This document shows, one piece after another, positions 1 through 43,833 of a DNA stretch of 43,833 nucleotides. Made by a program: the position numbers and the translations under genes. The notes beneath the pieces were generated by a model. It ran no database searches. It saw nothing but the letters and a program-made list of their open reading frames with translations, and had not been told where the DNA came from. The stretch covers positions 1 to 43,833 of IMG/VR virus record IMGVR_UViG_3300003691_000018, one strand, 5' to 3'. The stretch is from a virus. The stretch's first letter is position 1; each line of letters begins with the position of its first letter.

Positions 1-100
1 CCTCAAGTCTTTCCAATTCGGTAAATGCAGGTATTTTTCTTCTGTTAGTTCCCTCAATAACTAACTCTCCTGTTGTATCTACATAAATTTTTGTTGCCAT
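1..100 (-). CDS. N-terminal 33 codons of a gene cut by the window ends
   Basis: An ATG at 98-100 opens a frame that runs off the left edge. One base is left over at position 1, and it completes a GAT codon with the last two bases of the window. The frame then continues without a stop in the gene ending at 43391. The joined gene is 543 nt (180 aa). The first residues read MATKIYVDTTGELV. The leader just upstream is nearly the same as the leader of the gene at 16689-17180. No function is recognised. The gene is the last of the tail/fibre operon. Confidence 0.8.
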   Translation of the reverse strand, partial: MATKIYVDTTGELVIEGTNRRKIPAFTELERLE

Positions 101-130
101 TTTCTTGTGTTTTTAAATTATTTTTATTTA
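91..130 (-). repeat. Copy 1 of a 40-bp start-region repeat
   Basis: These 40 bp match 17171-17210 at 35 of 40 positions. Both copies cover the same feature: an A-rich leader, ACAAGAAA, and the ATGGC start of a small phage gene. Only the first ten bases are coding in this copy. The similarity suggests a duplicated translation-initiation segment, not a mobile element. Confidence 0.7.
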
Positions 131-531
131 TTCCATACAAAGCTACCAAATAATCGAACAACTCCGTACCGTATTTTTATATCCCAATTTCTAAAACTCC
201 ATTTCTGAGTTCCTTTCATAGCCTTTGCCCATTTTAGCATCTCTTTATCTGCGAACTTTCGGTCATTCAATTTTGTTACATACAAAAAATCGTGAATCAA
301 ATAAGCAATATCATCATCGCCACTCTCTCGAATAATATTCTGTACCACCTGTGGAACACTCGCTAAATTCCACTTAAACCCTTTCGGGATAAAGATTGTA
401 TTTCCTGTAGATAACTCAACCCTAACATCTTCTAATAAAAAATATACCCCTCGCTCCCCAATAACTTTACTGCGCTTTACAGGGTTGTTCTTAATCGATT
501 GCTCTCTTATATTTTTTAATGTGTATATCAT
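124..531 (-). CDS. DUF1353-family phage protein
   Basis: The 135-aa product shows the pattern I associate with DUF1353: IPKGFKWNLASVP at about residues 48-60, HDFLY at 80-84 and R..AD at 91-95. The family is common in tailed phages near late tail or lysis genes, and its biochemistry is not established. The conserved His and Asp would suit an enzyme. It starts 4 nt after the stop of the 265-aa gene and is followed by the gene split across the window ends. With no recognisable endolysin in the genome, a role in lysis is possible but only inferred. Confidence 0.75.
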   Translation of the reverse strand: MIYTLKNIREQSIKNNPVKRSKVIGERGVYFLLEDVRVELSTGNTIFIPKGFKWNLASVPQVVQNIIRESGDDDIAYLIHDFLYVTKLNDRKFADKEMLKWAKAMKGTQKWSFRNWDIKIRYGVVRLFGSFVWNK

Positions 532-535
532 ATTA

Positions 536-1333
536 TTACCAATTTTTTCTGCTTAATGCTGTTGAAAACGTATCTATTGCTGTGTGAAAATTTGCTATTT
601 CTGTAGCGGTTAAACCGTTGTGCATTGCATTAAAACAATACGTGCCCCTATCTGAAGCACGCCCAACTGCACGCCCAACATCTAAATTTCCATTTGTAAC
701 TGTTCCTGTATTCGTTATTGTTTTTATCAAAACACTATCTTTCCAAGCAGTATTAGATGTTCCTATTCTGTTAATAGTAACAACCCCTTTACCTAATAAA
801 CCATCTACAGGACTTGCACCACAAAAAGAGCCAGAAAAAACACGCCCACCCGCTAAAGTAGAGCGTGATAAAATACTAAACTCAAGTGCAGCTGTAGAAC
901 CCATAATATATTGGTTTTGGTCTACTTTAACATAAGAACAAGCGGTCATCCCACCATCAATACTCGTCATACCATCTGTACTTGGGTTAAATTGTGTGTG
1001 GCCGCCATCATTATTTATATCATTTGTAGTATAGCCATTAGCATCGTGTGTAACACCACCATACCACGTAAGTCTAAAAGCAGCATCAGTATCTTGAGGG
1101 TCTTTTAAATTATATTTATGAGCGTCAGCAGTTCCTCCTACATAGGGATAAATAGCAAACATTTTAGTCCAAATATTAGCATTTTTTAAATCGATAACTA
1201 ATTGATTAATCGCATTTCTTTGGGTTGGCTCTGTTATCCCCGCGTTTTCAACAAACAAACAAGCATCTGCATCTGATAATTCACAAATACCATCACTAAT
1301 AGGTTGCTTTAAAAATCCATAAGGTATAATCAT
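536..1333 (-). CDS. Putative tail fibre / virion surface protein
   Basis: The 265-aa product resembles phage appendage proteins that carry the pattern IYPYVGGTADAHKYNLKDP (about residues 61-79), followed by a Gly/Thr/Asn-rich body of the kind that forms a lectin-like beta fold. It begins directly after the stop of the 338-aa fibre gene, so the two are co-translated. Its place at the distal end of the virion operon suggests a receptor-binding or decoration role. The family assignment comes from memory of similar sequences, and the exact role is inferred. Confidence 0.6.
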   Translation of the reverse strand: MIIPYGFLKQPISDGICELSDADACLFVENAGITEPTQRNAINQLVIDLKNANIWTKMFAIYPYVGGTADAHKYNLKDPQDTDAAFRLTWYGGVTHDANGYTTNDINNDGGHTQFNPSTDGMTSIDGGMTACSYVKVDQNQYIMGSTAALEFSILSRSTLAGGRVFSGSFCGASPVDGLLGKGVVTINRIGTSNTAWKDSVLIKTITNTGTVTNGNLDVGRAVGRASDRGTYCFNAMHNGLTATEIANFHTAIDTFSTALSRKNW

Positions 1334-2350
1334 CTAACTAAAATTTAATGCCTCAACTCCATAATAATTTGTCCCATCGAAATAGAAAGTAATTATATCT
1401 GTTCCTGTCGTGGCTGTCGTTGTTAATGTTGGTGCTGTTCCCTCAATCCATTTTACCGATGCGGGAAAAGTTGCGGTTCTACTCCCTGTCCCATCTTGTG
1501 TTAATTTCAATATAAATGTACCCGCCTTTGATGGTGCTGTAAAAGTAAACACCTCATTAAAAGCCCCAAACTGAAAATTAAAGAAATTTCCTGTTTTCCA
1601 ATCAATCGTAGTCGCTCCATCTCCTGTTGCCGATTGTGGTGTCCCTCCTACTGAATGTCCATTTAAATCTAATTCCCCACCTAATTGTGGTGTTGTGTCC
1701 TCAACTATATTTGAAATCTCATTTGTTACCCCCGTCTTAGATGAGTTCGTTGCAATAGCGGTTCTCTCTGTATCTGTGAGGATTTTTGTAGTCGCCCCCT
1801 CAACCATATTATCCATATCAAAAGCATCGCCTCCCACAGTATTTGGGTCATAGGTAGCTTTCAGCATATCTCCTATACCATCCCCCGCAATAACCAATTC
1901 CATAATGCTAAATTCATCCGTTGCGGTTTTCTGAATACGATATAAAGCCTTGTCGAGATAAGCCAATCCTACAGGGATTTTCGCTGTTACTGCCGAATAA
2001 TCTATCGTGAATCCTGTACCATAAACAACCAACCAACAAACGCTCCCCAATTTCCAAGTTAAGGATGCGGGAATTGTTAATATTTTTGTGTTACCTGTTA
2101 ATACAATAGTCGTGCTTTCATGTGCTGTAGCCAAACTAAAACTATCCGATGCCTCAATGTGCTTATTTGAAAAGAATGTTGAAGCATCCATTTTATTAGC
2201 GACAAACCCACCTAAACCATCGCTGACCGAAACAGGGATTTGTTCTGTACCATCTACTGAAACTCTTACAGGCAAACTATTGATTGTTTTAAACGAATCT
2301 AATTGCAACTGCATTTTATCTACCTGTTCCTGTAATTTTAATATTGACAT
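1334..2350 (-). CDS. Tail fibre protein
   Basis: The 338-aa product has a short N-terminal coiled coil (LKLQEQVDKMQLQLDSF), then beta-rich repeats. Around residue 217 it has VEDTTPQLGGELDLNGH, a signature common in phage fibre and structural proteins. The C-terminal part is Thr/Gly-rich and probably forms a trimeric shaft or tip. It ends where the 265-aa surface protein begins. Upstream, a plus-strand gene separates it from the tail-tip genes, so it may rely on read-through transcription or an unseen promoter. Confidence 0.7.
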   Translation of the reverse strand: MSILKLQEQVDKMQLQLDSFKTINSLPVRVSVDGTEQIPVSVSDGLGGFVANKMDASTFFSNKHIEASDSFSLATAHESTTIVLTGNTKILTIPASLTWKLGSVCWLVVYGTGFTIDYSAVTAKIPVGLAYLDKALYRIQKTATDEFSIMELVIAGDGIGDMLKATYDPNTVGGDAFDMDNMVEGATTKILTDTERTAIATNSSKTGVTNEISNIVEDTTPQLGGELDLNGHSVGGTPQSATGDGATTIDWKTGNFFNFQFGAFNEVFTFTAPSKAGTFILKLTQDGTGSRTATFPASVKWIEGTAPTLTTTATTGTDIITFYFDGTNYYGVEALNFS

Positions 2351-2357
2351 TTTTATC

Positions 2358-2365
2358 TATATTTG
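2358..2365 (+). promoter_or_regulatory. Possible -7 element for a plus-strand gene
   Basis: TATATTTG fits the Bacteroidota -7 consensus TAnnTTTG exactly and ends 4 nt before the ATG at 2370. Initiation here would give a leaderless or nearly leaderless mRNA. No TTG is present at the usual 19-21 bp upstream, so the promoter is only half supported. Confidence 0.45.
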
Positions 2366-2369
2366 CATT

Positions 2370-2573
2370 ATGTTATACTTCTTTATTTTCTTACTTATAC
2401 TCATTCGATTTTTCTTTTTTTCTAAATCTAAAAGCGATTACAAAATCACTAAAAGAGATGTTGAAATTCAAAACGAATTACTCTCAAACATTAAAGAAAA
2501 CCACCTCAATAAAATTATTGAAAATGAGCTTTCAGGTTTAGGTGTTAAGTTACCACAGGATAAAAACCTGTAG
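2370..2573 (+). CDS. Small membrane protein on the opposite strand
   Basis: This is the only convincing plus-strand gene. It fills the gap between two minus-strand tail genes and overlaps the end of the 717-aa gene by 29 nt, tail to tail. The 67-aa product has a hydrophobic N-terminus (residues 1-17, MLYFFIFLLILIRFFFF), then a charged helical segment. That layout suits a single-span membrane protein with a soluble tail. It could be a moron, an immunity or exclusion protein, or a spanin-like lysis protein; the sequence does not decide. A longer frame opens upstream but lies inside the fibre gene, so the ATG at 2370 is preferred. Confidence 0.6.
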   Translation: MLYFFIFLLILIRFFFFSKSKSDYKITKRDVEIQNELLSNIKENHLNKIIENELSGLGVKLPQDKNL

Positions 2574-4698
2574 CAATCCCAATATCAGGTTCACTCGCTT
2601 GACTAACTGATAAAACACCCAATTCATTAGACATACCAATTACACCTAAACTTGCCGACACTGTTGATAGTTGCCCTACGTGGGTTATATCAGCGGGTTC
2701 AATAGCGGTACACAACATATTATCTATGATAACAAACTCACTATCATTTAAAGCATCCATTACCTGTCCCGCATATTCACTTGGCAAGGGCTTAAAATAT
2801 GTTTTATAAACTTTCATAGAATTATAATCAAGCTTTGTAATCAAATTATCCAATTTCTCAACTTGCATTTCTGAGTTTGAAACTCTTTTCATACCATTAA
2901 AATATGGTAGGTTTTTTAAATGGCTAATTCTTTCTTTCGTTACTGATTTAAATAATCCATTTGTTTCTGAATAAATTGTGTAATCAATTTCAGCATCACT
3001 ATTTTCATTTCCATAAGCCATTATATGATATTTCCCATTCGTCAATTCATCGTCTGTTATCTGCTCAACAAAATCACTTATGTAAGTTCCTGAATATGGG
3101 AAATCGGGAATCAACGCATTTTCATAAGGCGACTGTCTATAATCAATCTGAACAAAAAACAATCTGCGATTCACATAAGTTGCCCCATCGAACCAATCTT
3201 TTATATTAGACATCTTAATGTCGAAATGAAAAACCTCATAAGGCAACGCAACGTGTGTCGATTCTATTACGGTACTTGCTTCGGGGTTATTTACATCAAA
3301 TGAGGTTATCGCATAAGTAACGCCTCCATCCTCAATAATTTCAACGATTGTGCCCGCAATACCATTTATAACTATTTCTGTTCCTATTTGATAATAGGCG
3401 GGTAAATAATTATTAAAAACATGATTTCCTATTACGGTGTTCCCTGTTGCATCTGAATAAATATCGCCTGTATTAAAAGAAATCGCAATCCTATAAAATT
3501 CAGCATTCCAAGTCGTGATTCCCTCCAAATAAACTTTCCTCGAAATATTCGTTGTTTTCTGTACTACATCAATTTCTGAGAATTGCCACCCCGATTCGGC
3601 TCTACAATAATACACCCGCACCCTATGGTCATTATAACTACTTTTAAACTGTATTCTAAAAGTTTGGGATTCTGAATACACCTGAGCAAATCCCTCATAA
3701 TTTATTTTTTCAGGAAACTCAGGAGTTAAGAAATTAAAATTATTAGCATTTAAAACACCCTCAGGCACAACCCTATTTGCAAACCGAACGCTATTTTTTC
3801 CACTTATATAAAAATAATCAGGAATATAGAAAGAGGTCGCATCGGGGCTTTCATCTACTGATACTGAAAACTCCATTGAACGTACACAAAAATACTTATC
3901 CCTTACATAAGCGATATAATCCCCTGACGTTAGAGATGTAAATACATTTGAACTTTGATAATTTGGAGCCTCTTCGCTAACTGATAACTCTAATATTGCA
4001 TATTCATTCTCATCACTCCCTGTAAATGAATTATTATTTATTGTTGCTGTCCCCCCTATAGTGCTAACTATTACATCAACAGATTCCAACGTCAAAGCAT
4101 TTGGGGGGTATCGATAATGAGTAACAAAACTTTCCCCATCAATTAACATTATTATCCTAATTACCCATTCATTTCTATAGCCCTCAAATGAAAAAGAGGC
4201 ATCGTCAATATCTCCATTAAAAATTGTAACATCTCCTGTGCCCGGCACATATTGGTCTATTCTAATTGTGTTTATCAGGACATTAAAACTAAGGTCAACT
4301 TTTACCCTTGTACATTTATCTAAAGTGGATGCTGAATAGGTTTCTGTGGTTTCAATTATTACTTTCTGAGCATCCGTACTTATTACGGTTGTAATATTCG
4401 ATGTAAGGTTGTGTGTTACATCAACAAAACTATCAAAATGAGTATTATCAAAATGCTCTATTTCTATAGTATATCCTACTATTGTGACGGTATATTCTAA
4501 AGCCCTATTATAATCTAAAGCAAAAGCATCATACCATAATTGTATTTGGTTATCAGGTGCTATAACAGGCGAAACAGATACCTCTTTGCTTTTACTCCTT
4601 GTGAGTTTAAAAGTTTCTATTACTCCTGTACCTGTGATGTCTATAGATTCATCTATTACTCCTGTACCGCTAAATGTTAATATTATTTTAGATGCCAT
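2545..4698 (-). CDS. Tail-tip / baseplate structural protein
   Basis: The 717-aa product is beta-rich with no enzymatic motif I recognise. It sits two genes after the tape measure and overlaps the preceding tail gene by 11 nt (4688-4698). That is where siphoviruses encode tail-tip and receptor-binding proteins. A repeat-like, Thr/Ser/Ile-rich composition suggests several Ig-like or beta-sandwich domains. Role is assigned from position. Confidence 0.55.
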   Translation of the reverse strand: MASKIILTFSGTGVIDESIDITGTGVIETFKLTRSKSKEVSVSPVIAPDNQIQLWYDAFALDYNRALEYTVTIVGYTIEIEHFDNTHFDSFVDVTHNLTSNITTVISTDAQKVIIETTETYSASTLDKCTRVKVDLSFNVLINTIRIDQYVPGTGDVTIFNGDIDDASFSFEGYRNEWVIRIIMLIDGESFVTHYRYPPNALTLESVDVIVSTIGGTATINNNSFTGSDENEYAILELSVSEEAPNYQSSNVFTSLTSGDYIAYVRDKYFCVRSMEFSVSVDESPDATSFYIPDYFYISGKNSVRFANRVVPEGVLNANNFNFLTPEFPEKINYEGFAQVYSESQTFRIQFKSSYNDHRVRVYYCRAESGWQFSEIDVVQKTTNISRKVYLEGITTWNAEFYRIAISFNTGDIYSDATGNTVIGNHVFNNYLPAYYQIGTEIVINGIAGTIVEIIEDGGVTYAITSFDVNNPEASTVIESTHVALPYEVFHFDIKMSNIKDWFDGATYVNRRLFFVQIDYRQSPYENALIPDFPYSGTYISDFVEQITDDELTNGKYHIMAYGNENSDAEIDYTIYSETNGLFKSVTKERISHLKNLPYFNGMKRVSNSEMQVEKLDNLITKLDYNSMKVYKTYFKPLPSEYAGQVMDALNDSEFVIIDNMLCTAIEPADITHVGQLSTVSASLGVIGMSNELGVLSVSQASEPDIGIATGFYPVVT

Positions 4699-6847
4699 AT
4701 TTCTCTACTAATTCGGATTCAATTTTATCGTCTATTTTAAAACTATATACAAAACCGTATTCCATTATCCCTTTTTCATTTAAATAGGTTACTGTTTTAT
4801 AATAATTTGCTTTTCCATTTTCTATTGCATTTATCTTACTTACTAAACTATGATTTACAAAAGCCCCACCTGAAATTGTATTTGATGTAAATATCGCATT
4901 TTCAAAAACAGAAAGCAAAACATTGTCGTTTTCTTGTAATAAATCCCCCCCGATTATTTGCGTTTTTAAAGCTACATTTCCAATAGTAGAAAGATATAAT
5001 ACACTTTTTCCATCATAAGCATTAAACATATATTCTTGTTTAAAATTCTTTCCATGACGTAATATGCAATTCATCGGGGTAAGCCTATAATTATACGCAC
5101 TATTTATTGAATAAATCCCGCTTACTGTACTAAAATCTTCTTGCCACTCTCTTACTATATAAACCGAATTAACGAGGTTACAGTCCACTGCAAATAAGTC
5201 CTTGTCATATCTCGTGTCTGTATCAGGATATAAACTGTATTGTTTTCTATAACACAACTCTAATTCATTGGGGTCTGTCCTAAATTCATTTGTTGCCTCA
5301 TAGGTATTATCTTGCCCAACTACAGGTAGCCCAAATGTATTTACTGTATTCATCGCCTGTAATCCAAAAACATCCTCATTTTCTCCTGATTTTTCATTAC
5401 CTATTACAATTCTTGTATATATTTTATCTGTATTTATTGTTCTTGTTATGTCAGATAAAGTTCCTAATTCAATACTGATTTCATCATCAAAAAAATGTTC
5501 AATATCCTCAACCTCTATTGTAACAACCCCATTTTCGTTTTTAATCCCAAACGCTACAGGATTTAAAGTAAACAAAAACCTAAAAAGCATATCAAAAGAA
5601 ACCGTTCCCAAAACTGCTTTTTCCTCATCAAAATAAATGTGCCTTGCTGTTTCTCCTGAAAACAAAACTATATCATTCCAATTCTCTGTAATATGGTCGC
5701 TCTTAAAAACAACATCGGGTGCCATAATCTCAATTACTCTTTCAAAAGCATTATAAAGAGTAATACAATCAACAAACCTTTCATCACTATTTTCAGGCTC
5801 AAAAAACGAATCCTCAGTTATTACAATTTGATTTTTTATTGGGTCAATAAATTTTGTTTCTCCGTTAAGATTTTGAGGCACATTATAAACTAAAGCCAAA
5901 CATTCCCCATCGTCTAATTCAAATTCAATAGGCTCATTTCCTGTTGAATATTCTAATAATTGAATGCCTGTTCCCCCATCCCCATTTAAAACCTCTAATG
6001 TAAAAAGTTCTACAGGTGTAAAAGTTCCGTTTAATTCTTTAAATGATTTCTGTATCATTATATGGACAAATTGATTTGATGCTCCAACTGTTGACGGTGC
6101 AAACTGAAAATTAAAAGAAATATCAAACCCTAATTTAACTGTCTTAAGCCTATCATTATCTAAATAAAAAAACTGTTGAGCCTCAGGAAATGTTTTTGTA
6201 GTGTCGCCAGGATTATAACCAACAAAATATGTTTGGTCGGAATGTGGATAAGTATGCACAATTAATTCATCTGAACTCACAATTTTTGATAAAGGCAATG
6301 AGATATATGGAGTTAATGCGGGAATCCCATGATTTTCATCATAAGGCTCTCTTACATCCATTTCACTACGCAAAAATATCTCTCTATGCTTAAACAACAT
6401 CGTGTCGGGTACGAGTTCCGAAATAGCCTCATCATTTATTGATGTACTTCTATTTAACTCATATTTCTCATTCGCATTTGCCCTTAAGATATTATCAAAT
6501 GAATTATCTGTATAACTTACTGTGGCTGTAATTTTCTCAACGTGTAGTGTCGCTATATCTACATACCCTGTTGTAACAACCTCATAGGTGTTATATATCT
6601 TTTTCTCTACTTTGATTTGGCAATCAGCATCAACGCCCTTTGTGTTTCTTAAATCAATTAAAAACTGTCTTTCTGTTTTTACAAATTGTAAATTCTGAGT
6701 AATATTTAAAACGATTCCATCCGATGTTTTACTTCTTTCTATATCCTGAGTAACGACATCCCACCCGATAGGCGCATATTGGAATATATGCTCTGTATCA
6801 GGAGTGATAAAGGTAAACCTCATTGTCTGTGTTCCTGAATTACTCAT
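4688..6847 (-). CDS. Distal tail / tail-tip protein
   Basis: The 719-aa gene directly follows the tape measure, overlapping it by 4 nt. The N-terminus (MRFTFITPDTEHIFQYAPIG) looks like the start of a distal-tail-type protein with an annotated beta-rich body. In siphoviruses this slot holds the distal tail or tail-associated hub protein. No peptidase or lysozyme motif is visible. Assignment rests mainly on synteny. Confidence 0.55.
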   Translation of the reverse strand: MSNSGTQTMRFTFITPDTEHIFQYAPIGWDVVTQDIERSKTSDGIVLNITQNLQFVKTERQFLIDLRNTKGVDADCQIKVEKKIYNTYEVVTTGYVDIATLHVEKITATVSYTDNSFDNILRANANEKYELNRSTSINDEAISELVPDTMLFKHREIFLRSEMDVREPYDENHGIPALTPYISLPLSKIVSSDELIVHTYPHSDQTYFVGYNPGDTTKTFPEAQQFFYLDNDRLKTVKLGFDISFNFQFAPSTVGASNQFVHIMIQKSFKELNGTFTPVELFTLEVLNGDGGTGIQLLEYSTGNEPIEFELDDGECLALVYNVPQNLNGETKFIDPIKNQIVITEDSFFEPENSDERFVDCITLYNAFERVIEIMAPDVVFKSDHITENWNDIVLFSGETARHIYFDEEKAVLGTVSFDMLFRFLFTLNPVAFGIKNENGVVTIEVEDIEHFFDDEISIELGTLSDITRTINTDKIYTRIVIGNEKSGENEDVFGLQAMNTVNTFGLPVVGQDNTYEATNEFRTDPNELELCYRKQYSLYPDTDTRYDKDLFAVDCNLVNSVYIVREWQEDFSTVSGIYSINSAYNYRLTPMNCILRHGKNFKQEYMFNAYDGKSVLYLSTIGNVALKTQIIGGDLLQENDNVLLSVFENAIFTSNTISGGAFVNHSLVSKINAIENGKANYYKTVTYLNEKGIMEYGFVYSFKIDDKIESELVEKYGI

Positions 6848-9800
6848 ATTTTATTTGCTCGATTTAAAATATACATTTCCGTTGCGAATTTCTTATAATT
6901 AAAATTCTCTGCCTTATAAGGTTTTAATCCCTGATATCCTTTTGCTATCTGTTTTGAAATCTCATTACTAATATTAATATCAAATGATTTTCCCGCCTGT
7001 ACATCTGTCATTAATCCTTTTTCATTCTCTACAGATAAAGCCATCGCAGAACGCATAATTGCCTCTTTTGGGGTAAACGTTCCCGCTTGATGTACCTTAT
7101 CCCCCTTATCCATATCAATCACAGTATTTCTATTATTAAACATTTCTAAACGTCCTGATTTTCTCTCAACAATTTCTTTATAATTTACACCTACAGCATC
7201 ATTAATTAAAGCGAATCCCTCGTGCGTTCCTGATAAATGCCCCTCTTTAAATGCGGGCATTTTCTGAGATTTAATAACACCTATTTCAACTGCTGTTAAT
7301 CCTGTCATTATTGCCGCACCTACAATCCCCGCGGGCCACCCAAGTTCCGCAAATGTTCTTACTACTGCGGACGCTCCATTTACTAAAGCCATAACAACCG
7401 CCAAATCTTGGTCTTGCTTAAATTGTTTTTCTTTTAATTTCCTCTTTTTCTCATCAAATTGGGTTTCAATTAACAATCGCTGATTCTCTGTTAACTCCTC
7501 ACTATCTAAAATTTGGTTTCTCTGAGCCTCTAATTTATTTAATTCAGCACTATGTCTTTGCGCCTGTGCATTTGCCATAAATGATAAAGAGGCAACCAAC
7601 GCATTTTCAACAATATTTATAGCCTGTAATTGTTTCGCAAGTTTAAATTCCTCATCACTCTTAAAATCTTCTTTCTTTAAAGTTAAATAATCATTGAAAT
7701 TCCCTAAATCAATACCATAAAGACTTTTTAACCTATCGAAAGAACTTTGTATCATATCATACTCTCTGTCCTTTGCATTCTTAAGCATCCTTTCTTTTGT
7801 GAGTAAAAATTCCTCATAATCTGCCAATTCCTCATCCCCATCAATATCAACAAAACCAAATTCAAAATCAAAAGGAGTTGCATTTATAACATCATTGATA
7901 TCTATGTCTTTTAACTCATCTCCTAATTCTAAAAACCTCTCATAAGAACCATTTAAAGTGTCTATTCTATGCTGAACAGCAGAAATTGCTCTTTCAAATA
8001 TTTGGAATGATTCCTTTGTGTTTGCGGTTTCATTTTGTAATTTTTTTAATTTCGTAATCTGAGCCTGTAATGCTTTTACCGTTCCCTGAATTACAGCATC
8101 AGCATCCTCTTTTTTAACCTCTTTTTGTTCCGTTATTAAAGATTTTATTTTATCAGTCAATTCATCATATAATTTTGCTGATTCATTCAATCCCACATTT
8201 AATTTTGCCCACTTAGGCGAACCCTTTTCATATTCTTGCATTTGGTTTGCAAATTGAATCGTGGTTTGTTTTACAGCCTCTCTTTCATTTTCTAATAAAG
8301 CGATTGTTTCATTAATAGCATTTTTTCTAATCTCCTGTATCTTTTCCTCATCCTTAGTTTCTGCTATTTGTGCCTTTGCCTTTTCTTTAATTTTATCAAT
8401 CTCGTCCTGTATTCTTTTATTTGAAATTTCCCTACGTTTTTCAGCACTCTCTTTCCCCTCCTCGATTGCTTTATTTAAATTCCTCTGAGCCTTTGCCGCC
8501 GAATTTGCCCCCTCGCCAAAAGCGACAAATAAAGCTACCGCAGAAACCAATAAACCGATTAATGCACCTATAGGATTTGATTTTGAAGCGACATTAAAAA
8601 GCCTCATTGCCTTTGTTGCTTTTCCTAATCCCCCCGCAAGAGCAATTTTCGCTAACCTCAATCCTGTAACCAATCCGATATAAGCCCTCGTACCTACAGA
8701 AATAGCGATTAATGTTCCTTTATAGATTAACCAAGCCTTAATTGCTTTTTTTACAAAATCAATTACTTTTTCTAAATTTTGGGCAAGTGATTGAAATCCT
8801 TTTTTTAATTTATCCCCTATTCCATTAGCTTCATTTTCTCTTAATATAACACCTTGCCAAGCAGAATTTAAAAGAGCCAAAGCCCCTGAAAGTGTATCAA
8901 GCTCTTTCTCTGCCATTTCCTTTGCTGTCCCCCTTGCATTTTGCAAAGCAACATCTAATTCATCAATCCTTTCAGTATTGTCTGCTATTACTAAAGCAGA
9001 TACTGCCGCCCTTTTACCAAATATCTTATTAGCTGTAGTTAATTTATCTGTGCTTTTTCTAATTTTTTCGAGAGCCTTTTCATAATCAATACCTCTCTTT
9101 GCACTTTCAATAAAAATGTTTCTTAAGGATGTCGCCCCTGTAGATGTTTCGATTCCCGCATCTGACAATTTCCCCAACGTAGCCACAACTTTCGTGAATG
9201 GTACATTTAAAGCATTTGCCGCCCCCAATACAATCGGCAATCCTGTTGATAATTTCTCAAAAGTCAATGCACTTTTTGCGGTTGCTAAAGACATTACGTC
9301 CATTATTTCAGGTGCATCTATTGCTGAAAATTCCGCCATCGAATTAACAACTGCCCCCGTCAATTCTGCTGTTTCTGCTAACTGAGAGTTCATCGCAATA
9401 GAACCCTCTATAGTTGATTCTGTTAAGGCTATAATCTGCTCCTGTGAGAACCCTAAACGAGCATAAGCAATTTGTAACCCCACAACCTCATTTGCTGTCT
9501 TAACCGTAATCGCCCCCAATCTTTCAGAATCGGTTTTAAGGTCTTTAATTTCCTCTTGTGTTTTCTGTAATATTCCTGAAAGAGTTGCATTCGCTTTTCC
9601 ATAATCGATTATTGTACGAATACCATTTCTCATTAACTGAGCAAATATCATCGCCCCTCCCATTAATCCAAACGCACCCGCTAAACTTCTCAACGTGCCA
9701 CCTAAACCACCTAATGCACTTCTGTAATTTCCGACATTTCTCTGTGATTGACCTACAGCCCTGTCAACCCTTTTTAACGAAGCATCTAACTTTCTTGTCT

Positions 9801-10299
9801 GAGTAATTAATCTTTCCTTTTCCTTTCTCTCAGCAACAGATAATTTTATCCCCATCTGCTGTTTTGTTGCCAAATCTTTATATCTATTTCTTAACAAAAT
9901 TAACTTAGCACTCTGCTGAGAATATGCGGTTGCTAATTTATCGGATGCCCGATGTTGTAATTTTAATTGTTGAGTTAATAATCTTTTATTTTCCCTTTCC
10001 TCAATAGTTAACTTATTATTTGTTTTACGGACTGTGTTTAATTTTTTTATTTGGTCTTGTAATTTTTTATTTACATCAGCCTGTTTTTTTAAAGATTCAT
10101 TTAACTTATCAATAAGGGTCTTATTCTTTACTAATTCATCATTAACCTTTTTAGGACCTGTAAACTGAAAACTATCTTTCGCCCCTCTTGCTTTTTCTGA
10201 GATGCTAACTATCTTTTTTTCTGTTTTCCCTAATTCAACACGTAGCTTTTTTGCTACCGCCAATATTTCAGAAATCGCCCTTAGTTGTTCATTTGCCAT
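6844..10299 (-). CDS. Tail tape measure protein
   Basis: At 1151 aa this is the largest gene. Residues 1-200 are Lys/Glu/Gln-rich coiled coil. The region near 225-420 resembles the TP901-type tape-measure core (YARLGFSQEQ, then GAVVNSMAEFSAIDAPE). Hydrophobic segments follow near 500-600 and again near 1000-1060. If about 0.15 nm per residue holds, the tail would be near 170 nm. It overlaps the preceding gene by 19 nt and the next by 4 nt, so translation is probably coupled. Confidence 0.92.
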   Translation of the reverse strand: MANEQLRAISEILAVAKKLRVELGKTEKKIVSISEKARGAKDSFQFTGPKKVNDELVKNKTLIDKLNESLKKQADVNKKLQDQIKKLNTVRKTNNKLTIEERENKRLLTQQLKLQHRASDKLATAYSQQSAKLILLRNRYKDLATKQQMGIKLSVAERKEKERLITQTRKLDASLKRVDRAVGQSQRNVGNYRSALGGLGGTLRSLAGAFGLMGGAMIFAQLMRNGIRTIIDYGKANATLSGILQKTQEEIKDLKTDSERLGAITVKTANEVVGLQIAYARLGFSQEQIIALTESTIEGSIAMNSQLAETAELTGAVVNSMAEFSAIDAPEIMDVMSLATAKSALTFEKLSTGLPIVLGAANALNVPFTKVVATLGKLSDAGIETSTGATSLRNIFIESAKRGIDYEKALEKIRKSTDKLTTANKIFGKRAAVSALVIADNTERIDELDVALQNARGTAKEMAEKELDTLSGALALLNSAWQGVILRENEANGIGDKLKKGFQSLAQNLEKVIDFVKKAIKAWLIYKGTLIAISVGTRAYIGLVTGLRLAKIALAGGLGKATKAMRLFNVASKSNPIGALIGLLVSAVALFVAFGEGANSAAKAQRNLNKAIEEGKESAEKRREISNKRIQDEIDKIKEKAKAQIAETKDEEKIQEIRKNAINETIALLENEREAVKQTTIQFANQMQEYEKGSPKWAKLNVGLNESAKLYDELTDKIKSLITEQKEVKKEDADAVIQGTVKALQAQITKLKKLQNETANTKESFQIFERAISAVQHRIDTLNGSYERFLELGDELKDIDINDVINATPFDFEFGFVDIDGDEELADYEEFLLTKERMLKNAKDREYDMIQSSFDRLKSLYGIDLGNFNDYLTLKKEDFKSDEEFKLAKQLQAINIVENALVASLSFMANAQAQRHSAELNKLEAQRNQILDSEELTENQRLLIETQFDEKKRKLKEKQFKQDQDLAVVMALVNGASAVVRTFAELGWPAGIVGAAIMTGLTAVEIGVIKSQKMPAFKEGHLSGTHEGFALINDAVGVNYKEIVERKSGRLEMFNNRNTVIDMDKGDKVHQAGTFTPKEAIMRSAMALSVENEKGLMTDVQAGKSFDINISNEISKQIAKGYQGLKPYKAENFNYKKFATEMYILNRANKI

Positions 10300-10910
10300 T
10301 TTAATCGTGCATTATAAATTTTACTCGCTCTTTTTCCTAATTCGAGCCACTCTCTTGCTGATATTTTTTTTATGTCTATATGATTCTTTTCAAGCAACCC
10401 CTCTAAAGCCACTTTTCTCGTAATCAAATCCATAGGCTCACTTTCTGTAGTAAGTTCCTTAAGTGATTCCAATTTGCGCTCATATCTCGTTTTCCAACCC
10501 CTTTGAATCCTTAACATTTCTTTTAACTGAGAATCAAAATCTTTTTCAACATCAAATGGCATATCCCATAAATGTAATTCTGTGATTATAGGTTCGGGAT
10601 TATTACTATCTAAACTACAAAGAGTTTCTAAAAGAGAATCAACAATTATCTGTCTTAATTCTAATCTTGAAACCTCAACCTGTAATTCATAAAAATCTAA
10701 AGAATCTCTGTTACCATCAATCTCACAATACTCATTTAGCATCTCATAAAACAATTCCCCCGCATTGTTAGGGGGTTTTACTTCATTATACCCATCAAAG
10801 CCGACCATTAACCAACGATAATCGCCCTCCTTATGTATCACATCAAAATTATAAATAGGGATGTCTGAGCAATTTCTATATGTTATATTTTTATATTTTT
10901 TAGAAGCCAT
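10281..10910 (-). CDS. Putative tail assembly chaperone (T-like part)
   Basis: The 209-aa product lies between the tail-tube region and the tape measure, where lambda-like phages encode the G/GT chaperones. It overlaps the upstream 151-aa gene by 28 nt and lies in the -1 frame relative to it. The overlap contains A AAA AAT read in the upstream frame, a possible slippery site. It also has its own ATG, so coupled initiation is the simpler alternative. No domain is recognised. Confidence 0.5.
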   Translation of the reverse strand: MASKKYKNITYRNCSDIPIYNFDVIHKEGDYRWLMVGFDGYNEVKPPNNAGELFYEMLNEYCEIDGNRDSLDFYELQVEVSRLELRQIIVDSLLETLCSLDSNNPEPIITELHLWDMPFDVEKDFDSQLKEMLRIQRGWKTRYERKLESLKELTTESEPMDLITRKVALEGLLEKNHIDIKKISAREWLELGKRASKIYNARLKWQMNN

Positions 10911-11338
10911 TCCGCAAGTTTAGGTAACAATATTTCATCATTTAAAATGTTACTATTTTCCTTAGTTAATCCGAATATATCTTGGCTAACGCCATATTTT
11001 TTAACTAAGTATTTGGTGTATTCAGCACTTGATGAGAACTCAAGTTGCCTGTTCTTAGCAGAAAGGAAAAATTCATCATAGAATTTCCCTGTAAGTTTAA
11101 GGTCGGGAGTTCCAATCCCCGCCAATGGATTCAATCGATTCTTTGCCCTTGCGTATCGTACTCGTGAGTACTTGGGAATCAATTTTTGACCTTTTACACC
11201 TTTTCCCAAAAGAAGTTGTCCTTTGGTATTTAATTCAATAATTTCTTTTTGGTTTTGAGCGATTATTCTGTATGCCTCATTCTCAGCCCCTTTCTCAATC
11301 GTGTTGAGTTGTTTGTGATATTTCTTTAATACTGCCAC
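10883..11338 (-). CDS. Tail completion or G-like tail assembly protein
   Basis: The 151-aa product follows the tail-tube gene after a terminator. It is basic in its N-terminal half (IPKYSRVRYARAKNRLNP) and ends in a helical segment. The shape is reminiscent of HK97 gp10-type tail completion proteins, but the position also fits the G chaperone. The last codons overlap the next gene at a possible -1 slippery site (10895-10901). Function is uncertain. Confidence 0.45.
   Translation of the reverse strand: MAVLKKYHKQLNTIEKGAENEAYRIIAQNQKEIIELNTKGQLLLGKGVKGQKLIPKYSRVRYARAKNRLNPLAGIGTPDLKLTGKFYDEFFLSAKNRQLEFSSSAEYTKYLVKKYGVSQDIFGLTKENSNILNDEILLPKLAEWLLKNIKI
10895..10901 (-). other. Possible -1 ribosomal frameshift site
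   Basis: On the minus strand the heptamer A AAA AAT is in the correct phase of the 151-aa gene (CTA AAA AAT). Slipping back one base enters the frame of the 209-aa gene (TCT AAA AAA TAT). The site is 12 codon-bases before the upstream stop. Tail genes just before the tape measure commonly use this kind of shift. No downstream stimulatory structure is obvious. Confidence 0.4.
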
Positions 11339-11343
11339 CTTTT

Positions 11344-11373
11344 AAAAAAGCCCCATCCTAAAACAGGGCTTTG
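11344..11373 (-). terminator. Rho-independent terminator after the tail-tube gene
   Basis: AAAGCCC (11347-11353) pairs with GGGCTTT (11366-11372) across a 12-nt loop. On the minus strand the stem ends in a run of T. It lies 7 nt beyond the stop of the tail-tube gene and before the tail-completion gene, so it would lower expression of later tail genes relative to the abundant tube protein. Confidence 0.8.
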
Positions 11374-11379
11374 TTATTT

Positions 11380-12315
11380 TTATGCTGTCGCAGTCGCTGT
11401 TGCAGTTGCTGATTGATATAAATCAGGCGATAATAGATATACATCTCTATTATTGCTATTATCATAAATCTCAGTCGTTTCAACTTCTCCTGTAGCTATT
11501 GCCGCCACAGTCAAAACGTATGTGCCCGCTGTAACAGAATCATCTCCCGCAGTCGGTTGTTCTGCAACCCCATCCGATAATCTAAGGAATGCCCCAAAAG
11601 GTAATCCTGAAACCACCGTTTTCATATCCTTTAAAGTTACCTTTATTGTGATAATTGTGTCTGTATTTGATGGAGTATTTACATAAGTAATTACTGCCTC
11701 ATTTATTCCCTCAACCTTTAATGGGTTGAAAGATAAATTAGCTTTTTCAATGAATAAAAAGCCTGAATCAAATTCATCTCTGTCTAAGAACTGAAACATT
11801 AATCCCTCTTTTTGTCCTGATTGAGTTGTTCCAACTTGCAATTTAGCGGGTTGAATCATCCCTGTATCAAATCCTGTAAGACCTAATGCTGTGTCCTTTG
11901 CTCCTAAAATATCCCCCTTAGAGGTTACTATCGCAAAATTCCAATTTCCGAATCCTTTAATGGTATGTAAAGCTGTATTGAAATCCAAGCCATTTGTAAA
12001 CGTAGCCAAGAAAGCATATTTTCCCTCTGTGGTTACGATTTTAGTCGTGTCGTCCAATGTTTCAATCGCATCTTCATCTCCGTTTTCCTCAAAGGTATTT
12101 ACTCCCTGAAAAACTATCAATTTCCCTTGCGCTTGTAACAACTGTACAGCAGTCAAATCAAATGTACCATCCACAAGAAACGAACTGCCTGGCGCAAACG
12201 CCCATAATGCTCTCGCTGACGTTAATTGCTTAATACACCCTTTCTTTGAATTTGTTCCTAATACAGCACCAACTCCACAAGAACCTAAATTTGTTAATTC
12301 TCTAATTGTGCTCAT
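11380..12315 (-). CDS. Major tail (tube/sheath-like) protein candidate
   Basis: The 311-aa product lies between the head-tail connector genes and the chaperone/tape-measure genes and has its own terminator, as expected for an abundant tail subunit. It is beta-rich with few charged clusters. The C-terminus ends in the low-complexity stretch SATATATATATA-like Ala/Thr repeat. No invertase or enzyme motif is seen. The assignment comes from gene order and terminator placement. Confidence 0.65.
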   Translation of the reverse strand: MSTIRELTNLGSCGVGAVLGTNSKKGCIKQLTSARALWAFAPGSSFLVDGTFDLTAVQLLQAQGKLIVFQGVNTFEENGDEDAIETLDDTTKIVTTEGKYAFLATFTNGLDFNTALHTIKGFGNWNFAIVTSKGDILGAKDTALGLTGFDTGMIQPAKLQVGTTQSGQKEGLMFQFLDRDEFDSGFLFIEKANLSFNPLKVEGINEAVITYVNTPSNTDTIITIKVTLKDMKTVVSGLPFGAFLRLSDGVAEQPTAGDDSVTAGTYVLTVAAIATGEVETTEIYDNSNNRDVYLLSPDLYQSATATATATA

Positions 12316-12483
12316 TTATATAAATTTTAATGATTTATAACTTAACACCTCTGCCTCAGTCAATAAATATTCAACCCCTCTTTTCAGAACTCTTTTTGGT
12401 GAGCCATCTTTTTTGGAGCCGATATTTTTATCAACTAAAGAAACGTGTTTTGTTTTTTTATTTTTATTATCGTTTGTTGCCAT
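12316..12483 (-). CDS. Small basic protein before the tail-tube gene
   Basis: A 55-aa frame opens at the ATG 12481-12483 and stops right next to the start of the tail-tube gene. The N-terminus is Lys/Asn-rich (MATNDNKNKKTKH), followed by a short hydrophobic region (RVLKRGVEYLLTEAEVL). The exact fit between its neighbours, 2 nt after the upstream stop, is good evidence that it is translated. Function unknown; an assembly factor of the neck or tail is plausible. Confidence 0.65.
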   Translation of the reverse strand: MATNDNKNKKTKHVSLVDKNIGSKKDGSPKRVLKRGVEYLLTEAEVLSYKSLKFI

Positions 12484-12485
12484 TT

Positions 12486-13019
12486 TTAACAATTTTGTGT
12501 TAAATAATATCCTACTGTTCCATTAACGGAAAATATATGAAAAGGTTGCATATCATCAAATTTAATCTTACTTATATCAAATCCTAAAAATACGTTTTCA
12601 ATTCCTATTTCAATTCCATTAATATCAAATGCGACATCAACATCTTTCTGTATTGATGATACTGCTATTTTCTGAGCCTCAGCATCCGCCCTATTTGGTG
12701 TATCTAATTTTAAAAGGTCAAATATAAAAACCACTTTTAAAGGGGCTGTAAAATAACTGCCATCCTCTGTTTCATGATTTTCTCCTACTATGAAATAAAA
12801 AACAACCTCTTTTTTGTTGTCTAAATACATTTCCTCATAAGATTTTTTACTTTCATTCCACCATTCAGGTGTAGCGCCTCCCTCAGCCGAATCATTTTTG
12901 TAAACCCTACCATAACCATCAACGTTATCTAAAAACCTGATTAAACTGCCATATAAATCCTCCTGAAAGGATTTTAAAGTAGCATCTATGCCTAAAGTAT
13001 TTGTTGATAAGTTATTCAT
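12486..13019 (-). CDS. Putative tail terminator / neck protein
   Basis: The 177-aa product lies between the head-tail joining protein and the tail tube, where tail terminator or neck proteins are encoded. Length and mixed alpha/beta character suit that group. It starts 2 nt after the previous stop. No specific motif is recognised, so the role rests on synteny. Confidence 0.45.
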   Translation of the reverse strand: MNNLSTNTLGIDATLKSFQEDLYGSLIRFLDNVDGYGRVYKNDSAEGGATPEWWNESKKSYEEMYLDNKKEVVFYFIVGENHETEDGSYFTAPLKVVFIFDLLKLDTPNRADAEAQKIAVSSIQKDVDVAFDINGIEIGIENVFLGFDISKIKFDDMQPFHIFSVNGTVGYYLTQNC

Positions 13020-13021
13020 TT

Positions 13022-14161
13022 CTAAATTGAGCCTGTTTCTATGATTATATCATTACTATCACTTCCCAATAATTGAGAATCGAAAGAACGTTTTATTGCA
13101 TTACTTGCTTTTCTTTTACTATGAATATACCTACGCACAACACTATCAATCTCTAAATTTTTTAATTCAGCAATTAATAATTCTTTGTCCATTTGTACCC
13201 TCTGTTCCCTTGAACTTACATTATTTGAATTATGTAAAAACATTTGAAATACGAAATATTCAAAAGTCGCCCTTACATAATAACCTAAATCAACTAAGTT
13301 ATTTTCAATGTATTGTTTACCATCAAAAAAAGCAGATATATTAATCCCAATCCCATTGCCCTGATAAGTTTTATCATAAGCCGAACTTTCGGGCGTTGCT
13401 CCTGTACCGTTTGCCAAATAAACAGTAAATCCATTAAATTGTAATGGGTCGATTGAGCCATCCCCTATTAGCATATCTGCCCCTCCATCAATAGCAATTA
13501 TCCATTTTCCTTTTCCTATTAGTGTTTCATCAACTGATACAAAGTTCAGCCCTCCATTTACAGGGGCTATTTGAACGGTTTTTTTGAGGATTCCCTTATT
13601 AATGATATAAACATTAATAGGCGTTGTCCCTGTTTTTTGTATAGATATTTGATTAATCCTAAAAGAAACATAATCAGAGCCTTTCGGTTCTAATATCCAA
13701 GCTGAATAATCACTCGGTAATGTAAAAGAGTTATCGCCATCCTCATATAAATATTGATTCTCAACAAGTCTTTTAGTGAGATTCAAATCAGAATACACTC
13801 GCTCCTGTACGTTAGCTAACAAATTTTTAATTCTTAAAGAATCGATATTTGTTTCAAGCCAATATGTCGTAGCTGTTGCGGGATTTTGATTAAGATTTGA
13901 TGCAAGTATTGATTGATATATTTTTCCTCCTACTGTAACCACATCCGAATAATTTCGAGAATCTAAATACTTGGCGTATGTAGTCCCTGAGTTCCAATCT
14001 TCAAATGTAATCGTAATATTAGGTAAGAACCTCAAAAGATTATCTATCGTAATCGATGGATGCACCCCGCTATTAAGATATAACCCCGAATCGGGTATCT
14101 CTCTAAGCTGTGTGTCTAATACTGTCTGTGAAGTATAATCTTCTGAAATTCCTAATATCAT
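13022..14161 (-). CDS. Head-tail region protein with a carbohydrate-binding-like segment
   Basis: The 379-aa product lies after the capsid and decoration genes. Residues about 54-105 resemble the CBM5/12-type chitin-binding repeat: a Trp (FEDWNSGTTYAKYL), an exposed strand (VVTVGGKIYQSILAS) and a closing NPATATTYW. The rest is beta-rich, with a basic C-terminal helix (RRYIHSKRKASNAIKRSF). It may be a head-tail adaptor carrying an added sugar-binding domain, or a head fibre. Position favours a neck role. Confidence 0.5.
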   Translation of the reverse strand: MILGISEDYTSQTVLDTQLREIPDSGLYLNSGVHPSITIDNLLRFLPNITITFEDWNSGTTYAKYLDSRNYSDVVTVGGKIYQSILASNLNQNPATATTYWLETNIDSLRIKNLLANVQERVYSDLNLTKRLVENQYLYEDGDNSFTLPSDYSAWILEPKGSDYVSFRINQISIQKTGTTPINVYIINKGILKKTVQIAPVNGGLNFVSVDETLIGKGKWIIAIDGGADMLIGDGSIDPLQFNGFTVYLANGTGATPESSAYDKTYQGNGIGINISAFFDGKQYIENNLVDLGYYVRATFEYFVFQMFLHNSNNVSSREQRVQMDKELLIAELKNLEIDSVVRRYIHSKRKASNAIKRSFDSQLLGSDSNDIIIETGSI

Positions 14162-14186
14162 TTAAAATATTATTTAAAAAGTTATT

Positions 14187-14612
14187 TTAAGCCTCCGATG
14201 CCCATATTCCGACACCTCCTGTAATATACCAACCATCAACACCATCGCCCGTTAATTCAATCCAATCTCCTCGATTAGCTGTGGCTTTAGTGTTTATAAT
14301 ATCTTTATCATCTACGCCTCCTGAAACACTATCAGCAGTTGCATTTGCAACCGTTCCGATAATTTTATCATTTGCGTTTGGCGAAAGGGTAATTATATTA
14401 TTACCATCTGCCCCAACATTTCTAAAACGGAAAGTCGCTCCATCTACCGTTGCGGGTAAAGTAACCACTAACGCATCTGTTCCAATATTAAACTCTTTTC
14501 CCGAATCCTCTAAAACCAAAGTTTTATTTGCGGTTAAAGTTTCAACATATTTCGCAAGTCCGCCCTCTTGAAAAGGGATTCGTGAACCATCTGCTCTTAA
14601 TTTAAAAAACAT
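14187..14612 (-). CDS. Putative capsid decoration / head fibre protein
   Basis: The 141-aa product is Gly/Thr/Asn-rich and looks like one compact beta domain (LTANKTLVLEDSGKEF, LPATVDGATFRFRNVG), a pattern also found in phage fibre tips. It directly follows the major capsid gene, starting 12 nt downstream of its stop. That position and size suit a head decoration protein. The ATG follows the leader AAACTAAAAAGAT, one of several AGATATG starts in this genome. Confidence 0.55.
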   Translation of the reverse strand: MFFKLRADGSRIPFQEGGLAKYVETLTANKTLVLEDSGKEFNIGTDALVVTLPATVDGATFRFRNVGADGNNIITLSPNANDKIIGTVANATADSVSGGVDDKDIINTKATANRGDWIELTGDGVDGWYITGGVGIWASEA

Positions 14613-14623
14613 ATCTTTTTAGT

Positions 14624-15700
14624 TTATGAAGTTTTTCCTGAAATTTTGATTATATCATTTGGTCGTGTAGCGATTGCAGAATTATATCTGTAAACTACAT
14701 AGAAACGAGTCCAAATAGCCATTTCCTCAAAGTGTGTCATTTTCAAATTAGAATCTGTTCCACTTGTGATTAAACTTGTAGCTTCCGTTGCTTCACTATT
14801 TGTATAGATATTAGCCCGAAGTCTTGTGAAAGGAATCTCAACATCTGAGATACCCCATTTTTTACCTCCTACTTCCGAACCATTTCGGAAATCATAAGGG
14901 AAATTTTCAAACATTCCGATTGAGCCATCTCTTAAGAAATACCCATTAAAAATGTCAGAACCCGCAGAAACTGCATCTGTCTCATGTATTCTATCTAATG
15001 GTAAGAATCCTAAATTTTGGATGTTCTTGTCATTATTAGCCCCATACTTTAAAGATTCGGCAATTTGTGCCGCCATCCCCGCTCTCGATGAAATCAATCG
15101 ATACATCCCATCTAAATCATTCGCTGACATCAACGCCTGTAGGTTGTAAAACATTGTTTCCTTTTGAGCCGCTTTAGATACCTCTAAAACGTCAGGAGTT
15201 GCATTAAAAGTAAAAGTTCCATCCCCTTGAGATACCTGAGTGGTATGATTTAAGGCTTGTGTTTTTCTACTCTCTAAAACAGTTGATAAAATACTCTCGA
15301 TTTCTTGCCCCATTTTGTGAGCAACATTTCGCATAACTTGCTCAACAGCAAATTTCTCATCGACCATATTATTAGCATAAGCCGATTTTGTGTGTCTAAA
15401 TCCTGAAAAGACATCATACGCCGTAAAGCTATACTTATCTGTTTCAGGTAGATTATCAGGGATAAAATTAAAGCCTGGCGTTTGAACAACCGTTACGCTT
15501 TGGTCTTTTATCACAGGAATCTCTACATTTCTAAGGCTTGAAGCCTCTCGAAATGCCTGTACTGCACTTGGCGGAACGTAATCAACAGCGGGTGTACTAT
15601 CAGCAACAGCGTCCACAACCCCTAAAGGTGGGAAACGTTTCTCATTGGTAGCATCCGATACCTGTAAATCATTCCAAAGTGTTGAATTAATAAAACTCAT
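14624..15700 (-). CDS. Major capsid protein
   Basis: The 358-aa product follows the scaffold gene and precedes the decoration gene. It has features of an HK97-fold capsid: a flexible N-terminus, a long helix (FAVEQVMRNVAHKMGQEIE), a beta-rich core and a C-terminal strand (FYVVYRYNSAIATRPNDI). Size is typical for the family. There is no propeptide cleavage signal that I can identify, and a separate scaffold gene is present. Confidence 0.85.
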   Translation of the reverse strand: MSFINSTLWNDLQVSDATNEKRFPPLGVVDAVADSTPAVDYVPPSAVQAFREASSLRNVEIPVIKDQSVTVVQTPGFNFIPDNLPETDKYSFTAYDVFSGFRHTKSAYANNMVDEKFAVEQVMRNVAHKMGQEIESILSTVLESRKTQALNHTTQVSQGDGTFTFNATPDVLEVSKAAQKETMFYNLQALMSANDLDGMYRLISSRAGMAAQIAESLKYGANNDKNIQNLGFLPLDRIHETDAVSAGSDIFNGYFLRDGSIGMFENFPYDFRNGSEVGGKKWGISDVEIPFTRLRANIYTNSEATEATSLITSGTDSNLKMTHFEEMAIWTRFYVVYRYNSAIATRPNDIIKISGKTS

Positions 15701-15756
15701 TTTTTAAATAATTTTTTAGTTAATGATTTGCAAGTCTTTTTGCTTTTTTTAAATTT

Positions 15757-16656
15757 CTATACATTCGCTTTTTTTATTTCCTCAGCGATTTTTAAGTTCA
15801 TTATTTTGAACTCTTTTGCATATTCAGGTGAGGTATTGTCGATTCCTTTTTCTGCTAAATATTCTCTTATTAGCTTTGATTTTTCCTCCGTAGAGGCTTT
15901 CTCAGGTATCTTAAAAGGTATCTCAGTCAAATCCATAAAGTCTTTTGGCTCTCCACTTGGGCCTGTCTGTTGCCTACCTTTTTTTAATGCTTTTAAAACT
16001 TCATTCCCCTCAACTAATTCGGATAATTTTTTCTGAGAATGAATATTTTCTTTTGATATCGCCATTGCCTCATTATCGACAATTTTAATATCATAATCTT
16101 TTAATATATCTGAAACGAAAGATTCCCACTTTGCTTTAGCCTCATACTCATTTACAGTATCGGCAAATCTCGGTTTAACTTTCCCTAATGCTACTGATAA
16201 ATTTAAAGCATCAAAAGATTTTGTTAACTCTGCATTCTTTACATCTAATCCTTTTAATGGCTCTAATACAGCTAACTTTTGTAAAAGCCCATCATTCGCT
16301 GTAGACAGTTCCTCATTTTTAGTTTTCAACTCATCATCGCCTTTGAAATTCTGAATTTTTAAATCATATTCAGCCTTTGAATCACTTAAACTTTTCTCAT
16401 GGCTTATAAAATGAGAATCCGATATACGTTTGATATAATCGCCCACTTTCTCGCCTTGCTCTCTCTCTACAGATGAGCCCATTTTTGTTTTCACATATTC
16501 CGATGCTCCTGATAAAATGCGTTCTGCATTCTCATTCGCTTTTCCATCCCAACCCTTTTTCAATTCCGCTTCATTATCTCCTGTTGCGGTTTGGATTGCT
16601 GTAACTTGTTCTGCTGACAAATTATTCTTTTCAATAAATTCTGCTGTTAATTCCAT
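15757..16656 (-). CDS. Capsid scaffolding protein
   Basis: The 299-aa acidic product is almost wholly helical, with a central Lys/Glu/Leu-rich coiled coil (LKTKNEELSTANDGLLQKL) and a basic C-terminal end. It lies immediately before the major capsid gene. These are the usual traits of a phage scaffold. No protease motif is visible, so it is probably a separate internal scaffold that exits or is cut by a host protease. Confidence 0.8.
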   Translation of the reverse strand: MELTAEFIEKNNLSAEQVTAIQTATGDNEAELKKGWDGKANENAERILSGASEYVKTKMGSSVEREQGEKVGDYIKRISDSHFISHEKSLSDSKAEYDLKIQNFKGDDELKTKNEELSTANDGLLQKLAVLEPLKGLDVKNAELTKSFDALNLSVALGKVKPRFADTVNEYEAKAKWESFVSDILKDYDIKIVDNEAMAISKENIHSQKKLSELVEGNEVLKALKKGRQQTGPSGEPKDFMDLTEIPFKIPEKASTEEKSKLIREYLAEKGIDNTSPEYAKEFKIMNLKIAEEIKKANV

Positions 16657-16688
16657 AGTCTTTTATGTTTAATTTTTAATTATTTTTT

Positions 16689-17180
16689 TTAGTTAGAACC
16701 CTCAGCAAGTTCATTAATCTTAGCAACAAAATCATCAACATTAGTTAATTTTAATTTTGCAATTTCAGGGAATTTAGCCTCTAATCCCTCTAAGGAATAA
16801 TGCGATAATTCTATGTTGGTATTGTGATCAATTTTATCAGCACCATTTCCTTTTAATCCCTCAATTTCTTTTTTAAGTTCGATAACTTCTTTTTGAGATT
16901 CGCTCAAAGGCTGTTCCTTAATTTCTAAATGTGAAGCCTCTTTTACCTCTGCACTAATGTTATCAGGTATTTTAACTTCTTTACCTTTTTCATTAAACAC
17001 TTTTTCAACCTCTACTAAACAAAATCCATTTGCTAATAAATGTTTTAAGAAATTGTGCCATTCTCTTGACAAGTAAGTCAATTTTACTAACTGATTTACA
17101 TTTTTTACTTTTCCATCTCTCGAGTAATTCATTTCAGTTCCTCGATAAACTCTCAGGTGTACTATTCTTTTAGTCGCCAT
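16689..17180 (-). CDS. Head protein between portal and scaffold
   Basis: The 163-aa product overlaps the end of the portal gene by 11 nt. The N-terminal half is mixed (MATKRIVHLRVYRGTEMNY), the middle is a Glu/Lys coiled coil (LSESQKEVIELKKEIEGLK), and the C-terminal part is a small helical domain. It could be a head assembly factor. Its start region is nearly identical to that of the gene at 1-100. Function unknown. Confidence 0.55.
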   Translation of the reverse strand: MATKRIVHLRVYRGTEMNYSRDGKVKNVNQLVKLTYLSREWHNFLKHLLANGFCLVEVEKVFNEKGKEVKIPDNISAEVKEASHLEIKEQPLSESQKEVIELKKEIEGLKGNGADKIDHNTNIELSHYSLEGLEAKFPEIAKLKLTNVDDFVAKINELAEGSN

Positions 17181-18951
17181 TTTCTTGTGGTTTTAAATTA
17201 TTACTATTTATTAATTCCAAAAGTAAGTTATTAATTATAATTAACTTCTCGCTTTCAGGTGTTTCTGTTTCAATCCAAAAAACAACAATATTTCCGTATC
17301 GAGCCTCAAACAATGAAACCCAATAATCAAACCTTGTTTGTAATTGAAAGACCTCATCGGCTACCGCCTGATTATCTATTGCTTTTGTAAAATCCTCATC
17401 ACTCACATAAGGCAATATTTTATACAATATTGTTTCCCTCGTGGCTTTCTCCTTATTAAACTTATTTCTGCTCTGTGCTAATCGGTTTAAAATACCTCGC
17501 CTCTCTATTCCGTTAGGTGCCACTTTAAACATCTCATATAATTCTTGCTGACTTTCTAAAAAGAAATCCGAACCATAAAACACATCAACAATAACATTAT
17601 TAAAACCATACTTTAATGCCAATAGCTTATAATCCGATGCTGTTCTAATTTTTGAAAGTGAAATTGATAATCCTCTTAAAACATCTTCTTTAGTCACAAA
17701 AGATTTTGATACCTGTAATTCATTTTTAGCACTCTCATTCGCCTCTACATAATCCCCAAGCACCGAACTAATAATGTCGCTTTCAATCGCCTTTACTCGA
17801 TTATTTAAATATGTTAAAGATTCTACAGGTAGATAGAAGAAATTTAAAAAATTCTTTGCCAAATCAACATCGAAAGAGCCATCATTCAATCTGTTTGCCG
17901 GCACTTTAATAATTGTCCCCGCCTGTAATGGCGATTTCCCACCCTGAATTGTTTTTTTATCCTCAGGGCTTTGTCCCTTAATTGAATTTAAAGCCATTGG
18001 CTCTTTTATATCAGGATTGTTTATTTTATTCTTTTCAGCGGTTTTAATTTGAGTAGTAATCGGTAACGCCCCATTAGGCTCAACCATTCTTTGTAAGGTC
18101 TTAAGGAAAGTATATTCCTCTAATTGTTCCCTCACATAACTAAAGATGGATTTCCTTACAATATCATCATTAGAAAAAGCCTCATCGCTTATATAATCTG
18201 CGGGGCACATCCCTAAATCGTGGGGGTATTCAACTATGTTTTTAAAATTCTTATCACAGGATAAATACTTATCCTTATCCATATATACATATCCCAAAAT
18301 CCTTTTCCCATCAACCACTATTTCAGCAGAATATGCGATTTGATGGATGATATTATCTTTTGAATATAAAGACACCACATTTTTGATATCTACGATTCTG
18401 CGATAAGCCTGATTCGGCTCACTAAGGTCGTGAATCATTATTGCATTATGATTGAATAAAAGAGCCTTAAACAGCTTTTCATTAATCTCTTTTTCTATTT
18501 CTTCAGGTCGCTCAACTACAGAGCCGAAAAGATTATATTTAAAATATGAATCGTCCGAAAAGAACACCCTACTAAGTGGGCTTAATATTTTATTATTGAT
18601 AAGTTTTGATGCGGGGTTTGGATTCCTATAATACTTTATAAAACTTAAGAAATTGTCTGTTTTAAATATACTCTTTACCCAATTAAAGAAATAATCATTT
18701 CCTCTATAATTTTTTTCCTCCCAAGCCTTAATGTATTCCTTAGTTACTTCTCCCTGAATTTTTGATTGTGTGAAATATGAGATTTGATTTTGTTGGTCTA
18801 AAGCATCACTTAACGAGGCACTACCTACTTTCGATTTGATAAAATCTACTGACAATGTTTTTGAGATTTGTGCGAAAGTCCTTTTTACGCTGTTTGTATT
18901 TACATAAAGCACAAAGCTACATAAAAATATCTGTATAAACAAAAAGAGCAT
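17170..18951 (-). CDS. Portal protein
   Basis: The frame codes for up to 593 aa. Its length, position before scaffold and capsid, and a mixed alpha/beta core with a long helix (YLNNRVKAIESDIISSVLG) suit a portal of a siphovirus. The ATG at 18951 is doubtful: it lies inside the terminator hairpin at 18943-18968, upstream of a good promoter whose transcript starts near 18905, and it adds an unlikely hydrophobic N-terminus (MLFLFIQIFLCSFVLYV). A TTG at 18853-18855 would give about 561 aa. I keep the full frame and flag the start. Confidence 0.8.
   Translation of the reverse strand: MLFLFIQIFLCSFVLYVNTNSVKRTFAQISKTLSVDFIKSKVGSASLSDALDQQNQISYFTQSKIQGEVTKEYIKAWEEKNYRGNDYFFNWVKSIFKTDNFLSFIKYYRNPNPASKLINNKILSPLSRVFFSDDSYFKYNLFGSVVERPEEIEKEINEKLFKALLFNHNAIMIHDLSEPNQAYRRIVDIKNVVSLYSKDNIIHQIAYSAEIVVDGKRILGYVYMDKDKYLSCDKNFKNIVEYPHDLGMCPADYISDEAFSNDDIVRKSIFSYVREQLEEYTFLKTLQRMVEPNGALPITTQIKTAEKNKINNPDIKEPMALNSIKGQSPEDKKTIQGGKSPLQAGTIIKVPANRLNDGSFDVDLAKNFLNFFYLPVESLTYLNNRVKAIESDIISSVLGDYVEANESAKNELQVSKSFVTKEDVLRGLSISLSKIRTASDYKLLALKYGFNNVIVDVFYGSDFFLESQQELYEMFKVAPNGIERRGILNRLAQSRNKFNKEKATRETILYKILPYVSDEDFTKAIDNQAVADEVFQLQTRFDYWVSLFEARYGNIVVFWIETETPESEKLIIINNLLLELINSNNLKPQENGD
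17171..17210 (-). repeat. Copy 2 of the 40-bp start-region repeat
   Basis: Matches 91-130 at 35 of 40 positions. Here the leader part is also coding, because it encodes the C-terminal residues of the portal (NSNNLKPQENGD) before the ATG of the next gene. Confidence 0.7.
18912..18942 (-). promoter_or_regulatory. Bacteroidota-type promoter for the head operon
   Basis: On the minus strand TTG (18940-18942) is followed after 20 bp by TAGCTTTG (18912-18919), an exact TAnnTTTG match. It begins right at the end of the terminator for the preceding gene, so the virion operon has its own transcription start near 18905. Confidence 0.7.
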
Positions 18952-18968
18952 TATTTCTAATGCTCTTT
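18941..18968 (-). terminator. Strong rho-independent terminator
   Basis: An 11-bp perfect stem (AAAGAGCATTA at 18943-18953 with TAATGCTCTTT at 18958-18968), 4-nt loop, then T residues on the minus strand. It ends transcription after the signal-peptide gene at 19002 and isolates it from the portal gene. Confidence 0.88.
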
Positions 18969-19001
18969 CAGATATTAACCTAAATAAATTTTTATTATGA
19001 T

Positions 19002-19313
19002 TTATGCAATCTGTCTACCTGACATCCCGCCCGATGTGCCATTGGCAACTATCTTTAGGATGCTATCGTCTTTTAAAAGGTTTGTTTTTTGTTCTGTTAC
19101 GAAGTTCCTATCTGAGATTTTTATCTCCTTTTGGCTTAATGCTTTTTGGATTTTATATTCGATTGCTACATTTATAGCCTGAATACTAATCACAGAAACA
19201 TCATTCTGCATTACATTTTCTATATCATCATTTCCGATATCTACATCTTGCCCGATAGGGAAAGCAGATAAAGAAAATAACAACATACATAAAATTAAAA
19301 TTGATTTTTTCAT
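19002..19313 (-). CDS. Small exported protein (moron-like)
   Basis: The 103-aa product begins MKKSILILCMLLFSLSA, a standard signal peptide. The mature part is about 85 aa, polar, and has no recognisable domain. An upstream TTG at 19349 lies in the -7 element, so the ATG at 19313 is chosen. The gene has its own promoter (19347-19378) and a strong terminator (18941-18968), forming an independent unit between the small-gene block and the portal. It may alter the host envelope, for example superinfection exclusion; that is inference. Confidence 0.7.
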   Translation of the reverse strand: MKKSILILCMLLFSLSAFPIGQDVDIGNDDIENVMQNDVSVISIQAINVAIEYKIQKALSQKEIKISDRNFVTEQKTNLLKDDSILKIVANGTSGGMSGRQIA

Positions 19314-19346
19314 AAGGTTTTCATTTTCGATTTTTAAATCATTATT

Positions 19347-19378
19347 CAAATGTAGTGAATTTATTTTAAACCTAACAA
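19347..19378 (-). promoter_or_regulatory. Promoter of the exported-protein gene
   Basis: TTG (19376-19378), 21-bp spacer, TACATTTG (19347-19354) on the minus strand. The -33 part lies in the final codons of the YopX-family gene. Start of transcription would be near 19341, about 28 nt before the ATG at 19313. Confidence 0.6.
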
Positions 19379-19771
19379 CTCAGGGTTTTCATTAATGTTT
19401 CCTATTACTTCACAACTATATTTTTCAGGCTGAAATTTAGATATAACATCAAACAATCTTTTCTCATAAAGACCATTATAACCGCTAATCTTACAATTAA
19501 TCCAATAAGAACCATTTTTAAAATAAACATCTCCTTTAATTTTATCCCTAACCATGTTATTACCATAAGTAACGGAATGAATTACAATATCCCCCTTATA
19601 TATCTCAACTCCGTTTTTGTCTTTAAGTCCTGTGTATTGTTCTAATATCATTTCAGGGAATAGCTGACCATAATACCCCTGAACTAATCCTGTTTTAATT
19701 CTAAAACAATAATCCTCATCTTGATAACATTTTGATTCAATATCCCACGCTCTAAATTTTATTTCTTTCAT
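19361..19771 (-). CDS. YopX-family phage protein
   Basis: The 136-aa product begins MKEIKFRAWDIESKCY and contains LEQYTGLKDKNGVEIYKGDI (about residues 43-62), the hallmarks of the YopX family, found in many phages and Bacteroidota mobile elements. The C-terminus has the usual EVIGNINENPELL. The family has a barrel-like fold and no firmly known function. It is the last gene of a run of small early-type genes. Confidence 0.85.
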   Translation of the reverse strand: MKEIKFRAWDIESKCYQDEDYCFRIKTGLVQGYYGQLFPEMILEQYTGLKDKNGVEIYKGDIVIHSVTYGNNMVRDKIKGDVYFKNGSYWINCKISGYNGLYEKRLFDVISKFQPEKYSCEVIGNINENPELLGLK

Positions 19772-19775
19772 AATC

Positions 19776-19931
19776 TCATCTTTTATTTATATTCAAATCA
19801 ATCTTTCGTTTATCATTTCTCCTATACTCAATCCATCCTGTTATAGGATTCCATCGTCCTGTCCAAAAATTCACAGGACATGGATAAGATTCTGTTGATG
19901 ATTTTGTTGCTCTAATTTTGTTTGTGCTCAT
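19776..19931 (-). CDS. Small basic hypothetical protein
   Basis: A 51-aa frame opens at 19931. The product is Arg/Lys-rich with several Trp and Pro residues (FWTGRWNPITGWIEYRRND). It starts 4 nt after the previous stop and ends 4 nt before the YopX gene, so the placement supports translation. Function unknown. Confidence 0.55.
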   Translation of the reverse strand: MSTNKIRATKSSTESYPCPVNFWTGRWNPITGWIEYRRNDKRKIDLNINKR

Positions 19932-19935
19932 AACT

Positions 19936-20091
19936 TTATTTTATAACTATTAATTTTCCCATTTTAATAAATGATTTTATTCTCTTTTCATTCCCCTTTT
20001 CAATCGCCTCTAATATAAGATATTCATATCTGTAATTTTCAGGAATCAAAAAGATTCTCTTTGCGGGTTTAAAGCAAGTTCCATTTTTCAT
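19936..20091 (-). CDS. Small hypothetical protein
   Basis: The frame extends to an ATG at 20151, but the ATG at 20091 has the familiar leader CAGATAT and overlaps the upstream 53-aa gene by only 23 nt, so the shorter 51-aa form is preferred. The product (FKPAKRIFLIPENYRYEYLI, then a Lys-rich helix) has no recognised domain. Confidence 0.5.
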   Translation of the reverse strand: MKNGTCFKPAKRIFLIPENYRYEYLILEAIEKGNEKRIKSFIKMGKLIVIK

Positions 20092-20230
20092 ATATCTGTT
20101 GTTTAAAGAATAATAAATTTTCAAATGAAAACTTCGTCCTATACTTTCCAACTATATCGGCAGTCCTGTTTAAATCGGTCCTACTCTTACAATTCCTGAC
20201 TATCGTTCTAATCTCTGAGGGCTTATACAT
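20069..20230 (-). CDS. Small hypothetical protein
   Basis: A 53-aa frame begins 2 nt after the stop of the DUF4031-like gene. The product (MYKPSEIRTIVRNCKSRTDL) is basic and helical, and recalls short phage domains with a C-K-x-R-T-D/E pattern. It overlaps the next small gene in another frame. Tight coupling supports it, but no function is known. Confidence 0.5.
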   Translation of the reverse strand: MYKPSEIRTIVRNCKSRTDLNRTADIVGKYRTKFSFENLLFFKQQIYEKWNLL

Positions 20231-20232
20231 AA

Positions 20233-20544
20233 CTAATTAAATCCATTATAATCAATTTCTTGTTGCCAAAAATGGTCTTTAGGCGATGCTGTTCCTCTCG
20301 GCTCATCTTCTATAATTATTTCAGCATATTCAGGATGCCGAATAATTTCAATTATATTTTTGATATCTACAATTTTACAAAGTTTCTCTATTTCATCAAT
20401 CCTTTTTTTTGGGATATCATAATGGTTCTTATGAAACCAACATTTTTTAATATCCAATTCCTCAGCCATCCTATGTAAATTTTCAATAGAATACGGTACG
20501 CATATTAAATGCCTCTTTTCGTCTGTTACATAAATTAATTTCAT
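20233..20544 (-). CDS. DUF4031-like protein
   Basis: The 103-aa product starts MKLIYVTDEKRHLICVPYS and has a later CWFHKNHYDIPKKR. This matches the layout I associate with DUF4031: a short beta strand, a helix, then WFH...HYD. The family is small and of unknown function, found in phages and bacteria. It starts 2 nt after the previous stop. Confidence 0.6.
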   Translation of the reverse strand: MKLIYVTDEKRHLICVPYSIENLHRMAEELDIKKCWFHKNHYDIPKKRIDEIEKLCKIVDIKNIIEIIRHPEYAEIIIEDEPRGTASPKDHFWQQEIDYNGFN

Positions 20545-20546
20545 AC

Positions 20547-20780
20547 TTAAAATATTTCTAATTGGTCGCCAATCTGAGGCTCAAATCCTTTTAACTCCTT
20601 TTGATAATAATTTACGTGTCCCTGTAATATCGGGCAAATTACTAAATAAAATTCTGCATCATATCCCATCTTAATATCATAATCGCTGAGAGCATCATTT
20701 CCCTTTTCCTTAACCTCATTTAACCTATCTAAAGAATGTTGTAAATCTTTCTTTACATCCTCGATTTTACGCTTTTTCAT
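20547..20780 (-). CDS. Hypothetical helical protein
   Basis: The 77-aa product is helical and charged (MKKRKIEDVKKDLQHSLDRL), with a hydrophobic middle and an acidic C-terminus. It overlaps the upstream gene by 4 nt, typical of coupled translation. Not recognised. Confidence 0.6.
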   Translation of the reverse strand: MKKRKIEDVKKDLQHSLDRLNEVKEKGNDALSDYDIKMGYDAEFYLVICPILQGHVNYYQKELKGFEPQIGDQLEIF

Positions 20781-21097
20781 AACGCCTTATCGATTGCTTT
20801 CATTAATCTTCCGTGCATAAAAGATTCTTTTTTAGTCCAACCTTTCCTTGCCCTCTCATCCCTTAATATAGAAACCTCATTTATTAAAGCCTCTAATAAC
20901 TCAGGTGCCGATGCTATTAATTTAGCATCTGCCTGATTTCTTACACTTTCGCAAATCAAAAGCCCCCCATAATAATCAACCTCACTATGCCCCATCGCTT
21001 TATCCTTGTCATTAATTTGTTTTAAGTTATCTGAGATTACAACCCCTATATGTTCTCCTATACTCCAATTCCCTTTTGTTCCTTTAAAATTTTCCAT
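20777..21097 (-). CDS. Conserved phage protein
   Basis: The 106-aa product has GNWSIGEHIGVVI near the N-terminus and ADAKLIASAPELLEALI at about 56-72. This pattern recurs in many small phage proteins of unknown role. It is followed by an overlapping 77-aa gene. Confidence 0.65.
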   Translation of the reverse strand: MENFKGTKGNWSIGEHIGVVISDNLKQINDKDKAMGHSEVDYYGGLLICESVRNQADAKLIASAPELLEALINEVSILRDERARKGWTKKESFMHGRLMKAIDKAL

Positions 21098-21108
21098 CCT
21101 TATCGATT

Positions 21109-21414
21109 TTAAGCCTTATTTCTATAGACTTTATTATTATTATATAATTTACTACTAACTTCTATTTCTCCATAGCGAGAGGTCTTAATTTCAATCCCTA
21201 AACGCTCATTTATAATATCCCTCTTTGTCATTTCCTTTGGACTTAAGAAATTAATAATTACAACTGTGAGAATCGGTAATAAAGCAGATATAATTAATAT
21301 CCATTTTACAACCCCTGTTTCTAAGGTATCTGCCCCCGCATAAGCGACAATCATTAAAACTATTAATGCTATTAATCCTCGTCTTTCTGTACTTGTGATT
21401 TTAAAGTTTTTCAT
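21109..21414 (-). CDS. Two-span membrane protein
   Basis: The 101-aa product has two likely membrane helices at about residues 13-29 and 36-57, then a cytoplasmic-like tail (LSPKEMTKRDIINERLGIEI). A holin is possible from topology, but the gene sits with early small genes, not next to a lysin. Other membrane roles are equally likely. Confidence 0.6.
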   Translation of the reverse strand: MKNFKITSTERRGLIALIVLMIVAYAGADTLETGVVKWILIISALLPILTVVIINFLSPKEMTKRDIINERLGIEIKTSRYGEIEVSSKLYNNNKVYRNKA

Positions 21415-21446
21415 AATATTTATTTTAAATTATTTCTATTAAGTGC

Positions 21447-21599
21447 CTATACAAATTGAACACTTTTTTTTGTTTCCGTATTATAAATATACAGCCCTCT
21501 TCCCGAATCATTTAATGTGTCTGTATGGGATAACATTTTTTTAAATGTCTCGGTTTCCTTTATTATTTTTAAATCGCTATTTAATAATTGATATTTCAT
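21447..21599 (-). CDS. Small hypothetical protein
   Basis: A 50-aa frame from the ATG at 21599, with an AATTAGAT leader of the AGATATG type seen before other genes. The product (MKYQLLNSDLKIIKETETFK) is helical at the N-terminus and ends in a beta-like segment. It begins 2 nt after the previous stop. Confidence 0.55.
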   Translation of the reverse strand: MKYQLLNSDLKIIKETETFKKMLSHTDTLNDSGRGLYIYNTETKKSVQFV

Positions 21600-21601
21600 A
21601 T

Positions 21602-21982
21602 CTAATTTAATTTTGTTTTTCTATTTCTAAACATTCTCTGTATCTCATCGTATGTGATTCCATAAGGCTCAAGAACCTCAAATGTTCTTGCTATATCTCC
21701 ATCATACCAAGCCTCATGATTCCCTAATTCTCTGAGGATAATTTTTTCTTTTCCATTCTCTTTTAAATCCTGAGCCATTCCCTCTTTTTGAATCTTGTCT
21801 AATCCATTGATTAAGGTTTCAACATATTCTTTATTGGTAAGCATCCCGCCTCCCATATTAACATACTCCACATTCTGTTTTTTCCCCTCATTAAACTGCT
21901 CCTTTGAGAAAGCAAAGAAAGTCCCTGTAAGGTTAAATAATTCCGTTTGTTTGTCCTGAATGTAATCTTGTAAATATTTCAT
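21602..21982 (-). CDS. Conserved phage protein (DUF7659-like)
   Basis: The 126-aa product has FNLTGTFFAFSKEQFNEGKK near the N-terminus, GGGMLTNKEYVETLINGLD in the middle and ELGNHEAWYDGDIARTFEVL near the C-terminus. I recall the pattern from small phage and plasmid proteins named DUF7659, with moderate certainty. The start is preceded by TATAGCAATT, one of the recurring start boxes. Confidence 0.5.
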   Translation of the reverse strand: MKYLQDYIQDKQTELFNLTGTFFAFSKEQFNEGKKQNVEYVNMGGGMLTNKEYVETLINGLDKIQKEGMAQDLKENGKEKIILRELGNHEAWYDGDIARTFEVLEPYGITYDEIQRMFRNRKTKLN

Positions 21983-22003
21983 AATTGCTATAGTTTTTAA
22001 AGG

Positions 22004-22381
22004 TTATCTATATCCATTTTCCGCAAATCTTATTTGCTCATCTTGACGTTTATCATCTTCCCATGATTGAATAGCTTTATTTATCCATCTTGGTGCGAAC
22101 TCCCATGTTGGCTCAATTATTACATTGTTCCCATTACATTCTGTGCATACTTGGTCAAATGCTCCACCCTGATACGCTTCCATTGAATCATAATCTCCAT
22201 CCTCTCGAATATCATCCAACATTAAATTCTCATCTAAATCATTTCTAAAATGAGAACCTGTACCATTACAAGTTGGACAAACTATTCTTTTCGCATCTAA
22301 TAAAATTCCATTAGTGCCTGAATTTTCAAAATTATAATTTTCATTGTACTCAAAAGATTCGTGATAAAATAAAGTTTTCAT
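22004..22381 (-). CDS. DnaJ-type zinc-finger protein
   Basis: The 125-aa product has two CxxC knuckles of the DnaJ central-domain type, CPTCNGTG at 35-42 and CTECNGNN at 79-86, so it probably binds one zinc. No J domain is present. Phage proteins of this kind are common and uncharacterised. The start is preceded by CTATAGCAAT. Confidence 0.7.
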   Translation of the reverse strand: MKTLFYHESFEYNENYNFENSGTNGILLDAKRIVCPTCNGTGSHFRNDLDENLMLDDIREDGDYDSMEAYQGGAFDQVCTECNGNNVIIEPTWEFAPRWINKAIQSWEDDKRQDEQIRFAENGYR

Positions 22382-22392
22382 ATTGCTATAGT

Positions 22393-22515
22393 TTAAAAAT
22401 TAATGATTTGATTAAATCTCACTACATAAAGAGAGATATTGATAATTGTTTGATAGTTTGCTAAAACCTCTAAGATTGTTTGTTTTAGACTGATTAAGAT
22501 AATTAATGATTTCAT
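22393..22515 (-). CDS. Possible 40-aa peptide
   Basis: A short frame starts at ATG 22513-22515 just after AAATATAGCAAA, the same start box used by several larger genes, and under the operator at 22570-22589. The product is hydrophobic (MKSLIILISLKQTILEVLA). It may be a real small protein or a leader peptide for the zinc-finger gene that follows. Coding potential alone cannot settle it. Confidence 0.4.
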   Translation of the reverse strand: MKSLIILISLKQTILEVLANYQTIINISLYVVRFNQIINF

Positions 22516-22763
22516 TTTGCTATATTTTTGTTTGATTGCTACGTTAAATATAACACTTTTATTTCATACTATAAAGAAAAATCTTTATAAATATGTAATT
22601 ATTTTATAACATTAATATTATCATTATTTAAAACATCCCTTATTTAACGATTATCTATTTTGATTAAATACTCTGCCAAATCAATTTATTTCTTTTATTA
22701 ATATACTTTTATAATAGAATGATATTTCTCTCTTAAACACCCTTTATTTATGCTTAGTGAATC
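22516..22763 (-). promoter_or_regulatory. AT-rich control region with operator
   Basis: This stretch has no gene. It contains the perfect palindrome at 22570-22589, then GTTATATTTAACGTAGCAA downstream on the minus strand, which parallels the leader upstream of 37118-37312. The remainder up to 22763 is AT-rich, without a convincing -33/-7 pair or a stable hairpin. Confidence 0.5.
22570..22589. promoter_or_regulatory. Operator-like palindrome
   Basis: TATAAAGA-AAAA-TCTTTATA: two perfect 8-bp arms and a 4-bp centre. It is the best copy of the recurring 20-bp element. Confidence 0.6.
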
Positions 22764-22964
22764 TCAAAATAATTCTATCTGCTCCCCTGTATTCTTAAGG
22801 GCATTTATTTTGAATTTCCAAAAATCCCGATATTGTTTTCTTGACTTAACATGAATCTTTTTTATTTCATCATTCCAACTATCGGTAATCTTTTCAGAAA
22901 TCGCTTTCTGTAGATTCATTTCAGCAGATTCTAAACTCTTTTTATAAATATCAATCAAAGCCAT
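22764..22964 (-). CDS. Hypothetical helical protein
   Basis: The 66-aa product (MALIDIYKKSLESAEMNLQK) is helical and charged with a C-terminal EQIELF. It overlaps the upstream gene by 14 nt. Unrecognised. Confidence 0.55.
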   Translation of the reverse strand: MALIDIYKKSLESAEMNLQKAISEKITDSWNDEIKKIHVKSRKQYRDFWKFKINALKNTGEQIELF

Positions 22965-23145
22965 TTTCCTCTTTTTTTACTACCTGAAATGTATTATCAA
23001 AAGGAACGAATGTTCCTCTTTTTGGTCTATCTGTATCTGTGTTCCAACAATCATAAATCCAACCGCTCGGCACTCTCATAATAACCATCCCAAAATCTGT
23101 TGTAATACTCTCGTGTAATCCTAAATTATAAATTGTTTTTTTCAT
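22951..23145 (-). CDS. Conserved small phage protein
   Basis: The 64-aa product contains RVPSGWIYDCWNTDTD and GTFVPFDNTFQ, a compact beta-like module common in Bacteroidota phage genomes. Function unknown. The leader ends AATAGATATG. Confidence 0.6.
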   Translation of the reverse strand: MKKTIYNLGLHESITTDFGMVIMRVPSGWIYDCWNTDTDRPKRGTFVPFDNTFQVVKKEENGFD

Positions 23146-23155
23146 ATCTATTTAT

Positions 23156-23257
23156 TTAATTTATTTTATAATCTATTTTACATCCGCACCAAGTAGCTAA
23201 ACCATTTTCAGAATTAAAACACTTTCCACATTCCTCGCATTTAATAATATAACTCAT
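23156..23257 (-). CDS. Tiny zinc-ribbon protein
   Basis: A 33-aa frame with CEECGKC near the N-terminus and CGC further on, consistent with a metal-binding knuckle. The leader is AAATAAAAAGATATG. It is probably translated, since it fills the gap between two genes exactly. Confidence 0.5.
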   Translation of the reverse strand: MSYIIKCEECGKCFNSENGLATWCGCKIDYKIN

Positions 23258-23268
23258 ATCTTTTTATT

Positions 23269-23613
23269 TTAATAATAGTGCATATCGTCAATCATATCAT
23301 CTCTCATTTTCTGAGTGATTTCAGGAATCTCTTTAATCGAACTAAAGCCATTTACCTGTGTCATTTTCTCGCCCCGATATAGATACTGCTTTCCTATCTT
23401 AATAACCTCGCTATAATAACGCCTATACCCTATAGAATAAGAAATGCAAACTGTGTCCAACTTATCGAAATACTCTTTTTCTAATTTTGATAATTCCTCT
23501 TTGATTTTTCGATTAGTTCCAAAAGACTTTTTAAAAACCGCCTTATTAGATTTAGATTTCAACTCCTTTTTTAATTCTGTTTTCTGTAAAAATTCTTTTA
23601 ATGTCGTTTTCAT
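23269..23613 (-). CDS. Hypothetical protein
   Basis: The 114-aa product has a Lys-rich N-terminal helix (LQKTELKKELKSKSNKAVF) followed by a Tyr-rich beta segment (SIGYRRYYSEVIKIGKQYLY). Its start has the TATAGCAAAT box. It follows a terminator at 23627-23650. Not recognised. Confidence 0.6.
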   Translation of the reverse strand: MKTTLKEFLQKTELKKELKSKSNKAVFKKSFGTNRKIKEELSKLEKEYFDKLDTVCISYSIGYRRYYSEVIKIGKQYLYRGEKMTQVNGFSSIKEIPEITQKMRDDMIDDMHYY

Positions 23614-23626
23614 ATTTGCTATAATT

Positions 23627-23650
23627 TAAAAAGGAGGCTTTCGCCTCCCT
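23627..23650 (-). terminator. Rho-independent terminator
   Basis: GGAGGC (23633-23638), TTTC loop, GCCTCC (23643-23648), with a T run on the minus strand. It ends the one-gene unit 23669-24211. Confidence 0.85.
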
Positions 23651-23668
23651 ATTTGTTTGTTTATTCTT

Positions 23669-24211
23669 TTAGAATGATGGGTCTTGGTATCTTTCCATTA
23701 CTCCAAATATGATTGAAACCTTACTAAATTCCTTATATTCCTTAGTAATCCCTTTCACTAACTTTAATTTAGTGTTTATCCCATTTTCCTCGCCATCGAT
23801 TAATTCTTTATAAGGTACATCTAAATAATCACTCCATCCATAACCATACTGCTTAACTAATCTGTTAACTAACGCTTTTATAATTTTTACCTCTTTCCAA
23901 ACTTTCCCCCATTGTCCCTTTTTACTATTCCATTCTAAATTATATGTATGGTTATTCTCATCACTTGAATAAATATATTGCTCATCCCCATAAGATTCAC
24001 CTATATGCTTATAACTCATTGCCCGAATCACGCAACTCATTCCATCCTCAGAAACCTCAATAACTTCATAAGCACTCCTATCTGAATACAATAAAATCGT
24101 TGCTCCTTTTCCTACTTCGGGTTGAGTTGAATTATTACCCATCATTTGATTGATAAAACCTCCCGCTACTCCTACTTTTCTTGTCTGTCTTTTTGTGTTT
24201 GAATTTGTCAT
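23669..24211 (-). CDS. Conserved Bacteroidota phage protein
   Basis: The 180-aa product begins with a basic tail, then VGVAGGFINQMMGNNSTQP (about 13-31) and GKGATILLYSDRSAYEVIEV, a pattern that I recall from many uncharacterised Bacteroidota phage proteins. The gene is a one-gene unit with its own promoter (24243-24273) and terminator (23627-23650), which suggests early, strong expression. The start is preceded by AATATAGCAAA. Confidence 0.65.
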   Translation of the reverse strand: MTNSNTKRQTRKVGVAGGFINQMMGNNSTQPEVGKGATILLYSDRSAYEVIEVSEDGMSCVIRAMSYKHIGESYGDEQYIYSSDENNHTYNLEWNSKKGQWGKVWKEVKIIKALVNRLVKQYGYGWSDYLDVPYKELIDGEENGINTKLKLVKGITKEYKEFSKVSIIFGVMERYQDPSF

Positions 24212-24242
24212 TTTGCTATATTTTTAATTAATTTCGTTACCC

Positions 24243-24273
24243 CAAAGATAAACCTTTTTTTAATTCTATACAA
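24243..24273 (-). promoter_or_regulatory. Promoter of the 180-aa protein gene
   Basis: TTG (24271-24273), 20-bp spacer, TATCTTTG (24243-24250), read on the minus strand. A degenerate operator copy (24267-24286) covers the -33 part. The leader ends in the TATAGCAA start box. Confidence 0.65.
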
Positions 24274-24286
24274 TTTTTTCTTTATA
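24267..24286. promoter_or_regulatory. Degenerate operator-like element
   Basis: One arm is exact (TCTTTATA, 24279-24286); the other matches 5 of 8 (TATACAAT), with the same 4-bp spacing. It overlaps the -33 part of the promoter. Confidence 0.4.
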
Positions 24287-24493
24287 AGTTTTTTGGGTTT
24301 GTGATCAAATTATCAGGAAATAAGATTTTTATTAATTACAATCTCAGTTAGTATAGTAAGTTATTATGCGTTCTTTAGATTCGGGTTGAGGGTACAGTCT
24401 TGCTAATAAAAGGGAATTGATAAAAATTTCCTCCTATCAGCAATCCTGTATATTTTATTCTGCTATCAATGAGTTCGAGCCGAGTAATACAGT

Positions 24494-24600
24494 CCTATTC
24501 TTTTGAAATAGGCACATACCTAAATATGTGATTGCCCTTACAACTACGCCCAAAACTTGAAAATGCGTCGATTATCCGTTGGTTAATCATCCCTGTAAGG
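24494..24600 (-). other. Structured noncoding block
   Basis: Three consecutive foldable units lie here: CCTATT/AATAGG (24494-24512), CACATA/TATGTG (24513-24530), and a possible three-way junction closed by CCTTACA/TGTAAGG (24536-24542 with 24594-24600) that contains ACGC/GCGT and GATTA/TAATC hairpins. No convincing gene runs through. It could be a structured RNA or a set of protein-binding sites. The part from 24301 to 24493 shows no gene or strong structure that I can name. Confidence 0.4.
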
Positions 24601-24628
24601 TGGGTTATTTTAAAACGATTTAGAGCAT

Positions 24629-24684
24629 AAAAAAACCTCCTAAACTCCAACAGTCGACCAAGAACTATTTTTGCTTAAGAGGTT
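24629..24684 (-). terminator. Terminator with a pseudoknot option
   Basis: AACCTCCTAAAC (24634-24645) pairs with GCTTAAGAGGTT (24673-24684) over 12 bp including two G-U pairs; a run of T follows on the minus strand. The 27-nt loop holds GACCAAG (24656-24662), which can pair with CTTGGTC at 24708-24714, giving an H-type pseudoknot or an antiterminator. Confidence 0.65.
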
Positions 24685-24720
24685 TAACCTATTATTTTTT
24701 TTAGTTACTTGGTCTAACTA
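24629..24720 (-). ncRNA. Candidate small RNA after the terminase gene
   Basis: About 92 nt between an exact TATATTTG -7 element (24726-24733) and the terminator. There is no open frame of note. The two interleaved stems suggest a compact pseudoknotted RNA. It might be a free small RNA or the end of the terminase transcript. The -33 part of the promoter is weak. Confidence 0.4.
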
Positions 24721-24725
24721 TGCCA

Positions 24726-24733
24726 CAAATATA
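24726..24733 (-). promoter_or_regulatory. -7 element before the candidate small RNA
   Basis: Reads TATATTTG on the minus strand. The overlapping TATAAAGA (24730-24737) is one half of the recurrent operator, with a shifted second half TCTTATA at 24744-24750. No TTG is found at the ideal distance. Confidence 0.4.
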
Positions 24734-24757
24734 AAGAGGATTATCTTATAAAAAAAA

Positions 24758-26218
24758 TCAATCATTAATTTCAACCTCAAAATCAGCATCCCTATTATAT
24801 AAATCAAAATAAGACCTCATTAAAAATGTGTCTCTATAATCAGGGGAACGCCCGATATTTTCTTTTATCTTAATCTTAGGTAATAATTGTTTCTTTCCAT
24901 CTGCATCAATCTTAAAAGTTTTAAGCTGTCCTAATTCCTCAATCATCTCATCCATCTCATTATCTGAAAAGACCTCAGCATCTACATATAATTGATGTTT
25001 ATTAATCTTATTTGCTAAATGATATCCGCACTGAGATTGTAAATTGTTATACTGAGGCTTTTTAAATTCATATCCTGTCATTTCAGGAAAAGGAGTAGCC
25101 CCATTTACAAAACCAATTATCCCGCAATTATCTACAACCCCCGAACCCAAACCATCTTGGTCGGCAATACAATAATGTGTTGGTATTTGATACTTATATC
25201 TGAAAAGATTTATAGCCTGTTGAATCTCTGTCAATAGACTTAAATCAAAAACTTTTTTTGCAATTACTTTCCAACCACTCCAAACAAAAATAACTGCCTT
25301 ATCTGAGCCTAATCGAGCAACATCTGCTGTTAAATAATGATTTCCGCTTACTACATGATTATTCTTAAATATAGCATTTATATCCTCTAATTTACATAAA
25401 GCTGTAGGGTCGTCATCAAAATCAAAATCCCCCTTAACTTGTTTTTGGTATTCTGAATTACTCATCGTACCATCCTTAAACTCAATCTCTTTTTCTGCTA
25501 CCCATCGCCTCGCCTCTTCGCCAGGATTATCAGTAGGCAAACTCCTTACAAATTTTCTTGTAACCTTTTCCTTTCCTATTTTAAATGGAATCCAATAACG
25601 CCTATTTACGTGGGTTTTTGATGGATTAAAACACTCCATTAATTTACCTTTCAGATTATACTTAGAATTAAAATGTGTTCCAACTCTCTCGCCTACCTTT
25701 TCAACAATCTTTAAATTAACGTGTTCCGATTGGTCAATAAAAGCCTTTGTGATTTCTAAAGAACCATAAGCGGTTGCCTCAGGGTCGGATGGTGCCAACT
25801 CCAAATTCTTAGCCATTATCATTGATTCAGTTTTAATAAAAGTCAATTCGTGCTTTGAGCCATTATAAACATAATCGACATCCGCAACAAATCCGAAATT
25901 ATCCAACATTCTTATTAAGGTTTTCCAAGTGGTTTGCCATAACATTGTGAGATTTTTTCTCCCTACTAAATAACGAGTTTTTGGATATGCCCAACTTTCC
26001 ATAATTGAAGCCAACGAAATCAAAACCGATTTCCCACCTCTCGCCGCACCTCCAAACCCCACATAAGTCGTTTCATTATCATTGAAATATTTTAATGCCT
26101 TAACCTGTTTAGGGTGTAGTGTAACGATTTCCCCTGTCTCCACATCTTTATAAGAAATAAACTCATATAGCCCCCTCTTATAGAGTTCAACATTTGTATA
26201 AAATCTCTTGTTAATCAA
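24758..26218 (-). CDS. terL: Terminase large subunit
   Basis: The 486-aa DNA-packaging motor contains an ATPase with Walker A GFGGAARGGKS at 54-64 and Walker B AFIDQSE at 159-165 (D162, E165), and an RNase H-like nuclease with likely metal ligands D299 (LTADVARLGSDK), D353 (IADQDGLGSG) and D460/D463 (SPDYRDTF). It follows the small subunit by 62 nt. The start appears to be TTG at 26216-26218, supported by AAAGGAAAG 7 nt upstream. Confidence 0.95.
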   Translation of the reverse strand: MINKRFYTNVELYKRGLYEFISYKDVETGEIVTLHPKQVKALKYFNDNETTYVGFGGAARGGKSVLISLASIMESWAYPKTRYLVGRKNLTMLWQTTWKTLIRMLDNFGFVADVDYVYNGSKHELTFIKTESMIMAKNLELAPSDPEATAYGSLEITKAFIDQSEHVNLKIVEKVGERVGTHFNSKYNLKGKLMECFNPSKTHVNRRYWIPFKIGKEKVTRKFVRSLPTDNPGEEARRWVAEKEIEFKDGTMSNSEYQKQVKGDFDFDDDPTALCKLEDINAIFKNNHVVSGNHYLTADVARLGSDKAVIFVWSGWKVIAKKVFDLSLLTEIQQAINLFRYKYQIPTHYCIADQDGLGSGVVDNCGIIGFVNGATPFPEMTGYEFKKPQYNNLQSQCGYHLANKINKHQLYVDAEVFSDNEMDEMIEELGQLKTFKIDADGKKQLLPKIKIKENIGRSPDYRDTFLMRSYFDLYNRDADFEVEIND

Positions 26219-26280
26219 TTTTTAACTTTCCTTTATTAATAGTAGCTGAGGCTTATTCTCTCAGTACGAAAACAAAACCT

Positions 26281-26703
26281 TTAATTATTTAATTTCGCCT
26301 GTAACTTTGCAAACTGCACAATCTCATCATTTGACATCTTAGAAAAATCAGGTTCTTCATTGATATTCGTCTGCTCAATCTCCTGTTTTGGCTTACCATC
26401 TATCTGCTCCATAACCATCTGTATTGCCTTTATTGAATTAACACCCTTATTACTTAATGCCCATTGCATTAATTTTAAAGATAACTGCTCTTGTTTAGGC
26501 AACTTAATCAATATACTACCATCCTTTTCGGTTAAAGAAACAATCTGAGATTTTGGGATTCTCATTATACCATCCTTAAGCATTAACTCTTTTAATTGAT
26601 TCCTTATACTTGGCTTTCTCCCGCCCTTAGTATTATCAACGCCTTTCTGTCCGAATCTCGTTGCCTTTCCATCCTCTGCAATATTCTTATTATTCCCCCC
26701 CAT
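26281..26703 (-). CDS. terS: Terminase small subunit
   Basis: The 140-aa product lies directly before the large subunit. It begins with a basic region (NTKGGRKPSIRNQLKELML), then a helical body and MVMEQIDGKPKQEIEQT (about 101-117), a C-terminal pattern shared by small terminase/DUF5681-like proteins. It probably binds the packaging site and regulates the large subunit. Confidence comes from both sequence and synteny. Confidence 0.8.
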   Translation of the reverse strand: MGGNNKNIAEDGKATRFGQKGVDNTKGGRKPSIRNQLKELMLKDGIMRIPKSQIVSLTEKDGSILIKLPKQEQLSLKLMQWALSNKGVNSIKAIQMVMEQIDGKPKQEIEQTNINEEPDFSKMSNDEIVQFAKLQAKLNN

Positions 26704-26704
26704 T

Positions 26705-26860
26705 TTAAGCCGATTTTAAGCCGTTAGCTATTAAATTATACAACCACTCAATCCCCAACCATAAACCCCAAAGAGAGCCAATGATACCGACTAAAAAAAC
26801 GATTAAAAGGATTAATCCGATTAAAGCATTTAGCCCACTATATTTTATTTCATTTTCCAT
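26705..26860 (-). CDS. Small membrane protein
   Basis: A 51-aa frame with a long hydrophobic stretch (about residues 11-45: ALIGLILLIVFLVGIIG, then LWGLWLGIEWLYNLI), one or two membrane spans. It sits 1 nt before the small terminase start. A holin is possible on topology; no lysin is adjacent. Confidence 0.6.
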   Translation of the reverse strand: MENEIKYSGLNALIGLILLIVFLVGIIGSLWGLWLGIEWLYNLIANGLKSA

Positions 26861-26878
26861 AATGATAAATTTTAATAT

Positions 26879-27619
26879 TTATACTCCTTTGATGGGGATT
26901 TTAATAATAGGGTTGATATCATAAACTTTGATTTTATTTGATTTATTAGAGGAATCCTCTTTCACTATCTGTCCGCCCCATTTCTCTTGTAACAATCTGT
27001 TTTGCTCTTTCTCTCTCTCAATACTTCTATAATCAGCACACCCCCCCACCATCGTAGCCTGTTCACAAACATAATGGTACATATTCAATCTTAAATTTTT
27101 TCTATACTTATTCAGAATTTGTAAGGTCATGTCGTAGTCTTCTTTTAGATAAATAACCTCGTCATATCTCAATTCATTATCTCTATGCGCCTGAAATGGG
27201 CCACCAATATACGAGCGTGTCCCAAAAGGGGTATATTCTCTGTAAGCCCCTTTATCAGCTAAACAATTTAATCCCCAATATCTAACACCTAAATCCTCTG
27301 CTAATTGGAATCCTGATTGCATCATATTTAAAACCTCGTCAGAATCTAATTTTTTTTGTTCGTTACATTCCCACCTCCCAAAATATTTTATATCATCGTC
27401 AACAGTAATAATATTTTTTTCCTTTGAATTATCTAATATATAATTCCAAACTCTCGCAAGATTTCCTTGTACCTCATTTGGGATTGCCCATACTTTATTA
27501 TGTATTTTTCGATACTCATCTGCCTCGCTTTCCATAACCACATAAGTAATGAAAGGTAAATATTTATGTGTCTTTGCGATTTCCGGTCTTTTATAGCTTG
27601 GGCTAAATACTTGAAACAT
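26879..27619 (-). CDS. Glycosyltransferase (GT-A, TAGT-like)
   Basis: The 246-aa product has a GT-A-like core: an N-terminal MFQVFSPSYKRPEI, the metal-binding DDD at 74-76 (IITVDDDIKYF), RSYIGGPFQAH at 135-145 and the acidic LKEDYDMTLQ at 158-167. The pattern resembles the TET-associated glycosyltransferases of phages. It overlaps the methyltransferase gene by 17 nt. It might modify phage DNA or virion protein; no TET or hydroxymethylase gene is present, so the substrate is open. Confidence 0.7.
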   Translation of the reverse strand: MFQVFSPSYKRPEIAKTHKYLPFITYVVMESEADEYRKIHNKVWAIPNEVQGNLARVWNYILDNSKEKNIITVDDDIKYFGRWECNEQKKLDSDEVLNMMQSGFQLAEDLGVRYWGLNCLADKGAYREYTPFGTRSYIGGPFQAHRDNELRYDEVIYLKEDYDMTLQILNKYRKNLRLNMYHYVCEQATMVGGCADYRSIEREKEQNRLLQEKWGGQIVKEDSSNKSNKIKVYDINPIIKIPIKGV

Positions 27620-28166
27620 ATTTTTTTAATTTTAAAATTCGTACCTCTCGATGCAAATCAATTACATCGCTTAATCTATAATTAGGAAATAGCCTAATTA
27701 TTTCATCGTCAATAAAATCTCTATAATGATATTTATTATAGTGGGTTGTTTTCTTGCTTGGATAACTAATAAAAATTTCTTTTATCCCACACCTATCAGC
27801 AAGTTCATTAACAATCTGCGGGGTTTCTAAATGTTCAATCGTTTCAATACAGATAAGCACATCAGCTTTAATTTCAACATCCTCAATATTTGATTCTAAG
27901 AAACTGCAATTTTCTCTTACAAAATACTTATTTGCCCAATCTATAGCTTCGCCACTAATATCAATCCCTATTATCTTTTTTATATCAGGATTTTTCGATA
28001 CTAAATGAGTACCGTACCCACAACCGCAACTAACATCTAAAACAGTTCCAAACAAAAACTGTCTAATTAATGCGTATCTCTCAATATGTCTTCTGTTCAG
28101 GATATCAATTTCAATATTCTCTAAATCAGTTTTCGTTACATATATTCTTTCCCTTGCGCCTTTCAT
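27603..28166 (-). CDS. Class I SAM-dependent methyltransferase
   Basis: The 187-aa product carries motif I VLDVSCGCGYG (42-52), the acidic strand end GIDIS (D69) and a motif IV-like VLICIETIEHLE near 103-114. It resembles UbiG/Methyltransf_23-type enzymes, not the NPPY/DPPY-type DNA amino-methyltransferases. It overlaps the ParB-like gene by 4 nt and the glycosyltransferase by 17 nt, so the three are one translational unit. Confidence 0.85.
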   Translation of the reverse strand: MKGARERIYVTKTDLENIEIDILNRRHIERYALIRQFLFGTVLDVSCGCGYGTHLVSKNPDIKKIIGIDISGEAIDWANKYFVRENCSFLESNIEDVEIKADVLICIETIEHLETPQIVNELADRCGIKEIFISYPSKKTTHYNKYHYRDFIDDEIIRLFPNYRLSDVIDLHREVRILKLKKYVSSI

Positions 28167-28774
28167 TTTTTTAATTTATCTAAATATTTGGTGCCATTAA
28201 TTACCCGTCCGATTCCTTTACTCCACGCTTTCCCATTCGCTCTTTTTGAATGTACGGACTGTAAATTAAAATGTGTCTGAGCCTGTAGCCAATCGATATC
28301 ATTATCAAAAAATAATACTACATAATTATTAGCCTCGCCCAAATATTCGCTGAACGTAATTTTTTGTTTTACTACCTGTTCCCCTTTTACAACAATAATT
28401 TCCTCATCCTCGCCGATTCCCCATATTAACAACTCATCATTTTTTGCCTCCGTAAAATCCCAATCGCTCGATTCTGCAATAGCATTATCTGCAACCGCTA
28501 ATTTTCTGCGCTTTTCATCCTCATACTTTAAATCAATTCTTTTAATTACAACTAATTCCGAACCATCCGTTTCGATTATCCTTGTTTTAATTCCTAATTC
28601 CTCAGCCTGTTCATAAACACCATTTCCCGCAACTACAAAATCTTCGTTGTCTATTACGATACTACGCCCCGCCCCTAATTCCTCAAGCGACTTATTAATC
28701 ATCTCTTTATTCTTAGTCCCATGATGCCTTGTGTTATGTGGGTCTAATTTGATTTTTACTTTCTTTTTTGCCAT
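28163..28774 (-). CDS. ParB/sulfiredoxin-fold protein
   Basis: The 203-aa product has the ParB/Srx pattern: LDPHNTRHHG near 10-19 and GAGRSIVIDNEDFVVAGNG at 34-52, then helical segments (RRKLAVADNAIAESS). Such proteins in phages have been linked to nuclease, NTPase or adaptor roles and often sit beside modification and packaging genes. It is the first gene of the ParB / methyltransferase / glycosyltransferase unit. Confidence 0.8.
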   Translation of the reverse strand: MAKKKVKIKLDPHNTRHHGTKNKEMINKSLEELGAGRSIVIDNEDFVVAGNGVYEQAEELGIKTRIIETDGSELVVIKRIDLKYEDEKRRKLAVADNAIAESSDWDFTEAKNDELLIWGIGEDEEIIVVKGEQVVKQKITFSEYLGEANNYVVLFFDNDIDWLQAQTHFNLQSVHSKRANGKAWSKGIGRVINGTKYLDKLKK

Positions 28775-28792
28775 AACTCTTAACTTTTTAAT

Positions 28793-29065
28793 TTATTTAC
28801 TATTAGTTTCTTTATTTAAAACGATTTCCTCTGTTTTATTCTCGCCTACTATACAAACAGTCGGCTTGTTGTTTTGGGTTGAACCGCTTTCATATTTCAT
28901 TAATTTACTCGCCCCTATTCTTTGATATAATTTTTTTTTATATTCAATAACAATTATAGCAATCTGAATAGTAAGCCCGATTGTTTCCCATAAAGACTTT
29001 GAATATTTAATCCTTAAATTAATTAACTTAATATCATATTCTAAACTCAATAATTCAGTTTTCAT
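28793..29065 (-). CDS. Small membrane-associated protein
   Basis: The 90-aa product has one possible membrane helix (about residues 25-40, LWETIGLTIQIAIIVI), flanked by charged helices, then a polar C-terminus. The ATG overlaps the stop of the zinc-ribbon gene by 4 nt. Function unknown. Confidence 0.55.
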   Translation of the reverse strand: MKTELLSLEYDIKLINLRIKYSKSLWETIGLTIQIAIIVIEYKKKLYQRIGASKLMKYESGSTQNNKPTVCIVGENKTEEIVLNKETNSK

Positions 29066-29169
29066 TTTTTAGTTTTTTTTGATTTACAATTTTCGCAAAT
29101 TGTCCTGGGGTTTGCTGTGTAATACTCAATCCCACATTCTAAACAAATAAATGATTTTTTACGTTTCAT
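29062..29169 (-). CDS. Tiny zinc-ribbon protein
   Basis: A 35-aa frame with paired CxxC motifs (CLEC and CENC) in a Lys-rich context. It overlaps the next gene by 4 nt and the preceding one by 11 nt, which strongly supports translation. It probably binds zinc and nucleic acid. Confidence 0.65.
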   Translation of the reverse strand: MKRKKSFICLECGIEYYTANPRTICENCKSKKTKK

Positions 29170-29290
29170 TTTTAATAGCATTGTTCCCAAACTCCTTTAA
29201 CAAATAATCTAAGATGTGAGGCTCTTGCTTTACTGTAACTATATCCCCATCATCAATTAACCAAATCTGTAATTTATATATCTTTGCCAT
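29159..29290 (-). CDS. Small hypothetical protein
   Basis: A 43-aa frame (MAKIYKLQIWLIDDGDIVTV) that overlaps its upstream neighbour by 17 nt and its downstream neighbour by 11 nt. No domain recognised. Confidence 0.55.
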   Translation of the reverse strand: MAKIYKLQIWLIDDGDIVTVKQEPHILDYLLKEFGNNAIKNET

Positions 29291-29513
29291 TACTCTCTAA
29301 TTTATAAAACAAATGAGGATTGCACCTATAATTTTCTATGCTAAATTGAGTTCCTGTAACATCCCCCAATCCATTAACCTTAACCATAACACCGAATTTT
29401 ATATCAGTTTCTGCGGGTTCTTTTTCTTTCCAAGTTTTGAGGCGATAAATTGTGATCAATTTCCTCTTACTTTCCGTCTTGGCTCTCTTGCCTATTTTCC
29501 TTAACGTTGCCAT
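29274..29513 (-). CDS. Small basic protein
   Basis: The 79-aa product has a basic N-terminus (MATLRKIGKRAKTESKRKL) and a beta-like C-terminal half. It starts 1 nt after the upstream stop and overlaps the next gene. Not recognised; nucleic-acid binding is plausible from charge. Confidence 0.55.
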   Translation of the reverse strand: MATLRKIGKRAKTESKRKLITIYRLKTWKEKEPAETDIKFGVMVKVNGLGDVTGTQFSIENYRCNPHLFYKLESNGKDI

Positions 29514-29514
29514 A

Positions 29515-29676
29515 TCAATTATTCTTTAGCAACTCTCTATTCCATCGCACCAATCTGCTAATGATGTTGTCAGTTGTTTTTAACTCATCCCCTCTCTCAG
29601 ATTTTTTCATCTTAAGAAGTTTTGATTTTTTAATTTTTAATGTGCGGATGCGTTCATCCAATAAAGGGTGTCCCAT
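29515..29676 (-). CDS. Small basic helical protein
   Basis: A 53-aa frame (MGHPLLDERIRTLKIKKSKL, then LVRWNRELLKNN), helical and strongly basic. It stops 1 nt before the next gene. It opens the small-gene run that precedes the ParB cassette. Function unknown. Confidence 0.55.
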   Translation of the reverse strand: MGHPLLDERIRTLKIKKSKLLKMKKSERGDELKTTDNIISRLVRWNRELLKNN

Positions 29677-29820
29677 AGTGTTTAATTTTGTTTGTTATAT
29701 AAATATACCCGAATCGTGTAGAAAGTATGCTCAGGCTCTTGTATGTAATCGGACTAATCTGCATTGGTATTCTTTTACCTTAGATAATCGGTTCTTTCCT
29801 TTTATCATTTCCAAAGGTAA
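29677..29820. other. Noncoding stretch upstream of 29515-29676
   Basis: No gene is supported. A 25-aa frame exists on the minus strand (MIKGKNRLSKVKEYQ) without clear signals. TATATTTA near the left end is a weak -7 match for the following operon. I see no stable hairpin apart from the flanking terminator. Confidence 0.4.
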
Positions 29821-29853
29821 TAAAAAAAACACCGTTAAATTAATAACGGTGTT
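29821..29853 (-). terminator. Strong rho-independent terminator
   Basis: AACACCGTTA (29828-29837) pairs with TAACGGTGTT (29844-29853) over 10 bp with a 6-nt loop; an eight-T tract follows on the minus strand. It ends the transcript of the coiled-coil gene at 29909. A second hairpin, AATTCGG/CCGAATT (29860-29893), precedes it. Confidence 0.9.
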
Positions 29854-29908
29854 CAGAACAATTCGGCTCAGGTTATAGCATCCTTTCCGAATTATTTAAA
29901 TTGGGGAA

Positions 29909-31414
29909 TTAAAATTCGTTTACCTTAATTTCCATTTTATTTTTCCACTCTTGTAAATCATTGTGGATTTCAGAAACCAAACCCTGTATTTCAATATCAT
30001 TAATTTTAAAAATATCTAATAAAAATCTCACTTTATCCAATTCTTTGATTATCGTTTCTTTTTGCGACTTAAGATTTTTCTGTCTTAATTTTTCTTTCTT
30101 ATCATTCGCTTTAAAAACTTTCTTTGCCTCAGGAATCTCAGCAATTAGCTTTTCCCATTCTTTATTGGTTTTTAATGTGATTTTATCATTTCCGATATAC
30201 ATACCAAATCCTGTAAAAGAATCCCCTATTGTTTCAAGGTCAAAAACTCTTAATTCCGCTCTACGTTCTTTCGTCCTTTTATCCAAAGCAATAGCATCTT
30301 TTTCTTTTTTCTTATCGATAACCTGTTGCTCTTTCTCAATTACTTTTTCCTTTCTGACTAAGGCTTTTTTACAAAGAGTTTTCATTTTAACATATTCAGG
30401 TAGAATTAAATCAGTACTAAAATGAGGTTTCAGGATTAAGGTATTAATTGATTCTTTGAAATTATCTGAATTATCTATCGTGATATTCTCAATCCCTTTT
30501 AAAATCGCCTCTCTATGTTTAGCTAATTCCTCTAATAAATTAAGTCTTTCCTCTTTGTCTTTCTGAGCCTGTTCATTTTTAAGGGTTGATATTCTTGCCT
30601 TAAATTGATTCTCAATAGTTTTTACAGTAGAGGTAAATTTTTCAACATTCCCCCCGAAATCATACTCTGTAGAAAGAATCTCATTAATCTGCATTTTTAA
30701 AGAGGCTACATCATTTTCAGAAAATAACAATTCTGAGCATTCTCTATAAATCAAATCAATCTGAGCCTTTTGGTCTTTGTCCAAATCCTCTAATCTTTTT
30801 TTCTCGATTTCCATTAAATTACCAACAGTATCGTTATAAGATTTTAGCATCCTTTCCTCCATATCATCATAAAGCACTTCAAATTCCATAAAATCAAAAT
30901 CTATATCCCCTGTCTTTCTCCCATTAGCCAAAACATTTGATACCTCAATTTCTATTTCCTCAGCATTATCGATAGTTGTTTTCTCGATTAACTCATTAAT
31001 AGAATCCTCAGTATTAGAGATTCTGCCCTTAATTAAATTAACTCGAATTTCCTCTAATTTAATTTTCTTGTCTTTCGCTTTTTGCTTTTCCTCATCCCAT
31101 AAATCAATTCCAATTTGTTGCCTTTCCTCATGAGGTTTTGTCATTGCAATAACCTCATCTGTTTCATCTTTTACAGCCCCTTTAATCTCAGATAATTTCT
31201 TATTTATAAGAGTTCTCTGTTTCTGCAAATCAACCCGAACTTTAACCAATCCTGTGCGATTCTTTCTCGCCTCCGTTGCAGTTGCATTATCTACTATTTC
31301 AATAAAAGGAAAATCCTGTATTGCCTGTAATGATAATTCTTTCATTCCTACCAATGATGGTAATTCAGTCATTTGCTTTTTAATTAAAGCCTCTTTTTTG
31401 TTTGCTTTTGCCAT
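29909..31414 (-). CDS. Long coiled-coil phage protein
   Basis: The 501-aa product is mostly Lys/Glu-rich helix, for example LVKVRVDLQKQRTLINKKL near 56-74 and RILKEKVIEKEQQV-like stretches further on, with a small C-terminal domain. It is reminiscent of DUF1351-type phage proteins that sit with recombination genes, but the match is loose. A strong terminator follows it. Confidence 0.5.
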   Translation of the reverse strand: MAKANKKEALIKKQMTELPSLVGMKELSLQAIQDFPFIEIVDNATATEARKNRTGLVKVRVDLQKQRTLINKKLSEIKGAVKDETDEVIAMTKPHEERQQIGIDLWDEEKQKAKDKKIKLEEIRVNLIKGRISNTEDSINELIEKTTIDNAEEIEIEVSNVLANGRKTGDIDFDFMEFEVLYDDMEERMLKSYNDTVGNLMEIEKKRLEDLDKDQKAQIDLIYRECSELLFSENDVASLKMQINEILSTEYDFGGNVEKFTSTVKTIENQFKARISTLKNEQAQKDKEERLNLLEELAKHREAILKGIENITIDNSDNFKESINTLILKPHFSTDLILPEYVKMKTLCKKALVRKEKVIEKEQQVIDKKKEKDAIALDKRTKERRAELRVFDLETIGDSFTGFGMYIGNDKITLKTNKEWEKLIAEIPEAKKVFKANDKKEKLRQKNLKSQKETIIKELDKVRFLLDIFKINDIEIQGLVSEIHNDLQEWKNKMEIKVNEF

Positions 31415-31436
31415 TGTTTTAAAATTTAATTAATTA

Positions 31437-31691
31437 TTATTTTGCTACGAATATGATTTCGAGATTATCTCTAAGCGAATTTCCTCTCAGCTTAAAAATA
31501 TATTTTTCCTTAGTTCCTGAAAGAACTTTGTCAAAATGCTTTTTACTTAATTTCTCGCCTACAATATTTTTATATTTTCTCGCTGTAGTTAGATAAGTAT
31601 ATCTTACATCTTGCTCTTTCCATCTAATAAGGAAATTTCTGTTTATCTCTGCGTGTAATGGATTGTTTGATTTTAAAGTCATTTGAAACAT
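31437..31691 (-). CDS. Hypothetical protein under an operator-controlled promoter
   Basis: The 84-aa product has a mixed fold with a basic middle (LTTARKYKNIVGEKLSKKHF). Its promoter at 31721-31750 is the best in the window and is covered by the palindrome at 31725-31744. The leader carries two TATAGCAA boxes, one right before the ATG. The protein is unrecognised, but the layout suggests a tightly controlled first gene of the unit that includes the coiled-coil gene. Confidence 0.6.
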   Translation of the reverse strand: MFQMTLKSNNPLHAEINRNFLIRWKEQDVRYTYLTTARKYKNIVGEKLSKKHFDKVLSGTKEKYIFKLRGNSLRDNLEIIFVAK

Positions 31692-31720
31692 TTGCTATAT
31701 TTTTAATTTGTTTTGCTATA

Positions 31721-31750
31721 CAAATATAAAGATTTTTCTTTACATAACAA
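31721..31750 (-). promoter_or_regulatory. Consensus Bacteroidota promoter
   Basis: TTG (31748-31750), 19-bp spacer, TATATTTG (31721-31728) on the minus strand, the ideal spacing and -7 sequence. The 20-bp palindrome (31725-31744) fills the spacer, as for a repressor site. Confidence 0.8.
31725..31744. promoter_or_regulatory. Operator-like element, identical to 37364-37383
   Basis: TATAAAGATTTTTCTTTACA. Arms match 7 of 8. It lies between the -33 and -7 elements, so a bound protein would block RNA polymerase. Confidence 0.65.
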
Positions 31751-31918
31751 CTACTTTTTTTCTTTTATTTGACAGAATCCTATTTGATAATTTATATATG
31801 TCCATCCTTTTTTTCTTTTCAGGAACTTAGCCTGTTGAATACTCATTATCTTTTTGACTACCGTTTCCCCATTTATAGCAACAACCTCGATATCGGTAGA
31901 GCCTTTTAAATTACTCAT
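31751..31918 (-). CDS. Small basic protein
   Basis: A 55-aa frame (MSNLKGSTDIEVVAINGETV, then FLKRKKGWTYINYQIG). Its ATG shares one base with the stop of the upstream gene (TAATG), a sign of coupled translation. It ends right before the promoter at 31721-31750. Function unknown. Confidence 0.6.
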   Translation of the reverse strand: MSNLKGSTDIEVVAINGETVVKKIMSIQQAKFLKRKKGWTYINYQIGFCQIKEKK

Positions 31919-32157
31919 TATCCTTTACTATTAAGCTGAACTAATAATCGGTGTAAACCTCTGCCATCCTCTATTGTCTTTCCTGTAGCCCATCCCGAAT
32001 AAGGATAAAATAAAATAGGCTCATCTTTATAATTAAATTTCAAACAAGTGTCCCCCTGTTCCTCTACGTCTAATCCTAAATCCTCAATCTTATCTTTAGC
32101 AAATCTCATTCGCTGAGGTTCTAATTCCTTTTGTCTTTTTTGGTCTAATCTGCTCAT
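31918..32157 (-). CDS. Conserved small phage protein
   Basis: The 79-aa product contains FAKDKIEDLGLDVEEQGDT and ILFYPYSGWATGKTIEDGRG (about 49-68), a signature of short phage proteins that I have seen in Bacteroidota phages. Role unknown. The leader contains AAAACTACTTAA, which recurs at 32337-32348. Confidence 0.6.
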   Translation of the reverse strand: MSRLDQKRQKELEPQRMRFAKDKIEDLGLDVEEQGDTCLKFNYKDEPILFYPYSGWATGKTIEDGRGLHRLLVQLNSKG

Positions 32158-32160
32158 TTG

Positions 32161-32348
32161 TTAAGTAGTTTTTGTTATTTTAAGTTATACTTATCTTTTA
32201 TCCTCTTAATTTCTTCTAACATTTTTCCGTCTTCTTTTTCCCCTTTTAGATACATTTCGCTAATATTGAAACTGTCTGTAAAATCTAATAAGTATTTGTA
32301 TAATATTTGTAAGTCCTTTTTCATTTCTCTATTGTTTTAAGTAGTTTT
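32161..32348 (-). repeat. Pair of identical leader motifs (AAAACTACTTAA)
   Basis: The 12-mer occurs at 32161-32172 and 32337-32348, just before the ATG of 31918-32157 and of 32175-32324. Only the two ends of this span are repeat; the middle is a gene. Confidence 0.6.
32175..32324 (-). CDS. Small acidic-basic helical protein
   Basis: A 49-aa frame (MKKDLQILYKYLLDFTDSFN, ending in a Lys/Glu-rich helix) that fills the gap between two genes. Leader AAAACTACTTAA plus AGAGAA. Unrecognised. Confidence 0.55.
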   Translation of the reverse strand: MKKDLQILYKYLLDFTDSFNISEMYLKGEKEDGKMLEEIKRIKDKYNLK

Positions 32349-32353
32349 ATTTA

Positions 32354-32620
32354 TTATTCAATATACCAATCTGTTGAATGGTTAAAACCATAAAGGCTCT
32401 TGCCTCCATATTCCGTTCCCATTCTACGTTTTTTTAACTTTCCTTTGTTTACTAATTTATTACAATGGTACCTTATTTTCCTTGCATTACCTGTTAGGTC
32501 ATTAAAATTATACCCCATATTTTTACAAAAATCCTCATAAAAATCACTCATCCACCAAGTAGTAATAGTTATATTTCTTTTTGCTTGTTCTAATATAAAT
32601 TCCTCTGCTTCTTTACTCAT
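32354..32620 (-). CDS. Possible winged-helix protein
   Basis: The 88-aa product has helix-rich N-terminal half and a hairpin-like LVNKGKLKKRRMGTEYGG near 56-73, as in the wing of small DNA-binding domains. The leader is TTAAACAAATAAGAT, the same as that of the next upstream gene. Confidence 0.5.
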   Translation of the reverse strand: MSKEAEEFILEQAKRNITITTWWMSDFYEDFCKNMGYNFNDLTGNARKIRYHCNKLVNKGKLKKRRMGTEYGGKSLYGFNHSTDWYIE

Positions 32621-32910
32621 ATCTTATTTGTTTAATCATTAAAAGGACTTTTATAAGTACCATCACAAGAACCATCAGCTTCTAATCCATTATCATCTTC
32701 ATAAGGATCATTTATACTCTCAATATCTGTTCTTTTTTGAGCATTTCCTTTAGTATATTTAACATTAAAGTTTGATTTAAAATTAGCATTACCTCTTAAA
32801 TCATTAACATTTCCTTTTACATTTTTAGCGAAATCTTTTGCTGTTTTTTCAGAAGTGAATCTTTTGCCCCTAACAGTGTCTTTTGAATCTCTCATATCTT
32901 ATTTGTTTAA
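32621..32910 (-). repeat. Pair of identical 15-bp leaders
   Basis: TTAAACAAATAAGAT precedes the ATG of 32354-32620 (at 32621-32635) and of 32632-32895 (at 32896-32910). The identity extends through ATG. The span between them is a gene; only the ends repeat. Confidence 0.6.
32632..32895 (-). CDS. Small polar protein
   Basis: The 87-aa product is Asn/Lys/Asp-rich (FAKNVKGNVNDLRGNANFKS) and ends in an acidic tail. It looks poorly folded and is probably a phage-specific or accessory protein. Not recognised. Confidence 0.5.
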   Translation of the reverse strand: MRDSKDTVRGKRFTSEKTAKDFAKNVKGNVNDLRGNANFKSNFNVKYTKGNAQKRTDIESINDPYEDDNGLEADGSCDGTYKSPFND

Positions 32911-33273
32911 CTGTTCGTTTCTAATTTCACACGCTTTTATAATAGCTTGTTCTCTTGCTTCTTGGCGGGATTTGAAACTGTTTTCGCCTTTAGATTTAGT
33001 GATTATATCATTAACGTATGACCTATAAATACTTATTGTATGTTGCCCAACCACATTGTTAACCATTTTATGATGTTTTGCTTTTATTAGTATCTCAATC
33101 CCAACACTATCAAAATAATCTTGGTACACTCCAAATTGCATTGAGGTTGGTAGTGTGTTAAAATCATTTACATCTGGCATCCCCTCATTATCTGTATAAT
33201 GTAATTCTTTAGCTAACCACTTCTCAAATTCAATTAAACAATTACCTGATAATATAATTATACTTTTTTCCAT
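32899..33273 (-). CDS. Hypothetical phage protein
   Basis: The 124-aa product has a beta-like centre (YQDYFDSVGIEILIKAKHH) and the C-terminal SRQEAREQAIIKACEIRNEQ, a tail often seen in phage proteins of unknown role. It overlaps the HNH gene by 16 nt. Confidence 0.55.
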   Translation of the reverse strand: MEKSIIILSGNCLIEFEKWLAKELHYTDNEGMPDVNDFNTLPTSMQFGVYQDYFDSVGIEILIKAKHHKMVNNVVGQHTISIYRSYVNDIITKSKGENSFKSRQEAREQAIIKACEIRNEQLNK

Positions 33274-33653
33274 GACCTACCTTTATGAATTGCGTTAATA
33301 TTCTCTTTTGATACTTTAAATCTTTTAGCTATATCAACTTGTTTAACTTTATTTTTTAATAATTCTTTTATAATTAAAACATCTTCTTCTTTTAACTTGT
33401 AATGTTTACCTATACATCCAAGTTGGTCATAAGTAGTATGACAGCTTCTACACAATTGATAATAATCATCTATATTATCTGAATACTCTTTTCCTTTTTT
33501 TAATGCCCAATCAAATGTTTTAGACTTTTTATTACAGGTTTTTGTAAACTCACATTTAGTTGCTTTACCGTTTTTAACTCTAATTGAATAGTGTAATCTA
33601 TGATATTCTCTACTTCCATATTCAACCGCTTTACACTTTCCGTTTAATTTCAT
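33258..33653 (-). CDS. HNH endonuclease with C-terminal HTH
   Basis: The 131-aa product has a zinc-binding HNH-like half: C34 and C40 (KCEFTKTC), then YYQLCRSCHTTYD at 64-76 with C68, C71 and H72. The second half is a helix-turn-helix (VKQVDIAKRFKVSKENINAI, about 103-122). This domain order is typical of free-standing homing-type phage nucleases. The surrounding genes differ in leader type, which suggests an imported cassette. Confidence 0.75.
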   Translation of the reverse strand: MKLNGKCKAVEYGSREYHRLHYSIRVKNGKATKCEFTKTCNKKSKTFDWALKKGKEYSDNIDDYYQLCRSCHTTYDQLGCIGKHYKLKEEDVLIIKELLKNKVKQVDIAKRFKVSKENINAIHKGRSWKKV

Positions 33654-33655
33654 AG

Positions 33656-33976
33656 CTATTTATCAAGTATGAGTAATAATTCTTCTTTTGTTTTAAATAT
33701 ATTTTCTTCATAATGATAATGTGGTGAAGATTCAAAATCACCTTCTTTAGAAACAAGGTCTAAAGAATATCTTATTCTTATATTTCTAAAAGGATAATCT
33801 TTACTAAAAATTGAAATTATTTTATCAATTATTTGTTTTGTTAAATACGTAGCAAGTCTTTTTGTATTAGCACTAATTTCTATTGTTGTTACAATCCCTT
33901 TCCTAACCTCATTTTCATACATAAAGTAAACTACTTGCCCAACTATGTATTTGTAATTAATTTTTAATTTTTCCAT
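33656..33976 (-). CDS. Hypothetical protein
   Basis: The 106-aa product begins with a beta-rich module (YIVGQVVYFMYENEVRKGIV) resembling small phage SH3-like domains, followed by a helical part. Starts with leader TTAATTAGAAAGATATG, which recurs before the next gene with a small difference. Confidence 0.5.
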   Translation of the reverse strand: MEKLKINYKYIVGQVVYFMYENEVRKGIVTTIEISANTKRLATYLTKQIIDKIISIFSKDYPFRNIRIRYSLDLVSKEGDFESSPHYHYEENIFKTKEELLLILDK

Positions 33977-33992
33977 ATCTTTCTAATTAAAT

Positions 33993-34196
33993 TTATATCC
34001 TATTTTTAAAATTATTTAATAAACGATTGTACCATTTTTTATTTGGTATAATAAATAGAATAGCAGGCATCCCTTCTTCAATTAAAAAAGTGCATTTATT
34101 ATAAGTATTCCCTGTTCCGTTTTTTAACTTGCCTTTTGTTTTGTTTGGTATTTTTTTAACCATTAAGAAAGTGCAGTCTCTAAATATTGTTTCCAT
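33993..34196 (-). CDS. Small hypothetical protein
   Basis: The 67-aa product (METIFRDCTFLMVKKIPNKT) has a repeat-like symmetry: CTFL occurs twice around a Gly/Asn turn. Leader is a variant of that before 33656-33976. Unrecognised. Confidence 0.5.
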   Translation of the reverse strand: METIFRDCTFLMVKKIPNKTKGKLKNGTGNTYNKCTFLIEEGMPAILFIIPNKKWYNRLLNNFKNRI

Positions 34197-34219
34197 TTCT
34201 AATTAAATTTATATCCATA

Positions 34220-34789
34220 TTACCAATCTATTTTAATTTCATCTAACTTAAATACTATACTAAACATAACCTCCCATCGTGGGTCATTGCTATACCTGTC
34301 GTGTTCTCTTTGGAAATAATTTATATGGCTTGAAACTCCTATATTTTTAAAAGGCATATATTGAATTTCAGCATTTAATCCATATCTCATGGGAGTAGTT
34401 TGTCTATATAAATAATTATAAGGGTCTGTATAATCTACAGTATCAAACCATCTATATATCGTTGAAACCTCCGCCCCCGCATAGCAATTAATTTTCTTAA
34501 GAGGAAAATCTTTTAAAATATAATCAACCGCCACAATAGTATGCTTTGCGTAATTAATTTCATTATGCCTTTGGTACATCATACTGATTCTTATAGGCAC
34601 ATTAAATACAAAGGATTCAATCCCCGCCTGTATCTCATAATCTAAGCTACTGTCAGCGAATCTATCATCGCCATCGTGAGGCCCATCTTTCAACATCTTA
34701 AGGTCAAGCCCTGTTTTTATAAATGGTGTAATCTGTGCCTGTGCCATAATTCCCATTACAAGGAATATAAATAAAATTGCTTTTTTCAT
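34220..34789 (-). CDS. Phage-encoded outer-membrane beta-barrel protein
   Basis: The 189-aa product starts with signal peptide MKKAILFIFLVMGIMAQAQ. The mature part, about 170 aa, alternates polar and hydrophobic residues and ends in MFSIVFKLDEIKIDW with a C-terminal aromatic residue, as in 8-stranded outer-membrane barrels. Phages occasionally carry such proteins to change the host surface and block related phages. That role is inferred. Confidence 0.7.
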   Translation of the reverse strand: MKKAILFIFLVMGIMAQAQITPFIKTGLDLKMLKDGPHDGDDRFADSSLDYEIQAGIESFVFNVPIRISMMYQRHNEINYAKHTIVAVDYILKDFPLKKINCYAGAEVSTIYRWFDTVDYTDPYNYLYRQTTPMRYGLNAEIQYMPFKNIGVSSHINYFQREHDRYSNDPRWEVMFSIVFKLDEIKIDW

Positions 34790-34804
34790 TTTGTTTGTTT
34801 TTAA

Positions 34805-34936
34805 TTAATTAAATCTTCTCATAATATAATAATGCTCAACCTCTAATAAATGCAACGAATATCCTGTTTTGAAAAATAAATATAAGTGCTTAACTATTCG
34901 ATTCCATCTTATTAAAAATCCCTTAATTTTGTTCAT
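34805..34936 (-). CDS. Small basic protein
   Basis: A 43-aa frame (MNKIKGFLIRWNRIVKHLYL) that is basic and helical. It lies 15 nt before the barrel-protein gene. Reasonable codon use and a clean ATG, but no homology known to me. Confidence 0.45.
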   Translation of the reverse strand: MNKIKGFLIRWNRIVKHLYLFFKTGYSLHLLEVEHYYIMRRFN

Positions 34937-34950
34937 TTTTAAATTTTAAG

Positions 34951-34970
34951 TCGAGCATTAAAACGCTCGA
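34951..34970. repeat. Inverted repeat
   Basis: TCGAGC...GCTCGA, 6-bp arms with an 8-nt loop, between 34805-34936 and the HNH-type gene. No T run follows on either strand, so it is not called a terminator. Confidence 0.45.
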
Positions 34971-35012
34971 TAACAGTCAATAAAAAACATTAAAACATTT
35001 TTTATTTTTGTG

Positions 35013-35432
35013 TTACGCTTTTGCTAATCTTGAAAGAGAAAACCCCTGTTCTTTTGCCCAAACAGGATTCCGTTCGATTTTATTGTGCCCATCACTTGAA
35101 ACCGCCAACCAAAATTTTTCGTCTAAATAGAGAGAGCCGATTCGTCCTTTTTTATGATGTACCTCTGTCGCTCTTTTACTTGGATAAACAGGGCAAAATT
35201 TATTCTCATGTCTATTCAAAAAGTGTTTCCTTTTAGCCATATAAAGCCCTGTTTCCTCTGTTCTTTTTTTACTCCTTGCGGGAATCCTTTTTCGCTTTTT
35301 AAACGTAGGCTTTCTCTCATTCTTAAGTTTGCATTGAGGACTACAATATTTCTGTAGGGAATTAAACTGTACAAATTTTTCTACGCATTCTATGTCCCCA
35401 CATTCCTTTTTTGGTCTTGCTGTTAAATTCAT
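35013..35432 (-). CDS. HNH-type / NinG-like recombination protein
   Basis: The 139-aa product has an N-terminal zinc knuckle (C11, C16, C30, C34: YCSPQCK) and the HNH-like EVHHKKGRIGS (H92, H93) with DGHNKIERNP further on (H116). It resembles NinG-type phage recombination factors and other small phage nucleases. The start has a CTATAGCAG box. Confidence 0.65.
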   Translation of the reverse strand: MNLTARPKKECGDIECVEKFVQFNSLQKYCSPQCKLKNERKPTFKKRKRIPARSKKRTEETGLYMAKRKHFLNRHENKFCPVYPSKRATEVHHKKGRIGSLYLDEKFWLAVSSDGHNKIERNPVWAKEQGFSLSRLAKA

Positions 35433-35435
35433 CTG

Positions 35436-35810
35436 CTATAGTTTATTTTTATTAATTTCTAATTGATATTTTAAAGCATCTCGTGTCGCTGTTTCTCCCA
35501 CAATTCTACTCGTCATTGAATCGATATGAGCCTGAACCTCCTTAGCTGAGGTTGCAATCCAATATCCCCTGTTATTTGCTACGAGTAGATGGATTAAATT
35601 ATTTCTGCGGATATAGCTTATTAAAGCCCTAAATCTTACCTCGCTAACTTTATACCCAAATGTCCTTAATCCTTTTACCGCCTGTTTATTTGTGATTTGA
35701 TTTGATTCTCCGATTTTCGTTTTCAATCCTCTAATCACAGCGGGTAATAAATTATTCTTTTCATAATCGCTTAAATCCTTTGTCTGTTTATGAAATCCCT
35801 TAAGAGCCAT
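35436..35810 (-). CDS. Winged-helix phage protein
   Basis: The 124-aa product has the arrangement of a winged helix: NKQAVKGLRTFGYKVSEVRF (recognition part) and LIHLLVANNRGYWIATSAKE (wing), about residues 41-91. Similar proteins occur in phage replication or regulatory clusters. It overlaps the upstream gene by 11 nt; its start box is TCAGCAA, a variant of TATAGCAA. Confidence 0.6.
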   Translation of the reverse strand: MALKGFHKQTKDLSDYEKNNLLPAVIRGLKTKIGESNQITNKQAVKGLRTFGYKVSEVRFRALISYIRRNNLIHLLVANNRGYWIATSAKEVQAHIDSMTSRIVGETATRDALKYQLEINKNKL

Positions 35811-36042
35811 TTGCTGAGGTTTTAATTAATTCCTTTACCCAAATAATATAATCTTTCCAAATAGGTGCTGAATCATTCAAAATCCGCTCAATATAAAGCC
35901 CTGATACAATACCCTCTATTCCAAAATGAGCAATTCCAACCTCTTTAAAATTGAGGTCTTTTATTTCATTAAGCCTTTTTTCAGTTCTCTCTTTTGAGAT
36001 ATTCATTTTATAAAGACTTTTTCTGTTAATATCGATTTCCAT
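35800..36042 (-). CDS. Hypothetical protein
   Basis: The 80-aa product has a basic N-terminus and a short hydrophobic segment (VGIAHFGIEGIVSGLYIERI). Overlaps the next gene by 11 nt. Unrecognised. Confidence 0.5.
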   Translation of the reverse strand: MEIDINRKSLYKMNISKERTEKRLNEIKDLNFKEVGIAHFGIEGIVSGLYIERILNDSAPIWKDYIIWVKELIKTSANGS

Positions 36043-36043
36043 A

Positions 36044-36496
36044 TTAGTTTGTGATTTTAAATATTAAATTCCCAATAAAAGCACTTCTTTTTGATATGGA
36101 TAAATTTTTATAAAGTCTTTTCAATTCCAATATTTCATAATCAATATCTGTTTTCCCTTTTTTTGAATTTCTTATCTTAATATCAATCTGCCTCGTGTTC
36201 TCTTCAGCTTCATATAAAAAATCAAATAAAATAAAAGTTCCTAAATAACTACCGTTTTCCATTTTCAATAATGATACAGGCATACTTGCTGAATTATAAT
36301 TTATTGTGCCATCATTAAGATTACATTTATAAATAGAACCTATAGTCCCTTTTTTAAATAATTTTTTATTAAAACTCCATTTTTCCCCAATCTCATTTTT
36401 ATCTGTAATTTCAATGTACCTATATCCGACATTATTATTTCCTGTTAAATATTTTCCTAAATACATTATTCTATTTTTATACTCAATATCTGCCAT
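36044..36496 (-). CDS. Hypothetical protein
   Basis: The 150-aa product starts at the ATG 36494-36496, 4 nt after the upstream stop. A TTG at 36514 gives 6 more residues but overlaps that gene, so ATG is preferred. It looks like a beta-rich single-domain protein, with no known motif. Confidence 0.55.
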   Translation of the reverse strand: MADIEYKNRIMYLGKYLTGNNNVGYRYIEITDKNEIGEKWSFNKKLFKKGTIGSIYKCNLNDGTINYNSASMPVSLLKMENGSYLGTFILFDFLYEAEENTRQIDIKIRNSKKGKTDIDYEILELKRLYKNLSISKRSAFIGNLIFKITN

Positions 36497-36500
36497 AACA

Positions 36501-37112
36501 TTAATTTGTTTCAAGGTTCTTTAATAATATTTCACTAACTGAATTAAACATTTTATTCGTCACCAATCTTATTTCATCATTAACATAAATTTCTATTTCC
36601 TTAATCTCAGCATCTTGTGATACTAAAGACGATTCAGATGGCTGTGAGTGTGTAGCATCTCTACTCTCTCTCTCCTCAAAAACATCAATATCAAATCGTA
36701 ATAAAACATTTCCAAATTCCAATTCAACCATCTTGTTATCAACTCGCCCGATTCCATTATCCCAATCTAAAACAACCTCAAAAAAGGGGATGTCCCTCTT
36801 TAATTTTTTAAACTTCAAAGGCTCAATAGTTTTTATCCTTGTTACATAAACCGACTTAACCAATTCCGCAACCTCATAAGAAATCTCATCTTTAAAAAAC
36901 ACCTTTTCCAATAATTCAAAAACCTGTAGATTCAATTTGATTGCATAAAATTCAAAACTTTTACGCCTATTAGAACGCTCACTTTTTCTTTTTGAAAGAG
37001 CCCCTATTTTTTTTAATCTCGTTAAGATTCTATTCTCTAAAATATCCTCCGCTAATCCTGTGCTTTTACTTAAGACCTTAAAAGCATCATTTTTAATTAC
37101 TACTGTTTTCAT
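36501..37112 (-). CDS. Hypothetical DNA-binding-like protein
   Basis: The 203-aa product has an N-terminal region that could be a winged helix (ILENRILTRLKKIGALSKRK, about 23-42) with a basic end, then a mixed body and an acidic C-terminus. The start is preceded by TATAGCAAAT. Replication or regulation is plausible, not shown. Confidence 0.5.
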   Translation of the reverse strand: MKTVVIKNDAFKVLSKSTGLAEDILENRILTRLKKIGALSKRKSERSNRRKSFEFYAIKLNLQVFELLEKVFFKDEISYEVAELVKSVYVTRIKTIEPLKFKKLKRDIPFFEVVLDWDNGIGRVDNKMVELEFGNVLLRFDIDVFEERESRDATHSQPSESSLVSQDAEIKEIEIYVNDEIRLVTNKMFNSVSEILLKNLETN

Positions 37113-37117
37113 ATTTG

Positions 37118-37312
37118 CTATAATTTAAATTTATTAAGTAATTCGGTTGTAGTTTTAAGAGCCTGTTTTCTTGTTAAAAATACTTTTTGATTTAAACTTA
37201 TAAAACCCTCATTTAACTTAACAGTAACAAACCAATCGAATTTAGTTATTATTCCTTTTGAAATTGTAATCGTTCCGCTTTTAAATTTGTAATTGTAAAC
37301 AGATACTTTCAT
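37118..37312 (-). CDS. Small beta-rich protein, first of an operon
   Basis: The 64-aa product (MKVSVYNYKFKSGTITISKG) is beta-rich. Its leader holds ACGTAGCAA and AATATAGCAAA, and the operator at 37364-37383 lies upstream. It opens the unit that runs to 35013. Function unknown. Confidence 0.55.
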   Translation of the reverse strand: MKVSVYNYKFKSGTITISKGIITKFDWFVTVKLNEGFISLNQKVFLTRKQALKTTTELLNKFKL

Positions 37313-37363
37313 TTTGCTATATTTATTTATTTGCTACGTCTAAGATATAACAATTATTTGATA

Positions 37364-37383
37364 TATAAAGATTTTTCTTTACA
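37364..37383. promoter_or_regulatory. Operator-like element, identical to 31725-31744
   Basis: TATAAAGATTTTTCTTTACA, the same 20-mer in the same orientation. It lies about 50 nt before the start of 37118-37312. The -7 match downstream (TATATCTTAG) is imperfect. Confidence 0.6.
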
Positions 37384-38071
37384 ATTCATCAAAAACAATT
37401 TCAGTCTGCATCTCCATTTCTTTAGCCATTCCCATAATATCGCCCTCAAATCTTCGTAATCTGTCAACCTCAAATTCAAGCCCCCGAATTGTTTCTCCCT
37501 GATTTAATGAAAGATTATAAAATTTATGTAAAAGAATCGCCTTAAAATCGTGCTTTGTTCTGTGTAGAATAGGGGCTTGTTTTATCATTTTTAGATTTTG
37601 AGAATCATCGATATAATAAAGTCCCGCATATTTTGGAATCTCAGATTTTTTTATAAGGTCTTTTGGGCAAGCATAATAAAACCTATTAGGGGTGAATATA
37701 GGCTTAAAATCTATTGATGTATTTAATTCTTTAAGCGAACTATACCTTTCCGTTTGCTTTGCCTTAAAATCGCTTGTATGCCCAATTCTTTTTATAACCT
37801 GAGTTCCGTAAGTGAACTCATATTTTAAATATTTTCTAACAGTAAACTTTTTCTTTCCATCCAAAGCAAGCTGTAATTCCTGATGCTTTTTTATTTTCTT
37901 GAAATCAGCCCGAAAATCCCCCCTCGACATCTTGACCTCAATTTCGTGAACCAACCCACCTTTTGAGATAGCAAAGAAATCCGATTCCCATCGAAAGATA
38001 TAAGTATTCGTCAACATATAATCGTGCGATAAAGAGGCTCTAAGCGTGTTATAAATATCCCTTACTTTCAT
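37379..38071 (-). CDS. MmcB-like PDDEXK-fold protein
   Basis: The 230-aa product has the PDDEXK-like core ESDFFAISKGGLVHEIEVKM (about 29-48) with D, E and K in order, then PNRFYYACPKDLIKK and EIPKYAGLYYID further on, the traits of MmcB-type DNA-repair proteins and related phage nucleases. It may act in recombination or host DNA processing. Upstream and downstream genes overlap or abut it. Confidence 0.65.
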   Translation of the reverse strand: MKVRDIYNTLRASLSHDYMLTNTYIFRWESDFFAISKGGLVHEIEVKMSRGDFRADFKKIKKHQELQLALDGKKKFTVRKYLKYEFTYGTQVIKRIGHTSDFKAKQTERYSSLKELNTSIDFKPIFTPNRFYYACPKDLIKKSEIPKYAGLYYIDDSQNLKMIKQAPILHRTKHDFKAILLHKFYNLSLNQGETIRGLEFEVDRLRRFEGDIMGMAKEMEMQTEIVFDEL

Positions 38072-38260
38072 TTATTTTGTGTTCAATACTATTATACTGA
38101 AATTCTTAATTTTAAGGTTTTCGCCATTTTTATCCCTTTCTCTTGACTGCATAGGCACAATATTAGTGCCCACAATTTCATCTGCAAATCCTAATCTGTC
38201 AAAACAAACAATAGCTTCGGGATATAATTTAAGTGTTTCAATAAGTTCTTTTGCTTTCAT
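38072..38260 (-). CDS. Small phage protein
   Basis: The 62-aa product (MKAKELIETLKLYPEAIVCF) resembles short phage proteins with an ELIE.L...P.A.V pattern. It overlaps the upstream gene by 4 nt and abuts the next. Confidence 0.5.
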   Translation of the reverse strand: MKAKELIETLKLYPEAIVCFDRLGFADEIVGTNIVPMQSRERDKNGENLKIKNFSIIVLNTK

Positions 38261-38400
38261 CCTTTTTTATTGTTTTTAGATTCTATGAGAAAATTAATAG
38301 CGTCTGTAGAATCCTTTAAAAGTTTAGTTGTTTTTTCAATCCCAAGTATCTCAGCCACTTTTCCAACAAATAATTGTTTAATTAACTTTTCCTTATCCAT
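38257..38400 (-). CDS. Small acidic/basic protein
   Basis: A 47-aa frame (MDKEKLIKQLFVGKVAEILG) that overlaps the downstream gene by 4 nt, so coupled translation is likely. No domain recognised. Confidence 0.55.
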   Translation of the reverse strand: MDKEKLIKQLFVGKVAEILGIEKTTKLLKDSTDAINFLIESKNNKKG

Positions 38401-38402
38401 AT

Positions 38403-38714
38403 TTAACAAGTTACATCTGTATTGGTTTTTGTTCCGCTATTGAAACCTTTGTGAATTTCCTCTAATTCATCCAAAGAAACTAATGTTGCATTTTCCTTTT
38501 GATGATTAAAATTCTTGCTCATTTTTTTCATTTCACAGGTGCCATTATTCTTTACGAGGTTATCAAGAATCTTTGTAGCCACCTCATTATTAACCGCATC
38601 ATAATTATATGCGACCTGAACTAACGCTATTGGGCAAGGCTTTTCCCCATATACACAGGTTGAGCATTCCTCATCAAAAACTCCGCCCTCGCTACCATTA
38701 CTGAAATATGCCAT
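38403..38714 (-). CDS. Cysteine-containing conserved phage protein
   Basis: The 103-aa product begins MAYFSNGSEGGVFDEECSTC and has YGEKPCPIALVQ, giving a C-x2-C...C layout plus a later C. This pattern recurs in Bacteroidota phages and plasmid-like elements. A metal-binding role is likely. Confidence 0.65.
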   Translation of the reverse strand: MAYFSNGSEGGVFDEECSTCVYGEKPCPIALVQVAYNYDAVNNEVATKILDNLVKNNGTCEMKKMSKNFNHQKENATLVSLDELEEIHKGFNSGTKTNTDVTC

Positions 38715-38720
38715 AATTTT

Positions 38721-38945
38721 TTATTTTATTATTTTATTTTTTGATATTCTAATATTAACCACATCCTCATCATAAGCATTCATTCCGTCTTCATTAGAGG
38801 AAAAAGCCTCTGTTGTGAAATTTATCGCAACCTGTCCATCTATATTAACTCCATTGTCTTTTAAAAACGATGTTATTATTTCGCCTAATTCTTTTTCACG
38901 TATTTGAATTTCTGCTACAGTATTTTGTTCTATTTTTATTTTCAT
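38721..38945 (-). CDS. Small hypothetical protein
   Basis: The 74-aa product is beta/alpha mixed with an acidic middle (FSSNEDGMNAYDEDVVNIRI). Its ATG overlaps the upstream stop by 4 nt. It is probably part of the replication operon. Confidence 0.55.
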   Translation of the reverse strand: MKIKIEQNTVAEIQIREKELGEIITSFLKDNGVNIDGQVAINFTTEAFSSNEDGMNAYDEDVVNIRISKNKIIK

Positions 38946-39826
38946 TTTAACACATCTTTTATATTAGTTTTATTTTTAATCATTTCGTCAAACCAAATAA
39001 CAATCGCCTTATTATTAGCATCTATTTGAGCCTGATTTAAGATTTGCGACACTTTTTTACCATTATTATAGTTAGATACAATTACTTTTTTTTCGGCTCT
39101 TGAAATACTCTTATTCAATAAAACATCTCGCTTTGCGATATTCAAATCTTTCTTTGTTGGAATAGGTAATTTTAATATCTCTCTTTCGATTAGAGAATTA
39201 ATAAATAAACTTAAGATAAAATTCGGTTTCGTTCCTTTGAATTTATACTCATTAAAAGCATTATAAATATCATTTAATGTTTCCTGTCGATTTTCCTTTC
39301 TCTGTTCAGGACTAATAATATTAACACCCGATTCCTTTAAGAGAAATAATTTTCTCTGCCCTTTTCCGAATACAGAAGTTTTATAAGCCTTATAAGCATT
39401 TAAAACCTTTGTATAAAACCTTACATTAAAAGATTGATAATGCTCTCTATCAGGTTTCCCATTTCTATCGGCTGGCAAATAAGAATCCAATGTCCCAACC
39501 TCCAATAATTCAAAAGCTAATTTTATATCCTGAACGGTAAGAGAAATAAAATGCGTTTTTAATATCATCATAAACCTCGCCGATGAATAAACCATTTCGT
39601 CCTCTCTATGCCTCTCTGTAATACCCAAATCCCTACAAATGAACTCAGCCATAGTAGAGGTTACTTTTATCAATTCAGGCTCGCTAAGGCTCTCTATTGA
39701 ATTATTCAATCCCGCTTTTACAATCATCTGTTCAATAGAATTATAATTATTATAGATTTCAGGGGTTTTTGAAATCTCAATATATCTTTCTAATCTCGTC
39801 TGTACTATTGCTAAATTTTTATTCAT
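38942..39826 (-). CDS. Replication-associated phage protein
   Basis: The 294-aa product is helical and contains MILKTHFISLTVQDIKLAFE near 87-106 and DREHYQSFNVRFYTKVLNAY near 126-145. Similar proteins sit after replication initiators in Bacteroidota phages. No ATPase or primase motif is visible. A helper role in replication or helicase loading is inferred from position. Confidence 0.5.
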   Translation of the reverse strand: MNKNLAIVQTRLERYIEISKTPEIYNNYNSIEQMIVKAGLNNSIESLSEPELIKVTSTMAEFICRDLGITERHREDEMVYSSARFMMILKTHFISLTVQDIKLAFELLEVGTLDSYLPADRNGKPDREHYQSFNVRFYTKVLNAYKAYKTSVFGKGQRKLFLLKESGVNIISPEQRKENRQETLNDIYNAFNEYKFKGTKPNFILSLFINSLIEREILKLPIPTKKDLNIAKRDVLLNKSISRAEKKVIVSNYNNGKKVSQILNQAQIDANNKAIVIWFDEMIKNKTNIKDVLK

Positions 39827-39827
39827 T

Positions 39828-40445
39828 TTACATATTTAAATAATCAATCGCTTTCTGTTTTACATTTGAGCCTATAGCTATTATCAGAACTAATTTATTT
39901 TTCTTATTATCACTCCGCATAAAATTACGTGCTGTTGAAATCCAACCTTTATCGCTTCGGTGGATTCCCCTTTTAGTTTCCGACCAATCCGCAATAACAT
40001 TATGATAATAAAAAATATCAATCCCAAGTTCCTTTTCTTTTTTCATCTTATCCTCAAATATTTTTAAATCAAAAACATTACTATGCTTAAACATTGTTTC
40101 CAAACTCTTAAACATTTCTTGCTGTCCTTTTGGCTCTACTTGGTCTGTTTGGATTATCTGTTGGGAATTATCAAATATATGATAATCATATCGCTGTAAT
40201 TCTGTTCCTCGATTGATAACAACCCTTTTTAAATATCCCACCTTTTCCAATTCTCTCAATCCGCTTTTAATTGATTGCTCCCCCTCCTTAGAACTTTTAA
40301 ATATATCCTTAATATTTAATTCCCAATCCTCTTTCATACTACTTAAAAAACACCAAATCCCCTTAGCTTTTAAACTAAGGGATGAATCATTTATTATTCT
40401 ATTTGGTATCGTAATAAACCCCGATGATAATTTTATAATTGCCAT
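39828..40445 (-). CDS. Winged-helix replication protein
   Basis: The 205-aa product starts with FITIPNRIINDSSLSLKAKG (about 10-29) and continues with a winged helix (SKEGEQSIKSGLRELEKVGY), the layout of phage replication initiators. The C-terminal part is helical. The genome has no polymerase or helicase, so the host machinery must be recruited and this is the best candidate. It abuts the 294-aa gene. Confidence 0.65.
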   Translation of the reverse strand: MAIIKLSSGFITIPNRIINDSSLSLKAKGIWCFLSSMKEDWELNIKDIFKSSKEGEQSIKSGLRELEKVGYLKRVVINRGTELQRYDYHIFDNSQQIIQTDQVEPKGQQEMFKSLETMFKHSNVFDLKIFEDKMKKEKELGIDIFYYHNVIADWSETKRGIHRSDKGWISTARNFMRSDNKKNKLVLIIAIGSNVKQKAIDYLNM

Positions 40446-40447
40446 AC

Positions 40448-40702
40448 TTAAGATTTCAAATTAATCTTACTAATTGCCTCAGTAAGTTCTTTAGATTTTT
40501 TAAAATGTGATTCATACTCATCACTTAAATTATTTTTAATCTTTTTTGAAAGGTCATTTAATATTTTGACTTTCTCAATAGGAGTAAAATTATTTAAATC
40601 ATCATTTAAAGTAGAGAGCATTTTATTTGATTTACTCTCTACTTTCTCAGCCCTCTTTTGCTCAGGGGTTTTCTTACTAAAAACTCTATTGATTAAATCC
40701 AT
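40448..40702 (-). CDS. Small helical protein
   Basis: The 84-aa product is Lys/Asn/Leu-rich and helical (FSKKTPEQKRAEKVESKSNK). It overlaps the exonuclease gene by 17 nt. Accessory recombination role possible. Confidence 0.5.
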   Translation of the reverse strand: MDLINRVFSKKTPEQKRAEKVESKSNKMLSTLNDDLNNFTPIEKVKILNDLSKKIKNNLSDEYESHFKKSKELTEAISKINLKS

Positions 40703-41522
40703 TTAGTTTTAGGCTTTTATAATATTCTAACGCAAAAGGAATCCTGTCTAATAATTCTTTAAATATATCATCGTCTCGATATATAACAGTTGTCTTAACA
40801 CGTTCCTCTAATGAATAACTTTTATTATCTGTATAAATTAAAGATGTCTTAAGCCTATCGAAAAGCCTTTTATGTTCATCTAAACTTTCATCAATAATAT
40901 TATAATCCGATTTCAATTTGTAAACCTCGTGTTCATAAATATGCTGAGGACAATCAACTAAACAATGTCTGAGCCAAAACTCATCAGCATCATATAAATC
41001 CATATAACACCGCCCTTGCCACTCATTGTTTAAATCCATCTTAGCACTCATAAAGGTTTCAGGCGACCAAGTACTCTTAGTATCTTGAATAACTCTACGC
41101 CCTCCAAATCTTGAATCAATATCACATTCCCCCGATATATTCCCTTTTGTAATTCGCTCCTCATTTTTCTTATAAAATCGCCCATCAACTTTTGAGATTA
41201 GAGAAATGCAATCTTCCTCTGAGTAAAGCCCCTTTTCTAAAAACTTTGATTTTTTAAAAGAATAAAAACCCTTTTCGTTTGCCAACCAAGTTGACTGTAC
41301 AAAACTCTTAGCTGTTGTAGATAATTGAAAGGGTGCTTTTTTCTTATCCTTTAATTCTTTGTAGGTTTTTCTTTGGGCAACTGTTAACGAGATTCCCTCT
41401 AAAACTTTCGCCTCAAATCCCTTTAAGGTAATCAACTGCTTTTCGGTTATTGACGTACCCTTATCATTTGTCATTAAAGCCCCATTTCCTGATGCTCTAA
41501 ATGTGATTTCTTTTTTTGCCAT
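40686..41522 (-). CDS. PDDEXK exonuclease (RecB/YqaJ-like)
   Basis: The 278-aa product carries the nuclease core: GECDID at 131-136 (E132, D134), VIQDTKS at 144-150 (D147, K149) and a following helix with EWQGRCYMDLYDAD near 167-180. It lies right after the RecT gene, the usual phage pairing of exonuclease and annealing protein. The pair would process DNA ends for recombination and perhaps replication. Confidence 0.8.
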   Translation of the reverse strand: MAKKEITFRASGNGALMTNDKGTSITEKQLITLKGFEAKVLEGISLTVAQRKTYKELKDKKKAPFQLSTTAKSFVQSTWLANEKGFYSFKKSKFLEKGLYSEEDCISLISKVDGRFYKKNEERITKGNISGECDIDSRFGGRRVIQDTKSTWSPETFMSAKMDLNNEWQGRCYMDLYDADEFWLRHCLVDCPQHIYEHEVYKLKSDYNIIDESLDEHKRLFDRLKTSLIYTDNKSYSLEERVKTTVIYRDDDIFKELLDRIPFALEYYKSLKLNGFNQ

Positions 41523-41546
41523 ATCGCTTAATTTTGTTTGTTTAAA

Positions 41547-42449
41547 TTAACCTTTTTTATTTAATTCCTCCTTTTTTCCATCATAAAGTTTTCTTGTAAA
41601 ATCATCGGGCAGAAATTCGTAAACCTCCTCTAAAATTTCAAGGGTTTCAGCATCATTGATATGCTCGATAACTCTCTGCATCTCCTGTTCCTCTTTTATC
41701 GAATCAATAGTTTTTACTTCGCTCATCGGGTTATCCTCATAATCTATGATTTCCCCATCCCAATCATTAATAATCGCTTGGTCTGTTTTTAATGCCTTTC
41801 TCATCTCTACAGATTTCGGGGCAAACTTATCTAACAATAATTTTAATACTGTTTTCATAGACATAGAATGTAAATCTGTTTTCCATATCCCCCCACTAAA
41901 ATTATATGTTTTTGAGAATTTTTTAGCGTGTGCATCGATTTCCGTTACAGTCATATAAAAGGTTTTTGAGAATCCATTTACTAACTGAAAATATCCAACA
42001 TAACCGATAATCTTTTCTTTCTTTCTTTCATCTTGGTCTTGTAACCAATCAAATTCTAAAACCCCTGAAAGTCTATCGGTCTTTAAAAGTTCGCTCTCTC
42101 TTACATCTGTAACATTCAATTTCGCAAATTGTTGACTTCTATGGCAAAGGTCTATTAAACCTCTATAGCCTATCTGAAATTGAGCCTTTTTTCCATAAGG
42201 GATAATATACGCCATTCCTAAAGATGGGTCAACAGGCAAACTTAAAGTACCCGCAACAGCCGATGCCATTAAAACACTCTGAGGCTCACATTGTAATAAT
42301 TTAGCATTCCCCTGAACGCAATTTAAAACTGATAATAAAAACGATGTTGAATTTTCCCCCAACATTTCTTGAAATCGGTCTTTGACCTCATCTCTCTTAA
42401 TTAATTCCTTAAAGGAAACTGCTTTTGTAACTGCTTGATTTTGTTCCAT
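41547..42449 (-). CDS. recT: RecT-family single-strand annealing protein
   Basis: The 300-aa product matches RecT throughout: SFLLSVLNCVQGNAKLLQC at about 35-53, PQSVLMASAVAGTLSLPVDP, AYIIPYGKKAQFQIGYRGLI, and KTDLHSMSMKTVLKLLL. Length is normal. It is the first large gene of the recombination operon and is followed by its exonuclease partner. Confidence 0.92.
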   Translation of the reverse strand: MEQNQAVTKAVSFKELIKRDEVKDRFQEMLGENSTSFLLSVLNCVQGNAKLLQCEPQSVLMASAVAGTLSLPVDPSLGMAYIIPYGKKAQFQIGYRGLIDLCHRSQQFAKLNVTDVRESELLKTDRLSGVLEFDWLQDQDERKKEKIIGYVGYFQLVNGFSKTFYMTVTEIDAHAKKFSKTYNFSGGIWKTDLHSMSMKTVLKLLLDKFAPKSVEMRKALKTDQAIINDWDGEIIDYEDNPMSEVKTIDSIKEEQEMQRVIEHINDAETLEILEEVYEFLPDDFTRKLYDGKKEELNKKG

Positions 42450-42521
42450 AATTTTTTGTTTGTAATAATATTAACTATTCTAATTGAATTTATACTCGTT
42501 TCTTGGTCTTGAATCATTCTC

Positions 42522-42728
42522 TTAAACTCCATTTTCATTTTTGTTTAGTAAATCAATCCATCCCTTATTTGCCATTTCTTTGGTAAGTCCTCCATAAGAA
42601 TCTGCCTCAACCTCATCTAACAAAACAGTCTTTGATAAAACCCCCTCTTTAGGTTCTGTTAATTCAAATAGTGAGCCATGCCAAATTTCTCCACTTTTTG
42701 AAAACCCTATAGATAAACTATTTCCCAT
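42522..42728 (-). CDS. Small hypothetical protein
   Basis: The 68-aa product (MGNSLSIGFSKSGEIWHGSL) is beta-like at the start and helical at the end. It overlaps the HTH gene by 11 nt, so the two are co-translated. Role unknown; could be a partner of the regulator. Confidence 0.55.
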   Translation of the reverse strand: MGNSLSIGFSKSGEIWHGSLFELTEPKEGVLSKTVLLDEVEADSYGGLTKEMANKGWIDLLNKNENGV

Positions 42729-42978
42729 TTTTAAAAGGTGTTATGATTTCATTAAAAGAGCATCCCCCGATTTCTATTAATTCAAGTAATGTGTAAATCA
42801 CTTTCGGAGCCCCTACCGTTTTCCATTCAGCTAATGTTTGAGTTGTTTTTCCTAATTTTTTCGCCAGGAGTTTTCTTGACAAAGGGTTCTCTGCATTAGG
42901 ATTTTTTTTGTTCCATTTGTCGATAACTACATCAACATTGATAATAACCTTTTCGGTTTCATTATTATTATTTTCCAT
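42718..42978 (-). CDS. HTH transcriptional regulator
   Basis: The 86-aa product has a helix-turn-helix at about 33-52 (LSRKLLAKKLGKTTQTLAEW) followed by LELIEIGGCSFNEIITPF, the usual pattern of short XRE/Cro-like phage regulators. It is preceded by a promoter region with the operator at 43051-43070, which makes it the leading candidate to bind the recurring palindromes. The link is inferred. Confidence 0.75.
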   Translation of the reverse strand: MENNNNETEKVIINVDVVIDKWNKKNPNAENPLSRKLLAKKLGKTTQTLAEWKTVGAPKVIYTLLELIEIGGCSFNEIITPFKNGK

Positions 42979-43237
42979 TATAAAAATTTAGTAAAGTAGC
43001 CTTGTAGATACTTTTTGTTTGTGATACAAATTTATAAAATTTTATCTTTATATAAAAATATTTCTTTATAAAAAAAAGGGCTGAATCGAAATTCAAGCCC
43101 CTTTTTACAAACAAAATTAAGCCTATAGCAAATAAACTTAAGAACTGTAAAAGTATAAAATATGTTCCATATTTACATAATTCAACTAATTGTTTTTTGA
43201 TTTTTTCTATTTCGCCCCCTATCCGTTGGCTCACCAT
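42968..43237 (-). CDS. Small membrane protein, gene end uncertain
   Basis: The frame starts at ATG 43235-43237 and gives 89 aa. Residues about 24-44 form a membrane helix (TYFILLQFLSLFAIGLILFV). The second half runs through the terminator at 43071-43101 and the HTH promoter, which is unusual; a real protein may end earlier through frameshift, or only the first half may be functional. The start overlaps a 14-codon upstream frame by one base (TGATG). Confidence 0.45.
   Translation of the reverse strand: MVSQRIGGEIEKIKKQLVELCKYGTYFILLQFLSLFAIGLILFVKRGLNFDSALFFIKKYFYIKIKFYKFVSQTKSIYKATLLNFYNGK
43027..43034 (-). promoter_or_regulatory. -7 element of the HTH gene
   Basis: TAAATTTG on the minus strand fits TAnnTTTG. 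The -33 position is T-rich without TTG. The operator 43051-43070 sits just upstream of the spacer. Confidence 0.5.
43051..43070. promoter_or_regulatory. Operator-like element before the HTH gene
   Basis: TATAAAAA-TATT-TCTTTATA: one exact arm and one with a single mismatch, same 4-bp spacing as the other copies. A further half-site TCTTTATA lies at 43045-43052, 18 bp from the first. Confidence 0.55.
43071..43101 (-). terminator. Rho-independent terminator
   Basis: GGGC/GCCC (43078-43081 with 43097-43100) stacked on TGAAT/ATTCA with one bulge and a CGAA loop; a T run follows on the minus strand. It lies inside the 89-aa frame and ends transcription before the HTH promoter. Confidence 0.8.
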
Positions 43238-43281
43238 CAACGCCAAAGAAAGGTACTTTTTAAAAAACGTGGAATTTTCAT
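43237..43281 (-). CDS. Possible 14-aa leader peptide
   Basis: ATG at 43279-43281 follows ACATAGCAA, a variant of the start box. The frame reads MKIPRFLKSTFLWR and stops in TGATG, sharing a base with the start of the membrane-protein gene. Too short to be certain; coupled translation is the best argument. Confidence 0.35.
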   Translation of the reverse strand: MKIPRFLKSTFLWR

Positions 43282-43322
43282 TTGCTATGTGAACTCAGGA
43301 ATCTCATCTACTACTATAAGAA

Positions 43323-43330
43323 CAAATATC
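43323..43330 (-). promoter_or_regulatory. -7-like element next to tandem repeats
   Basis: GATATTTG on the minus strand differs from TAnnTTTG at its first base. The 21-bp repeats lie immediately upstream, where an activator or repressor would bind. Confidence 0.4.
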
Positions 43331-43331
43331 G

Positions 43332-43373
43332 CAGTCCTTAGCCGACTTGTTTCAGTTATTAGCCGACCTGTAG
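43332..43373. repeat. Two tandem 21-bp repeats
   Basis: CAGTnnTTAGCCGACyTGTnn occurs at 43332-43352 and 43353-43373; 16 of 21 positions agree. The 21-bp period places both copies on the same face of the helix. They may be iterons or binding sites of a regulator. An 8-bp inverted repeat (TGTAGAAA/TTTCTACA, 43369-43388) overlaps the second copy. Confidence 0.65.
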
Positions 43374-43390
43374 AAAATAATTTCTACAAA

Positions 43391-43833
43391 TCATTGTTTT
43401 TTATCAATTAGGAAAGTTCTTGTTTTTCCGCACTTATCTTTTATAATAACTGTAGCCTTTTTACGACCAAACAACCTTGTCTTTATTCCTAACAATTTCC
43501 ATTGGTTTCGCTCCCAATAAGAAACCACATCTGTAACATTTGTAAACTGTCTATCGGTAATATTTAAACTCAACGAATCATTTTCAAAAACAACCCACCC
43601 CCTAATAATTAAGCAATCTGTTGAATCAATTACAGGCACTTTTAGGTTTTGATTATTTTTTATTGCGTCCAAAATAGGCTGTAAGTTTTGTGATCTATTT
43701 ACGGTGTCTAAATAATTTAATTTTTGGGTAATTATTCTTTCAATGCGTTTTACACTCACTTTGTTTTTATCCAAATATTGTTTCAAATCCTTTCTTTGGA
43801 AATCTAAAAACTCCTGTAACTCATCTGTCGTAT
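43391..43833 (-). CDS. C-terminal 147 codons of the gene cut by the window ends
   Basis: The frame is open to the right edge (TTDELQEFLDFQRKDLKQYL...) and joins in frame with 1-100. A TTG at 43786 would be a false start. The C-terminal part has a compact domain with VPVIDSTDCLIIRGWVVFEN, WERNQWKLLGIKTRLFGRKK. It resembles conserved proteins at the end of Bacteroidota phage tail or lysis operons; its role is unknown. No membrane span is seen. Confidence 0.75.
   Translation of the reverse strand, partial: TTDELQEFLDFQRKDLKQYLDKNKVSVKRIERIITQKLNYLDTVNRSQNLQPILDAIKNNQNLKVPVIDSTDCLIIRGWVVFENDSLSLNITDRQFTNVTDVVSYWERNQWKLLGIKTRLFGRKKATVIIKDKCGKTRTFLIDKKQ

Follow-up and report, generated by a model that had tools for sequence, protein, structure and literature searches.

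A putative family of kissing-loop attenuators in Bacteroidota phages, with a divergent copy next to a terminase gene

Background

Plasmid antisense attenuation and kissing control, of the ColE1 RNA I/RNA II and pT181 type, make use of complementary hairpin loops of 6-8 nt in element-specific pairs, two features that are shared by the leader RNAs described here. In the latter, by contrast, both loops belong to one RNA and are a few tens of nucleotides apart, one of them is part of a terminator and there is no antisense gene. The lambdoid antitermination RNAs (nut boxB and the PUT of HK022) are likewise found in phage early leaders, as a hairpin upstream of a terminator and in several copies per genome. 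Whereas nut and PUT are sequence-conserved within a phage, the copies of the present family differ in sequence and keep their self-complementarity alone. The pRNA of phage ø29 also has kissing loops, and in the window studied here the proximity of a packaging gene is a further likeness; it differs from our element in size, no Rfam match was obtained and the family as a whole has no packaging link. To our knowledge little is known about the timing of gene expression in Bacteroidota phages.

The remaining relatives in design are the bacterial attenuators and leaders that end in an intrinsic terminator, such as Bacteroid-trp (RF01692, listed in PMC2864571), which share the order of promoter, structured leader, intrinsic terminator and start codon. 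The kissing-loop leaders differ from them in having no visible leader peptide or alternative antiterminator arm, in the pairing of the terminator's apical loop with the loop of a 5' hairpin, and in the hypervariable sequences of these loops. The family would work like a leader attenuator and pairs like plasmid kissing control, and it has the membership features of neither. No description of a leader with a kissing terminator was found in the open-licence literature, and the family is apparently undescribed so far.

The element behind the terminase gene

The window, that is, the whole stretch of DNA that was analysed, is an entire virus record, 43,833 bases long, whose genes lie on the minus strand, and its relatives are Bacteroidota phages. 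The gene upstream of the element matches phrog_979 (terminase large subunit, E 9.5e-8), and its product, TerL, gave 37% against the TerL of Bacteroides phage Versailles (tblastn). It is followed by 546 nt (24212-24757) that make up the largest ORF-free gap on the ORF map of the window, the longest ORF beginning with ATG in it having 31 codons. The original prediction had pointed to about 500 gene-free nucleotides as a rarity in this genome; the gap is not unique, others of 461, 395 and 382 nt being present elsewhere. When the small ORF is counted from a TTG its 51-aa product had no family match and it was not taken as a gene (Table 1).

Table 1. Features in and around the gap behind the terminase gene of the window
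Feature	Position	Strand	Basis or remark
Large terminase subunit gene	24758..26218	-	Immediately upstream of the element
Bacteroidota-type -7 promoter element TATATTTG	24726..24733	-	Sequence
5' hairpin, 6-bp stem UAGUUA/UAACUA, 7-nt loop GACCAAG (24714-24708)	24702..24720	-	MFE and centroid fold
A/U-rich linker, 16 nt	24686..24701	-	Family median 19, middle half 16-21
Putative kissing interaction, loops 24714-24708 x 24662-24656	24656..24714	-	7/7 Watson-Crick pairs
Intrinsic terminator with U7 (24635-24629)	24629..24685	-	Fold
ATG CTC TAA	24620..24628	-	Directly 3' of the U-tract, at the start-codon site of real genes in other members
Non-coding remainder of the gap, including local hairpins 24513-24530 and 24494-24512	24251..24619	-	Folding
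31-codon ATG ORF	24495..24590	-	51 codons counted from TTG at 24650
Second -7 element TATCTTTG	24243..24250	-	Promoter of the next gene, 24211-23669

The exact -7 element that had been predicted is indeed present, 5 nt before the stem of the 5' hairpin, the same spacing as in many family members. The stretch of 92 nt from 24722 to 24631 folds with -24.3 kcal/mol compared with -13.4 +/- 2.6 for its shuffles (z -4.1; 0/200 as stable). Two interleaved stems had been proposed for it, and both complementary segments are real. However, GACCAAG and CTTGGTC are exact complements and coincide with the two 7-nt hairpin loops, so that the arrangement is better described as two hairpins with a kissing-loop pair. 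The 12-bp stem proposed for the terminator is also real, with 13 bp in its lower part, a 3x3 internal loop, 7 bp above it and the 7-nt apical loop CUUGGUC. After the U-tract there is an ATG at the expected place, but the reading frame meets a stop once two codons have been read, and no gene starts there.

A strict form of the element, defined as promoter, 5' hairpin, loop complement of at least 7 nt and terminator, gave one match in the window and two in 300 shuffled windows. Taken by itself the window element is thus only moderately improbable as a product of chance, which is unlikely, though not overwhelmingly so.

For the rest of the gap, the larger structured block that had been envisaged was not supported beyond chance. 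Its 373 nt as a whole reach a folding z of -1.9, and the stretch with the proposed three-way junction (24536-24600) and the two hairpins downstream folds no better than shuffled sequence (z -0.44, equalled by 61/200 shuffles), for which reason these structures were rejected. Moreover, the sequence after the terminator showed no convincing similarity to the genes found downstream of other members.

Relatives and family search

The phage records contained no close DNA relatives of the window phage. Scans with TerL or the portal as single proteins found nothing and alignments were required; one of capsid proteins retrieved 37 loci sharing the head module. In most of them the terminase is closely followed by the portal, so that the site of the element is not a fixed one, and nearly all relatives with this terminase/portal module have no element there. 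The exception of interest is locus L213, in which the same arrangement stands 28 nt 3' of the TerL stop codon, with promoter TATATTTG, 5' loop CTCAGACC and terminator loop GGTCTGAG. Its loop sequence differs from that of the window and the complementarity is kept; L213 is the sole comparison for compensatory loop change at the window's own site.

A search for a promoter, a 5' hairpin and a terminator with complementary loop gave 10 matches in 2.19 Mb against 0, 0 and 0 in three shuffles. In addition, a feature outside the search criteria emerged, namely that the U-tract leads into the start codon of a following gene. With the gene start added to the descriptor there were 22 matches in the first set of loci (0-1 in shuffles), and 36 (0-2) in loci fetched later by helicase and HNH alignments, where the strictest level gave 24 against 0. 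The signal was weak in prophage loci fetched with the terminase (4 against 0-2), Sphingobacterium genomes being among them. Only the combined descriptor was clean: loose scans for loop complements without the promoter were full of chance matches, and the DNA pattern GACCAAGTNACT...CTTGGTC was discarded, its 19 matches in viral contigs all being chance occurrences in unrelated sequence.

The curated family comprises 53 leaders in about 44 fetched Bacteroidota phage loci, with a median of 97 nt from promoter to U-tract and 5-49 nt from there to the start codon. None of the 53 has a TAnnTTTG between its terminator and the ATG, and in four cases the upstream gene is divergently oriented. The window copy shares with other members a promoter shortly before the 5' hairpin, a loop complement of at least 6 nt and an A/U-rich linker of about 13-22 nt. 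At the gathering cut-off, neither the window nor the leaders of ten member loci matched a family of Rfam 15. A subfamily model found nothing in 300 genomes of the host families, a weak negative given that only 15 candidates were scored per genome; in the control for this search 6/6 records with known members were detected.

Covariation of the loop pairs

The original prediction had made its case depend on compensatory base changes in relatives, and these were found, the kissing pairs covarying strongly across the family. A set of 51 leaders was assembled blind to kissing, the sole criteria being promoter, 5' hairpin, terminator and gene start. Among these, 25 had a loop complement of at least 6 nt (swapped loops: mean 1.2, maximum 5) and 16 one of at least 7 nt (swapped loops: mean 0.15). 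In an alignment of six close homologues of one subfamily, both sides had changed in 16/22 pairs.

A covariance model of the HNH subfamily, R1, was built from the two hairpins with the kissing left out. It found 16 members, six of which were its training set and ten outside it; several of the ten were already known from the kissing-aware scan, the model itself being kissing-free. It also found Polaribacter phage P12002L, which had no part in the training, with 56.5 bits. The kissing pairs of the 16 were 97.2% intact, with 31 cells changed on both sides in a compensated manner, while controls with slid partners paired at 26-55% and those slid by one base at 26-29%. In the window R1 gave no match at E<=10, and the window copy is therefore assigned to the family by plan and not by sequence homology.

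The apical loop of the terminator has a median of 8 nt in the family and the helix that closes it also covaries. In genomes with several leaders the loops differ, and cross-pairing between leaders is at most 4 nt. The idea that the linker must span stacked helices was rejected, the correlation being negative.

Genes behind the leaders

The genes downstream of the leaders encode NUMOD4/HNH endonucleases, ResIII/DEAD (SF2) helicases, a GIY-YIG homing endonuclease, a primase/helicase-like protein, a replication initiation O-like protein (in P12002L) and small unknown proteins. The shares of helicases and HNH endonucleases are inflated because both gene types served as bait, and the association of leaders with these genes is partly by design, most known members having been collected near them. 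Two members come from isolated phages, Flavobacterium phage 11b, where the leader precedes PHG11b_62, and P12002L, where it precedes the replication protein. In the phage of locus L181 there are three leaders (763+, 2513+ and 15811-) with three loop pairs, which precede an SF2 helicase, an unassigned gene and a NUMOD4/HNH endonuclease.

No gene follows the element in the window, in L213 or in locus L063, and behind the L213 and L063 elements lie a few hundred apparently non-coding bases. The non-coding stretches of the three, when compared, had no shared sequence. At such sites the attenuator may conceivably govern an RNA that encodes no protein. In L063 the kissing terminator is followed by a repeat-rich stretch of about 400 nt (8400-8800) in which no gene is evident; it includes a partial repeat in inverted orientation around 8705-8762 and is possibly a non-coding RNA.

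Proposed mechanism and alternative explanations

The plan, the complementarity of the loops, their compensatory changes and the position before start codons can be read directly from the sequences. Taken together they make it probable, in our opinion, that the window element belongs, as a divergent copy, to an undescribed family of leaders that act in cis in Bacteroidota phages, which we propose to call kissing-loop attenuators. Transcription would start a few bases 3' of the -7 element, and the nascent RNA would comprise the 5' hairpin, a short linker and an intrinsic terminator placed just ahead of the served gene's start codon. The 5' loop and the apical loop of the terminator, complementary over 6-10 nt, would form a loop-loop helix, and most transcripts would presumably stop at the terminator. 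Since no promoter was seen between terminator and ATG in any leader and four upstream genes are divergent, the promoter of the leader is apparently the sole one; the genes are apparently reached through the terminator, from which we infer an attenuator.

The complementary segment of the terminator lies in its loop and not in an arm, and the enclosing helix covaries, which means that kissing and terminator can coexist, unlike what is seen in a classical antiterminator. This compatibility leads us to favour a clamp-like role for the kissing, which would promote termination until the clamp is opened, its release letting the gene be read; the loop-loop helix may steady the terminator hairpin or speed its formation. 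The window copy we read as a divergent and orphaned leader. As the gene served is absent there, only a stable RNA of about 90 nt or its read-through is to be expected.

Such an RNA could also be pictured as free-standing and trans-acting, compact and nuclease-resistant, with the neighbouring genes incidental to it. Its own promoter and terminator, the terminators without a following gene in the window, L213 and L063, and the shielding of both ends that a kissing closure would provide all agree with a small RNA of this kind. Nevertheless we hold it to be unlikely, if deserving serious attention, since the 53 other members have their U-tract at 5-49 nt from a start codon with no intervening promoter, and the loops lack the sequence conservation to be expected of a seed with a fixed target. 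The pseudoknotted RNA of about 90 nt with its own promoter and terminator that had been predicted from the window thus stands in its plan and in its compensatory changes, but it is normally a 5' leader before a start codon (promoter, 5' hairpin, kissing terminator), which makes an attenuator the most likely reading and not a free-standing RNA. It is more doubtful still that there is no special RNA at all, only an ordinary promoter and terminator whose loops are complementary by chance. The A/T-rich genome contains many hairpins and the window copy alone has a chance expectation of about 0.7% per window, but the whole plan recurs with compensatory loop changes, including at the same site in L213.

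The position directly 3' of TerL, and the kissing loops that ø29 pRNA also uses, might suggest an RNA or signal for packaging (pRNA-like, or a cos/pac element). This is very improbable: Rfam, which contains a model of the ø29 pRNA, gives no match, nearly all relatives with the same module have no element at the site, and the family is mostly found beside other genes. A riboswitch for a small ligand usually takes the form of a 5' leader with a terminator at its end, before genes of metabolic type, but here no invariant pocket is seen, loops, stems and linkers vary with only the complementarity kept, and different loops occur within one genome, so that we give this explanation hardly any credence.

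In ColE1 the Rop protein reads a loop-loop helix regardless of its sequence, and by analogy one might speculate, as a rather unlikely extension, that a single phage-encoded factor that reads structure switches every kissing-loop leader of a phage at the same time. This would define an attenuator regulon by RNA shape and not by sequence, the loops of each leader being kept distinct so that the messages do not pair mutually.

The family offers a recognisable and testable regulatory RNA in dozens of Bacteroidota phages, two of them isolated, before replication and homing endonuclease genes, and the strong compensatory change in the kissing pairs makes the structure testable by loop swapping. Should the loop-loop helix control termination, this would be attenuation without ligand, leader peptide or antisense RNA, and the leaders would also provide a natural set of kissing loops without cross-pairing.

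Other features of the genomes

At five L382-like terminase neighbours (L168 11115+, L178 3758+, L182 10674+, L173 7002+ and L175 3616+), the gene end and the following terminator share CAAGTAG/CTACTTG or a similar complement in several related phages; this may have no connection with the family and merely coincide with conserved coding sequence.

In the window, small ORFs and gaps fill the roughly 6 kb between terminase and portal (18952-24757), two genes that are adjacent or nearly so in most of the relatives sharing this head module. A search for tRNA genes found none. The glycosyltransferase encoded at 26879-27619 matches phrog_842 (beta-glucosyl-HMC-alpha-glucosyltransferase, E 1.2e-16) and is possibly a DNA modification gene.

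The window also contains four copies of a promoter and 5' UTR block on the minus strand (24211-24300, 37312-37400, 31691-31780 and 22515-22600), which are 74-79% alike and stand directly before genes. The block is A/T-rich with a -7-like element, then ...AAAAATATAGCAAAATG, and is a repeated promoter of early or late type of the window phage.
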